Positions 1 to 64,000 of a DNA stretch of 64,000 bases are shown here, one piece after another. Each line of letters starts with the position of its first letter. Position 1 is the first letter of the stretch. Both the position numbers and the translations under genes were made by a program. The stretch is from Symbiodinium natans (taxonomy: Eukaryota > Sar > Dinophyceae > Suessiales > Symbiodiniaceae): positions 452,001 to 516,000 of the forward strand of contig CAJNDS010002140.1 of the NCBI GenBank assembly GCA_905221605.1, written 5' to 3'. Under the pieces are notes generated by a model that did not search any database, was not told the DNA's origin, and saw only the letters and a list, made by a program, of their open reading frames with translations.

Positions 1-942
1 ACCTGTTCTGGGCTTTGTGTGGTTGCGGCCCCAACTTTGGAGTGGTGACGTCCTTCGAGCTCAACGCCTCCAAGCTCCAAAGTTGTCGACAAACGAGGCA
101 AGTCTTCCACGTGCCTTCCGACCGCACGGCCTGTGAAGTCGCACCGGCTGTGCGCGCGTACATGATGCGCGCTCAGTCGCTTCCGCGGGACTGCTGCTCG
201 GACTGCTGCCTATACATAGCCGATGACCCAGCGGAGCCTGGGATGCGAGTGGGCATCTACGACTTCAACTTCGGATGTGATGTCCCCCCCGTCGATGCGG
301 CAGGCGCCAAACTGCTAGTAGAGCAGGTGGATGATGGGCTTGGTCCAATCCAGCTCATGGAGAACGAGCCGTCCCAATGTGACTTGCAGCCAGTTCAGTT
401 CCTTGATATCGACTGTCATTTGTTTTTCCCCATTGTTCTGAACTATGTTAAAGCCTGCAGACACAGGTGAGCAACCTCACGGCGTGGCGCACCGGGGCTT
501 TCTGTCCAGCAGGAGCTTCTTCACCCGGGCACTGTTTTTTGCTCGAGATGCCGAGATTAGTGAACTGCTGGTGGAGATCTTGTCGAAGGCCCCGACTCGG
601 CACTGCTACTTCCACTTCCAGCACATGGGCGGTGCCGTGGCGGACGGTAGCAGCGAGAGCAGCGCATTTCTTTTACGAGATGCAGAATGGTCGCTCGTGA
701 TCAAGGGGGCGTGGGCCGAGGATGAGGGTGACTGCACCCCGTGGGTCAGAGACGCGGTGAAACTCTTGATGCCCTTTGCGTTGGGATGCTACGCCACCGA
801 CCTCGGAGCGGAAGATCTCGAAATGGCAGCTCAGACTTTCGGCCGTAACGCTGAGCGCTTGCTGGATTTGAAGCAGAAGTGGGATCCCAACAACATGTTC
901 AGACATGGTTTTCCGCTATCCCAGTTGGGGAAGGCTGCTTGA
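1..942 (+). CDS. FAD-linked oxidase, berberine-bridge-enzyme type, C-terminal part
   Basis: This is the 3' part of a gene cut by the window edge. The first residues read CGCGPNFGVVTSFEL, which matches the conserved glycine-rich segment near the end of the FAD-binding domain (usually G-G-G-G-N-F-G-V-V-T). The end reads AERLLDLKQKWDPNNMF, the usual C-terminal berberine-bridge (BBE) motif K-x-x-x-D-P-x-N-x-F. Such enzymes are flavoproteins that oxidise alcohols, sugars or alkaloids with oxygen; the substrate here cannot be told. Two reading frames must be joined. The best join is exon 1 to 414, intron 415-460 (GT..AG, 46 nt, very short) and exon 2 461-942, with stop TGA at 940-942. A different intron boundary is possible. 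The first glycine of the usual GGGG run is replaced by cysteine. Confidence 0.7.
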
Positions 943-1331
943 CATGGCCCTTCTTCCAAGATAGTTTGACCTCATACTGCAGCATTCGCGCAATTTGCAC
1001 GTGGCGTGTGCAAAATGCGAATCAAAAAGACTTTCCGGCCGTATCCACTGCCGCAGGCCGGGCAAGTGCACCACGGCTCTGAAGTTGCACGGTACTGCAG
1101 CTCTAAGTTCTGACTGTGGGAACTACTCGGGCTTCGGTGTGCTAAGCCTTGTACATGCGCTTCACCCTTGGCCCCTAACCTTTATCGCCACGTGTCTGCG
1201 AGTGAGTCTGCGCTGACGCAGGACACTCGGCAGCAGATCTGTGGAGGACGTGTGCTGGTGCGTATCCGGCTGGCTCCTGACGAGGCAGGTCTTTGGGATG
1301 CTTGAGGGCGCCCCGGCCACCCCGTGCCATG
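943..1331. other. 3' flank of the oxidase gene
   Basis: This stretch has short ORFs only, none with a recognisable domain. It is probably 3' UTR and intergenic DNA between the oxidase stop and the first minisatellite. Confidence 0.4.
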
Positions 1332-1458
1332 ATTTAGGTATATTTAGGTAAATTTAGGTGCATTTGTATATTAGGTATATTTAGGTATATTTAGGTATAT
1401 TTAGGTATATTTAGGTATATTTAGGTATATTTAGGTATATTTAGGTATATTTAGGTGG
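1332..1458. repeat. 10-bp minisatellite TATATTTAGG
   Basis: About twelve tandem copies of a 10-bp unit related to TTTAGGTATA. It contains TTTAGG but is out of register with the 7-bp telomere repeat, so it looks like a diverged or independently expanded form. Confidence 0.9.
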
Positions 1459-1608
1459 CTTATCCAGGAAGCTGCACTTGTGTGGTTTCTAGCTGTTTAT
1501 GCACTTTCTGTGCTGTGGATGTCTTCATAGCAGTATTGATACATGCCTGTCATGTGCAATGGCACGACATACAGCTGAAATCATGATGTGATTCTGTTCA
1601 CATTCTTC

Positions 1609-1631
1609 TCGCTCTCTCTCTCTCTCTCTCA
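1609..1631. repeat. CT microsatellite
   Basis: A short (CT)n run, about eleven units, in AT-rich sequence upstream of the ATG5 exons. Confidence 0.85.
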
Positions 1632-1865
1632 ATCTCTTTGCCTCTTCTTTTTTATGTATAATCATATTTGCAAGATACGGTTCGTATTCTATTAACATGG
1701 CCATACTCGTAGACACGTCGCATAGCCAGATGTCGCATAGAAAACATGTTGGTATGATGCTGTATACTTTTTATGGTATACTGTACTTACAATTTGTCAA
1801 CATACGTTGTTGGCTGGCCATCTTTGCCTGGAAGTTCTTGTTGATGATGTGTTTTGCTTTCTTAG

Positions 1866-4800
1866 GGAAGTTTCTTTGGGTGTTGGATGCGAGGTCGCCT
1901 CGCTCGCTGAGCCGGATCCCTTATTCAGCCTGGTGCCTCGGGCAGCTTATACCCCTAATTTCGGAAACCCTAAACCCTAAACCCTAAACCCTAAACCCTA
2001 AACCCTAAACCCTAAACCCCCAGGTGCCTCGGGCAGCCTATCTGCCCTTCCTCTTTCATGATGTGCTCGAGCACTTCAAGAAGTCGGCGATCGCCCGCAT
2101 GGGCCAGCCCTATGAGCTCTGGTTCGACTACAATCACACGGTCCCCCGGGCCAGACTTAGGAGTTTAGGGTTTAGGGTTTAGGGTTTAGGGGTTTAGGGG
2201 TTTAGGGGTTTAGGGGTTTAGGGGTTTAGGGGTTTAGGGGTTTAGGGGTGTTTAGGGGTGTTTAGGGGTTTAGGGGTTTAGGGGTTCAGGGAAAGGATCC
2301 TGGGCTGATCGTTGTGCTTGCATCCTGCGCGAGTGCCGCGCCGTTTCCTGAGGCACTGAAGTGGCACTTTCCATTGGGAGTGCTGTGCGATGCCTTGGTT
2401 GGCATGGAGGCGGGAAATATTGCACCCCGAGGCAGCGATACTTGCTGCCTTGAATCAACCCTAAACCCTAAACCCTAAACCCTAAACCCTAAACCCTAAA
2501 CCCCCCGCGCCCCCACGCCTTCCTGAACAGTTGCAATGCCGTCGATGCCTGGGCGCTTGGTGGCCGGTTTGGGGTTCGGGACCCCCGCTTGGAGGTTCAT
2601 GGTACCTATGAACCCAATTGTAACGATACTTCCAACCCTAGACCCTAAACCCTCACCCCAAAACCCAAAACCCTAAACCCTAAACCCCCCCCTGTAGTCC
2701 CCAAGACTGCATACACCACAGACAGCCAATCTGGGAGTTTACGAAAAAAAGGGGCCCCCTGTAAGCGACCCCAAATAGTAGGACTCCCCAAACCCCAAAT
2801 CCTAAACCCTAAACCCTAAACCTCAAACCTTAAACCCTAAACCCTAAACCCTAGACCCTAAACCCTAAACCCTAAACCCTAAACCCTAATGTCATGTGTG
2901 TGCCCGGTTGGGGAGGTCCCCGTCCCGCTTGATCTCACGGTCCACTTCCGTGGAAACTCCCTGATGAAGGAGCTGCTGCCCTTCAGCCGCTTTGCCAGGT
3001 TTATCAGGGCGGGGGGCAGAGGGGGGGGGGGTTTAGGGTTTGGGTTTTAGGGTTTACGGTTTAGGGTTTGGGGTTTAGGGTTCTGGGTTTTTGGGTTTTT
3101 GTTTAGGGTTTAGAGTTGAGGGTTGAGGGTTTAGGGTTTAGTTTCAGGGATCATCGGTTTTTTGGGTTTCCGGGGTAAGCTGGAACCCAGGGCAGGTGTT
3201 CCCTTTTATTGCGGGTTTTCGGTTCCCTTATGAAGGCCTCTTCCAGCAAAGGGCAGCCTTGCTGTTTCTAAGTTACTCTTGGCCCTCAGAAGTCGGTGCC
3301 CTGAAGCCCTGAAGCCCCAAACCCTAAGCCCTAAACCCTAAACCCTAAACCCTAAACCCTAAACCCTAAATTCGCTTCCCGAAGCCAGCGGGTTCAATGC
3401 CTTGAGGTGGCATGGCCGATCTTCAGCGGTCGGTCATGAACGCTTTCAAGCAGGCAATGGAGCTGCGCATGCCCTTTCGGGTTTAGGGTTTAGGGTTTAG
3501 GGTTTCGGGTTTAGGGTTTAGGAAAGTTTAGGGTTTAGGGCAAGAATGGGGGGGGGGGCCTACAGAGATGCAAACTCCAAAGCCCCAGGCTTTGCTACTT
3601 TAAGAACACATATATATGTATATACACATACAGAATGTATTGTAAATTTTAGTAGATATAAAAACACAGCATGCTACTGTATTACCATGCCAGGCCATCT
3701 TCTTGGAAGTGGGCTCCGCCTCGCGCTTCATGCGCTTGGAGAAGCAACCCGCCTGCAAGGAGCACAGAGACCGCAGTTTGTGTTTCGATCTGTTAACTTT
3801 TAAGTTGGGATGTTCCACTTTATCCTAACAGTCCTTAATACGGATCATTGTATAGTCCCAATTAAGGACTGTTAGTAAAAGGGGGAACATCCGATTCTTT
3901 AAGGTTTGTCGGGCATGGAAAGTCCCGTGAAACGCACAACCCAAAGAGGCCCGAAACACGAAGCTGCAGTGAGGAAGGAGCACATGATGCTCTGGGATGC
4001 GATACTTCGGAGCGACATCAAGAGCTTTGCCCAAGTGGAGGCTTGGTAGCCCCGTGGTAACCCTTTACATTTGTTTTTGGGTTCTGGGTTCCCTTATAAA
4101 GTAGCCAACCCAAAAAAGAGTGCCCTGATTGTAACATGGTTGCTGGGCTGCCAAGGAGGAAAGGCTCATGTGCAGCACGCTCCTGGAGTGCAAAAGTCTG
4201 GCCGTGCGGCTTCATATCTCTGCGCCTGTGCATGGAGACGAGGCACATCCCCTCACGACAAAAAGAGAGGTTTTTTGTAGAAAATCGGGGACCCCCCAAT
4301 ATAGATCCCCAAATTTGTAGGCTCCCCTTATAACAAGGATCCCAGTAAGGTACACACTATATCGCAAACCTTAAATCTACAAGTCTTAAGACACTAGCCC
4401 CAATCCTTTAAAACCTAAAGCCCACCTCAACTCTTCTCAACCATGGCTGTAACCCTAAACCCTAAACCCTAAAAGTGATGAAGCCGGTCCTGCCTTGAAT
4501 TACGTTCCGACCCCCACCCCCTCTCCAGGTGCTGCTGCACAAGGCGCCGGAGAGCACCGGTGCGATGCATGGTTCAGGGTACCCAGAGAGGTTTAGGGTT
4601 TAGGGTTCAGGGTTTAGGGTTTAGGGTTTAGGGTGTAGGTTGTAGGGTTTAGGGTTTAGGGCTTAGGGTTTAGGGTTTCGGGTTTAGGCTTAGCGTTTAG
4701 GGCTATTCTTTAAACCATATAAGGAACCCTTTCATATGTTAAGGCATATTTCTTCATTAAGGGGGAGTTTTTGGAGTCCCTGGGTACTATCCCAATCCTG

Positions 4801-6612
4801 TAGCTAAGAGAATCATCTTTGGGAATGTCTTTCATGAGGGGTTTTCAGGGCCACCCTGGTAACTCAGGCTCCTGAAGTTCAGGGTCTAGGGTTAAGGCTA
4901 TCGAAAAGCATGACCCCAAACCCTGAACCCAAAACCCTAAATTCTAAGCCCTAAGCCCACAATGTCGGGCTGCTTCTTGCCCACTCGGGTCAAGTAACCC
5001 CAGGGTCGAAGAAGGCGGCAGACATTGCTCAAAGGTTTTTTTGAAGTCAAGCAAACATCACTTGGACCTGAGGGTCCTTATGAACCCGAACCCATCACTT
5101 CTTGTCAGGGGTCCAGGGTTTAGGGTTTAGGGTTTAGGGTTCAGGGTTCAGGGTTTGGGGTTTAGGGTTCAGGGTTTGGGGTTTAGGGTTCAGGGTTCTG
5201 GGTTTAGGATTTAGGGTGAAGGCTTTGAGCTCTTTGTTTTCCCTCCTCGGAGGCCCCTGCTCTGGACGAGTCTGGAGCAGCCTTCACTGTGGGGGCCTTC
5301 CTAGCCTTGGCAATGCCGCCGCTGCTCAGTGCGAATGGCGATGGCCTTGCGGAGGGAGTTGAGGTGCCAGGGGTTTAGGGTTTAGGGCTTAGGGCTTAGG
5401 GCTTAGGGCTTAGGGCTTAGGGCTTAGGGCTTAGGGTTTAGGGTTTAGGGTTTAGGGTTTAGGGTTTAGGGCACAAGCCGGCATTGCCAGCCAGAGAATT
5501 ACGCAAAGAAACGTCGTAAGCCAAGATGTGTGGTCATAGATACCCAAATAGACTATAAAATACCCCAAGTTGCAAGATGCCGATTCTAATGTCAAGGAGG
5601 CCTCTACGTCAGAGGCTTGCAGCGTTTTCAGGCATGTTTGGGGCGGCTTCGGGGGATGTCGGGGCTTCGTGGCGTGCTGCGCTCCATCACAGTATGTTGC
5701 CAACTTACAACCTATCACCCGAAGTGCCCGAAACCCTCAACCACCCTAAAGTCCTAAACCCCAAACCACAACAAACCCAAACCCCTCAACCCCTGCCCCC
5801 ACCCCCCCCCCCCCCCCCCCACAAAAAAAACAACAACAACAACAAAAAAGAACAAGCAAAAGCCTCAACACCTTGAAGCCCCCGAGCCTCCACGAGCTCG
5901 CGCTACAAAGCGGAACCCTCAGCCCCAAAAATCCCAAAACCCCGAAACCTACAAAACCCCCAAATCCAAAACCCAAAACCCCTAAAAGCCCCAAACCCCC
6001 AAAACCCCCCAAACCCCAAAACCCCAACCCCCCCCCCCCCCCAAAACCCCAAAACCGCGAAAAACCCAAAAACCCCAAAACACACCAGAATAGCCTGGAA
6101 CCCGAAAAACATTCTCACGTCTGGCTGATGAAGCCCACAGGTGCTGACCCAGGGCCTGACGCCGGGCTTCAGTTTTGGGGTTTTGGGGCTCTACGGTTTA
6201 GGGTTCAGGCTTGGGGTTTGGGGCTCCCGGGTTCAGGGTTTCGGGTTTAGGGTTAGGAAGTTAGGGAAGTTGGTTGTTGCCACTGTTCTGCTGGTTGGGG
6301 GTGCTATGATGATTCTTGTTCAGTGTTATTCTTATATCCTTGATGTTGTTGCTTCTGGCGGAGAAGGAGGGAGGGAGGCGTGAAAGGAGGGTGAATTGTG
6401 TGGTCGAGGTCGTGGTCGTGGTCGTGTTGGTCGTGGTCGTCGTGGTCGTCGTTGTCGTTGTCGTCGTGGTCGCGGTCGTCGTGGTCGTGAAAGTCGTGGT
6501 GGTCGTGGTCGTTGGTCGTCTTCGGGGTCGTGGTCGTGGTCGTCTTCGTGTTCGTGGTCGTGTTCGTGGTCGTCCTCGTGGTCGTCCTCGTGGTCCGTGA
6601 TTGTCGTCGTGT

Positions 6613-6666
<54 letters not shown>

Positions 6667-7329
6667 GGTCGTCGTCGTCGCCGCCGCCGCCGTCGTCGTC
6701 GTCCTCGTCGTTCTCGTGGTCGGCCTCGTTGTCGTCCTCGTGTCGTCGTGGTCGTGCGCGGTCTTGGTCTTAGTATTCGTCGTGCATGGTCTTGGTATTG
6801 GTCTTGGTCGTTGTCTTGGTCTTGCTATTGATCTTGGTTCTTGTTGCTGTTGCTGTTGCATTTGTTTTGTTTTTTGTTTTGTTTGATTTGTTTTGTTTTT
6901 GCTTGCATACAGGTTTACATCATAGTTATATTGTTGTCTTGCTTTGGGTATTTCAGGGGTTGGCGGTCCATGCTTTCGCGCTGCTGTCAGTGGGGTCAGG
7001 TGTGGACTGCAGGTTGCAAAGAAAAGGACTCCTATGCCTCAAGAGCGACACCCTAAACCCCAAACCCTAAACCCCAAACCCCAAACCCTAAACTAAACCC
7101 TAAACCCTGAGCCCTAAACCCTAAACCCTAAACCCTAAACCCCAAACCCCCAAGCCCTAAACCCTAAACCCTCCCAGCGTTCGGAGACACCCCGAGGATG
7201 GTCCCGTTGGAGACGCCCCTGTACTGGCTCTCTCTGCACGCCGGCTACATGGATCACTTTGTGCATTTGAGCCTCGGAGCTTTTCCTTATGAGGGTTTAG
7301 GGTTTAGGGGTTTAGGGTTTAGGGTTTAG
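1866..7329 (+). CDS. ATG5: Autophagy protein 5 (ATG5)-like, multi-exon
   Basis: ATG5 is conjugated to ATG12 and, with ATG16, drives lipidation of ATG8 on the growing autophagosome. Predicted exons: 1866-1932, 2024-2140, 2353-2397, 2916-2998, about 3427-3480, 3978-4040, 4156-4269, 4529-4590 and 7197 to about 7329. In order they give LVPRAAYLPFL and ELWFDYNHT (first ubiquitin-like fold), ALKWHFPLGVLCDAL, LDLTVHFRG, NAFKQAMELR, EHMMLWDAILRSD, KSLAVRLHIS, and VPLETPLYWLSLHAG (end of the second ubiquitin-like fold). These line up in order with the ATG5 family. The lysine in NAFK (3448-3450) aligns with the family's ATG12-acceptor lysine. Reading phase agrees at every join except exon 4 to exon 5, where my boundaries do not fit and a non-canonical splice or small error is possible. 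The first exon(s) with the start codon were not found. The last exon may run into TTTAGGG repeat and stop at 7327-7329, or splice again. Introns are full of telomere-like repeats and mobile elements. Confidence 0.8.
1966..2020. repeat. CCCTAAA array in ATG5 intron 1
   Basis: Eight perfect or near-perfect CCCTAAA units lie directly before the acceptor CCCCCAG of ATG5 exon 2. A 15-bp exon sequence is repeated on both sides of the array (1932-1946 and 2023-2037). Confidence 0.95.
2158..2288. repeat. TTTAGGG / TTTAGGGG array in ATG5 intron 2
   Basis: Three TTTAGGG units pass into an 8-bp TTTAGGGG variant repeated about ten times. It starts about 20 nt after the donor of ATG5 exon 2. Confidence 0.95.
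2457..2889. repeat. CCCTAAA arrays, degenerate, in ATG5 intron 3
   Basis: Arrays at 2457-2505, 2630-2690 and 2788-2889, separated by non-coding spacers. Part of a TIR element (about 2735-2790, containing CCCCAAATAGTAGGA) lies between them. Confidence 0.9.
3805..3893. mobile_element. Palindromic TIR element, family D (GGATGTTCC)
   Basis: Left and right ends are near-perfect inverted copies (GATGTTCC..CTTTAT..AACAGTCCTTAAT against ATTAAGGACTGTTAGTAAAAGGGGGAACATC). It sits in the ATG5 intron 3481-3977. Related copies are at 28234-28335 and 55464-55575, with a right half near 15600-15640. Confidence 0.8.
4041..4155. mobile_element. Introner, family F (CTTGGTAGCCC TIR) forming a whole ATG5 intron
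   Basis: The element begins GCTTGGTAGCCC and ends GGGCTGCCAAG, so its ends are inverted copies. It separates two ATG5 exons that are in frame when it is removed (codons GAG at 4038-4040 and GAG at 4156-4158). The repeated GAG is a 3-bp target-site duplication, so the intron may equally be read as GC..AG or GA..AG. Related copies are at 31663-31786, 32182-32293 (decayed) and about 35277-35345 (left half). Confidence 0.8.
4270..4384. mobile_element. TIR element at the 5' end of an ATG5 intron
   Basis: The ends TTTTGTAGA and TCTACAAG are inverted, and the inner part has GGGGACCCCCCAATA and AAGGTACAC. The intron's GT donor (4270) is at the element's left edge. Related fragments lie near 2735, 22170, 33990 and 34420. 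Confidence 0.6.
4591..5472. repeat. TTTAGGG-type arrays in the large ATG5 intron
   Basis: Arrays at 4591-4705, 5106-5220 and 5370-5472, the last with a TTAGGGC variant (about eight units). The first array starts at the donor: exon 8 ends at 4590 and the intron begins GTTTAGGG. Confidence 0.9.
5806..6060. repeat. Poly-C, CAA and CCCCAAAA-rich low-complexity tract
   Basis: A C-run of about 18, a CAA stretch and many degenerate CCCCAAAA/CCCAAAA units. It lies in the large ATG5 intron (4591-7196). ORFs here translate to proline-, lysine- or glycine-only protein and are not genes. Confidence 0.85.
6396..6850. repeat. Compound GTC/CGC/GTGGTC trinucleotide repeat
   Basis: About 450 bp of GTCGTG, CGT, CGC and CTTGGT units. 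Period three leaves several frames open on both strands (arginine-, serine-, valine- or threonine-only products). It lies inside the large ATG5 intron. Confidence 0.95.
7049..7172. repeat. CCCTAAA array before the last ATG5 exon
   Basis: Degenerate then regular CCCTAAA units end 24 nt before the acceptor at 7195-7196. With the TTTAGGG array at 4591 it makes an inverted pair at the two ends of this intron. Confidence 0.9.
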
Positions 7330-7352
7330 GGTTTAGGGTTTAGGGTTTAGGG
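7291..7352. repeat. TTTAGGG array at the 3' end of ATG5
   Basis: Eight units interrupt the last ATG5 exon. A 32-bp sequence on its left (7255-7286, CACTTTGTGCATTTGAGCCT...) recurs on its right (7355-7386) with about four differences, as if duplicated on insertion. Confidence 0.9.
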
Positions 7353-7386
7353 TGTTCACTTTGTGCGTTTGAGCTCGGAGCTTTTG

Positions 7387-8290
7387 CCTCCTTTGCACCG
7401 GGTTTGGGGTCGGCGGACAAGTATACTGCAGGCACGTTGGGGGTTTAGTATGGTTTAGGGTCTAGGGTCTAGGGCTTGGGGTTTATGATTTAGGGTTTAC
7501 GCTTTAGGGTGTAGGGTTGGTTCGAAAGACTTCTGGCCTTATGATTCTCTTGTCTTGTGCCTCGGCCCCACATGCCCTACTCCCTCACAGGATTGCCCGG
7601 GTGCCGGAAAGCTTCCTCAAGCCAGCCTGTGAGGGCGATGCCTAAATCGGGCTTTGAGTACGGCTCTGGGCTTGGAGGGGACAACAGGCGAAAAACTCTG
7701 GACAAATGTATGCTGTGGAAAGACCTCCGTTTGAGTTCACATGCTGAATCTCGTTCGTGGTTGATATTGGCCTTCCATGGTCCAGAGCTGACATGTTCCA
7801 AAGTCGTGATTGCAAAGCCTTGTGCCAGCTTATGGCCGTGATGTACATAGATCCGATGCTGGAGATGACTCCTTTCGCTCGTGCCAGCAGCTTTGGTGGT
7901 TGGCCTTGCAGCCACCAGAAGGACGAGCGCAAAGTGCCAGGCCTCGTGCAGGAGTGAGTGCACAGAGCGATGCTTGGAGGAGAAATGGAGTTTAGGGTTT
8001 AGGGTTTAGGGTTTTAGGGTTTAGGGTTGAGGGTTAGAAACCTACACCTCACGGCTTTGCAAAGCTGACGTGCTCGACTTGCCATGCTCAAGCGTACACA
8101 CGCAACACACACGACAAAGATGACTGTGTACAGGACCATGTCGCATGTAGCATCTGTACCTACAGTCAGAGCTCTTGCTCTTCACGCCGTTTTTTTTTGT
8201 AGCCCTCATGGGTTCTTGCAGCTTGTGATTCATAGCAGAGCCGGGCTGATGAATCCTTGCTTCGTGCAAGCCACCATAAGCCACCACATA
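7387..8290. other. ATG5 3' flank, no supported gene
   Basis: Short overlapping ORFs on both strands and TTTAGGG-like tracts at 7440-7520 and 7985-8035. A 128-residue minus-strand ORF (7577-7963) has no recognisable motif and I do not call it. Confidence 0.4.
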
Positions 8291-8407
8291 TGAAGCAGGG
8301 TTTATATTACTGCTATTGGTGAGTGTATATAAGGCTCCTCTTTAATATTGGTGGGTGGATATACTTGGTGTCCTCTTGGGGGTACAAGAAATATATACCC
8401 TACTTCA
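8291..8407. mobile_element. TIR element TGAAGCAGGGTT, copy 1
   Basis: The ends TGAAGCAGGGTTTATATT and AAATATATACCCTACTTCA are inverted copies. A second copy at 62012-62128 shares nearly the whole length, including GAGTGTATA, TTTAATATTGGTG and TACAAGAAATAT. Confidence 0.85.
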
Positions 8408-8677
8408 TATATACATGCGACAGCGCCCTGCAGACATGCATGCGACACAAAGCCTTAAAGCCGTTCAATAAGCTCGTGGCACCAGCCATGGGTGCCATCC
8501 GTTAGATTGCAGATGCCATGGCCCAGTCAGCCACGACCTTAGTGCGCTTTGCTCCTTGCAGAGCAAAGCTCGCCATCCGCTGCCAGTCTTGCAAGAAACC
8601 TTCAACAAAAACTCAGAACTGAAACCCTTAAACCCTGAAGCTCCCAACCCCCCCCCCCTCCCCCTAAGGTTCGGGCC

Positions 8678-8781
8678 ATGGGCATGGCTGAGGAGACCGA
8701 GACACAGCCTGAAGTGAAGGATGGCCTGGAGGAGGAGGATGAGGAGGAGGACTACGCGGTAAGGTTTTTTTTTTTCTTTGG

Positions 8782-8817
<36 letters not shown>

Positions 8818-11800
8818 GGGGTGGGGTGAGGGGTTGAAGGAGGACGTTGTATGCCCTTGCTCGGCTTAGGGTTCCAGGGTTACTTTGCAGGGGTTACTTG
8901 GAGGACCGGGGCACTCAGCAAATGGGTTCTAAGTACCTTAATTGGGCTTATATGCAGTTATAAGTATAGCTACCTTACTTCTAACCCCACGTACTAAGTC
9001 CCCTGAGCCTTAAGTAGTCAAGGATGATTGGGCTTAGGGTTGAGCGTATTGACATCTCCGACCGTTTAGCTACAACAGGCCCGCCCGATCTCTCCACCCA
9101 CCCCAAACATCACGCAATGCTTCAAGACCAGGGCATAGCGCCCTCGGGAAGACGCTAACCCGAAGCCCTAACCCGCCTAAACCCAAAACCCGAAGCCTTG
9201 GACCCCCTAAATCCTACACCCTAACCCTAAACCCTACACCCTACAGCCTAAACCCTAAACCCTAAACCCTAAACCCTAAACCATGAAGCCTTGACCAGGA
9301 AGACTTGCGGAAGAATCCGCCCCTACCCGGTCATGTGGACCACCGCTGTACAGTCGCTTGGGCCAACCTCAGGGTTCCCGATCCCACACCCTGTTTGCGG
9401 TTTAGGGTTTAGGGTTTAGGGTTTAGAAAGGAACTCCTGCCATTGTACTATAAGAACTTGCTCTGAAATATCCACTGAGTGGTCGATCTCTGGAAGATTC
9501 GGGGAAGCTCATCCGAAACCCGAAACCCGAAACCCGAAACCCGAAACCCGAAACCCTAAACCCTAAACCCTGGGAGATTCGGAAGCTGAGGACGTCCCTT
9601 TTCTGTTGTTCTTCCTGCTGGTGTCAGCAGGCCACTTGGAGAGCCGCTGGAAGAAATATAGGGGCCTGAATAATTAGAATATGGTTTTGGGAGTTTAGGG
9701 TTTAGGGTTTAGGGTTAGAAAGGGGTTTGGGGGGGTTATTATAGTAGAACTATATAGGGATCATAAGGGCATACTCTTCGTACTTCTTCCGAACCCTCTA
9801 GTAGGCCGCTATTGAGGGCCCTGAGTGTAGCTCTCCTTAAGCAGACACGGAGCTCCCGGTTCCACGAAGAAGGACTCCGGAAGGCTGATGGCTCTAATGC
9901 CCTAAACCCTAAACCCTAAACCCTAAACCCTAAACCCTAAACCCTAAACCCTAAAGCCTAAACCCTAAACCCTAAACCCTAAACCCTCAAAGATGCCCAG
10001 CAGGATCCACTAAAGTAACTCTTCGGCATTTGGGGTTCAGGGTACTTGGAGGTTCATGGTCCTCAACAACCCAACTGTAGCTGGATTTACAACCCAATTA
10101 TAACCATATTGGGGCACCTAAAGGGCTTATAAGTGGGTTATCAGTTTCTTGGGTTACAAGTACCATGAACCGCCAAGTAGCGGATGCGCCCTCACTGGAT
10201 GCTGGGATTCTGCAGGCGTTTTCTGGATCAGCTACGATGCCATCAAGCACGGCAACGTCCGCAAGCTTGGGCACGGGTGCGCCCCCCCCCATCCTCCCTC
10301 AGACTTCCCCAGTCCCTCGCAGACCTAAACCCTAAACCCTAAACCCTAAACTTAAACCCTAAACCCGAAACCCTAAACCCTAAACCCTAAATTCTAAACC
10401 CTAAACCCTAAACCCTAAACCCTAATCCCTAATCCCTAAACCTTAAACCCTAAACCCTAAACCCTAAACCCTAAAACCCTAAACCCTAAACCCTAAACCC
10501 TAAACCCTAAACCCTAAACCCACCCCCCCCGCCCCCCTCCGCACCCCTCCAGATCGCCCCCTTCTCACCCCCCGGGGCTGTCCTTGAGACTCTGTCAGTG
10601 CTGGAGCGATTGCAACAGACGCTGCGCCCCTCCACTTGTGTTTAGTTCTTCCGGTCTCCTTTCGTACAAATAATTGAGCTGCTTCCTAAGTTCACAACTT
10701 GCTGGGTTTAGGGCTTGGGGTTTAGGGTTTAGGGTGTAGGGTTCTATCTACAGCTCATTCGCAGTTCTCTTCTGATGAGAGTGCGCTTTGAGCGTGACAG
10801 TGGCCAGGTACAACAAGGCCGCCAAAGTGTGCAAAGCCGCTCCAGCCACGGATTGCGCCGTTGCGACAGTCATTCGTGCGGCACATGTATATGACCAATG
10901 GCTACTGCTGGCAACATTCAAGAGCCATAAGTCTGTTTCAAGCATTCTCAGACGTTGTGAAGTGCCGTGCGAAGGCATGCACGAACCAAGCACAAAAAGC
11001 TTATCAATAAGCTCACAGAAAGCTCAAAGGCCCAGGTTGTGTGCGGCATGTTCCGCTTGCTCTGGTCCGAGCATGGCACTCTCAATGTTAAGGGAATCCC
11101 CAAAAGGGTACCACGGGTTTAGGGTTTTGGGTTACCGCTATTCTCCTAAAGCCTTACAACCTGGGGGGCCCCGCCAGGATGTGGACTTCAGTGATGGCAA
11201 GGTTTTCTGGTGCGCCCTGTTGGGGAATCTTCAGGGGTTGAGGGTTGGGGTTGAGGGTTTTGTGTCTTCATTGGCGGGTCCTGCTGGGAGGTGCCTCAAC
11301 TCCACAGAGAATGGCCTGATGTTGGATGTCCCGATTTGTGTGCCGAGCTGTCCCATCAGTGCCGGGCCCCCAGCTGGAAAGCAACTTGCCGTTGTTCAAA
11401 ATACCCGTCCCGAAAATACCATCAAACGTACGGATGGTTCACTCGGTAGTAGGTTTAGGGCATTTGGGGTTGAGGGGTTTAGGGATCCTTATCCCAACGG
11501 TTCATCCCTTGAAAGGCCTCTGTTTGCGACAACCACCTTCCATGACGAGCCTCTGCTCTGAAGGAGGCCACATACATATGTAGCAGTGAAGGGGGCGGGA
11601 CACTGCATGTGACATACCCCGAATTTGACGCAGAGCCTTCCATGAGAAGCTTGGGATCTTTCTGGGACTTCTTGTAGGCTCTCGTGTCAGACTCCTTGAA
11701 ACCGTCACGCCGAGTCTCAGCAGCAGAACAAGTGCTGGGACAGTTCCCAGAACGCGTACCGCATGGCCCAGGCACGGCCGGACGGCGCAATCACCGGAAG

Positions 11801-14800
11801 GTTTGCGGGCTTTTCGGGTTCAGGTGTAACTAGGGGCGTTTTATCGAGGGTTCCTGGTTTGGAACAGCTCTCTACCTGCGTCGCTGATGCAAGGAGCTTC
11901 GCACTCAATGGAGGTATTGGGTAAGTAGCACAGCAGACCGGGAGTGGGGGAGAATCTGATCGTGCAGGACTATCCCAGCCGCGCTTTCGGGTACTTCTGC
12001 AAGCCCTTGGGGCCAGAGCTAAAGCAGCAGGCCTGATATGGGTTTAGGATCTTTAGGGCTTAGGGCTTAGGGTTTAGGGGAGTGGCCCCTATGAGCTTAT
12101 GGTCAGCAGTGCAACTGTTTCACGCGTTAGGACATCAGGGAGGCTTCATCTCCAAGTACAAAAGGTTCGTTCAGAACCGGGCGTTGGGACATCCTGACAC
12201 CAGTAAACCCCCTAAACCCTAAACCCTAAACCCTAAACCCTAAACCCTAAACCCTAAACCCTAAACCCTAAACCCTAAACCCCCTTCAACCTAATGTCAG
12301 ACCACCCTAGAACAGGGAGAGAGCCACGGGAGCTCCAAAGTCCAAAAGTCATGTCAATGGCCTATAGGAGGGACCCTTATAAGGAACCTTAGGGGTTATT
12401 CTAGGGGTTTATTGAGGGGTTATTTGGGGGTTATTTAAGGGTTATTTAGGGGTTATTCAGGCGTTATTCAGGGGTTATTTAGGGGTTATTTAGGGGCTAC
12501 TTGGGTATATAGGGGCCTCCTCGTGCTAGTTTCGGTCCGCAGCGAGAGCACTCCGGTTGTGGCAGTTTCGGTCCGCAGCGAGAGCACTCCGGCTGTGGGT
12601 GCCGCGGCAACATCGACCTAGAGCCCCTCTAACCCTGCGTTAGAACCCCCTCAGTGTAGACACACTGTTTGGGAATCATTCCCATCTTGTATATTGAATG
12701 TACATTACCGGTGTATTATCGTGGGCCAATGGGTTGTGCAAGGAAATTCCTTATATTGGTTGGTGGTCTCTTCAAGTAGGGTTCCTGTTTTGTAGGGGGT
12801 TCTTATTAGGGTATCTAGGGGCTACATTAAGGTATGAGGGTAAACCCTAAACCCTAAACCCTAAACCTTAAAGAGGTCACGGGCCTTTATAGGAAATTCC
12901 TGAAGTTGCCTGGCAGATCAAGTCCTTCGGCTTCGACCAAGACAAGGGACCGATCCTCAGGCCCGATCACTTCGGGAGAGGGGTTTAGGGTTTAGGGTGT
13001 AGAGTGTAGGGTGTAGGGTTTGGGGTTTAGGGCTTAGGGTTTAGCAATCGCAAACCCCTGGGTCCAAAATGTAGAACCCCCCAAGTAGTGCCCTCTACTA
13101 TTGGGTCATCCTTGGGGTTGCTTAAGGAGATCTGCTTTTGGTTTGCTCCTCCCAGGGCTGGGATGAGGAGTGATACCTGCACGATTCTGATGAGTTTGCT
13201 TTCGAAGGCTCCTTTCAACAGCCTTTCATTCAGTTCTTGATACCCTAAACCCTAAACCCTAAACCCTAAACCCTAAACCCTAAACCCTAAACCCTAAACC
13301 CTAAACCCTAAACCCTAAACCCTAAACCCTAAACCCTAAACCCTAACCCAACCCTCCTGCAGGCTCTGGGGCGTCCTTTCCAGGACCTGGTTCGTGCTCG
13401 TGATGGCCGCTGTGGTCACAGGGTTCATTGGGTGCGCCATGAGCCGGTACTTGGAGGTTCATGGTACTTCATTAGCCAATATAGGGTTTAGGGTTTAGGG
13501 TTTAGGGTTTAGGGTTTAGTTGGAGGTTCATGGTACTTAATATCCTACCATTTGCTTGAGAACCCCCACCCCCAAAAAAAACAAAACTAAAACAATAGTC
13601 CCCCTACTACCCTTATAAGGAAGAATGTTTTCTTTTTTGGGGGTTCTTTACTCAATTCGTAGTAACCCAGTTATCACTGTACTTATGGCCCAATTATAAC
13701 CGCATTTGGGCACGTTTAGGGCTTATAACTGGGTTATACGTGCAGTGATAACTGGGTCTTTAAGTACCATGAACCTGCAGGTAGATCTCTCACATTCATG
13801 TGCTTCTTGGGGGTGCCATTTGCAATATGGGCCATTGCATTTAGGGGGCCCGACAAAGCGCGGCGTTGGGTTTCTTGGTATTCAGAGTTGTTGTTAGCAC
13901 CCCATTATCGGCTTAATTTTGGGGGGATATAAGGCACCTATTTTCTTCTAGGACCGGGAGTAGGCCCTTTTTCCTTTTTTTAGGGTTGGGGTTCCTTTAT
14001 AATCCCCTTAAAACCAAAAAGGGTACCCGTTTATTCCTAGGTTACTCCCGGGTCTAGTTCCTCAAGAGCTCAAAAGGTTTGGGATGCAAGCACGGAAGAT
14101 ATTCGCCCAGAGTTTGGCTGGCAGCCTTCGTCTGGGTTCAGGGCTTCTGGGTTCAGGCCATAGACCCGAAACCCTAAACACTGAACCTTACACCCTAAGC
14201 CCTAAACCCTAAACCCTAAACTCTGAACCCTAAACCGGCATCTGTCAGGTACTGCTACATCTTGCTACTCTTCATCAGCCCGGATGTCGTGGCGACGTGG
14301 TGCACGATCATACTGACTGTCTTGCCGATAGGTTGGAGCCCCGGATGACTCGGATGTTTGATAGCATGAAGAGGACCAAAAACTTCTCTCCGGGCCACAG
14401 CCGTCTTCTACGCAGCACGGAGTAGCACGGTTTAGGGTTTAGGGTTTAGGGTTTAGGGTTTAGGGTTTAGGGTTTAGGGTTTAGGGTTTAGGGTTTAGGG
14501 TTTAGGGTTTAGGGCCCGTTTCTGCTACTCAGTGCCGAATTGGGCTACTCAGTGCTGAGTTCGGCTGCAGTAAGGCACCGGTGCGTGGATCGTCTACACC
14601 ACTGCGAACCCAGGACTGCCGAAACCCTGAACCCTAAACCCTACACCCTAAACGTCCATGTGCCTAGATAGGGAATACTTGGGCCTTAAAGTACCTCCTA
14701 AAAAAAGCACTTTGGGGCCCAAGTACATGATAAGAAGGTATATGGGCGGTTGTCAGAATTATGGTCCCTTTTTGGATCCCTATTATCATACGGCACCTCA

Positions 14801-17800
14801 TATTTCGGGTACCCCAAAAGGGATCATAATTTTGACAACCCCCCATACGGGCCCTTAGAGTCAGAGCATGGCCTGGAGTTTCAAAGAGCACCGGCCCATT
14901 GCTGACGCACGGGAGGCTCTGCGCTGGCCATCTCCTTCCTGGAAGATTCCGAGTTCTCCACCACGGAGAGATATGTGGCAGGCAGCCCAACATGAAACTG
15001 GCATCCTAAATCCCTCAGTCCTAAGTCGGATTCAGGGCTTAGGGCAAGATCAGATCACACGAGCGCGATATGGACACTGGACAGACAGACACAGACAGAC
15101 ACAGACAGACACTGACAGACACTAACAGACACACCCTAAACCCTAAACCCTAAAGCCTATAGATATACTCATACACTTATGTAGACACAGTAGTTTTTTG
15201 GATGCTTTTGCCTCTTGACGCAGCGCTGGGGTCCAGTTGCAGGTGTGGCTCTCCTCGTCGCCGGTGGGATTGCCTCCTTCGTCGCCGTGCTGGCTGACGT
15301 TGTGGGATTTAGGGTTTAGGGTTTAGGGTTTAGGGTTTAGGGTTTAGGGCGCGGGATGTTGGGATTTAATTTGGGGTTTCGTCTGATAGCTCAGCATGTA
15401 GGACGATTTGCTGAGTGTTGCACCCCGCTGTAACTTCGACTGGATGTATGGCGAGTTCGCTACGAACTCTGAGAGCCCTGCAAGTTTGATTGCTTGGCGA
15501 GTGTGTGTGCCTTTCATGGAGCACTACGCGTTAACGTTGGGGGGTTCCGCCTTTTCCTAGCAAATGCTTAGTAGGGATTGGGGGTTACTATAAATCCTAT
15601 TAAGGACTGTTAGTATAAGGGGGGGGCATCCCAAGGTTTAGGGTTTGGCTACTTGGGGCGCGGAGCATGAATGAAACTTGCAACTTGCACTCGATCTTGT
15701 GCAGGCACCTAACACTGAGTGTGGAGTGAGCGCCCGCTGTTGGTGCGGTTTGTGGTTCATCACCCTAAACCCGAAACCCTAGAGCCTAAACCCGAAACCC
15801 TAAACCCTAGTAGAGCTGCGTCTTGAGCTTGCAAGCGCTGCTGCACCCAGATTCCGCCAGGCATCGGGACAGCGGAAGTACATTGAGGCCACTACTTTCT
15901 GTCTGGACACCGCGGGCGACTGCTTGACAGAGGAGATGCACCATGAAACGGCCATGCATCCCCTAAACCCTAAACTCTGAACGATTATGAGCCTCATTGT
16001 ACTACCCACACCCAAAACCCAGAACAGGGGCTGGTCTCATGGTTGGTGGTCTTTCAACGCGCAGACTGGTGAGTTCAGGGCTCATGTAGGCAGGATGTGG
16101 TTGGTGCACCTTTTATGTCCTAAACAGCCCGAAGCCCTCATTCTAACAAGGTTGTGTAGGATGCTGGGGTGCAGCAAGTACGCTGCTTCTCAAGAAGTGT
16201 TTTGTTGTCGCAGCACTCGTGACCTTTATGATGCTGTGTCTTTGGCTGTGCTGAAGCTGCAGTTTGGCACATGCTGTACGTGTTCCAGGTTGTGCCATCC
16301 CTCTTCCTGAGGGATGACTGGCAATGATACTCTAGAACTTCTGGTAGAAGAAGAGTCAGCATAGGGATGCACGACAGCTGCTTGATATTGACGACGGCAA
16401 AGTGGTACCAGCAGACCCCAAACCCTCGACCCTACTTGGAGCATCGGGGCACTTAGTAAGTAGGGTTACAAGTACCTGAATTGGGCTTATAAGCAGTTTT
16501 AAGTACGTATAGCTACCCCCACCTACTAAGTCCCCTGATCCTTAAAGCTTTTACTGTTGGTTCGTAGGGACTACTCTTTAAGGGATTATAGGGATTATAT
16601 AGGGTACCTCATTCCCTCATTCCCTACTAACCAACAGCAAGTTATAAGCCAGACAGGAGTGGAGCATCCTCCTGGAGCCACTCATATCTGTCGCTGCCAA
16701 GGCATGTCTCGATGGTTTTCGCTCATAGCGGCTGCCCCATCGCATTCCCTTAGGGGTCCCTCTTTAGTTATACTACAGTACCCCCCCCCAAAAAAAAAAT
16801 CTTACGGATAGTATTCCCCTAGACCCCCCCCCCCCCCAAAAAAAAAAAAAAAAACCTGTTAAAACATCTTAAGGCGCCCTATATGAACCCACCTTGAGAA
16901 TCCGAAACCCAAGGAGGAGCTGCCGCTTCTGACTTCCCCAAAGTTCTTGCGCGGCCGGCTCCACCCCCAAAGCCCGACTGTAGGGCCCTTCTTGGAAGTC
17001 CCTGGTACTTACTAACCACATAGTATGTACACGTACAACCCAATTAAAACCATATTAGGTTAATTCAGAGGCTAATAAGTGGGTAGTATTGGTTCTGAAG
17101 TACCATGAACCTCCAAGTAGCCCTCAAGTTCAAGTCCAAACCACATTTGCAACTGGCCAGAAGTTGCGGGTCTCATACGGAGGGGTTGCAACGACAGATT
17201 TTGACGGAGCTGGCCCTGGGTCCGAACTAGCAGCCTCCCTAAACCCTAAACCCTAAACCCTAAATCCTAAACCCTAAACCCTAAACCCTAAACCCAGTTT
17301 TGGGCTTCCGAGGGTCGAGAGTGTGCCCGGAGTGAGGGTGCAGCGACCTTGCTCTCGCACGCCGAGCTATGTCCATGAGATAGCAGATGGTCAGTTCCTT
17401 GAAAGAAAAACCCTAAACCCTAAACCCTAAGCCCTAAACCCTAAACCCTAAACCCTAAACCCTAAACCCTAAACCCTAAACCTGCTCCACTTGTCGCTAC
17501 AGCCTCCGATCTGCAGATGCAACAGGTCTGCCTTACAGCGCTGGGCTTCTTTGTCCTCTTCAACCTGGCATCGATGTCTGTTGCACGTCCGGCCTGCCTT
17601 GCAGTAGCCATAAGCAAAGCCGTTTGTGGAAATCAAGGCTCCTACAATCACATACGTACCACATCGCATTTCCCCAGCCATATTATGGATGGGCCTGAAT
17701 ACTTGGTGTCGGCATTTTGTTGGAATCTTCTGGTCGCCAGGTCGAAAAGGACACCGCGATTGGAGAAGCGCTGGAGAAAGAGCGGTACATCCAATGGAGC

Positions 17801-20800
17801 ACCCAGGCCCGCGAGTGAACTTAAGCTCGTCGGTGAGAATACCTGGAGGATCGTGGCACATAGTAAGTAGGGTTCTAAGTACCTTAATTGGGCTTATAAG
17901 CATTTGAAAGTATAGTTACCTTACCAGGAAGCTGAACAGGCTTCTCCCCTCTTCTCACGGGTCTGGAAGCCTGGATGCTGCTTGTTTCGACCAGGAGAAG
18001 TGTAAGCTGTTCTTCTTTCTGATTTATCTGGTCTGGTTGGAGGAGGCCGGAGCTTTTCTGTGAGAGGGCGCAGAGTTCTTTGCCATGTGCATGCGAGATA
18101 TCGTGAAGAACCGTTACCTGCATAGCCTGCGGCTGCGAGTCCCACGGGTTTGTTCTGACACCCAGCGGGAGTGAAGGCTGTTGTGGCAACATCGCGTTAT
18201 GTGATGGTCCAGGCTGTTGTGGCAACATCGCGATATGTGATGGTCCCGACCTCAGTCGAGGGGCTCTGCATGGAGAAACACGAAGGTACCCCACATCGGA
18301 CATGTCCATCTTCAAGTGGCAGGTAGGCGTTCTCTGTGCTTCTTATGGGTGTCCCCATCTTCCTAGGCCTATGCCACAGAAGTCTGGTACTTCACCGAGC
18401 CAGACGATGAGGGGTCGGGGGCTGTGTCTGTCGTTGCAACGGTCGTCAAAATCCCTAAACCCTAAACCCTAAACCCTAAACCCTAAACCCTAAACCCTAA
18501 ACCCTAAACCCTAAACCCTAAACCCTAAACCCTAAACCCTAAACCCTAAACCCTAAACCCTAAACCCTAAACCCTAAACCCTACCAAGGCGTCGGCAGCG
18601 TTCCTTTACGTGCTTGCTCGTCGAGGCCAGGTCAAGCCTTGGGTGCGGTGATCTACTCGGAGGTTCATGGTAACCTTAGGGTTTTAGGGTTTTAGGGTTT
18701 TAGGGTTTTAGGGTTTTAGGGTTTTAGGGTTTTAGGGTTTTAGGGTTTTCGGGTTTTAGGGTTTTAGGGTTTAGGGTTTAGGGTTTAGGGTTTAGGGTTT
18801 ACGGTTTACGGTTTACGGTTTCATGGTACTTATCAACCCAATCATAACTGTACTTATAGGGGTTTGGGGTTTAGGGTTTGGGGTTTAGGGTACTGTACCT
18901 ATCACTGTACTTAACCATATTACGGGCTTCTAAGTGGGTTATAAGTACAGTTATAATTGGTCAGAAAGTACCAAGAACCTCCAAGTACAGGTTCAGGCTT
19001 CAACGGCCAGACAGCTAGGTTGACCTTTGGGTTTAGGGTTTAGGGTTTGGGGGTTGGGGTTTAGTTTTCAACGGGTTCAATGTCAAAGCCAAAAGGTTGC
19101 ATGGGATATGAAGGCAATGGTCTCAGTGCCACCATCCTGAGTTCACACCTGGCACCTTTGACAGCACCCGCGTTTTGGCCCTCATGTGTGGGTGTCTTTT
19201 GGGTTTAGGGTTTAGGGTTTTGGGGCCCAACTTCCGGACAGTTTCTCTAAGTTGTGACATTGGCCCTTGGAGGGACCATAGTCAGTGAACTACCCTCCGG
19301 CAGGCTTACTGGAATGTTCTCCGCTACCACGTCGGGAGCACGGCCATGGGTGTCTTGGCAGATAAGCCAATGGTTCATGGGAGAGCTTGAAGAGTGTGGG
19401 GTGGGGGGGGGGGGAAAGGGAGGAGGGGAATGAGGGAAGGGGAGACATATCATGACTAGTACATGATGTAATAATAGATTCTGCTGTATGGTACGGTACT
19501 ATATTCTACATCGCATACTGTATGTCTGATATTTCAAAATAGATGTCCTACATATGTCTCTTAGTACTGTCTTCCATATATGAAGTTATACAATACAATG
19601 CACACACACACACACTAATATATGTGTGTATATATATATATATGTATGTATGTATGTATATGTATAGCATTCATTTTCCATAACGTACTTTACACTGCAT
19701 GAGTACAGTCTAGGGTTTTCTTTGAAGATCTGTGAAGGTTCAGGGCTTGCTAGCTGTAGTTGGGTTGTAAGCCACATCATAAGCGGGGTAGCCTAGTGAA
19801 GGCCAGCTACGGGAATCATCAATAGGATGTTCTCCCTTTCCCAACCAGTTAGGAAAGCCCATGCGCGTTCAAGTAGAGCCCCTTCTTGTGTGCCTGTTCT
19901 AGAATACTCCCTAACCTGGACCTAGTAGTAGAGTAGGTAACCTTTACCCTTTCTAGGGTAGTATACTCCCCTTACAATCCCACAGGTTAACCTTTGATTC
20001 CCCCAGGTTACTGGACAACTAGGCTAAGAAGGCCCTAAGCCCTAAATCCTAAGCCCTAAACCCTAAACCCTAAACCCTAAACCCTAAACCCTAAATACTC
20101 CCTTAGTAAGGGGGCCAATGAGGTAGATCAGCCAGCACATGACCCAGGCTCTTTCATGTACACCTTCGGCCGCATCCCAGCCATGGCTGGGGACCCCAGG
20201 GGTTTTAGGGGTTTTAGGGGTTTAGGGTTTAGGGTTTAGGGTTTGGGGTTTGGCGCAACTGGCTGTGTGAGATGGGCACTTTGCCGGAGACAGAAAGCCC
20301 AAGCTGTCCGTGACTGCAAGCCAGGTGCTGCGCAACCCTGGCATTGATTGCTGGGCCTGGTGGCTTGATTTTGCAGCCCTACAGGTTTAGGGTTTAGGGT
20401 TGAGGGTTTAGGGTTTAGGGCCGCCAGTTCTCCGAACCAACTGCATTGCATTGAGGTGTTGGAACCTGGAGGGTTTAGATTTCGCCACGAAGCTGATGCC
20501 CCCTGGCATGGAGACTTCTTAACGCTGCTTAGCGTCCCTCAGCCCTACCTGCCCTTTTTTCGGGCGTTTCGGGTTTTCGGGTTTTAGGGTTTTAGGGTTT
20601 TAGGGTTTTAGAGTTTTAGGGTTTTAGGGTTTTAGGGTTTTAGGGTTTTTTTAGGGTTTTAGGGTTTTTTTTTAGGGTTTTAGGTTTTTTTTAGGGTTTT
20701 TAGTTTTTTTTAGGGTTTTAGGTTTTTTTTAGGGTTTTAGGTTTTTTTTAGGGTTTTAGGGTTGTAGGGTTTTTGGGTTTTAGGGTTTAGGGTTTAGGCT

Positions 20801-23800
20801 AGGTCAGGTAGTTTAGGGCTTCAATGTTACGGTTGAGTACTCAACACAACACACCACCGCCCTCCGTGCCAGGGGTTATGCGCCACTGCGGCTTCGGAGC
20901 TCAATGTCGCGGGCTTGGTCGGCATACTGCATTCTATTGTTTCTAGGAGATACTCAACACACCCCTTTGGCATACCCCTTAAAATCCTTCCTTATATTCT
21001 CCTTATATAGATTAAGGGGTATGGGTTTGGGGTATGGTGGATTATTCTTAGGTTGTAGTGTATCATATAATATTGTGTTGGTCATTGTAGTGTATTGTGT
21101 TTCTTTGCGGTATTCCATTTCTTGTCTTTTATGATGATGGTAGATTGTATTACAGTCTGTTGCTTGTCCTTGTACAGCAGGCATCGTACCCACTTCCGGA
21201 ACTGACATCTAGACATAAGCGCGGGTGGGTGGGTGGGGGGACGTGTGTTCTGCCATGAGCGCTTGATCGTGACGGATGTTCTCCTGACTCTACGGGGCGA
21301 CGGCGTTCGAGCCAGTGGCCCCTACAGGGCGCAAAGCCCGAGACTGTCATCAGTGCAACACATCTCGCGGCATGACTGATACGACAATGTTATGAGGGGG
21401 TGGTGGGCGGCTCGAACAAACATACAAACGAAGGATAGCACATGAGGCTTTCGAGGCAGCTTGCTGCGTGTTGAACCTGTCTAAGGACTTCGCTTGCATG
21501 AGAGGTCAGTAGTAGAGGTATGGCAGGCTGCACGAGTTTCTGTGGCGAGAATTGCCATGACTGCAACAGCACGGGCAAGATAAAGTGCTGATCCACCGAT
21601 CCTGTGCAGAACTGACCTGCGGGCACGGCGAAAGCGAAGAATGTGTTTAGGGCTCTTGGGTTGCAAAATACTTCTAAACCAACACCCAATATTATGTCGC
21701 AAATGGCTTTCCAAATTAAAGGAATGAACAACTCATTTGAGGTGTAGAGCGTTTAGGACACGATCATGAGCAGAATACACAGAATATGAGTTCTCACTAC
21801 GAGTCTCATTCCCTCGCGCCGAGGCTGCTACTTAGATGTCTTGTACAACATGGCTTTCGGTGCATCGGGATCCTTCGCGTGCGCCGCCCAAACTGTGCCT
21901 CTTTGCGCGAATCGCCAACCCTTAAACCCCGCGAACGTTTTGGAGCCTTGAAACCGTAAGACAGCCAAGCACTCCGTAGTTTAACTCTGTAGTCCGCCCT
22001 AAACGCTAAGCTCCAAACCCTAAACCCTAAACCCCAACCCCGGGCAAAGTTTCCACGAAGTGACCCAAACCCCAAACCCCGGACCCAAGACCCTAAAGCT
22101 GAATGCAAGCATCCCAGGACTTAGAACCCGAAACCCCTAAACCCCTCATCAATTGGGGGCTTTCGAAAACAGGGGGCCCTAAAACAGACCCCAAATAGTA
22201 GGATTCCCTTCTCATAAGCACCTCAAATAAGGTACACGGTACCCCCAATGTCGGAAACCGTAAAATACCCCTCCCAAGCCCCTAAGGCACCTAAACCCTG
22301 AAACCCTTAACCATGCACCCTCGACTGCTCTGCGAAGGGGGGGCCGAGGGACCCATGGCCCCATTCTCGCGGCCATCTTCCCTGACTTCTGAGTCGAGAG
22401 CCCCTAGTTCAGAACACCCCCCCCCCCCACTCCTCCGCCCCCGCAAAAGATGACAGGCAATAGGGGGGGGCCCGTTCAGAACACCCCCCCCCCCCCTTCC
22501 TTCGCCCCCCCCAAACCCCTTCTCGGTAACCCCGAAGGGCCTTTGCTCGAGGTGCCTGGCTGCAGACTTCCGGCAGCAAATTCGTAGAACCCCAAAACAA
22601 ACAAGCTCCCAAACCCCGGGTTAAACCGTAAACCCTAAACCCTAAACCCTAAACCTTGAACCCTGGCCCCTCCCGCTGCCAGGTACATGGACCTCCCGCT
22701 TACCTCAACGGGCTACTTCCGCGGAGGAGTCAGGGCCCTGCAGGCCGCCGTGGGGTTTGGGGTTTTAGGGTTTAGGGTTTGGGGTTAGGGGTTTAGGGTT
22801 TGGGGTTTTGGGGTTTTGGGATTTTGGGGTTTTGGGGATTAGGGTTTAGGGTTTGGGGTTTCGGGTTTAGGGTTTGGGGCTTGGGGTTTGGGGTTTTGGG
22901 GCTGCGAAGGCTGAGGGGCTTCTAATTAAGGGAAAGGGGGTTAAGGTTGCACTCGCTGATGAGTGGGGGGTGCCCCAAACACATCTGGCACCCATTTTTG
23001 AAGCAGAGAAAACAGCGGTTTGCGAAGGACGATGGACAGGGCTCTTCGTTGCACTTTTCGGGGGGACTGGTAGTGGGACTGGGGTAAGCTTTCGGGAAAA
23101 GCCGAGGCAAGAGAAGTAGAGTGCCGAGATGGGGGGGGCACGACGTTTGGTGGACTTCACCTTTGTGAAAAATCGCCTGCGTAAACTTGGCCAGATGTGG
23201 GACAGGCCGTGGTCGCCCGGTTCGCCCCTCGCGGCCTCCCTGGCAAGAGCTGGGCTTTCTAAATGATGGGGGACCTCGAACCCGAAGCCTTTGAAAAGGG
23301 GAACCCTTATGCTTCGCATTCGGGAAAGATCGTGGGAGCCAAGACGGTCAGTGGGAACCTTCGCAGGCTGTTGGGCGCGACGTGCTGCGCGATGCAACCC
23401 GTGGGAGCAGCAGGAGAGTCGACCTAAACTCTCAGTCCAGTGAACTTTGGGACACCCAGCATGCTGCTGAGCTGCATCCATACCACCAGAGACATCCAGG
23501 CCATGCTGTACCGGTGCGAAGAGAATATTCGGATTAGTGCAAAGCCTCTGAGAAGTTCAACGTGCATACTTGCAAGCTGTTGCCGGAGCCATGGCACTGC
23601 GGAGTAAGCAGCGGGCGTAAGAGTAATCGAGCAGCTCCAAACTCCCAGTCCTGGCCGAATGCATAGGCGTGGGCCCTCCAGAGGTCCCTCGAGCCGCAGT
23701 CGAGACTCATCAGTCACCAGCAGAAGCCAGACTTGCTTGAAAGGAGATTTCGGCCGCAACTGCAATCATACCCTACGGGTCCATGTACCTTAGTAGTACA

Positions 23801-26800
23801 TGCTTGGGCCCCAACAGTCCCTATGTAGGAGGTACTTTAAGGCCCAGGAGTTCCCATGAACCCTTAGGGAAATCAAGAACTTTGAAGAAGGCAACCCCTA
23901 AACTTTGAGCCCGAAATGCCCCCACATCTCTGTAACAGGCCCTGAGCCCCAAACCCCAAACACGACCCTAAGCCCCAAACCCCAAGGAACTAAGCCCCCA
24001 AAACAATCCTGAACCCTAAACCCTAAACCCCAAACCCTAAACCCTAAACCCTATAAACCCTATAAACCCTATAAACCCTATAAACCCTATAAACCCTATA
24101 AACCCCCTAAACCCTAAACCCTAAACCCCCTTAAACTTGGCCAGGTCCTGTCGGGCGAGATTGCCAACGTGCACCGGCTCCAAGGTGTGATCTCCTCAGG
24201 AAGAGGGGTTGGGGGTTTAGGGTTTAGGGTTTAGGGTTCAGGGTTTAGGGCTTAGAGCTTAGGGCTTAGGGCTTAGCGTTTAGCAAAGTTTTTTTGAGGG
24301 GCTGAGTAAGGGCTCGATTCATGGGTTTAGTAAGGGTTTCGGGGCGTCACCGGGTGTCGGGCGTGGGACTGGTTTGGCCGTGCGGTGGTTTGCTGGGGCG
24401 TGTTGTCAAGTAATGGCGTCCTTGATGGTTTGGGGGTTCAGGATTGGCGCTTTGGAGGTTTTAGGGAGCTGTTTGGAGGGTGAATGGTAGGGCTTAAAGG
24501 GTTTCGGGTTTTGGGTTTTGGGCTTTTTGGGATTTGGGCGTTTTGGGGTTGAAGGGTTTTGAGACCAACGTCGCTCTGCCTCAGCCCTCCACACGCAGAT
24601 TTGAACCCTGTGAACCCGAAACCTCAAGCCCTTCTGAGCCCCAAACGAATTCTAAACCCTAAGCCCCAGACCCTAAATCCCCGAAATCCTAAACCCCCTG
24701 AACCCCCTAAACCCTAAACCCTAAACGCCCCGTGCTGCCAAGGCCCTTTGGATCTTTCATCTCGCCGGAGTTGGTGTCTGCACAGTAGGCGATCAGATCG
24801 ATCAGTCTATGCGCCCTAAACCACTCTTTCTCTTCCGAAAGCCGTTGCTGTGGGTTCAAGGTTTAGGGCCCTAAGCCCTAAACCCTAAACCTTAAGTTAG
24901 GCTTTAAGTGCCTTGTGATGGTGGCTGAAGGGTGGGTTCCCAGACGCTGGCTCCCACCCGCAGCCCAGATTGTTGGATTACAGAGTCATGGACGGAATGT
25001 CGGGTTTCGGGTTCAAGTGAGGGGTGCTTTGCCCAGGGAAGTACCGAGAGATCTCTGGGGTCAGACTTTGGGCGCCGCTTCTTTCTCCTGTCCTTAGCTT
25101 ACTTGTTGCCAGCATTCTTACACCCGGCCCCAGGTCTGCGTAGTGCCTCTGTGAAGGATGCCCTCTGGCCCGAAAACCTTTCACAACCTCCCAAACCCAC
25201 AGCAAGGCGGCGTGGCAAATATACCACACACAACATCCGTGCATTTCCCCAATTCGGGACCCTGGACTCTACTCAAGAATGATAGAACCCCTATCAAAGG
25301 AACCCCAACAACCTGTAAGGAACACCGATCCTGAGCCGTCGGCTGGCAGGTGCTGCTTACTCCATCAATGGGATCATCGAGGTAGCCTGGGCCCCCTTTT
25401 TTGGGTTTAGGGTTTGCCCTGCGGGTGTGGAGCTTCGGGCTTAGAGAGTTCAGATTCCAGATTCTTAGAGCATCCCGGGCGCAATGCAGTGGAAATGCGT
25501 AGCAGCTGAGAGGAAGGGGAAAATTTGGGCTTACTTGGAGGTTCACGGTACTTCATGTCCACCCAATTCTAACTGCACTTATCACCCATTTCTAACCAGA
25601 CTAGGGTTGAGAGTACAGTTATCACAGGGCTATGAGTACCCTGAACCTCCAAGAAACCGCCCTAAGCCTCTAACACATCCTTATACCTGCAAGCGCCACA
25701 TGCAAAACAAGACAATTCCCTCAAAACTCATCCCAAAGCCCTAAACACCCCAAGCATCCTAAACACCCTAAACACCCTGAACCGGAAACCCCAAACCCCT
25801 AACAACCCCAAACTCTAACAGCCCCAAACCCTAAACCTAACAACCCCAAACCCTAAACCCTAACAACCCTAAACCCTAAACCCTAATCCCTGGGGCTCTG
25901 AGGTTCCGAGCTTCTCGGACCCCAGCAGTGATCTCTTCATCTGGGACACAAGCACGGCCCGGCGCCTACACCTAGGTTAGGACCCAGAAGCCTGAATTAG
26001 GGTTCAGGGTTTAGGGTTTAGGGTTTAGGGTTTAGGGTTTAGGGTTTAGGGTTTAGGGTTTAGGGTTTAGGGTTTAGGTCTTAGGGTTTAGGGTTTAGGG
26101 TTTGGGGTTTAGGGTTTAGGGTTTAGGGTGTGGGGTTTAGGGTTTAGGGTTTAGGGTTAGGGTTTAGGGTTTAGGGTTTAGGCATGTAGGCATGTAGGCA
26201 TGTAGGCCCAGAGGCCTAACTAGGTCGGCCCCTTGGGATGTTGTATATCCTCCCTCATTGGGCTTCAGCGGATCATACAATTTAGGAGCATGTCATCCTA
26301 GCTTAGGGCACCTTGGTACTTGGTACTACTTAAAAATCAGGGCTTGATATTTAGGCATCGTGGGACCTGCCCAGATCAGCTTGTGCGCCCTAAACTCCAA
26401 GCCCTAAACCCAAACTCCAAGCCCTAAACCCTAAACCCTAAACCCTAAACCCTAAACCCTAAACCCTAAATCCAAGGTCTTCCTTTCCACCGGCCTGGTC
26501 GGGCTGCTCATCGGCATCTTGGCTTCAAGAAGTCCGTTATCATTTGGGTAGCTCTCAAAATTAGGGTCCCTTTGTTGGGTCCCCTTTATAGTACCCCCCC
26601 CCAACCCCCCCAAAAAAAGAAAACAAAAGGGACCCTCGTGTAGAGAACTACCCATTCAGAGATGGGTCCGGAGCTTCCTGAGCCAAAATCTCGAAGTCAG
26701 ATCAAAAGTCAGTGCTCTAAGTTGTGGTTTGGGTGTTTCTTGATATACTATGGAGCAAGGCGCCGGGAATCATATTTCTGGGCAGCATTGGGTTTGGGGT

Positions 26801-27713
26801 TAAATTAAGGGTATCAACCTTCCAGCCGCTTTAGCGTTCAGGACTTAAAGATGAGAGTTTGCTACCAAAAGCTTTAAGGCAAGGCTTTAAAGGATACAAG
26901 CCTAACCCTTGTAACCCCGAAACCTTACATGCTCCCCTGAACCTTACGCTCCGGAACATGCGAATGTAAACTTTGGATGCCGCACAGGGGACAACAATCA
27001 CAATAATTGCCTGTAGAAGGGCACAGTGTTGCAGCAGCGCTGGTGTTCTTGATTGGTGTCCTGCTGTTTTTGTAGAGGTACCTGTCTCCAGTTACGCAGA
27101 AGCTTCGTATCAGCAAACACGTCGATTCATTCTCAGGTATTGTTCCGCGATCCTGGGTCCACTCGAAACATATTTTGGAACTGCAACTTTCCGAGGCAGA
27201 AGCATCATGCTGGTGTTTGACACAGTGGCAGGCTTAGATCACAGCGCAGCAAGAACGAGAGTAGTACACGGGCTATCCTAGACGCCTAAGCCCTAAACCC
27301 TGGTCTATGCTGTGTGCAGATGTATTTCATCTCATGTGAGAATGCCATTGAGTACCTGGTGCACAGGTACTCGTAGCTGTGGGCAGTGGCCAGAGAGCGC
27401 CTGAACATGTAAGAATATGACTCAAGTTGATGAGTAGATGATGGGCCGACGATGGATGGATTGCGTGTACGCGCACAGGTATGTCATATATATATGTATA
27501 TTTATTTATTTATATATGTGCGAGCCTACCCAGGAAGCACCAACTCTGTGCAAGGGGTTATTCAGCATGCCACCTCTGTCGTCTTTGGTTGTTGTTCCTC
27601 GTTTCTTGGTTAAGGTCTTTGACACCATCATCTACTGCTACGCGCTCGAGATGCGGCGTCAGAAGCATGTGCGCACCGCCTGGGGGTTGCTTCTGGGACT
27701 TGTCCCCCCGTGA
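8678..27713 (+). CDS. Choline-transporter-like (SLC44/CTL-type) polytopic membrane protein, multi-exon
   Basis: Members of this family move choline or related solutes and have about ten membrane segments. Predicted exons: 8678-8758 (ATG, acidic N-terminus), 9591-9630, 10216-10276, [11178 to about 11235 and about 11309-11360, boundaries unsure], 11721-11800, 11937 to about 12030, about 12107-12164, 13363-13446, 13785-13886, 14249-14331, 14916-14974, 15224 to about 15301, about 16257-16288, 18286-18322, 18367-18441, 19304-19349, 20148-20201, 20272-20384, 20456-20565, 22683-22749, 24145-24186, 24743-24784, 26477 to about 26523, 27320-27358, 27615-27713. Family-like motifs in order: DVPFLLFFLLVSAG (first helix), GNVRKLGHG, ICVPSCP, helices FVLVMAAVVTGFIGC and FMCFLGVPFAIWAIAF, EVWYFTEP, AYWNVLRYHVGSTAMG, AYMDLPLTSTGYFRGG, LSTGLVGLLIGIL, and VFDTIIYCYALEM. 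Phase agrees over long runs, notably 8758-10276, 12164-15224 and 18367-26477. The join 9630/10216 needs a GC donor. The extracellular loop (10.3-12.1 kb) and the join at about 15.3-18.3 kb are not solved. The domain between 20272 and 20565 is not one I recognise. Confidence 0.6.
8783..8816. repeat. 34-base G run
   Basis: An uninterrupted run of 34 G followed by GGGGT units, 24 nt after the first donor (GTAAGG, 8759) of the CTL-type gene. It could form stacked G-quadruplexes; length may vary or be a sequencing limit. Confidence 0.9.
8880..9012. mobile_element. TIR element, family E (ACTTGGAGGA..GGGGCACT), copy 1
   Basis: Starts TTACTTGGAGGACCGGGGCACT and ends ACTAAGTCCCCTGAGCCTTAAGTAG. It shares GTACCTTAATTGGGCTTATA with copies at 16433-16545 and 17845-17930. 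Confidence 0.65.
9205..9570. repeat. CCCTAAA, TTTAGGG and CCCGAAA arrays in CTL-gene intron 1
   Basis: CCCTAAA at 9205-9290, TTTAGGG at 9400-9426 and a CCCGAAA variant changing to CCCTAAA at 9516-9570. A ~19-bp sequence (CTGGAAGATTCGG..AAGCT) stands on both sides of the last array (9490-9509 and 9571-9588), just before the acceptor of exon 2. Confidence 0.9.
9900..9988. repeat. CCCTAAA array
   Basis: Twelve CCCTAAA units, one with AAGCCTA, in the intron 9631-10215 of the CTL-type gene. Confidence 0.95.
10042..10180. mobile_element. Introner-like TIR element, family A (TACTTGGAGGTTCATGG)
   Basis: Begins GTACTTGGAGGTTCATGG and ends TACCATGAACCGCCAAGTAG. The inner part has CCCAATTATAACCATATT and GGGCTTATAAGTGGGTTAT, shared by all copies. 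It lies in the intron before CTL exon 3. Confidence 0.85.
10325..10520. repeat. CCCTAAA array, 196 bp
   Basis: One of the longest telomere-like arrays here, with scattered variants (CTTAAA, CCCGAAA, ATTCTAAA). A C-rich tract and a good acceptor (CACCCCTCCAG, 10552) follow directly. The open sequence behind it (10553-10645) reads as a possible exon, but its phase does not fit the flanking CTL exons. Confidence 0.95.
12206..12283. repeat. CCCTAAA array
   Basis: Eleven units in the intron 12165-13362 of the CTL-type gene. Confidence 0.95.
12385..12515. repeat. GGTTATTTAGGG minisatellite
   Basis: About nine imperfect copies of a 12-bp unit (GGGGTTATTTAG, GGGGTTATTCAG). It contains TTTAGGG split by ATTA and may be a decayed telomere-like array. 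Confidence 0.85.
12528..12598. repeat. 36-bp tandem duplication
   Basis: Two near-identical copies of AGTTTCGGTCCGCAGCGAGA plus 16 more bases, differing at two positions, in an intron of the CTL-type gene. Confidence 0.9.
13234..13350. repeat. CCCTAAA array next to an acceptor
   Basis: Sixteen units end 11 nt before the acceptor CTCCTGCAG of the exon starting at 13363, which codes a membrane helix. Confidence 0.95.
13447..13784. mobile_element. Family A introner forming a whole intron, with nested insertions
   Basis: The exon ends at 13446 and the element starts at once with GTACTTGGAGGTTCATGG; it ends CATGAACCTGCAGGTAG and the next exon starts at 13785. Removing it joins phase 2 to phase 2 and carries the reading frame from one membrane helix into the next. 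Inside it are a TTTAGGG array (13487-13519), a second copy of the left end, and another inserted element (about 13550-13660). Confidence 0.85.
13945..14060. mobile_element. TIR element TCTAGGACCGGGAGTA
   Basis: TCTAGGACCGGGAGTA at the left is inverted at the right as TACTCCCGGGTCTAG. It lies in the intron 13887-14248 of the CTL-type gene. A relative may lie at 19915-20030. Confidence 0.65.
14429..14512. repeat. TTTAGGG array
   Basis: Twelve perfect TTTAGGG units in the intron 14332-14915 of the CTL-type gene. Confidence 0.95.
14650..14860. mobile_element. Two nested palindromic elements
   Basis: A strong palindrome (TATGGGCGGTTGTCAGAATT.. / ..AATTTTGACAACCCCCCATA, about 14741-14850) follows a fragment with GGGCCTTAAAGTACCTCCTA. 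The second family also occurs near 23780-23880 and 29278-29400. All are in introns of the CTL-type gene or its flank. Confidence 0.7.
15085..15134. repeat. ACAGACAG microsatellite
   Basis: Tandem ACAGACAGAC units in an intron of the CTL-type gene. Confidence 0.9.
16433..16545. mobile_element. TIR element, family E, copy 2
   Basis: Starts TACTTGGAGCATCGGGGCACT and ends CTACTAAGTCCCCTGATCCTT. It shares its core with the copies near 8880 and 17845. Confidence 0.65.
16556..16640. mobile_element. Inverted element with GGGATTATATAGGGTA
   Basis: GTTGGTTCGTAGGGA.. is inverted at TCCCTACTAACCAAC. The core (AAGGGATTATATAGGGT..CTCATTCCCTCATTCC) recurs at 37780-37850, directly upstream of the exon at 37862. 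Confidence 0.65.
16990..17120. mobile_element. Introner-like TIR element, family A
   Basis: Begins CTTGGAAGTCCCTGGTACTT and ends TACCATGAACCTCCAAGTAG. Both flanks can be read as coding and stay in frame across it, but I could not fit them into the CTL-type gene. Confidence 0.8.
17236..17482. repeat. Two CCCTAAA arrays
   Basis: Arrays at 17236-17295 and 17408-17482 enclose a 110-bp island with a coding-like frame but no identity. Confidence 0.9.
17741..17818 (+). CDS. Coding-like terminal island, unknown
   Basis: After the acceptor TGGTCGCCAG a 25-residue frame (EKDTAIGEALEKERYIQW, then stop TGA 17816-17818) has the composition of real coding sequence. It lies within the unsolved part of the CTL-type gene and does not match it in phase. 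It could be a nested or decayed gene fragment. Confidence 0.3.
   Translation, partial: VEKDTAIGEALEKERYIQWSTQARE
18175..18246. repeat. 36-bp tandem duplication
   Basis: Two copies of GGCTGTTGTGGCAACATCGC plus 16 bases, one base different. Length 36 keeps any frame open. Confidence 0.9.
18454..18583. repeat. CCCTAAA array, 130 bp
   Basis: Eighteen uninterrupted units in the intron 18442-19303, 12 nt after the donor of the exon coding EVWYFTEP. Confidence 0.95.
18653..18987. mobile_element. Family A element split by a TTTTAGGG array
   Basis: The left end TACTCGGAGGTTCATGGTA and right end AGAACCTCCAAGTA belong to family A. An 8-bp TTTTAGGG array plus TTTAGGG and TTTACGG variants (18670-18825) and another short TTTAGGG/TTTGGGG stretch (18855-18892) are inserted. 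Confidence 0.8.
19394..19780. other. Intronic AT-rich sequence with CA/TA microsatellites
   Basis: G-rich tract (19398-19435), CA run (19598-19613) and TATG/TA run (19620-19665). No coding signal. Lies in the predicted intron 19350-20147. Confidence 0.6.
20032..20094. repeat. CCCTAAA array
   Basis: Eight units, the first with CCTAAAT/GCCCTAA variants, 53 nt before the acceptor of the exon at 20148. Confidence 0.9.
20385..20420. repeat. TTTAGGG array starting at a donor
   Basis: The exon ends CTACAG at 20384 and the intron begins GTTTAGGG. The intron 20385-20455 is 71 nt long and is half telomere repeat. Phase is 0 on both sides. Confidence 0.85.
20570..20800. repeat. TTTTAGGG array with TTTTTTAGGG variants
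   Basis: About 230 bp of an 8-bp TTTTAGGG repeat and longer T-run variants, starting a few bases after the donor at 20566. The same intron (20566-22682) ends near a CCCTAAA array (22634-22655), so the ends are inverted. Confidence 0.95.
20820..22620. other. Intron sequence of the CTL-type gene, no supported exon
   Basis: About 1.8 kb with AT-rich (21,000-21,180) and unique parts, some degenerate telomere-like words (21,900-22,130) and C-runs (22,417-22,500). Several ORFs of 60-110 codons on both strands show no motif. Confidence 0.4.
22750..22880. repeat. TTTAGGG/TTTTGGGG degenerate array
   Basis: Mixed TTTAGGG, TTTGGGG and TTTTGGGG units directly after the exon end at 22749. CCCTAAA arrays at 24010-24130 stand at the other end of this intron (22750-24144). 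Confidence 0.9.
24010..24130. repeat. CCCTAAA and CCCTATAAA arrays
   Basis: CCCTAAA units plus seven tandem CCCTATAAA units (24045-24102). The acceptor TTGGCCAG follows at 24137-24144. Confidence 0.95.
25531..25654. mobile_element. Family A TIR element
   Basis: TTACTTGGAGGTTCACGGTA at the left, GAGTACCCTGAACCTCCAAG at the right. Lies in the intron 24785-26476. Confidence 0.8.
25985..26185. repeat. TTTAGGG array, 200 bp
   Basis: About 28 units with a few TTTGGGG and TTAGGGTG variants, then three GTAGGCAT units. Lies in the intron 24785-26476, which ends with a CCCTAAA array (26400-26470). Confidence 0.95.
26547..26657. mobile_element. TIR element TTGGGTAGCTCTC
   Basis: GGGTAGCTCTCAAAATTAGG at the left is inverted at AGAGAACTACCC at the right, with GGGTCCC/GGGACCC inside. 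CATT stands at both edges as a possible target-site duplication. It may be the intron after the exon that starts at 26477. Confidence 0.65.
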
Positions 27714-28233
27714 CATGCGCCTCAGAGTTCATGCCATGGACCTTGGCTTGACAGTGGAAGCCGCGTGCAGGGCGAAGTTCGTAAGCCCTGTATGGAAGTG
27801 TTGAGACGTACTGCCCTGCTGTTCGACAAGTCTACGCTTGACTGACATCAGACTCAGCTAGGAGCAGAACCGTGAGGGCGCACCTTCGCCAGGAAAGCTT
27901 CCTCCACATGATGTCAACGGACCGGGACGGTGCGCCCCAGCAAATTTGCCATCTCGATGATTGCAGTTACCATTATTGTTGTTGCAAGTACTAGTACGTA
28001 CTGCCAGTAATTATTAGCTTTCCTGTTAAGTATGTAGTCTTTAGTCTTAAGTAATTAGTCTTGAGTATTCTCTGGTATTCCGTATATCTTAGTTAGAATG
28101 TAGTATGAATATAAGAATGAGCATGTGTATTGGTACTTGCATTGGCGTAGTTGTCAATGGTTTCTTTTGCTCTTATACTTATTGCTCTTGTTGTCACCCG
28201 TTTCCGGTCTCCTTTCGTCGTCAGAAGCTGGAG

Positions 28234-28335
28234 CTTGGGATGTTCCCCCTTATACTGACAGCCCTTAATCGGGATTCCGATAGGGGGTACTAGAATCCCT
28301 ATTAAGGACTGGTACATAAGGGGAAGCATCCCAAG
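28234..28335. mobile_element. Family D TIR element with 6-bp target duplication
   Basis: CTTGGGATGTTCCCCCTTAT and its inverse ATAAGGGGAAGCATCCCAAG form the ends. CTGGAG stands on both sides (28228-28233 and 28336-28341). Confidence 0.85.
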
Positions 28336-28389
28336 CTGGAGCCCCCAAAGCCCTAAACCCTGAACCCTTCGGGTTCTGAGAGTGCGCAG

Positions 28390-30636
28390 GCGATGGGATT
28401 CCGGACTATCTGTGCTTCTTGCCCCGTCCTGGTGACAGCTCCGATGAGGTTGGGGCTGGTGTTGGATGTAGGATTCAGGGTTTAGGGTGTAGGGTTTAGG
28501 GTTTAGAGTTTGTTGCGATTTGGTGTAGAAGCTGGTTGGGATGCAGAGTAGCTTCGAAAGGTTTGTAACATGCGAAAGGGAGCCGTTGTCCGATTGTGGA
28601 GGGCCATTTGACACTTTTCGGTCACCCCACCCCGCAAACCCATTGCTTCAGGCCTAAGTAAACTCATCTCATGCTTCTTTCACAAAGCCCTGTCCTCAGG
28701 GAGGACTTGTGGGTGAGATTCGGCAAAAAGTGGCTCTGGGTAAAATTTGTGCATGCTGTCTCAAGTCAATTGCTCGCGTCCGCCTCCTACTTCTCAACCC
28801 TAATTAGCCCCCTGAAAACCCTTAGCCGGACGCTTGAGCCGCCTAAACCCTTCATGCCTCCTGTCCCTGAAACGATGCAACAAACCTTAAACACTACACC
28901 CTGCTGGTCTAGGGTTAAGGGTTTCGCATTTCGCTCCATTCAGGATATCTTAAGCGTCAACCCTAAAACCTCAACCCTTAACCCTAAATTCCTTAAAGCA
29001 CCCTAAACCCTAAACCCTAAACCGCCCTAAACCCTAAACCCTAAACCCTAAATCCCCTCAAGCCCACGAAGCCCTTCGCGCCAGCGAACGGCAGGAAGCG
29101 CCCGGCATGCTCGAAGGTGCCTTCATGACCGGAACCTTTGCGCCTAACAGGCAGGTTCAGCCTTATGCCCTAGGTACCCGAAGGGTTTAGGGTTTAGGTT
29201 TAGGGTTTAGGGCATAGGGTTTAGGGTTTAGGGTTTAGGGTTTCGGGTTTAGGGTTTAGGGAAACTGAGACCTAAGGGTTCATGTACCTAATAGGGAAGA
29301 CATTGGGCCCAAAGTTAAAGTGACTATGTAGGAGGTACTTTAAGGCCCAAGTACTCACTATTTAGGTCCATGGACCCTGAGGGTCAGCGCTTCGGGTCTA
29401 GGCTTCTCTGTTGTAGCCTTATACTTCAAACCCTATTCCCCTAAGTTGACGAACTGAGAGATCTTAGGGGGCGAGCGTTGTGACGATCTTGGGTTTTGGG
29501 TTTTGGATTTGAGGGTTTCGGGTCTCCGGGATGTTGGGTTTTAGGGTTTAGGGTTTAGGGTTGTGAGAGCACTTCCATTAATTAGATGCCGCATCCATAG
29601 GAATGCTGCTGCAACAGATCTAGGGGCTTGTTGTGTTGAGGGTTGAGGGTTTAGGGTCTAGGGTTTAGATTCTTGCATCTATCGGACGCGCAACCGTGCC
29701 TCGAACAGAAGTTACTTTCCACAAATCATGGGTGAGATGGGACAACTCCCGTCACTACTTGGAGGTCCCTGGTACTTATAACCCAATTCAAACTGCACTT
29801 ACAACCCACTTCTAAGCCCTTTCAGTGCCCTAATATGCTTAGAATTGAGTTCTAAGTACAGTTATCGTTGGGTTATTAAGAACCACGGACCTCCAACCAA
29901 TCCGGAACGCTCTGAGCCCCTAAACCCTAAACCCTAGACTCTAAACCCGAAATCCTAAATCCTAAACCCTAAACCCTAAACCCTAAGCCCTAACCCTAAA
30001 CCCTAAACCCTAAACCCCAAGCGCCCAGATGATTGTGGCTGCAAGGCTCGCACGGACTAGGGGGGCCCTCGTAGGCGCTCAACAAAAAAGAAGCCAAGGG
30101 AGTGACCGAGAGTCTCCATTTTGTACATGGATAGTAATGTTGGGAATTTCAGAGCGCACGGACCTCAAACTTTAAAAATCTCAAGACCCGACAGTTGAGG
30201 GTTTAGGGTTTAGGGTTTAGGGTTCAGGGTTCAGGGTTCAGGTTTGCCCGGAAACTTGTAGACCCGGCCCTACATGCGGTGCTCCTTGCAGGCTGATGGC
30301 AGCCCTGAGCGCGCACAGACGGCTCCACAGCCAGCAGGAAGATTAAGTAAGGTTCAGGGTTCAGGGTTCAGGGTTCAGGGTTCAGGGTTCAGGGTTTAGG
30401 GTTTAGGGTTTTGGGCTTAGGGTTTAGGGCGCTGTTTGAGGCTTAAGGCCTATTTGCTACGTTTGTTGCCAGCTAATTCGTGGCCAGCCCGCCTGCCATG
30501 CAACAGCAGGGAGGTGGGTCTTTTAAAATTTTTTGCTCTGCAAGACTTTCCGAGAGCGGTCTATGATGTGTTTCAGGGGGAATGGCTCCCCAAAAAAGAA
30601 GGCACTGGTGTGTTAGTGCAAGAACGCCTTGCCTGA
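28390..30636 (+). CDS. Five-exon unit: soluble tail of the CTL-type gene or a separate gene
   Basis: Exons 28390-28458, 29063-29154, 30292-30346, 30473-30513 and 30577-30636 agree in phase at all four joins. They code GIPDYLCFLPRPGDSSDEV, HEALRASERQEAPGML, ADGSPERAQTAPQPAG, NSWPARLPCNSRE and GEWLPKKEGTGVLVQERLA then stop TGA. The product is hydrophilic, rich in Pro, Glu and Arg, with no membrane segment. I found no start codon, and it follows the last CTL-like exon by 0.7 kb on the same strand, so a cytoplasmic C-terminal tail is plausible. The donor at 30347 (GTAAGG) is consensus. The fourth intron is 63 nt and repeat-free, unlike its neighbours. Confidence 0.5.
29180..29262. repeat. TTTAGGG array
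   Basis: About eleven units, starting 25 nt after the exon end at 29154. CCCTAAA arrays at 29935-30020 lie in the same intron. Confidence 0.9.
29756..29897. mobile_element. Family A TIR element
   Basis: TACTTGGAGGTCCCTGGTAC at the left and AACCACGGACCTCCAA at the right, with CCCAATTCAAACTGCACTTA inside. Lies in the intron 29155-30291. Confidence 0.8.
30350..30430. repeat. TTCAGGG / TTTAGGG array
   Basis: Seven TTCAGGG units pass into TTTAGGG, starting a few bases after the GTAAGG donor at 30347. Confidence 0.9.
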
Positions 30637-30894
30637 ACTGCTTCGAACAAAAAAGAACAGTACAGTACTGTATGTATGTATTTATGTATGTGTGCATGCC
30701 TGCCCCCCAGCCTTATTTCCAAAACGTCATGATTAGTCACATCCGTATGGAGACGGTATGACGATGTCAACCAGTAGAACCACAATATGCCACGATGCTA
30801 CCCAGAGATGTGGCATTCCAGCTTCTTGAGAAGATAAAAGCCGGTGAAGCATTGACAAGGATACTGCATATGTGCCTGAGCAACACATCTGACC

Positions 30895-31305
30895 GTGTTC
30901 TTTAACAAATGTCTGCATCCCAAGCAGAAGAGGATTCTGGTCAGCGCGACCGCCAACTCGCAGCCCCTTTTGCGCTTGCAGCCGGGGATGATTCCCTTTG
31001 GGCTGCGCTCCTCGTGGCATTTCGTGCCAATCACATCCAACTCCTTATTCGAAGCAGCGATTAAGGCGGAGGAGTTTGTGGCTCACCAAAAACTTGTCCA
31101 TACTGTGCTTTGGGAGCGCACCAGTGCTTCTGTCATGTGGCTGGCTGTCCAGCACGAACGGGCCAATATGGCCACTGCTGAGCATGTGCTGGTGTTTGTG
31201 GCTCAAACTACAATTTTACTTGTAGCCGTAGCGGCCGAAAATCCACGGCACGAATTGCTTGCGGCGGCATACATACATGCATGCAGCGGCATCCTTCATA
31301 TCTGA
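30895..31305 (+). CDS. 136-codon ORF, unknown
   Basis: The frame is open through unique sequence without telomere repeats and starts at GTG, not ATG. Content is coding-like (RILVSATANSQPLLRL, VMWLAVQHERANM) but no domain is recognisable, and the minus strand is also open. Could be an unspliced gene piece, or chance. Confidence 0.25.
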   Translation: MFFNKCLHPKQKRILVSATANSQPLLRLQPGMIPFGLRSSWHFVPITSNSLFEAAIKAEEFVAHQKLVHTVLWERTSASVMWLAVQHERANMATAEHVLVFVAQTTILLVAVAAENPRHELLAAAYIHACSGILHI

Positions 31306-31378
31306 CTGCGAGAACAACTACTGATTCGCACACACGTTGGCACGCTGGTAGCGACCTTCTACCCAAGCAGTTCTGCAC

Positions 31379-31846
31379 ATGGCGCGCGCAAGTATGTGCG
31401 GACGAGCTTTCCTCGCGGTGGCCGTGCTTGGCATAAGCCACTTTGACGCCTTCGGGGTTCACAAAAGAAGGCATGGATCTGGCACGGGCCCACGGGCCTC
31501 GGGTTTGGAGAAGTGTGGGACTCTGGGACTTTGGGCCCCGGGTTGGTGACCCGAAACCCGAAAAACCCCAAGACCCTAAACCCCAAACTCTGAGGCGTGC
31601 GTGGCGATGCCTCTGGGCAAGACTGCCTCGCGGACTCTCAGGCCGAGGTGGACATCGAGATCCTTGGTAGCCCCGTGCTACCCTTTTCCCTTCTTTTTGG
31701 TTCAAGGTTCCCTTAAAAACTTATCATGTAACCACCCGAAAGAAGGGTGCCCTTATTGTAATATGGTTACTGGGCTACCAAGGATCCAAGAGGAAGCAGA
31801 ACTGCAGGTGATGCGGCAGGATCGGGGGCTACGTGGAAGCAGCTGA
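31379..31846 (+). CDS. Small secreted or ER protein, three exons
   Basis: The start ATG at 31379 opens a signal-peptide-like N-terminus (MARASMCGRAFLAVAVLGIS). Exon 1 31379-31502, exon 2 31595-31658 and exon 3 31783-31846 (stop TGA 31844-31846) agree in phase and give 83 residues. The rest is hydrophilic (CLADSQAEVDIEIQEEAEL). The first intron is GT..AG. The second is a family F introner bounded by the duplicated GATC; read with an AG acceptor it has a GA donor. No family recognised. This is the only gene here I can read from start to stop. Confidence 0.6.
31659..31786. mobile_element. Family F introner with GATC target duplication
   Basis: GATC, CTTGGTAGCCCCGTG at the left, TTACTGGGCTACCAAG at the right, GATC again (31659-31662 and 31783-31786). 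Inner sequence GTTCAAGGTTCCCTTA and AGAAGGGTGCCCTTATTGTA is shared with 4041-4155 and 32182-32293. Confidence 0.85.
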
Positions 31847-31854
31847 TTCCTCGT

Positions 31855-32055
31855 CTCTGTCTCTCTCCCACTCTCTCTTTCTCTCTCTGTCTCTCTTGCC
31901 ACCTTCCAGCCTGTTATTGGCTGCCATGTGCTCCGCCTCTTCGTTCTTTCTTTCCTCTACAAACATCTTCTCCCTCAACTGGTAGCAGCTGCTCTGGCTC
32001 TCTCTCGTTTTCTCTCCCTCCCATGCTCCGCCTTGCTCCTTCTGCTTGCTCTGAT
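31855..32055. other. 3' flank with CT-rich microsatellite
   Basis: CT-rich words (31855-31900, 32000-32040) between the small secreted-protein gene and the next gene. No ORF of note. Confidence 0.6.
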
Positions 32056-32133
32056 GTGGGTTTAGGGTTTAGGGTTAGGGTTTAGGGCTTAGGGTTTAGG
32101 GTTCAGGGTTTAGGGTATGTTTCAAACATCCTC

Positions 32134-35100
32134 ATGGGCGAAATGAGCTCTTGTTTTGTACAGCGCCTGCTCAGGTCCAAAGCTAGCCCAGTGTTGCCCT
32201 TGTTCTTCCCTTTTTTGGGTTCAAGGTTCTCTTATAAATTATCCAACCAAAGAAGGGTGCCCTTATTGGTTATATCGTTACTGGGCTACCAAGTTATGGT
32301 GAGCTTGGGGTGCCCAGGGTTTGGCGGTTTGAGTCCACGTCGCGTTGCCGACACTGTTACTCGCTTGGCCTTTGGGAAATTCTGCCAGGTTTTCCTTTCT
32401 TTGGGCTTATCAGGGACCCTACCTATGAGTATCTTTCAAAGGGTTGAAAGCCCAACCGAGATTGGTTTTCATGTTGCCTATTCTAGACTTAGCTAAGCTC
32501 CGGCACCCGACACCCCAGAATCGAAAGGATGTCCAAGAACCCTAAACCCTAGACCCTAAACCCTGAACCCTAAACCCTAGACCCTAAACCCTAAACCCTA
32601 AACCCTAAAACCCTAGACCCGAAACCCTAAAACCCTAGACCCGAAACCCTGAACCCGAAACCACTCTCAGCCCTCAACACCAGGAGCTTCTCCAGTACGG
32701 AGTTCGAAGCGTCAAGGCAGGAGCCAAGGTTCAGCTTTTCAGGGTTTATGAGCTTGCCGTCGGGTTTAGGGTTTAGGGTTTAGGGTTTAGGGTTTAGGGT
32801 TTAGGGTTTAGGGTTTAGGGTTTAGGGTTTAGGGTTTAAGAACATGCGGGTCTCCAGGGTCGCAGCTTAGGATTTAATATAGGGGTCGGAGCAATTACGA
32901 ATAGTATTCCCTTGTGGTCCCTTTGTAACTAGACTATAGCAACCCCCCCAAAACCCTGTTCTAATTATTAAGGCCTTTTTTTGGGCTTGCGGTTTAGGAT
33001 GTCGGATTAGGGTCTAGGGTTTAGGGTTCAGGGTTTAGGGTTTAGGATTTAGGGTTTAGGGTTTCGGATTCAGGGTTTAGGTTTGGGCCTTAGGGAGTTT
33101 CGGTGAGAACAGAACGCTATAGAATGCTCCCAGCCCAGGCTGGCGAAAGTTATCATGCAGCTGGGCGGGCGGACGCGCAAGAAGAAGAAAGTGATGAGGA
33201 CTAGCTTGGGATCGCACACACCGGAACCCACGCCCTAAACCCTAAACCCTAAACTCGAAACCGCAGGGGGTGGGCGGGGGCGACTGCCATGAAGGAGATG
33301 CTCATTGCTCAGAACCTCCACGGAGAGGATCACGTACCATTGCTGAATCGGCTTAGGGCTTATGTCGTTTAGGTTGTGTTGGGTTTCCGGGCACACTGTG
33401 GATGCACGATGGTTCGAGGGCGCTTGTGTAGAGGGTCGGGTGCAACTTCTTACGACGACTGCCTCCTGAAAGGCTTTGCGTCAACAGTTTCAGTCAGGTC
33501 CTCGTACCCGTACCGTCCTTGCAATTGTGTGGCATGATCGGAAGCGGCGATGGTTGCTTTTTGGGGCGCTGTGTTCAGAAATTTGCCCCTGGCTGAGGCA
33601 GTGCAGCATGTGGTGAGTCGAGTGCTACAACTTCAGCAGCCAACTTGGGATGGCGAGGGGTTCCTTGGCAGGTAATGGCCCAACGACTTGGTGTCCTCTG
33701 CATGATCATCATCGGAATCCTTAGGTCCTCAGATAGCATCGACTTAAATGTCTCATCCCTCAAAGGCTTCGATCTGAAAATCCGGACCCACGGTGCAGGA
33801 GCGCTGTGGACTGCGCCAAGTATCCCATGTTCTGCACAAAGAAGCTCAACTGCTCCAAGGACTTATATATATATGTATAAATACATATATATGTATAAAT
33901 ACATATATATATATATTATAGATTCGATGATCATATAGATATCTGGGGGGGGGGGTTGGCGGACATAAGGGAGCCCTGCGATTCCATTTTATTAAGGACC
34001 CCGAATAAGGTACGCCTAATGTCGCAAACCCCCATATCTGTTTTTGCCTCTGATCTTTACAGCACTTGGCGAGTGGCTAGCAGTTCTTCGGCGGCCGATA
34101 CGGCCCGCTATCAGCGGCAGGGCTTCAGGTCTGGGGTTTCGGGTCCGGGCGTTGAACAAACCATCCAAACAACCCTGGGACCCTCCCTACCGGGCCCCAT
34201 ATTCATTTCATTTGGGACGAACGGGTGACGAAGATTGCTCGGAGATGTCTTGTAGATGATCAACTTAGATGCAGAGGCGTGTGTAGCACCCCAAACGACC
34301 TCATCCAACCTCAATCTACACCCTCGAACCCTAAGCACCCTATGCCTGAGCACCATGAGCCCCAAACCGCAAAATTCTAAACTTGAGGCTACCTAGGAGT
34401 GCACGAAATCAATGACCCTTACAGAAAGGACCCCCCAATAAGGCACCCCTCATATCGTAAACCCCCAGAAGCCTCAAAAGCCAGCACCGCTCGGCATCGC
34501 AGGAGCCTCTGACGAAGGCTGAGAAGGAGAAGATGGACACGCAGATAGCGACCAGCGGCGGCCAGGCTCGGATGGCGAGGGCTCTTCAGGGTTTAGGGTT
34601 TAGGGTTTAGGGTTTAGGGGCTGAGGGCTTAGGGCTTAAGTCGCAGGGTGTAGGATTCAGGGTGAGACCACTCTCGGTTGTTTTCTTGTGGCAGCTGGCT
34701 TGGACAAGAGTTTTTTTTAATGATTTCAGCCTTGAGGGTGGTAAGGCTTGCAAGAGTTTAGGTTTTTTTTGTGGCGGTCTTCAGCTTTAAGAGAATACCG
34801 GGATGTAGGGCTTCAGCGCTTATAAAGGGTTTTGGCTGCTTTAAGGAGGCGTTAAGTGTTTCAGCATCTACTGTAGGGATTGCTTCCGGTTTTTTAGGGG
34901 TTTCAGCTTCGAGGGTTCTGGGTTTCCTGCTGAAGGGTTCTTGGACTTCGTGTGGAAAAAAAGTGGTTTGCTGTAGGGTTTAGGGTTTCGCATTTAGGCT
35001 GTGGAGGGTGGTCCTCGTGCTTGCAGCCTTTGTTTCTCGCACCTGCCCTACCACAGAACCCTGGATTTCCAACGACAATTTAGGGTTCAGGCTCCCCCCC

Positions 35101-36174
35101 CCCGACTAAAATTTAGGGTTTAGGGTTAGAATGGGAGACGTGGGAGGCTAGGAAATTGGGAGAGCTGTCCTCCTGTACTTTTTCGACTTGACACCACCGT
35201 CCAAATATCTTCCTAAGTCGGAAGAACCCGAAGAACCCTGTTATAAACTTGCCCCTTGAACCTAAGCGTTAAACCGTTGGTAACCCAGTGGTACCCTTTA
35301 CCCTTTTTTGGCTATGGGTTCCCTTCTAAAGTATCCAAGACCCTAAGCCCTACAGTAAGCTGTACGGAGAAGCATGGCCAGGTTCCTCAAAAGGATCGCG
35401 CATGAGTCTGTGAAGCTCTGGTTGCTGCCCCCTCCCACACTTCCCCCCCCACATCATCACACCCCCCCTGCCCTCCCGGACAGAAAGTAGTTGAGAGACC
35501 CTAAACCCCAAACCTTAAACTCGAAACCCTGAGTAGGATTTGAGGAGGCTTAGGGAGATGCATTTCGCAGGCCAACCTCAGAAGTTGGTGCCGGGCATAC
35601 CCAATGTACTCGACTTCCATGCAGAAGTGCCCAGGATGCAGGGGTTTAGGGTTTAGGGTTTAGGGTTTAGGGTTTAGGGTTTAGGGCTTAGGGCTTAGGG
35701 TTTAGGGGTTAGGGGTTCCGGTCGGAAGCAAGAGGGTTTGTGCTGCGAGTTGGAGTTGCGCCCTGCACGTCACAAGCATCCACGCACCAGGGCTTTGGCA
35801 ACCATAGACCTGGGCAAAGTCTTGTATTGGGGCCCTTGGGGTCAGGCAGGGCTGAGACCTCTCCACTTACCACCCAAGCCACCTCAAGTTTAGGGCTTCG
35901 GGCTTGAGGGGCCTTCCGGATCCGAACTGCTGTTTTGCAGAGATGGTATGTCTTGCTTTGAGCTTCGTCTTGAGTCTTAGCGCTGACCTGGATAAGATTA
36001 GCCAGACTGGCAGGGCACGTTACCCCCTTCTCCTCAAAGCATCAGCATCCCAGGTGCATTGTGGAGAGCGATTCTCGTGGATACGCCAGAGAGTGGCCCG
36101 GCTTGCCGATGCATCGAACAGAGCCAATGCGACCTGTATTGCGATGCGACCTATACCATGGCCTAGTCGTGTAA
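32134..36174 (+). CDS. Unrecognised protein with one hydrophobic segment, about ten exons
   Basis: Candidate start ATG 32134. Exons: 32134 to about 32181, about 32294-32388, 32684-32763, 33139-33190, 33295-33333, 33672-33724, 33799 to about 33858, 34503-34590, 35571-35643 and 36054-36174 (stop TAA 36172-36174). Phase agrees from 32388 onwards. Peptides: PRRVADTVTRLAFGKFC, ELLQYGVRSVKAGAK, VIMQLGGRTRKKKK (basic cluster), EMLIAQNLHGEDH, VLCMIIIGIL (possible short membrane segment), CAKYPMFCTKKLNCSK (four cysteines), LTKAEKEKMDTQIATSGG, LVPGIPNVLDFHAEVPRM and REWPGLPMHRTEPM. I do not recognise a family. The first join runs across a decayed family F element and is not in phase as I read it. Introns at 32764, 34591 and 35644 begin with GTTTAGG. 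Confidence 0.5.
32540..32660. repeat. CCCTAAA array with CCCTAGA and CCCGAAA variants
   Basis: About 17 mixed units in the intron 32389-32683. Confidence 0.9.
32762..32840. repeat. TTTAGGG array starting at a donor
   Basis: Eleven perfect units. The exon ends at 32763 and the intron begins GTTTAGGG. Confidence 0.95.
35640..35715. repeat. TTTAGGG array starting at a donor
   Basis: Ten units with TTAGGGC variants. The exon ends at 35643 and the intron begins GTTTAGGG. Confidence 0.9.
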
Positions 36175-36428
36175 ACGTAGGCTGTCTGCAATCATGACGG
36201 AATGATCCCCAAACCCTAAACCCCAAACCCCAAGCCCCTAAAACCTACATTGGCACGACACGACACCGCGTACTCGAAGGGTTGGCCCATCGTTTCGGAC
36301 AAGCAGCTATCACCGAAGCAATGCGATGTGGTACCACTGCAGTTCAACCACCAGTGGGCTTGGTTTTCTTTGAGCCTTCTACAAAATCCCTGATACTAAT
36401 CCCTAAACCCTAAACCCTCAACACACAG

Positions 36429-37943
36429 ATTCTGCTGGTCTTTCAAGGATGTTCAAGGCCCAGCAAAAGCTTAAGCTGACCGGCCGCGATCCCAGACGAG
36501 CGCCCATGTGCGTTGCGTGTCCCCAAAGAGCCCAATACCCCTTCAATTAAGGAATATTCCTTAAATCATATTAAGGATCCCTATATAGATTAATGAAGCA
36601 ATCTTCCCTAATTGAGGGATATTGGGCTCATTGGGTCCATTTTCAGAGATTTCGTCCTCTGGGTCTCCTTGACAGGATTCCCCTTGTGTGCCAAGGGGCC
36701 GATGCAATCTACTGCTTTGTCTCCGGGCACTGCAACAACACGCAGGTCACCGACAAGACTTCGATGCACGAAGCTGAAGGCATCTGCGACAAGATTTATG
36801 GACAGACGCCGGACGCTCAGTGTGGGTTTAGGGTTTAGGGTTTAGGGTTTAGGGTTTAGGGTTGCTTTGGCGAGCGACGATGGCCTGTCGATTGCAGCGC
36901 GCAGCCATGCCATGATATGGATATGCCCAGTCTCAGCAGAATCCATTATCGAGTGACAAGCCGCAGAACACAGACTCGAACCCATTGAGGTTGAACCAGC
37001 TTTCAATGAGGGACAGGCATTGAACTTCCAGTTTAGTTGCCCAAGGCGTGTTTGGCTCTTAGCAGGCAATGAGGGAATCAGGGCCATGCAAAGACCCTTG
37101 AAGGATATAACTATAAGTATAAATACAAATGTAAATACAAACAAATATATAAATAAATAAATAAATATATATATATACACATACGTAAACAAATAGACAG
37201 CCCAGTGGGTTGGTGCGGCAGCCCCGCCGTGGCCACCCACCCACCCACCCTTCCCCATCCCCCCTTCCCCCATCCCCCCTACCCGCCCACCCCCCCCCGC
37301 ACCCACCCCCCTAGGGTTTAGGGTTTAGGGTTTAGGGTTTAGGGTTTAGGGTTTAGGGTTTAGGGTTTAGGGTTAAGGCAAGCCCTGAGATCAAGGCCCT
37401 CTGCAACCTCTATAAACCCAGCACCCTGAGCACAGAAGCAGGTCCGTTCTTTCAACACTTGGTTCAAATTTAGCTGCGCCCGTGCCGATGCGAAGCATGC
37501 GAAACACACACGTGTGACATCCGTCCTTGGGAACCCTCCCCCCCCCCCACCCCGCCCGCTTCCGGCAACAAAAAAAGCTCGGAATACGAAGCCCAAAAAC
37601 CAGGAAACTCGAGCCTGACCCCCTGCCCCACCGGGTTCGCTCCAAAGTTGTCCCGTCGCCCCTGCCGACACTAAGTGCGTGCGAAGCACGCACGTGTGAG
37701 TATATATATATATATATATATAGACATACATATTTGTTTTTAGATTCAAATATATATATATATATATATGGCCCTCACATATACCCTTTAAGGGATTATA
37801 TAGGGTCCTCATTCCCTCATTCCCTCATTCCCTAAGAACCAGCCAGAACCAGAATTCTCAGGTGGAAGCACCTCGGCTGGAACGACTACATGGCCGTGCT
37901 GGCACGCGCCCTGGAGGTCGCGACCAAGCACCACATCCCCAAG
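36429..37943 (+). CDS. Three phase-linked exons of a cysteine-containing protein
   Basis: Exons 36429-36507, 36676-36825 and 37862-37943 agree in phase at both joins. They code SRMFKAQQKLKLTGRDPRR, then IYCFVSGHCNNTQVTD with an Asn-glycosylation-type NNT and about five cysteines, then HLGWNDYMAVLARALE and ATKHHIPK. The mix suggests an extracytoplasmic domain, but I do not recognise the family. The last exon ends at a GT donor (37944) in phase 0. The next phase-0 exon on this strand that I can support starts at 52834, also cysteine-rich, which would make a ~14.9 kb intron. Neither the first exon nor the join is proven. Confidence 0.5.
36533..36650. mobile_element. TIR element AGCCCAATACCCCTTCAATT
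   Basis: AGCCCAATACCCCTTCAATTA at the left is inverted at TAATTGAGGGATATTGGGCT. It fills most of the intron 36508-36675. Confidence 0.7.
36826..36862. repeat. TTTAGGG array starting at a donor
   Basis: The exon ends CAGTGTGG at 36825 and the intron begins GTTTAGGG. A second array (37313-37375) lies in the same intron. Confidence 0.9.
37690..37775. repeat. Mirror-like TA microsatellites
   Basis: Two TA runs of about 24 and 22 bp, flanked by GTGAG on the left and CTCAC on the right, so the whole block is a weak palindrome. Confidence 0.8.
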
Positions 37944-37949
37944 GTGCGA

Positions 37950-38450
37950 ATGCTGATATCTGTCTGTTGATTTGGGTTTGATGTGGAACAATATTCTTAT
38001 ATTCGTACCTCACTCTCGCATATACATAAAGTACTTGGTTATGGTCAGTTAGTAGGTTGTTATAACAGTATTTTGTTATATGGGTATGTTACTACATTAT
38101 TTGATTCATGTATTTTATATTCGTATCTCAGTATATTCGTATATTCAGATACTGTTATAGTATTCTATTCGTATATTGTTATTTTGCCATGTGGGTTTAT
38201 TGTTAATATATTGCTATAATGTCATATTGTTATATCTCCATATTGTTATGTGAATATTCTTACATTATGGTGTAATTATAGCATTGTAGTATATATATAT
38301 ATATGTGCCATGGACCTTTAGGTATAATGTGATTACTTGCTTTGGGTTTTACTTCAACAGTATTAACACTTATCAAATGAGCAGTTTGCGTTTCATATTA
38401 TGCATATTGCTACTAGAAAGTTTTTGATATTTTATGTCTTTTGGGTTCAT
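37950..38450. other. AT-rich sequence without genes
   Basis: Long AT-rich stretch with many TATTCGTAT-like words. Short ORFs only. Confidence 0.6.
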
Positions 38451-38709
38451 GGTCTAGGGTTGTGCATTCAACGGTTATAAAAGGATTGTACGAACAGTCC
38501 AGGGTGTATGACCACTTCCTGTTGTCGAGGAGAAAAAGGGGTCGGAACAGGAGAAGATCAAGGAACCATAGAACTCTTTACATTCAGTCACTATTCACTT
38601 TACACCCCCTCCTCTCTTCCCTTTCTTGACTTTGGGTAGAAGAAAAGGAAAGTGGAAGGAATCATCAAAGAAAAAGTCAGTCTCACTACCTTCATCCACC
38701 GTCTCCTCT

Positions 38710-38779
38710 TTTCGCTCTCTCTCTCTCTATCTCACTCTCTCTCTCTCTCTCTCTCGCGCTCTCTCTCTCTCTCTCTCCC

Positions 38780-38812
<33 letters not shown>

Positions 38813-38815
38813 TGG
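38710..38815. repeat. CT microsatellite
   Basis: About 100 bp of (CT)n with rare breaks. Confidence 0.95.
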
Positions 38816-38879
38816 CTCTTCTTACCGAGGAGAATAATGGCTACATATAAATAACACATGTCAATCTCAACCCATTCAT

Positions 38880-40985
38880 CCTCCCTCTTCTGTGGAGGAG
38901 AGAATGCATAACACTAGATGAGCGAAGCGCATGGACGGGAAGAGCGAGAAGCAGGTAGTTGTTTGTTGCATAGGGGAGGCCCACTCCCCGTAGAGCAGGA
39001 ACGAGTTCCTCTGTTCCCTTCCTTTGCCTTCTTTAGTCCCTCCCCTGCGCTCCAACTGTTCTGTTCCGTCTTTTAAGGAGAAAGAAGGGGTAAAGAAGAA
39101 GGACGAAGACGGTTCCACTGTCCACTTATGCATGTTCATTTTATCTACAGGAGTTAGCAAGAGTGTTTAAGCAAGCTAGATAAAGAGAACAACAAGAACA
39201 AGGACGAGGAAACCACGAGCAGAATGTACAAGGAAAACACGAGGAATGAAAACCCATCGCAAAGAGAAGTGCCCACACTCAGTCTCACTGCACTCATCCT
39301 CTAATCCTCTCTTCTTTCTCTTCTGTGGTTCTCTTCTTATCCTACTTCTTCTCTCTGCTCTCTCCCTTCTAGTTTTTTTTCTTGATTTTCTTGCGCGAGA
39401 GAGAATACATAACACTAGATGAGCGAAGCACATGGACGGGAAGATGAGAGAGAAGCAAGTAGTTAGTTGTTTGTTGCATAAGGAGGCCCACTCTCCCTCT
39501 AGGGCAGGGATGAGTTCCCCTGTTCCCTTCCTCTTGCCTTCTTTAATCTCTCCCCTGCGTTCCAACTCGTCCGTTCCTTCGTTTACGGAGAAAGAAGGGT
39601 GTATATACAAGGACGACGACGGCTCCCCTGTCCAGCATGTTTTTTTGATCTTCCCATTCAGCGAGAAAGGAACAGACAACAGGGGAAAACACAAGGAACT
39701 AACAAGAGTGTTTAAGCAAGCTAGATAACAACAAGAAAAAGAAAGAGGAAGCCGCGAGCAGAATGTACAAGAAAAACACGAGGAAGGAATAAGTGATGTT
39801 CTTCTTGCAGAATGAAGATTTGAGAACACAAGCCAATCTCAAAAGAAAGAGGAAGCCACGAGCAGAATGTACAAGAAACACACAAGGAAGGGATAAAGAT
39901 AAGCGCCCTTACCCAGTCTCACTGCATTCATCCTCCATGTGGTTCTTTTGTTACAGAATGAAGATTTAACAGCACAAACCAATATCACCACATTCATCCT
40001 CCCTCTTCTCTCTGCTCTCTATGGAGGAGAGAATGCATAACACTAGATGAGCGAAGCACATGGACGGGAAAAAGGAGAAGCAAGTACTTGTTTGTTGCGT
40101 AAGGGAGGCCCATTCTCCCCCTAGGGCAGGGATGAGTTCCCCTGTTCCCTTCCTTTTGCCTTCTTTAATCTCTCCCCTGCGTTCCAACTTTTCCGTTCCT
40201 TCGGTTGAGGAGAAAGAAGGGGGTATATACAAGGACGAAGACGGTTCCCCTGTGCCCCTGTCCAGCATGTTCTTTTGATCTTCCCATTCAGCAAGAAAGG
40301 AACAGACAACAAGAGGAAAGCAACAAACCTTTAACTAACGTACGGTTCTTTCAGGAGAAAAGGAGTCGGATAACAGGAGAAGAACAAGGAAGAGGTAAAC
40401 ATGAAAACATGTCACTCTTCTATTTACACACTCTCCTCATCTCTCCTCTCTTCCCTTTCTTGCCTGTTGGAGAAGAAATGAGGAAGAAAATAAACCAAAA
40501 ATAAGGGGGAGGCGCCCTGATTCATTCTCACTGCCTTCATCCATCCTCTCCTCTGCTCTCTTATCTTGCTCTCTTATCTCTCTTCTCTGGCTCTGTTCTT
40601 GCCGGAAAGAAAGATGAATGTCCAAGAACCCAAGATCATCTCGTTACCTTCGTCCTCGCTCTCATCTCTTCTCGCTCTCATCTCTTCTCGCTTTTTCTCT
40701 GCTCTTTGCTTTTCTTATGGAGGAGAGAATTGCAAACAGTCTCGCGAAGTCAGATTTGGGGCTGCGCGTGTGCGCGTGGGGGGCAGTTATGTTGCAAAAA
40801 GTGGCCCCTCGCAGGGCTGAGTTCCCCTGTTCCTTCCAGTTTGTCTGCAATCCACCCCCCCTGAGTTCCAACAGTTCTGTTCAGATAGGACAAAACGGCT
40901 CCCCTGTTCATTTGTGCGTGTTCTTTCAACAGACTCATTCAGCGAGAAGGAACAGACAACAAGAGGAAAACACCAAGGAATGAAC
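38880..40985. repeat. Four diverged copies of a ~0.3 kb unit spaced 0.5-0.7 kb
   Basis: Copies at about 38889-39175, 39404-39726, 40025-40322 and (decayed) 40719-40982. Shared words: GAATGCATAACACTAGATGA, GTTTGTTGCATA, TGAGTTCCCCTGTTCCCTTC, CTCCCCTGCGTTCCAACT and AACAGACAACA. A 60-90 bp spacer with CACGAGCAGAATGTACAAG also recurs. ORFs here (up to 217 codons) are repeat translations. Confidence 0.85.
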
Positions 40986-41229
40986 AAAACTGTTTTTCTT
41001 CTTTCTTATCAAGGAGAAGGACAAAGAACATTTCAATTGTCGTAACTCTCCTCCCATCCCTTTCTGGTCTTTGGGAGGAAGAAAGAAAGAAGGAAGAAAC
41101 AACAAATTCTGAGAGGCGCCACTATTCAATCTCACTACCTTCATCCACCCTCGCCTCTCTTCTTTCTCTTCTTGGAATGTTTGTGTAAGGACACAAATCC
41201 ATCTCACTACAATTTCCTCCCGCTTCTCT

Positions 41230-41395
41230 GCGCTCGCTCTCTCTCTCTCTCTTCTCTTCCCTTCTCTTCTCTTCTCTTCTCTTCTCTTCCCTTCCCTTCT
41301 CCTTCTCTTCTCTTCTCTTCTCTTCTCTTCTCTTCTCTTCTCTTCTCTTCTCTTCTCTTCTCTTCTCTTCTCTTCTCTTCTCTTCTTCTTGTTCT
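41230..41395. repeat. TTCTC/TTCCC pentanucleotide array
   Basis: About 30 units of CTCTT with some CTTCC. Polypurine on the other strand. Confidence 0.95.
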
Positions 41396-41439
41396 TCCTG
41401 GGGACGGCCTTGGGCAGGGGGGGGCTGGAATTTAAGTCA

Positions 41440-42336
41440 CCCTTAAGTTTTTGGAAAACTGAGCTCCCGAAATGACAAATCGCAAGCAGTGTCCCTCTTA
41501 AGTTTTTGGACAACTGGGCTCCCAAATGACAAATCGCAAGCATTGTTACCCCTGAAGTTTTGGAAAACAGGGCTTCCAAAATGACAAATCGCAAGCAGAG
41601 TCCCCTTTAAGTGTTTGGAAAGCTGAGCTCCCAAGATGAGAAGTCGCACGCATTGTCCCCCTTAAGTTTTGGAAAAAGGAGCTTCCAAAATGACAAATCG
41701 CAAGCAGTGTCCCCCTCTAAGTTTTTGGAAAACCGAGCTCCCAAAATGACAAATCGCAAGCGTGTCCCCCTTAAGTTTCTGGAAAACTGAGCTCCCAAAA
41801 TGACAAATCGCAAGCAGTGTTCCCCCTTGGTTTTTTGGAAAACCGAATTTCCAAAATGACAAATCGCAAGTAAGTGTTCGGAAAACTGAGCTCCCACAAG
41901 GACAAATCGCAAGCAGTGTCCCCCTTCAGTTTTTGGAAAACGGAGCTCCCAAAATGACAAATCGCAAGCTGTGTCCCCCCTTAAGTTTTTGAAAAACTGA
42001 GCTCCCAAAATGACAAATCGCAAGCAATGCCCCCCTTAAGTTTTTGGAAAATGGAGCTCCCAAAATGATAAATCGCCAGCAGTGTCCCCTTTAAGTTTTT
42101 GGACAACTGAGCTCCTAAAATGATGAATCGCAAGCAGTGTCCACCCTAAAGTTTTTGGAAACCTGAGGTCCCAAAATGACAAGTCGCAAGCAGTGTACCC
42201 CTGCTTTTGGAAAACGGAGCTCCCAAAATGTCAAATCGCCAGCAGTGTCCCCCGTAAGTTTTTGAAAAACGGAGCTCCCAAAATGACAAATCGCAAGCAG
42301 TGTCCCCTTTAAGTTTTTGGAACACTGAGCTCCCAC
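41440..42336. repeat. 55-bp satellite, block 1
   Basis: About 16 units of a 55-bp repeat with consensus parts TTTTTGGAAAACTGAGCTCC, CAAAATGACAAATCGCAAGC and AGTGTCCCCCTTAAG. Copies differ by up to about 20 percent. Long minus-strand ORFs are repeat artefacts. Confidence 0.95.
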
Positions 42337-42469
42337 ATTCTACATATTCAAGGTTAGATAGTTTAGATAGTTTAGGTGGTTTCGGGCCTTTCTACCCTGT
42401 CCCCCTGGCCGCCTGGCGCCCCTCCGCCCCCCGGTGGCTTAAATAGGGTTTATTTGGAAGCTAGGGCTC

Positions 42470-44850
42470 GGGTTTTGCCCGTGGCAAAGAGAAGATGGTA
42501 CTCGTCTTCGTCTTTCCTCTCTTTCTTGTCTTTCTTCTCTCTTGTTCGTTTGCCTTTGAAATAAAAAACCAAAGGAAGAACAATGAAAATGAAAGGAACT
42601 CGCTTTCTTTTCCGTTTGGGAACAATGGAAAGAACCGAGGAGATAGGGCAAGAGGAGGGATACGCTGAAGCATGGACAGGGGCCACGTTACTTTCCCCAA
42701 CCATTGAAAAAGCATAAGAAAAGAAAAGGGCCTCCATTTCCCTGTGTTTTTGTCTTTTCTTGTGTTTTTTTGTCGGTGAAGAGAAGGGAGAAGGGAGAAG
42801 GAGGAGGATAAATAGACAGGATTGATTCTTAACAGGAAGAGCAAAGACAAGAATAGAAGAGAGATTAATAAAGGAGAAGGAAAGACAAAACAAGGCACAG
42901 AGAAGATGGAACTTATCGATCCTCTCTCCCTTATCTCTCCCTTCCCTCTTCCTTGTCGAAATAAGGAAAACAAAAAGGAAGAAGTATGAACAAAGGAGAA
43001 GGGCAAGAAAAGGAACAGAAGAGATAGGCCGAAAAGTGGGATATGATGAAGTACGGCAAGGTCCACGTGCAAGGAGTCACCAGCTTTATCATTCAAGTTC
43101 CTTTCCTGCTTTTAATCAGTTAAAAGGTAATAGATGGAGAGAAGGGAAAAAGAAGTGAGAGAGGAGAGGTCACAAGGATGCCTTTTTTCTGGAAGCGTAC
43201 AGCAAGCGCCTGCTTCCATCGCGCGTAGAGTGAGATAGAGAGACTGAGAGACTGAAAGACTGAGAATGAGTGAGTGAGAGATAGAGGTAGGGACAGGGAA
43301 AGAAAAGAAAGAGCGAAAGAAAGATAGATAGCGACAGGGATAGAGACAGAGAGAGACATTGTTGTTTTTTGTTTCGGGGGCGTCCTTTTTTTCTGGCTTG
43401 AAGATGCAGAAAACGTTCCAAAGGGACACCCGTTCCATCGCCCATGGCCAAGAGAAGATGGTACTTGTCTTCATCTTTCCTCTCCTGTCTTTGTTCTCTC
43501 TTGTTCGTTTCCCTTTAAAATTAAAAGCCAAAGAAAGAACCATGAAAATGAAAGGAACTCGCTTTCTTTTTCCGTTTGGGAACAACGAAAAGAACCGAAG
43601 AGATACGGCGAGAGGAGGGATATGCTGAAGCATGGAGGAGGGCCACGGGCAAGCAGCCAACCCCGCTCACTTTCCCCAACCATTGAAAAAGTATGAGAAT
43701 GGAAAAAGGGCCTCCGTCCCCCTCTTACTTTAATTTCTATTGTGTTTTTGCTGTTGAAGAGAAGGGAGAGAGAAGGAGGAAGAGCAAAGACAAGAATAGA
43801 AGAGAGATTAATAAAGGAGAAGGAAAGACAAAACAAGGCACAGAGAAGATGGAACTTATCGATCCTCTCTCCCTTATCTCTCCCTTCCCTCTTCCTTGTC
43901 GAAATAAGGAAAACAAAAAGGAAGAAGTATGAACAAAGGAGAAGGGTAAGGAAAGGAACAGAAGAGATAGGCCGAGAAGTGGGATATGATGAAGTACGGC
44001 AAGGTCCACGTGCAAGGAGTCACCAGCTTTATCATTCAAGTTCCTTTCCTGCTTTTAATCAGTTAAAAGGTAATAGATGGAGAGAAGGGAAAAAGAAGTG
44101 AGAGAGGAGAGATCACAAGGATGCCTTTTTTCTGGAAGCGTACTGCAAGGAATAGAAGAAACAGGAAGCAAGGAGAGGGACGGACTAAACAAGGCGCAAA
44201 GAAGGTGGCATTCCTCTAGACCCATCATCTCTCCCCTGTCCCTTTGAATGAGAAGGTGCGTCCTTTTTTCTCGCTTGAAGATGCAAAAAACGATCCAAAG
44301 GGACACCCGTTCCTTACCCATGGCAAAGAGAAGATGGTACTTGTCTTCATCTTTCCTCTCTTGTCTTTGTTCTCTCTTGTTCGTTTCCCTTCAAAATAAA
44401 AAGCCAAAGCTAGAACAATGAAAATGAAAGGAACTCGTTTTCTGTTTCCGTTTGGGAACAATGAAAAGAACCGAAGAGATAGGGCGAGAGGAGGGATATG
44501 CTGAAGCATGGAGAGGTGCCACGGGCAAGCAGCCAACCCAGCCACTTTCCCCAACCATTGAAAAAGTATGAGAATGGAAAAGGGCCTCCATATGCCCCTC
44601 TTATTTTCTTTTCTTGTGTTTTTTCCGTCAAACAAAAAGGAGGAGGAGAGATAGACAGGATTGCATTTTTAACAGGAAGAGCAAAGACAATAATAGAAGA
44701 GAGATTAATAAAGGAGGAAAGACAAAACAAGGCACAGAGAAGATGGGACTCTTCTTTATCGATCCTCTTTCCCTTATCTCTCCCTTCCCTTTTTCCTTTC
44801 GAAATAAGGACAACAAAAAGGATGAATTGTGAAAACAGGAGAAGGGTAAG
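42470..44850. repeat. Three tandem copies of a ~0.9 kb unit
   Basis: The word AAGAGAAGATGGTACT occurs at about 42484, 43450 and 44327, and AGAAGATGGAACTTATCGAT (third copy altered) at about 42902, 43846 and 44740. Parts of copies 1 and 2 (42840-43190 and 43785-44135) are almost identical. Strong purine/pyrimidine strand bias. ORFs of up to 211 codons here recur with the repeat and lack motifs. Confidence 0.85.
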
Positions 44851-44852
44851 GT

Positions 44853-44970
44853 TGGTACTGTTGAACCGCCTTGTTTTAGAGGAAACAGGGCGGCTCAACA
44901 GTACCAAACTTTCAGAGACATTCTCTAAGAACATTTGGTACTGGTGAACCGCCTTGTTTTAAAGGAAAAA
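44853..44970. repeat. Hairpin GGTACTGTTGAACCGCC with a third arm
   Basis: GGTACTGTTGAACCGCCTTG is followed by its inverse CAGGGCGGCTCAACAGTACC (44853-44906), and a third direct copy with one change starts at 44936. Confidence 0.9.
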
Positions 44971-44980
44971 GGGCATAATT

Positions 44981-45187
44981 TAATTCGTAGTAATCTCCAG
45001 ATTTACCCCTAATTGAATTGGTTTAAACAATTTAACTAATTTAATTTATTTAAAGAATTTACTCCCACAGAACTAAATTATTTACATTGTTTTTCACGTA
45101 TTCGGATTAAATTAATTTAGATAATGTAATTCTGTGGAATTAAATTATTTAAATACATTAAATTGTAGTAGAGGTAAATCTAGAGAC
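44981..45187. repeat. AT-rich imperfect palindrome
   Basis: AATCTCCAGATTTACCCCTA on the left is inverted at TAGAGGTAAATCTAGAGA on the right. Between them are many AATTTAATTTAAT words. Its right arm abuts the 87-bp satellite. Confidence 0.75.
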
Positions 45188-48025
45188 CTGCAAATGCCAC
45201 ACAAAACGGAAGAGGGTAGGAACAACTTTGCGGGTCGACATTTGCCGGGATCCCCTTGGCGCCCTGCGAAAGTCCTGCAAATACCACACAAAACGGAAGA
45301 GGGTAGGTGCAACCTTTACAGGTCGAAATTTGCCGGGATCCCTTTGGCGCCCTGCCAAAGTCCTGCAAATACCACACAAAACGGAAGAGGGTAGGAACAA
45401 CTTTGCGGGTTGAGATTTGCCGGGATCCCCTTGGCGCCCTGCGAAAGTCCTGCAAATACCACACAAAAAGGAAGAGGGCAGGAACAACCTTTACAGGTCG
45501 AAATTTGCCGGGATCCCCTTGGCGCCCTGCGAAAGTCCTGCAAATACCACACAAAACGGAAGAGGGTAGGAACAACTTTGCGGGTCGAAATTTGCGGGAT
45601 CCCCTTGGCGCCCTGTCAAAGTCCTGCAAATACCACGCAAAACGGAAGAGGGTAGGAACAACCTTTACGGGTCGAAATTTGCCGGGATCCCCTTGGCGCC
45701 CTGCCAAAGTCCTGCAAATACTACACAAAAAGGAAGAGGCTAGGAACCACCTTTACAGGTCGAAATTTGCCAGGATCCCCTTGGCGCCATGTCAAAAGTC
45801 CTGCAAATACCACACAATACGGAAGAGGGTAGGAACAACTTTGCGGGTCGAAATTTGCCGGGAGCCCCTTGGCGCCCTGCGAAAGTCCTGCAAATAACAC
45901 ACAAAACGGAAGAGGGTAAGAACAACTTTGCATGTCGAAATTTGCCGGGGTTCCCTTGGCGCCCTGCCAAAGTCCTGCAAATACCACACAAAACGGAAGA
46001 GGGTAGGAACAACTTTGCAGGTCGAAATTTGCCGGGATCCCCTTGGCGCCCTGCCAAAGTCCTGCAAATACCACATAAAAACGGAAGAGGGTAGGAACAA
46101 CTTTGCGGGTTGAAATTTGCCGGGATCCCCTTGGCGCCCTGCGAAACTCCTGCAAATACCACACAAAACGACAGAGGGTAGGAACAACTTTGCATGTCGA
46201 AATTTGCCGGGATCCCCTTGGCGCCCTGCCAAAGTCCTGCAAATACCACACAAGAAGGAAGAGGGCAGGAACAACCTTCACAGGTCGAAATTTGCCGGGA
46301 TCCCTTTGGCGCCCTGCGAAAGTCCTGCAAATACCACACAAAACGGAAGAGGGTAGGAACAACTTTGCGGGTTGAAATTTGCCGGGATCCCCTTGGCGCC
46401 CTGCGAAACTCCTGCAAATACCACACAAAACGACAGAGGGTAGGAACAACTTTGCATGTCGAAATTTGCCGGGATCCCCTTGGCGCCCTGCCAAAGTCCT
46501 GCAAATACCACACAAGAAGGAAGAGGGCAGGAACAACCTTCACAGGTCGAAATTTGCCGGGATCCCCTTGGCGCCCTGCGAAAGTCCTGCAAATACCACA
46601 CAAAACGGAAGAGGGTAGGAACAACTTTGCGGGTTGAAATTTGCCAGGATCCCCTTGGCGCCCTGTCAAAGTCCTGCAAATACCACACAATACGGAAGAG
46701 GGTAGGAACAACTTTGCCGGTCGAAATTAGCCGGGATCCCCTTGGCGCCCTGCGAAAGTCCTGCAAATACCACGCAAAACGACAGAGGGTAGGAACAACT
46801 TTGCATGTCGAAATTTGCCGGGATCCCCTTGGCGCCCTGCCAAAGTCCTGCAAATACCACACAAAACGGAAGAGGGTAGGAACAACTTTGCGGGTTGAGA
46901 TTTGCCGGGAGCCCCTTGGCGCCCTGCCAAAGTCCTGCAAATACCACACAAAACGGAAGAGGGTAGGAACAACCTTTACAGGTCGAAATTTGCCGGGATC
47001 CCTTTGGCGCCCTGCCAAAGTCCTGCAAATACTACACAAAAAGGAAGAGGCTAGGAACCACCTTTACAGGTCGAAATTTGCCAGGATCCCCTTGGCGCCA
47101 TGTCAAAAGTCCTGCAAATACCACACAATACGGAAGAGGGTAGGAACAACTTTGCGGGTTGAGATTTGCCGGGAGCCCCTTGGCGCCCTGCCAAAGTCTC
47201 GCAAATACCACACAAAACGGAAGAGGGTAGGAACAACTTTGCATGTCGAAATTTGCCGGGATCCCCTTGGCGCCCTGCCAAAGTCCTCCAAATAACACAC
47301 AAAACGGATGAGGGTAGGAACAACTTTGCAGGTCGAAATTTGCCGGGATCCCCTTGGCGCCCTGCCAAAGTCCTGCAAATACCACATAAAAACGGAAGAC
47401 GGTAGGAACAACTTTGCGGGTTGAAATTTGCCGGGATCCCCTTGGCGCCCTGCGAAACTCCTGCAAATACCACACAAAACGACAGAGGGTAGGAACAACT
47501 TTGCATGTCGAAATTTGCCGGGATCCCCTTGGCGCCCTGCCAAAGTCCTGCAAATACCACACAAAACGGAAGAGGGTAGGGACAACTTTTACAGGTCGAA
47601 ATTTGACGGGGTCCCCTTGGCGCCCTTCCAAAGTCCTCCAAATACCACACAAAACGGAAGAGGGTAGGAACAACTTTGCGGTCGAAATTTGCCGGGATCC
47701 CCTTGGCGCCCTGCAAAAAGTCCTGTAAATACCACACAAAACGGAAGAGGGTAGGAACAACTTTGCAGGTCGAAATTTGCCGGGATCCCCTTGGCGCCCT
47801 GCCAAAGTCCTGCGAATACCACACAAAACGGAAGAGGGTAGGAACAACTTTGCGGGTCGAAATTTGCCGGGATCCCCTTGGCGCCCTGCAAAAAGTCCTG
47901 TAAATACCACATACCACACAAAACGGAAGAGGGTAGGAACAACTTTGCGGGTTGAGATTTGCCGGGAGCCCCTTGGCGCCCTGCCAAAGTCTTGAAATGC
48001 CACACAAAACGGAAGAGGGTAGGAG
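45187..48025. repeat. 87-bp satellite, about 33 units
   Basis: Unit parts: TTTGCCGGGATCCCCTTGGC, GCCCTGCGAAAGTCCTGCAA, ATACCACACAAAACGGAAGA, GGGTAGGAACAACTTTGCGG, GTCGAAA. 87 is divisible by three, so long ORFs (up to 325 codons) stay open on both strands; they are not genes. A higher-order period of about 262 bp (three units plus one base) is visible at 46103-46640. The GGGATCC site and GGCGCC palindrome are conserved. Confidence 0.97.
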
Positions 48026-48034
48026 CATTGTAAA

Positions 48035-48475
48035 GTCCCTCTTAGGGTTTAGGGTTCAGGGTTTAGGGTTTAGGGTTTATGGTTCAGACCCTAAATCCGA
48101 ACCTCTACGCGTCCTCAAAGCCCGACTCCTCAAGTCAAAGCTAAGCCATTTAAACCGCTAAATCCGGAGACGCTTAAATACCCCCCAAACCGACCCCAAA
48201 CCCTAAACCCCAAATCCTAAATCCCTAAACCCCAAACCCTCTAAACCCCAAACCCTAAACCCAAACCCCAAACCCTAAACTCTTAAACCGCAAACCCCTT
48301 AACCCTCAGCCAAACCCACAAACCCTCAACCCTGAGCTACCCTAAACCCCAAATCCTAAACCCCTAAACCCCCAAACCCCCAAACCCTAACCCTAAACCC
48401 CAAACCCTACCCCTAAGCCCCAAACCCTCAACCCTAAACCCAAAACCCCAAACCCTAAACCCTAGACTAGGTAAG
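48035..48475. repeat. Degenerate telomere-like tract inside the satellite province
   Basis: TTTAGGG units (48035-48085) then about 300 bp of degenerate CCCTAAA/CCCCAAA, between the 87-bp and second 55-bp satellite blocks. Confidence 0.85.
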
Positions 48476-48585
48476 GAACAAGGGGTAAGGATTAAGGAAT
48501 AGGGAATAGAGAATAGGGAATAGAGAATAAGGAATAAGGAATAAGGAATATTGAATAAGGAATAAGGAATAAGGAATACAGACCA
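48476..48585. repeat. AAGGAAT / GGAATA microsatellite
   Basis: About 14 units of a 7-bp AATAAGG/AATAGGG repeat. It could be read as a permuted relative of a 7-bp telomere unit, but the sequence is different. Confidence 0.9.
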
Positions 48586-48635
48586 AGATCCTCACCAAGG
48601 CCACGGGTCAAATAATACATAAAGGGTTCTCTTAC

Positions 48636-50045
48636 AAGCAGTGTACCCCTTAAGTTTTGGAAAACAAAGCTCCCAAACTGACAAATCGCAAGCAGTGTCC
48701 CCCGCAAATTTTCGAAAAACTGAGCTCCCAGAATGACAAATCGCAAGCAGTGTCCCCCTCTAAGTTTTTGGAAAACCGAGCTCCCAAAATGACAAATCGC
48801 AAGCAGTGTCCCCCTTAAGTTTTTGAAAAACTGAGCTCCCAAAATCACAAATCGCAAGCAGTGTGCCCCCTTAAGTTGTTGGAAAACTGCGCTCCCAAAA
48901 TGACATATCGCAAGCATTGTTACCCCTGAAGTTTTGGAAAACAGGGCTTCCAAAATGACAAATCGCAAGCAGAGTCCCCTTTAAGTGTTTGGAAAGCTGA
49001 GCTCCCAAGATGAGAAGTCGCACGCATTGTCCCCCTTAAGCTTTTGGAAAACTAAGCTCCCAAAATGACAAATCGCAAGCAGTGTCCCCCGTAAGTTTTT
49101 TTGGAAAACTGCGCTTCCAAAATGACAAATCGCAAGCAGTGTCCCCCTTAAGCTTTTGGAAAACTAAGCTCCCAAAATGACAAATCGCAAGCAGTGTCCC
49201 CCTTAAGTTTTTTGGAAAACTGCGCTCCCGAAATGACAAATCGCAAGCAGTGTCCCCCATAAGCTTTTGGAAAACTGAGCTCCCAAAATGACAAATCGCA
49301 AGCAGTGTCCCCCGTAAGTTTTTTGGAAAACTGCGCTCCCAAAATGTCAAATCGCAAGCAGTGTCCCCCTTAAGTTTTTTGGAAAACTGCGCTCCCGAAA
49401 TGACAAATCGCAAGCAGTGTCCCCCATAAGCTTTTGGAAAACTGAGCTCCCAAAATGACAAATCGCAAGCAGTGTCCCCCGTAAGTTTTTTGGAAAACTG
49501 CGCTCCCAAAATGACATATCGCAAGCAGTGTCCCCCTTAAGCTTTTGGAAAACTCAGCTCCAAAAATGACAAATCGCAAGCAGTGTCCCCCGTAAGTTTT
49601 TTTGGAAAACTGCGCTTCCAAAATGACAAATCGCAAGCAGTGTCCCCCTTAAGCTTTTGGAAAACTAAGCTCCCAAAATGACAAATCGCAAGCAGTGTCC
49701 CCCTTAAGTTTTTTGGAAAACTGCGCTCCCGAAATGACAAATCGCAAGCAGTGTCCCCCATAAGCTTTTGGAAAACTGAGCTCCCAAAATGACAAATCGC
49801 AAGCAGTGTCCCCCGTAAGTTTTTTGGAAAACTGCGCTCCCAAAATGACAAATCGCAAGCAGTGTCCCCCTTAAGTTTTTTGGAAAACTGCGCTCCCGAA
49901 ATGACAATCGCAAGCAGTGTCCCCCTTAAGCTTTTGGAAAACTGAGCTCCCAAAATGACAAATCGCAAGCAGTGTCCCCCTTCAGTTTTTGGAAAACTGA
50001 GCTCCCAAAATGACAAGTCGCAAGCAGTGTCCCCCTGTAAGTTTT
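48636..50045. repeat. 55-bp satellite, block 2
   Basis: About 26 units of the block 1 repeat, with a higher-order duplication of about 505 bp (for example 49082-49500 and 49587-50005). A ~125-bp run of variant units at 48914-49040 is almost identical to 41541-41667 in block 1. Confidence 0.95.
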
Positions 50046-50074
50046 TGGAAAACCGATTCAGGGAGGACTGCTCA

Positions 50075-52495
50075 GCTAGGGGTTAGATAGTTTAGATAGT
50101 TTAGATAGTTCAGGGGCTTCCTGAACTATCTAAACTATCTAAACTATCTAACCTCTGGCTGGGGACGACCCAGAGGGAATTGAAACTTTCTAAACTTTCT
50201 AAACTATCTAAACTATCTAAACTATCTAACCTCCTTTTTGCTCAAAATCGAGGTTAGATAGTTTAGATAGTTTTTGGGGCTCGTCTAAACTATCTAAACT
50301 ATCTAAACTATCTAAACTATCTAACATCCTTTTCTCCCAAAATCGAGGTTAGATAGTTTAGATAGTTTAGATAGTTTAGATAGTTTAGATAGTTTAGATA
50401 GTTTAGATAGTTTAGATAGTTTAGATAGTTTAGATAGTTTAAAAAGTTTCAAACCTCCTGGGGGCCTCCCCGGAAAGAGGTTAGATAGTTTAGATAGTTT
50501 AGATAGTTCAGGGGCTTCCTGAACTATCTAAACTATCTAAACTATCTAACCTCTGGCTGGGGACGACCCAGAGGGAATTGAAACTTTCTAAACTATCTAA
50601 ACTATCTAAACTATCTAAACTATCTAAACTATCTAACCTCCTTTTTTCTCAAAATCGAGGTTAGATAGTTTAGATAGTTTAGGGGCTCGTCTAAACTATC
50701 TAAACTATTTAAACTATCTAAACTATCTAACCTCCTTTTCTCCCAAAATCGAGGTTTGATAGTTTAGATAGTTTAGATAGTTTAGAAAGTTTCAAACCTC
50801 CTGGGGGCCTCCCCGGAAAGAGGTTAGATAGTTTAGATAGTTTAGATAGTTCAGGGGCTTTCTGAACTATCTAAACTATCTAAACTATCTAACCTCTGGC
50901 TGGGGACGACCCAGAGGGAAGTGAAGCTTTCTAAACTATCTAAACTATCTAAACTATCTAACCTCCTTTTTTCCCAAAATCGAGGTTAGATAGTTTAGAT
51001 AGTTTAGGGGCTCGTCTAAACTATCTAAACTATCTAAACTATCTAACCTCCTTTTCTCCCAAAATCGAGGTTAGATAGTTTAGATAGTTTAGATAGTTTA
51101 AATTTTTTTTGATTGTTTCAAACCTCCTGGGGGCCTCCCCGGAAAGAGGTTAGATAGTTTAGATAGTTTAGATAGTTCAGGGGCTTCCTGAACTATCTAA
51201 ACTATCTAAACTATCTAACCTCTGGCTGGGGACGACCCAGAGGGAATTGAAACTTTCTAAACTATCTAAACTATCTAAACTATCTAAACTATCTAAACTA
51301 TCTAACCTCCTTTTTTTCACAAGATCGAGGTTAGATAGTTTAGATAGTTTAGGGGCTCGTCTAAACTTCTAAACTATCTAAACTATCTAACCTCCTTTTT
51401 GCCCAAAATCGAGGTTAGATAGTTTAGATAGTTTAGATAGTTTAGATAGTTTAGAAAGTTTCAAACCTCCTGGCTGCCTCCCCGGAAAGAGGTTAGATAG
51501 TTTAGATAGTTTAGATAGTTCAGGGGCTTCCTGAACTATCTAAACTATCTAAACTATCTAACCTCTGGCTGGGGACGACCCAGAGGGCATTGAAACTTTC
51601 TAAACTATCTAAACTATCTAAACTATCTAACCTCCTTTTTTTCCCAAAATCGAGGTTAGATAGTTTAGATAGTTTAGGGGCTCGTCTAAACTATCTAAAC
51701 TATCTAACCTCGATTTTGGAGAAAAGGAGGTTAGATAGTTTTGATAGTTTAGATAGTTTAGATAGTTTCAAACCTGCTGGGGGCCTCCCCGGAAAGAGGT
51801 TAGATAGTTTAGATAGTTTAGATAGTTCAGGGGCTTCCTGAACTATCTAAACTATCTAAACTATCTAACCTCTGGCTGGGGACGACCCAGAGGGAATTGA
51901 AACTTTCTAAACTATCTAAACTATCTAAACTATCTAACCTCCTTTTTTCCCAAAATCGAGGTTAGATAGTTTAGATAGTTTAGGGGCTCGTCTAAACTAT
52001 CTAAACTATCTAAACTATCTAAACTATCTAAACTATCTAAACTATCTAACCTCCTTTTTTCCCAAAATCGAGGTTAGATAGTTTAGATAGTTTAGATAGT
52101 TTAGATAGTTTAGATAGTTTAGAAAGTTTCAAACCTCCTGGGGGCCTCCCCGGAAAGAGGTTAGATAGTTTAGATAGTTTAGATAGTTCAGGGGCTTCCT
52201 GAATTATCTAAACTATCTAAACTATCTAACCTCTGGCTGAGGACGACCCAGAGGGAATTGAAACTTTCTAAACTATCTAAACTATCTAAACTATCTAAAC
52301 TATCTAACCTCCCTTTTTTCCCAAAATCGAGGTTAGATAGTTTAGATAGTTTAGGGGCTCGTCTAAACTATCTAAACTATCTAAACTATCTAACCTCCTT
52401 TTCTCCCAAAATCGAGGCTAGATAGTTTAGATAGTTTAGATAGTTCAGGGGCTTCCTGAACTATCTAAACTATCTAAACTATTTAACCTCCTTCT
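50075..52495. repeat. Palindromic TTTAGATAG / CTATCTAAA array
   Basis: A 9-bp unit occurs in alternating direct and inverted runs. It is built into six or seven higher-order units of 306-361 bp, each starting near GGAAAGAGGTTAGATAG (50475, 50816, 51143, 51486, 51792, 52153). Each has a perfect palindrome with arms of about 36 bp from GAGGTTAG to CTAACCTC around a 5-nt centre GGCTT, plus spacers CTGGCTGGGGACGACCCAGA and CCCAAAATCGAGG. Confidence 0.97.
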
Positions 52496-52833
52496 CCAAG
52501 AAAGGAAAGTAATCACATAGTACCTAAAGGTCCCTCTTACATATATATATATATATATATGTATATGTGTGTGTGTGTGTATATGTCTATATAGTAGTAT
52601 CATTATTGGGCACAGGGTCCTAGGTTGAGCTTGAGAGGAGTGGAACTTCACTGGATGGAGCTCGCTCGTCAGACTCGCCCGTCATGAGGCCGGGATTTCA
52701 GTGTCTTGGACGAACTATGCACCGGGGTTCGGGTTTGGGGTTAGGGTGTAGGGTTTACAGGTTTGGGGTTTGGGGTTTGGGGTTTAGGTTACCGATGCAC
52801 TGTACTTGTCATCCGGCATGTGGCTTCACTTAG

Positions 52834-52959
52834 GCAATGACGGCCTGTGCGATGGGCAACTTCCAGTGCGACGTGACCTATTGCCAGCTGAACTACTGCC
52901 ACAATGACCGCTTCCGAGCAAAGTTCGGAAATTTCTCATGGGCATACCCTGACGTTTGA
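52834..52959 (+). CDS. Cysteine-rich C-terminal exon
   Basis: After the acceptor CTTCACTTAG the frame reads ACAMGNFQCDVTYCQLNYC and RAKFGNFSWAYPDV then stop TGA (52957-52959). Four or five cysteines in 20 residues suggest a disulphide-rich extracytoplasmic domain. It starts in phase 0 and may be the end of the gene whose last seen exon stops at 37943. The GTTTGA at 52954 could also be a donor. Confidence 0.55.
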   Translation, partial: AMTACAMGNFQCDVTYCQLNYCHNDRFRAKFGNFSWAYPDV

Positions 52960-53189
52960 CCTGCTGTCTTGTGGGCAGTGAAAAGGGCTTCCATGACATG
53001 CAGGGCACGGGAAGGCGCCGGAGGGCATGGTACAATGATACGAAGATATGTTAATTCAATAGAACTTTCATATCAAAGCTTTTAAGGGTCTTTATTATGT
53101 GCTGCAACATGAACAGTTGCTCGAAAATGCGCGAGGTGCATCGAATTGAAGTGGTCGGCTTTGTTGGCTCAACGAGGTGCTTTTGTGAA

Positions 53190-53265
53190 GGCTCGGGGGG
53201 GGTTTGGGTGGGGGGGCAGGGGGGGGTGGGGGGGCAGGGGGGGGTGGGGGGGCGGGGGGCGGTTT
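53190..53265. repeat. G-rich minisatellite GGGGGGTGGGGGGGCAG
   Basis: Four tandem G-rich units of about 17-18 bp, quadruplex-prone. Confidence 0.9.
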
Positions 53266-53719
53266 CAGGCTGCTTAGCTCCTCAAACGCTGGACATGTTG
53301 TGTTGTGGCGAGGATCTTAAGTAGGAAGACCCTCAGGAATGTTCAAAGGGCCGACCTAATTAGCGAAGTGGTGTGCTCTGCACAAGTGCCATGGCGGCCG
53401 GCCACGCGGCCGTCAGAGTTTTGGCCGGAGCCCCGGCCAATTGGGCTAGTACAAGTATGTAAAAAGCAATAGCAGTAGAATATTCTGATAATATGGTAGT
53501 ATGACAATTTCAGAGTGTAAAACTATAATGCTGGAATACTGCAAGAATCTAGCAACGTAATAGTAACTACTAATATAGTAATATATCAATATATTGATGT
53601 ATGAGTCCGTTTAACATTTTAATCATATACTAGTGCTTTCGTATGAGAGTATAAGAACTCGGAACTCCATATCACAATTAAGAACATATTCATCATATAG
53701 TCATATGTTCGGAAACATC

Positions 53720-53901
53720 ACATAACATGATGATGATAATAATACCAATAACAATAATAGCAACAATAATAGTACTAGTAATAATATCGTAGTAATCGTA
53801 GTAATAGTCATAATAGTAGTAATGGTCATAATAAAAAGATGTTAGTTTTAGAACAACAACAGTAATAATAATAACCATAATCATAATCGTCATAATACGA
53901 A

Positions 53902-53958
<57 letters not shown>

Positions 53959-53960
53959 GA
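53720..53960. repeat. AT-rich tract ending in (TAG)n
   Basis: ATA/AAT-rich sequence leading into about 20 perfect TAG units (53899-53958). Confidence 0.95.
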
Positions 53961-53998
53961 GTGGTACTAACAATGTGTCATCCATCTCTCACAAACAG

Positions 53999-54312
53999 CC
54001 GGGAGAGCATTGCGGGAGCAGCTTCCATCAAACCCTGGGTTTGGGGTCTGGGGTTTGGGGTTTGGGGTTTAGGGTTTGGGGTTTAGGGTTTTGGTTTAGG
54101 GTTTGGGGTTTGGGGTTTAGGGTTTAGGGTTTAGGATCTAGGGTTTAGGATTTAGGGTTTAGGGTTTAGTAGGCTTAATATCCCGGACGGCTTTTGTGCA
54201 GCAACTCGGCTTTCTAAGGAGGGTGGACTGGAGGCCAGCCGGGTGTGTCGGACACTTGCACAAGAAGAGCTGCAGCTGTGGTCATGACTCGGCGTGTCGT
54301 TGCTCTTCCTGA
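53999..54312 (+). CDS. Two exons of a cysteine-rich C-terminus
   Basis: Exon 53999-54038 (RESIAGAASIKPW, donor GTTTGGGG) and exon 54202-54312 (QLGFLRRVDWRPAG, then KKSCSCGHDSACRC and stop TGA 54310-54312) are both phase 0 at the join. The intron is almost wholly degenerate TTTAGGG/TTTGGGG. No family recognised; the dense cysteines resemble those of 52834-52959. Confidence 0.5.
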
Positions 54313-54561
54313 AAGCAGGCGCCAGGTGTTCTCGAAAATTCTTCTTCTTATTATTACTACTATTATTATTATTACGACGATTATCATTATTGTTACCATT
54401 GTCACTGTTATTGTTATTCTTGTACACTCCTGTACACTTGTAGCCTGGAATTGCCTTCTCTCCACTGTGGGTGGTCGAAGACAACTGTGGCCCGAGCAGC
54501 GAGTTCTTTCAGCACACGGAACCTACCCTTGTGTAGGTTCTGACAAGCAAGTGCTCCAGTA

Positions 54562-54622
54562 TGGTTTAGGGTTTAGGGTTTAGGGTTTAGGGTTTAGGGT
54601 TTAGGGTTTAGGGTTTAGGGTT
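54562..54622. repeat. TTTAGGG array
   Basis: Nine perfect units between the cysteine-rich gene and the next unique sequence. Confidence 0.95.
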
Positions 54623-54945
54623 GTCCTTACAACAGCCGCCAGGCAAAATACCTCAGGGCCGTTTGCATTGAATTGCGCCAACCAAGCACAACCCATCCCA
54701 ACCGCTTGCGATTCTAGGCAGTGCCTGCCATTGTGACGCAATGGCAAATAGACATGGCTTGGACAGCAGGCCTGTCCAGCTCCCTCACAGCTCCTTGGGT
54801 CAAAGCAAAATGGCAAAAGTCAGACTCGTAGTTTCACAAGGAGACTTTCAATTCATCGAAAGGCTCAATACATGCTTGCCGTGATCACCATGATTGTCAA
54901 GCACATGCGTGCTTATATGTGATATTTCGTTTCTACAGTACGTGT

Positions 54946-55290
54946 TGCTGTGTTCATTCAGAGTTTTCGTTGGCTGTGGTTACGCTTCTGTGTCATTGAA
55001 GTCATGGGTCTTCTTGTCGCATCATGGTTTGCTTATCGTGATCCTCATGTCGATTGTCGCAGCTGTAGTCGGCATCATTGGCGTCATCCGAGCCACTTGT
55101 AGCACATCGTCTTGTTTGGCTAGGGATGGCTAAGGTTACTTTCCGTAGGTTCACTGCTCGCGCTTGTGCCTGTCCCAGATGAGACAAAAAGCTGCCACAG
55201 CGAAAAGTGCCATGGCGACAAACCACCTGCCCCGCTGAGGAACACTGCAAAGTACTGCCACCAGTTTCACTGTGAATTGCCCAAAGCCCC
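54946..55290 (+). CDS. Coding-like islands, at least one with a membrane helix
   Basis: From 54946 the frame ending at 55133 includes LLIVILMSIVAAVVGIIGVI, a clear hydrophobic helix, but a second plus frame is also open for 60 codons. From about 55160 a plus frame reads KSCHSEKCHGDKPPAP and KYCHQFHCELP, while the minus strand reads RWFVAMALFAVAAFCLIW before a stop at 55151. I cannot tell which frame or strand is used; at least one exon is likely here. Confidence 0.35.
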
Positions 55291-55463
55291 AAAACCCTTG
55301 AACCCTAAACCCTAACAATAAACTGCTAGCTCCAAGCCCACCCACATGAGGCCTGCTCGACGGTGTGGACTCGCCAGACGAGGCCTGCGGATATGGCTGC
55401 CCACAACCGAGGGCTTAGGGTTTAGGGTTTAGGGTTTAGGGTTTAGGGTTTAGGTGCTGAAGG

Positions 55464-55575
55464 TTGGGATGTTCCCCCTTATACTAACAGCTCCTTTATA
55501 GGGATTCTAGTACCCCTTTTCCCCACCCCCACTATAATCCCTAAGGAGCTGTGAGTACAAGGGGGAGCATCCCAA
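55464..55575. mobile_element. Family D TIR element with 8-bp target duplication
   Basis: TTGGGATGTTCCCCCTTATA and its inverse ending CATCCCAA; GCTGAAGG stands on both sides (55456-55463 and 55576-55583). Confidence 0.85.
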
Positions 55576-55692
55576 GCTGAAGGTTTATAGGCTTAAGGGT
55601 GAGGGTTTAGGGCTGTTTAGGGTTCAGGGGTGCCGTAGAAGCAATAGTAATCATAGAAAAACGAGTACGACTAGCAGTAATTGTTTTTTCAG

Positions 55693-56118
55693 CAGTACCA
55701 TTCTTCAGTCGTATTATTCGGAACAGAAGCATGAGCAATCGTACCGACCAGTGTGCCAACTTTGGTTGGAACTGCAGGGCGTGTTCTCACTGCGTCCTCC
55801 GGATGCTTGCCTGCAATACTTCCTCAACCCCAAAGCACACCCAAGCCCTGAACCCTGACTTCGGCCCAAGCCCTGAAACAAAAACTTCCAAAATACCCTG
55901 CATAGGGGTTATCCCAATTATAAGTAGGGTTACAAGTACAGTTATAAGTGGTTATTAAGTCCCATGAACCTTCAAGTGGAGTCCTGCAACCCAACTGAGG
56001 ACGGTGACCCTCCATGCGTTGTCGACATGGAAGAGCAGACCCTAACATCGCCAAGCAGCTTGGCATTAAGCCCATGGACTTGCGGGCATGGATGTTTCTG
56101 AGGCAGCTGTCGCAGTAG
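55693..56118 (+). CDS. Two coding islands of an unrecognised protein
   Basis: Exon from 55693 (acceptor TTTTTTCAG) codes SYYSEQKHEQSYRPVCQLW and LRPPDACLQYFLNP to about 55825. A partial family A element (about 55909-55980) follows, and after it a frame reads IAKQLGIKPMDLRAWMF and LRQLSQ to the stop TAG at 56116-56118. The first part of the second island (55983-56045) is open in more than one frame. The join is not solved. Confidence 0.4.
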
Positions 56119-56307
56119 GGGTTAGGGTTTTAGGGTTTAGGGTCTATAGGGCTTAGGGCCTAGGGTTTCTGGCTTAGGGCTCAGAGGCTCTGATGTTCAT
56201 GGTATAGCGGTGCAACTATCGCAAGCTTATGGTTTAGCGCGTGCATTTCGGAGGCGCGGGCTGTACAAGCAAACCGGGGTTGAAGCTCCCATCGGGCTTC
56301 TTTTTGC

Positions 56308-56610
56308 ATGTTGGGTTTCCGGAATTCGGGGAAACTTAGTGGGTGTCCGTATTTCAAGGGAATCATACTATTTGTCCTCTATCTTCCGGGTCCGCTATTT
56401 TCGCAAACCCCCATTTTGAGCAATCGATTGCGTTTAGGCGTGGGCATGGTATTGACTTTCTCGCTTGAGTTGTTCTGGGAAGGAGATAGGGCCGCAATAA
56501 GAATTAGATCGCTTATGGTGGCTTTCAACAAGTTGATTCAGCCGGAGCAAGCTGGCATAGTGCCGCCCTTCATGCAGCTTCAGGAATTCCCCATGCACTG
56601 CTTCCATTGA
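56308..56610 (+). CDS. 100-codon ORF, unknown
   Basis: Open plus-strand frame with LGVGMVLTFSLELFWEGD and LIQPEQAGIVPPFM, stop 56608-56610. No telomere repeat within. It may be an exon of an unresolved gene; weak evidence. Confidence 0.25.
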   Translation: MLGFRNSGKLSGCPYFKGIILFVLYLPGPLFSQTPILSNRLRLGVGMVLTFSLELFWEGDRAAIRIRSLMVAFNKLIQPEQAGIVPPFMQLQEFPMHCFH

Positions 56611-57228
56611 GCCCAAGTGCGAAGGAGACCCTCACCCCCCACCACTTCTTAGATAACATCAGGATGCTGCGCTCTACGGAGAACGAGATGAAGTAGCACA
56701 TGAACAAATATGAGCCACTTCTTGTTAGCAGCATGCACCTTCGGCCCCTACGCTTCCGTTCGAAGTCGCTCACTAAATTAGGGCACCGAGCAGCAATCGT
56801 CTCCTGTTCATCTCTGAAGACAGTTCCCAACTCCCAACTCCCCAGAGGAATTGAAAAGGCAGGAGTTGGGGGTTCCTTAGCTGTCCAACTTGAGGCGCCG
56901 TGCCACTCTCGCCAAGGCTGCGTGTGTTGTGGTGTGGACTCAGGGTCCAGGTTTCGGATTCGGGCCTGGTACGCGGGATCCCAGGTTAGAGAATGTTGTT
57001 GCAAGAGCTGCTTGCTTAGTTAGAGGTGGCCTCGATTCTATGGTTACAGCAAGTGCTGTGGAATGTGGTGCGCTGATTCGTGTAGGTGGGCGTTTTAAGG
57101 ATGGCTTTAAATATGCCCCGGGCAATTCGGGGGGATCCGAACTACCCAGAGGATTTAAACGTAGAACCTCCAACTAGTGCCCTGTACTATGGGTTTAGGG
57201 TTTAGGGTTCAGGGTTTTGGGTTTATAG

Positions 57229-57495
57229 CTTGTCCTGCTATGTTGTATCTTTCTTTGGAAGACTCTATGGGGGTCTACTTAGATCCTTCCAGTTGCACGA
57301 AGAAAACCGGTTACCGATTGGAGATGCACGCCTTGGTCTTGCTCAAACCCCAAACTCTAAACACTCAATCCTCAACCCTAAACCCTAAACCCTAAACCTT
57401 GCACCCAAAGGCACTCTTCGAAAGATAGCCTGCGCGATCGTGACATGCAACGGCTGTTCCTCGGAATGACGTTGGCGACTTCGGCCCTGTACTAG
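57229..57495 (+). CDS. Two coding islands, possible gene end
   Basis: 57229-57335 codes AMLYLSLEDSMGVYLDPS and GYRLEMHAL between a TTTAGGG tract on its left and CCCTAAA on its right. 57425-57495 codes DSLRDRDMQRLFLGMTL then ATSALY and stop TAG. Both look coding; the join is not in phase as I read it. Confidence 0.35.
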
Positions 57496-58058
57496 CAGGA
57501 GCATGCCGTGTGGGTGCGACATCTGACGCAGGTAAGGGGTTGCATGTGAGCCTAAACCCTGGCAGCCTAAACCCTAAACCCCAGACCCCAAATCCCTAAA
57601 CCCGAAACCCTAAACCATTGACCCTAAACCCTAAACGACTTAAGCATCGACCGAGTCATTGCGGCCAACAGTTGGCCCGAGCCCTACCATTGGCTCCAGT
57701 CCAGAAGGTTATGGGCGAAAAATGGGTAGCATTACCCACCCAAAATGGCGTCCTTAATGCACCCCCAAACTGTTGAATCCTTCAAATAGTAAACCTAAAA
57801 AGGATACCCCTGATTTTTGGCTGACGTGTTGCCCCACCTAGCCGTTGAGTCAGGTATTTGTCCAAAGGCTAAACCCGAACCCGAAACCCTAAACACTGCA
57901 GCCGTTAAAACGCAAACCCGCGGAAAGTCTTAGGCTCAGATCGATCCTTCTCGACTACTGCTCAATTCCATCTGAGTTTTTATTCGAAACGAACATTCTC
58001 CGTGCCTTGCACAACTTATGTAGCCAAAATTCCCGGAAGGGCCATAGAGGTTCTCGGG

Positions 58059-58748
58059 TTACTTGTAATTGTAGCGGGAGCCTGTGCTCATCAACACATT
58101 GGGGCCAGAATTTTCATCTGCGAGGAGATGTTGCAACTCAGGTTGGCTAGAAACTTCGCCCTTGCCTGACGAAAGGGCTGCGTTCAGCGAACCGATGTGG
58201 CTGTGCAGGTCACGCACGGACTCGAACACACAGGTGAACTTTTCAAGAATCCAGAAGCCGAGTGAAGTTTGGCCAGGTCAGAACGACTGCGCCACCAGGT
58301 TGTTCACGCTGAAGGAGTAGCAGACGTCACTCTCAAATTGACCCCGAAAGTACACTCCGGAACCGAATTCGTAAATCCGACAAGCTTGAGCACAGCCCTG
58401 ACTTAAGAAATCCGACTCCCTAAGCCCCAAACCGGAAACCCGTTGTTGTGCACATTTTGAGCCGCAGCCTGCACCTCCGACGCCGAAGTGAGTGGTGTTG
58501 TCAGGTTTGCGTGTGCACAGGGTCACTCTGTGTCACTGCGAGCGAAGTTGCTGAAGCGCTGATCAGCTCAGGCTTCATGGGTTGAACGATCTCAGGGCCA
58601 ACTTGGTGGTCAAGCATGTGGATCTGCTGCCAGACCCTCAGAGCAGGGGGCCTGCTGGCCTGCAGCAGTTGACGAGTTCCGTGGCACATAAACCTGTGAG
58701 CCAAAGAGCGGAGGACTCCATCTCGTTTTCTGGCTTCATCCCCAAACC
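58059..58748 (-). CDS. Minus-strand gene, three exons, unrecognised
   Basis: On the minus strand: exon 58748-58537 (DEARKRDGVLRSLAHRF, ASRPPALRVWQQIHML; donor GTGACA), exon 58397-58296 (GCAQACRIYEFGSGVYF, YSFSVNNL; donor GTGGCG) and exon 58238-58059 (FTCVFESVRDLHSHIGSL, ELQHLLADENSGPNVLM, stop TAA). Both joins are phase 0. The first exon may extend or begin near 58748, where TTTAGGG-type repeat (minus sense) starts. This is the only well supported minus-strand gene in the window. Introns are short (139 and 57 nt) and repeat-free. Confidence 0.6.
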
Positions 58749-58867
58749 CTTGCAACCCACGGGCCCCTAAACCCTAACTCCCTAAACCCCCAAACCCCTA
58801 AACCCTAAAGCCTAAACCCCAAACCCTAAACCCTAAGCCCTCAACACGACCTTCACAACCAAGGCAG
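58749..58867. promoter_or_regulatory. Head-to-head intergenic region of CCCTAAA words
   Basis: About 120 bp of degenerate CCCTAAA/CCCCAAA between the minus-strand gene and the ATG at 58868. If both starts are right this is a shared 5' region; no core promoter motif is visible. Confidence 0.35.
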
Positions 58868-60330
58868 ATGGTGGACCAGCAACTGGAAGAAGCCACTGAG
58901 CGCAGATCGCGGAAACAACCCAGCTCCACTCTTGAAGAAATTATATCCAAAGACAGCTTCTGGCGGTAAGTTCTGCGTAGTGTACGGTAATTTCCATAAG
59001 GCTGACAAAAGGGGTAAAGAATAAAGGGTACGAAGGGCTACACTGGGGCGATCAAAAGGGGCATATGAGGGGAAACGTACCCGCCTGAAATTGTTGTGTA
59101 AGGGGACTGCTGATACGGGGGTCCCTTGAGGCTGCGTTGGGCTGTTTCAGTCCCTCAAACCTACAAGAGTTCCGTGCCGACACGGTGTTTGTTCAATCTC
59201 AGCTGAGGTGAAACAGATCTCCGGGACGCAGGGAAGAAAGCCATGCACAGACAGCAGCAGGCTGTGGGAAGACCATTCCCCCCCCCCCCCCCCCCTAAGG
59301 TTCCCATGCCCCCGTGTTTGGGGTCTGTGTGTGTGGCTTCAGGGTTCAGCGCCGGAGTGGAGGTGTTCACGTGCTGACAGCAAGTGATCCTAGGGAAACC
59401 CTAAACCCTAAACCCTAAACCCTAAACCCTAAACCCTAAACCCTAAACCCTAAACCCTAAACCCTAAACCCTAAACCCTCCGGACTTCCAGGTCGAGCCA
59501 CGTCGCTGAGGCGACCGCTGTGGAGCAGAGCATTGCTGATCATTTTCTTCATGCAACAAGTCTGGGTTGCTCTATAGCCCCCTTGGAATTATTTTATGTT
59601 TATATAAAACCCAAGAGGATACTAAGAATATTTTGTATTAAGCTTCTACGGGGTGTATAGTGCTGTTCAGGAGCTTAGACGTAAGTCTCCATAGCAAGTG
59701 GGCATATAGTAATAGCAAGTAGCACGGTCTAGTTTTTTGAGCTCTTTGACAGCAACCTGGGCGTCCCACTAGTTGCAAAGTCAACGACAAAGAAGGGCTC
59801 GTGGATAACGAATGCAAACCGCAATAGTATGGCGAATATTGAGGTTTCTTAAACCCTAAACCCTAAACCCTAAACCCTAAACCCTAAACCCTAAACCCTA
59901 AACCCTAAACCCTAAACCCTAAACCCTAAACCCTAAACCCTAAACCCTAAACCCTAGAATAGAGAATCACTGATGGCATGGAGCCTTCACCCTTCTGCAC
60001 CTTCAGCTCAGTACAGCGAGAGGACTTGCAGTCGTCTGGTGGCAGACCATCCAACAGATCGCCAAAGACGTTCGTCAAGAAGGCTGGGGTTTAGGGTTTA
60101 GGGTTTAGGGTTTAGGGTTTAGGGTTTAGGGTTTAGGGTTTAGGGTTTAGGGTTTAGGGTTTAGGAGTGCACCATGCTTGTAGCTGGGAAGTGAGCCTTT
60201 GCCATGTCATGAGTCATGTCATGGTTTCCCCGCAAGTATGGATGGTAGCATCCACGCAAACTCTACCACGCCGGACCCTGAGATGAGCCCCTCCAAAACA
60301 CCCTTGAAGCCCTTGGTCACCCACCCATAA
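58868..60330 (+). CDS. Unrecognised plus-strand gene, five exons
   Basis: ATG 58868 follows AAGGCAG, which could be a trans-splice acceptor. Exons 58868-58965 (MVDQQLEEATERRSRKQ, LEEIISKDSFW; donor GTAAGT), 59492-59597 (HVAEATAVEQSIADHFLH), 59742-59843 (LFDSNLGVPLVAKSTTKK, ITNANRNSMANIE), 60007-60088 (STARGLAVVWWQTIQQI, KDVRQEGW) and a last exon ending 60330 (DGSIHANSTTPDPEMSPSK, TPLKPLVTHP, stop TAA). Phases agree for the first four; the last join is not solved. Two introns hold long CCCTAAA arrays and one starts GTTTAGGG. No family recognised. Confidence 0.55.
59396..59480. repeat. CCCTAAA array inside a consensus intron
   Basis: Twelve perfect units, 11 nt before the acceptor of exon 2. 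The intron 58966-59491 has the consensus donor GTAAGT and agrees in phase. Confidence 0.95.
59850..59956. repeat. CCCTAAA array after a donor
   Basis: Fifteen perfect units, 6 nt after the donor GTTTCT at 59844. Confidence 0.95.
60089..60165. repeat. TTTAGGG array starting at a donor
   Basis: Eleven perfect units; the exon before ends at about 60088 and the intron would begin GTTTAGGG. Confidence 0.95.
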
Positions 60331-60626
60331 AAACCCAAACCCCAAGCTCCCTAAAAGCCGAATCTCCAAAAGCCACCGGCCTGCTACAGAGGCCTAGGCC
60401 ACGTTCTGCTTCTTAGGGTTTAGGGCTTAGGGCATCTTCTTGTGGACATCTATGCAACGAAAGCACCACTTTAGTCCACAAATCTGTGGGCGGCCGCACA
60501 TGCTGCACCTATCGCGCAAGTTCGATGTTTCGAAAGAGCCGATTTTGAAGCTTAGAGCTCCTTTTCGCCCAGCCACGACGATGACCACCCAGAACATGAC
60601 CCATCAGGATTCAGGGCTGCGCCCTG

Positions 60627-60735
60627 ACATTCAATTCAAGGCAAATTCAATTCAGCTCCAATTCAAGTCAAATTCAATTCAATGCAGTTCAAGTCAAGTT
60701 CATTTTCAGTTCAATTCAATTCAATGCAATGGCGT
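60627..60735. repeat. ATTCA-rich minisatellite
   Basis: Irregular ATTCA/AATTCAAGTC units, about 110 bp. The ORF spanning it is not convincing. Confidence 0.85.
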
Positions 60736-61099
60736 CACATTCTTTGTCTTCGCGTGAAAACAGGGGGGTGGGGGGCTCTCCAGGCACGGGTCTCCAGAGC
60801 CCGGCACTCGAACACACTTTCGACTCCCTCAAAGAGGAAAGGCACAGCCCCCCCCCCCTTGGGATTTGCCTTAGTCAGACCCTCGGGTATTGCGGGTAGA
60901 ACTAACACCAACGCCATTGAAGTGCCCGAGTTCAGAAGGCTCCCCTAAACCCTATAGGCCCTAAACCCTTAAAGGCCTTTACGGCATAGCCCTGGAGCCC
61001 TCGCTCGTTTGGCAACATCCTCTGAAGCTGCTAGGACAGCCAGAAGGGAGCGAGGAGCTTATCTCAGGCGGGTACTGGGTACTCGCAACCCCAAAGAAC

Positions 61100-61245
61100 C
61101 CAACTCTAGGTTGGCCTCTGGGATGATTTTCTATTTTTCTTATGTGGGTTTATCAGGGACCCTCCATGCTAGGTTGGCCTTTGGGGTAGTTTTGTGTGTT
61201 CCTTAGTTTGGGTTTAGAAGGGACCTTCCACATAAAGCCATTTTT
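61100..61245. repeat. Two tandem copies of a ~62-bp sequence
   Basis: AGGTTGGCCTCTGGGATGAT..GGGACCCTCC and AGGTTGGCCTTTGGGGTAGT..GGGACCTTCC. A third relative lies at 32362-32450 in an intron of the 32134-36174 gene, including TATCAGGGACCCT and TTTCRAAGGG. Confidence 0.75.
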
Positions 61246-61325
61246 CGAAAGGGCTTTGAGGCCAACGCAGTCCACTCGAAGCACTGGGTGCTTGATTTCG
61301 GGGTTTCGGGGCCTTCGGGGGTGAG

Positions 61326-61412
61326 GGTTTAGGGTTTAGGGTTTAGGGTTTAGGGTTTAGGGTTTAGGGTTTCGGGTTTAGGGTTTAGGGTTTAGGGTTT
61401 AGGGTTTAGGGC
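61326..61412. repeat. TTTAGGG array
   Basis: Twelve units, one TTTCGGG. Confidence 0.95.
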
Positions 61413-61655
61413 TCTTTTTCAACACCTTAGGAACACATAGTTGGGTTTACTGTCTTGTGGACTTTTGGTAGATGACTCTAGCATCCTCCCTGCCTCCTTC
61501 TACGCTCTCCGAAAGTGTGTGCGCCTTGTGTCCTTGACCCCGTATTCTGAAGCTTCAGATTCTACCTTTCAAGCACTAAGCACTAAGCCGTGGAAGGTTT
61601 TTCACGACACAGACTGGGGGACTGTCACTTTTGCTTTGAGTCAGCTTTGATCCAG

Positions 61656-61812
61656 CATGTTGATAACCCGAGCCCCCATACTTCCCCCCGAACCCACTGG
61701 AAGAAATTCGATCGCAGACGTCGCGTTCAGGAACACTCTCCCCACATGGGCTCCGTGTTGTCACGCCGATCCCGACATACGATTGAGGAGGAGCGTCCGC
61801 GGAGTTTGAAGG
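61656..61812 (+). CDS. Coding-like island, frame uncertain
   Basis: Two plus frames are open, one reading RAPILPPEPTGRNSIADVAF to a stop near 61812; the minus strand is also open (134 codons). Some coding use is likely but cannot be placed. Confidence 0.25.
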
Positions 61813-62011
61813 CTTAGCTTCAGGGTTCTGAGTGGCATGCAGCGTCAGATACTCAATTCTGCGACGCCTGCACGTCTTTGAAGATAGCGGCATCGAGAAG
61901 CCATGAGAAAACTCTCCCTGAACTGAACGGGCTGACCATACGCCATATGACTGGAAGATTGTGGGCATTTGCACCAACAAAAGCTTCCTTATCAGTTTTC
62001 GCGAGAAGTGT

Positions 62012-62128
62012 TGAAGCAGGGTTCATATTACCGTTCTTGGTGAGTGTATACAAGGTTCCTTTTTAATATTGGTGCGTGTATTTATTGGGTGTCCTGTTGG
62101 GGATACAAGAAATATGAACCCTACTTCA
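62012..62128. mobile_element. TIR element TGAAGCAGGGTT, copy 2
   Basis: TGAAGCAGGGTTCATATTAC at the left, GAACCCTACTTCA at the right; second copy of the element at 8291-8407. Confidence 0.85.
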
Positions 62129-62129
62129 T

Positions 62130-62880
62130 CTCAAGGCTTGACAGGGGTCCTTTGCAATCTAGTAGACCGCTGGTCTGTGGCTCTCTGTTTGCAAGCTCCA
62201 TGCGCCTTCACCTGTCATCCAGAATTTTGGGTCTAGACTTCTTCGGCTGCTTTCCGGCTCTATATACCCTGAAAACCCTAATAATATGTACATATATATA
62301 TATAAACAACGAAACTCGATAAACAAATCAAGCAGGGTCGGGTCTCAAAATACCTGGCCCTCATGGTGAAGTGGAGCCTCAGCCAAGGCTTCCATTCTTG
62401 CTTGAGAACCCTGAAGCCCTAAAAGCCTCATAAAGCCTAGTAGACCCCAATTAGCCCCATAGACCCTGGTCGACCCTAATAAGCCCCAGAGGCCCTAGTA
62501 GACCCGACTGGGCCCATGTGTCAAGCAAGAACGACTCCAGCATGTTCGCGTTGTTTCTTTGGCACGCAGCCGAATTTCGGAGTTTTCGAAATCGGGTCTG
62601 GCACACTCACACGAAGTTTCGAGCCTGTTTAAGATGCTTTTGCGAATGAGAAGTCGATGGTTATGCCGGAAAATCCCAGCCATATTTCTTCTGCGTAATC
62701 CCTATAAACCTTATACACCCTATAAGCCCTGTAAACTCTGTAAACTCTATGAATGCGATAAGCGCCATAATTCAGCCCTGCGAATCCCATAAACCCTCTA
62801 TGCCTTATGAAAACCCTAGAACATACCTAAAAGAACCTTCTAACCACCCTATCAAAATCTTAGAATAACCTCATACAGCT
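62130..62880. other. No supported gene; CCTATAAACC- and CCTAGTAGACC-type words
   Basis: Degenerate words such as CCCTAGTAGACC and CCCTATAAACC (62400-62500, 62700-62830) may be decayed telomere-like repeat. ORFs are short. Confidence 0.5.
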
Positions 62881-62892
62881 TTTGTGTGGTTT

Positions 62893-63010
62893 GAATATGG
62901 GGGCCGTAGTATAGTAGGGATTCAAACAAGGGACCACCATTTAGAGAACTCACCATATGGTCACTTCTCAAAGATGTGGTCCCTTTTGGGGTCTCTACTA
63001 TATATAAGGC
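62893..63010. mobile_element. TIR element TAGTATAGTAGGGATTC
   Basis: GTATAGTAGGGATTCAAACAAGGGACCAC at the left is an imperfect inverse of GTGGTCCCTTTTGGGGTCTCTACTATA at the right. A fragment (ACAAGGGACCATG) recurs near 63088. Confidence 0.65.
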
Positions 63011-63285
63011 GGCCACTCTGATTTTTTTTGTTTGGGGTTTCGGGTCCCAAACCCTACACCCTAATCCCTAAACCCGACGGGTACCCGACAAGGGACCATG
63101 CTTTTGAGAGCTCACCTTTGGGGTTTAGGGTTTGGGGTTTAGGGTTTAGGGTTTAGACCCTGTAGACCAGAACCACCCCAAACCCTCGGCCTGAATTTAG
63201 AGCGCCCAGCCCCACAGCTGAGTAACCCTGAGACTGCCCAGCTTCGATCTAATGGGTTTAGGGTTCAGGGTTTAGGGTGCTTCAG

Positions 63286-63384
63286 GAATCCGAAGTGAAC
63301 ATGAAGAGCAGTGACGAGGACGTCGTTGCACCAAGAAACCCCACAGCTTGCAGCCAGATCATTTTGCTCTTTTCTCTGCCCTGA
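63286..63384 (+). CDS. Terminal exon, unrecognised
   Basis: After the acceptor GGTGCTTCAG the frame reads ESEVNMKSSDEDVVAPRNP, then TACSQIILLFSLP and stop TGA (63382-63384). The intron before it contains TTTAGGG/TTCAGGG units. Codon use is coding-like; no family. Confidence 0.4.
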   Translation, partial: ESEVNMKSSDEDVVAPRNPTACSQIILLFSLP

Positions 63385-63534
63385 ACCCTGTAAACCCTAA
63401 ACCCCTAAACCCTGAACCCTGTAAACTGTAAATTTAAGAGCCTCCGGCTCAAGCCGCCGACCCCGCTGGAGCATAGTTGAGAGGTCTAAACCCGCTCGCA
63501 TGGTTCGAAGATCATCCCAGCCTGCTCGGCAGAT

Positions 63535-63600
63535 GGGTGGGTGGGGGGGGTGGTGGGGGGGGGGGGGGGGGGGATTTTGGAGGGCGCCCCTACCCCCCTG
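63535..63600. repeat. G-rich tract
   Basis: Runs of 7 to about 18 G within 60 bp (GGGTGGGTGGGGGGGG..). ORFs through it are glycine/tryptophan artefacts. Confidence 0.9.
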
Positions 63601-63747
63601 TGCTGAACCGCCTGTTTACGCTGTGCGGGTGGCGCGGTCCTCCACGAAAAAATTGTGCACCGACCCCCCCGTTTTGGGGGGGTAAGGAGGGAAAGAGGGA
63701 GGTTTTCACCTCCTCAAACCCATCCAACACGCCGCCAGGGTCGGCGG

Positions 63748-63860
63748 ACCCTAAACCCTAAACCCTAAACCCTAAACCCTAAACCCTAAACCCTAAACCC
63801 TAAACCCTAAACCCTAAACCCTAAACCCTAAACCCTAAACCCTAAACCCTAAACCCTAAA
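63748..63860. repeat. CCCTAAA array
   Basis: Sixteen perfect units followed by unique DNA to the window end, so it is interstitial. Confidence 0.95.
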
Positions 63861-64000
63861 CTAAACCCGAAACCTGAACTCAGAAGATGCATGTTGTGCA
63901 CCGGACCCCGTTTCCATAGGCAGCCGAGTCATTCAGACTCCGGCTCAAGAAGTGATGTCTCCAGTTCTAAGTTTGGAGATTCGACAGATTGGGGTTTAGG

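Follow-up and report, generated by a model that had tools for sequence, protein, structure and literature searches.

A telomere-repeat intron in ATG5 of Symbiodinium natans, probably gained by insertion with duplication of exon sequence

The origin of introns is a long-standing question on which clean cases of recent date are scarce, and one locus of the dinoflagellate Symbiodinium natans poses it in concrete form: how did an array of telomere repeat come to lie within ATG5, between two copies of the same stretch of exon, where splicing restores the reading frame? Here, we examine this locus in a window of 64,000 nucleotides (positions 452,001 to 516,000 of contig CAJNDS010002140.1; unprefixed positions below are those of the window). 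We suggest that ATG5 gained its CCCTAAA intron, a spliceosomal one, in or near the genus Symbiodinium by insertion of telomeric repeat at a staggered break, with the duplicated exon sequence giving both donor and acceptor, a reading to which we assign a probability of roughly three in four.

Several lines of evidence support the ATG5 gene model on which this reading depends (Table 1). Exons were placed by homology to the proteins of relatives, and splice sites were picked to fit this homology and the AG|G pattern. The joined product aligns with P0001 without gaps over 297 residues at 85.5% identity, the first dozen residues, in the left part of exon 1, being doubtful, and this gapless match was obtained only with 1933-2023 removed. 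P0001 itself has 305 residues, is probably a transcript because the contigs concerned measure at most 1045 bases, and holds one copy of the duplicated segment. An early draft of the joined exons matched the ATG5 UblA and UblB domains in Pfam (PF20638, E 8.8e-18; PF04106, E 7.9e-5) and solved ATG5 structures at E 3e-19, and the S. pilosum ATG5 protein (P0004) is 94% identical over 183 residues. The identity, junction and phase proposed in the first-pass annotation are thus confirmed by homology. The donors of the 13 model introns are GT in three cases, GC in eight and GA in two, the donor types described for dinoflagellates in PMC11453091, and all 13 end in AG|G, a pattern that was used in choosing the sites. 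ATG5 is single-copy in this genome: all seven matches fall at this locus, and neither an intronless paralogue nor a second allele was found among them. A PF04106 profile search of the whole genome gave no match, and the same search of 14 control genomes was likewise empty and is hence uninformative.

The first coding exon (MAAEANVGEVPLHS) probably lies ~3.5 kb upstream, at L009:7645-7690. The CCCTAAA intron, labeled intron 1 in the first-pass annotation, is therefore at least the third of the gene, being the second in the window. Between this probable exon and the remaining ATG5 sits the second copy of a duplicated gene. The tandem copies (L009:4221-7177, and L009:9480 to window position 968) are ~91% identical in 920 and 506 bases and have introns of very unequal size. 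We take this gene to be FAD-linked-oxidase-like, and the first intron of ATG5 may contain it. Positions 1332-1456, towards the donor side of ATG5 intron 1285-1893, are occupied by an array whose 10-base unit (ATTTAGGTAT) is related to that of the telomere.

Table 1. Coordinates of ATG5, of the CCCTAAA intron and of direct duplications flanking telomeric arrays
Feature	Position	Strand	Remarks
ATG5 in window	1174..7645	+	14 exons, 13 introns; left limit of exon 1 approximate
ATG5 exon before intron, VASLAEPDPLFSL	1894..1932	+	spliced model vs P0001, P0002, P0004
Left copy of 15-bp direct repeat	1932..1946	+	intronic except first base; donor GT 1933-1934
Filler with degenerate repeat, TTATACCCCTAATTTCGG	1947..1964	+	18 bases; its TTAT prolongs repeat with one mismatch
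CCCTAAA array, perfect	1965..2019	+	55 bases, 7.9 units
Right copy of direct repeat	2023..2037	+	acceptor AG at 2022-2023
Intron I2 of window model	1933..2023	+	91 nt, GT-AG, phase 0; unbroken in seven relatives' frames
ATG5 exon after intron (VPRAAYLPFL...WFDYNHT)	2024..2140	+	spliced model vs P0001, P0002, P0004
Duplication, ATG5 I2	1932-1946 / 2023-2037	+	15 bp; at splice sites by homology
Last ATG5 intron (7269-7590), TTTAGGG array	7292..7353	+	spliced model
Last ATG5 intron, left copy	7254..7284	+	31 bp; spans exon end and donor
Last ATG5 intron, right copy	7356..7385	+	30 bp; within intron
TTTAGGG array	13482..13519	+	exact 19-bp repeats 13451-13469 / 13520-13538
Duplication	L010:7161-7179 / 7286-7304		19 bp
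Duplication, CCCTAAA array flush on both sides	L027:117-130 / 199-212		exact 14 bp; lysine-rich coding-like
Duplication	L023:1965-2003 / 2041-2079		39 bp; set aside by complexity filter, reads as plain duplication

The structure of the intron is simple. The 15-mer GGTGCCTCGGGCAGC is present in two exact copies, and the direct repeat lengthens to 19 bases with one mismatch permitted. The first-pass annotation had located both copies correctly to the base and described a CCCTAAA array between them; the array is there and is perfect, and the filler stands between the copies as well. The bases CCA separate the array from the second copy, whose first G completes the acceptor. Thus, the annotated donor and the splice at 2023 stand, while the AG does not lie wholly before the right copy, as had been stated. 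With CTG ending one exon and the next starting at 2024, the product reads SL^VPRAAYLPFL. All splice positions within the repeat pair yield the identical message, and only one of them combines a G-starting donor with an AG ahead of the acceptor.

Such a layout might also result from a tandem duplication of exon sequence that made the splice sites, the telomere array having grown between the copies later. Two exon copies do flank the intron, and intron gain by this route, in which duplicated exon sequence gives the splice sites as in ATG5, is described in PMC4974935. In that route, however, duplicated gene sequence separates the sites, whereas in ATG5 telomere repeat lies between the copies; the 76 intervening bases are something other than exon sequence, and there is no third copy. 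We therefore regard this course of events as highly improbable.

Introners, which are intron-making transposable elements, are reportedly the subject of work on dinoflagellates by Roy et al. in 2023. The possibility that an introner inserted at this site draws on their record in dinoflagellates (PMC11453091, PMC7789003), on their reported presence in ~4% of the genes in the Symbiodinium group (PMC11114475), and on another ATG5 intron, 2986-3406, which carries TTTAGGG towards its 5' end and CCCTAAA towards its 3' end and folds array to array through these complementary termini (z −8.95). By contrast, no terminal inverted repeats were found in 1933-2023, and the fold of this intron is unremarkable (z +1.04). 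Moreover, its 15-bp duplication exceeds the 3-9 bp of cut-and-paste introners described in PMC9860276, and the telomere unit is all that it has in common with the other insertions examined. Among the origins considered here, an introner is the one we find hardest to credit.

Insertion with duplication implies a prior state without the intron, and this state can be read from relatives. Two protein searches yielded 37 proteins, nine of which (P0028-P0031 and P0033-P0037) carry this exon together with non-ATG5 tails; by their sequence, these nine frames look genomic, running into introns, and were taken as such. In seven of them (P0029, P0030, P0031, P0033, P0034, P0035 and P0036), the stretch from VASL through LFSLVPRVAYLPFLF is unbroken. 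Because these frames read straight across the site, the intron is absent, at the protein level, in those relatives. They are not seven independent species, since five are identical in this exon to the Breviolum protein P0003 and the other two resemble Cladocopium. P0037 begins after the intron site and is thus uninformative. The intronless relative that the first-pass annotation had named as decisive is accordingly found at the protein level, with seven of the nine frames unbroken across SL-VPR, and the same intron with the same flanks, which it had named as the refuting outcome, was not seen among the relatives' protein frames.

The remaining frame, the S. pilosum-like P0028, has exons equal to those of S. 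pilosum P0004 and is interrupted ~14-15 nt downstream of the site, just ahead of YLPFLF, i.e., where the duplicated segment has its far end. Immediately upstream of its exon there are no telomere-like residues. This border could reflect the same insertion using the other copy, an older intron or an event of its own; the alternatives are thus an older event with a different resolution and a second intron beside the first. Intron 3, which holds a 121-base array in the window, is read through in P0028 with no telomere repeat; P0028 has the intron after NHT, without an array; and its last residues are GFRV, as encoded by TTTAGGG repeats. Thus, arrays differ between the two species yet occur in both.

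The P0028 border, situated at the right-hand limit of the duplicated segment, also favors a reading in which an older Symbiodinium intron was nearby, the array inserted at its edge with duplication, and the remainder of the old intron was later lost. Consistent with this, arrays sit in introns at positions common to relatives, e.g., after NHT, and the 31-bp repeat of the last ATG5 intron covers an existing donor. On the other hand, the 91 nt are fully accounted for by one repeat copy, the 18-base filler, the array and CCCCAG, with nothing left over, and there is no intron in the Breviolum-like and Cladocopium-like frames. An older intron at this site is therefore unlikely, and we favor gain of the whole intron by telomeric-repeat insertion.

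Is a direct duplication around a telomeric array more than chance? We compared the 60-base flanks of 347 arrays with 999 mismatched left/right pairs, scoring non-simple direct repeats. Repeats scoring at least 14 were present in 9/347 arrays and 0/999 controls; the counts were 11 vs 1 at a score of at least 13, 13 vs 6 at 12 or above and 14 vs 11 at 11 or above. An unfiltered test confined to the window was weaker (score of at least 11 in 7/102 arrays vs 5/207 control pairs), and its top single score (48) belonged to a control because flanks share dispersed repeats. For an exact 15-mer common to both 60-base flanks of any of the 102 window arrays, ~0.0003 cases are expected at equal base frequencies. 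With a duplication beyond chance and the intron absent from seven relatives' frames, the intron gain by telomere-repeat insertion with target-site duplication put forward in the first-pass annotation is supported.

Evident insertion with duplication concerns few arrays. Of the nine scoring at least 14, three lie in a local tandem repeat (L010:3796-4275), one is telomere-like, and five are clean; altogether, clear duplications of 14-39 bp flank 6/347 arrays, two of them in ATG5. The tandem units of L010:3796-4275 themselves contain short telomeric stretches. The 13451/13520 case is weaker because part of its motif recurs elsewhere in the window. By reading frame and AG|G only, the L010, L027 and 13451 duplications look like exon edges, and L027:117-212 may represent another newly gained intron, with GA-AG borders. 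Head-to-head telomere fusion was rejected as a general origin of introns: repeats scoring at least 11 in the outer flanks were present in 2/88 TTTAGGG-then-CCCTAAA pairs, both in local tandem repeat.

The inserted material is the host's own telomere unit, as CCCTAAA, TTTAGGG being the dinoflagellate telomere unit according to PMC11453091, and this unit is extremely abundant. The 21-mer CCCTAAACCCTAAACCCTAAA has 1,184,385 and 1,185,204 matches on the two strands of the assembly (759,417,921 bases in 2543 contigs), and the reversed pattern, used as a control, has 33 and 41. In a sample of 245,668 bases including the window, 17,600 of them masked as N (in L019, L021 and L022), 350 arrays of at least 21 bases add up to 21,553 bases, or 9.5% of the unmasked part. 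Four 10-kb pieces are free of arrays, and one of these is fully masked. L024, 10 kb with no telomeric array, has long open frames and appears retroelement-like by eye. The window also holds satellites with 55-bp and 87-bp units, at 41436-42335 and 48635-50053 and at 45187-48024. An assembly artefact is not favored, because arrays are present in most sampled pieces and the coding frame closes exactly.

Based on these observations, we suggest the following path. A staggered break of ~15 bp would open in the coding sequence CTG|GTGCCTCGGGCAGC. Telomerase would extend the 3' end of the right-hand fragment, giving TTTAGGG on the bottom strand and CCCTAAA on the top strand, and fill-in would leave the segment on both sides of the insert. 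The duplicated segment begins with GGT, and CA stands at the end of the insert; the left copy would therefore supply the GT donor and the right copy would complete the AG acceptor, and removal of the intervening sequence would bring back the original frame without change. The array could act at once as the 3' region of an intron, since it is C-rich, is free of AG and GT, and contains CTAAAC, which we take to resemble a branch site.

Telomerase would be the simplest source of the repeat, and fragment capture is to be taken seriously as a rival: the insertion and its duplication would be real, and the repeat would have been captured or copied from another telomeric array, by end-joining or template switching and without telomerase. 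Donor arrays abound throughout the genome (21-mer matches number 1.18 million in forward and 1.19 million in reverse orientation), filler lies between the left copy and the array, and both telomerase and fragment capture are named as possible in mammals in PMC2246262. Against capture, only telomere repeat and the 18 bases of filler came along, and the starts of arrays, read on the G strand, favor GGG (p 0.0009), as priming from a fixed template might give. Because array ends are biased as well (p 7e-6), the start register does not single out telomerase and leaves the choice undecided. We consider capture quite possible, as a minority view of where the repeat came from.

The closeness of arrays to splice sites is supported by two genes. 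In the ATG5 introns, TTTAGGG accounts for 472 bases in the 5' halves vs 166 in the 3' halves, and CCCTAAA for 348 bases in the 3' halves vs 94 in the 5' halves, a half-bias with p 0.0005 by circular shifts within introns. Of the 13 ATG5 introns, 10 have TTTAGGG within 60 nt of the start or CCCTAAA within 60 nt of the end, with 6.1 expected (p 0.003), and 3 have the reverse arrangement. The second gene is an ion channel (best relative P0038, CACNA1S of S. necroappetens), for which exon ends were taken from BLAST limits and one interval was omitted. Over both gene models, the distance to a splice site is at most 60 nt for 20/33 arrays, with 12.2 expected (p 0.0015), and in 15 of these 20, TTTAGGG is nearer a donor or CCCTAAA nearer an acceptor (p 0.04). 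Judged by the nearest edge, the orientation of all arrays agrees in 20/33 (p 0.30), and the mean distance from array to nearest splice site in the two genes is not significantly short (p 0.09). A strict strand rule, with TTTAGGG only near donors and CCCTAAA only near acceptors, is thus rejected on the counts of 15/20 and 20/33, and orientation is a tendency only. No arrays were found in two kinase introns (L035 and L036).

Across the sample, gaps from a CCCTAAA array to a TTTAGGG array have a median of 136 bases, and 37/89 measure 100-150 bases, vs 15/92 in the opposite order (TTTAGGG then CCCTAAA). With ATG5 excluded, the CCCTAAA-to-TTTAGGG gaps are more coding by codon score than other gaps (p 0.0002); as a coding test, open-frame length did no better than shuffles. 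The exon-sized, coding-scoring gaps suggest that exons are bracketed by arrays. CAGG stands after CCCTAAA arrays 87 times and before them 66 times, which is not decisive.

How does this intron compare with known systems? In mammals, interstitial telomeric repeats at double-strand breaks, as described in PMC2246262 (Table 1 of that paper), have a target duplication at 6/130 rodent and 4/25 primate loci. They resemble the ATG5 case in having the telomeric unit at an internal site, relatives with an empty site and sometimes a target duplication, the empty site here being known from protein frames only. Unlike them, the ATG5 insert interrupts coding sequence and is removed as an intron, with the junction placed by homology, and its host is a dinoflagellate in which arrays make up ~9.5% of the unmasked sample. 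In Daphnia, introns from staggered-break repair have direct repeats of 4-12 bp (PMC4202315). As in that account, the ATG5 insert has a direct repeat of exon sequence at its opposite end and splice sites that are new from the repair product; unlike in Daphnia, the repeat is 15 bp and the insert is recognizable as telomere repeat. Dinoflagellate introners, as described in PMC7789003, PMC11453091 and PMC9860276, are likewise insertions turned introns with direct repeats at exon borders, whereas the ATG5 intron has no inverted ends, shares only the telomere unit with the other insertions examined, and has a longer duplication. Simple-repeat invasion has a precedent in the Polarella genome, which is reported to be ~19% (TTG)n. 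No word beginning with "telomer" was found in the main text of the S. natans genome paper (PMC8045281) or of the Symbiodiniaceae k-mer, Polarella and Effrenium papers, as far as these texts were available, and telomere-repeat introns do not feature in titles or abstract openings among the matches listed for the open-access literature, which lacks most subscription papers. Intron gain by break repair is already known; telomeric repeat as the inserted material would be the new part.

A broader proposal is that the addition of telomere repeat at exon breaks or edges is a standing source of introns and intron ends in this dinoflagellate lineage. Duplications of 14-39 bp would regenerate splice sites, and TTTAGGG near donors and CCCTAAA near acceptors would be kept as splicing aids, through G-rich 5' ends, C-rich AG-free 3' ends and end-to-end pairing. 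Intron ends can pair where both array types are present, as in 2986-3406, and do not in the CCCTAAA intron. We advance this proposal tentatively and think it rather doubtful in its full extent. If it is true, telomerase shaped gene structure genome-wide.

In the ATG5 case, the inserted material is identifiable, both copies of the target are intact, relatives show the state that preceded insertion, and many further arrays can be screened. Telomeric-repeat insertion may be a little-noticed route of intron birth. It would join the literature on telomeric repeats at breaks with that on intron gain by repair, and the rate and mechanism of intron birth would become testable in a culturable alga.
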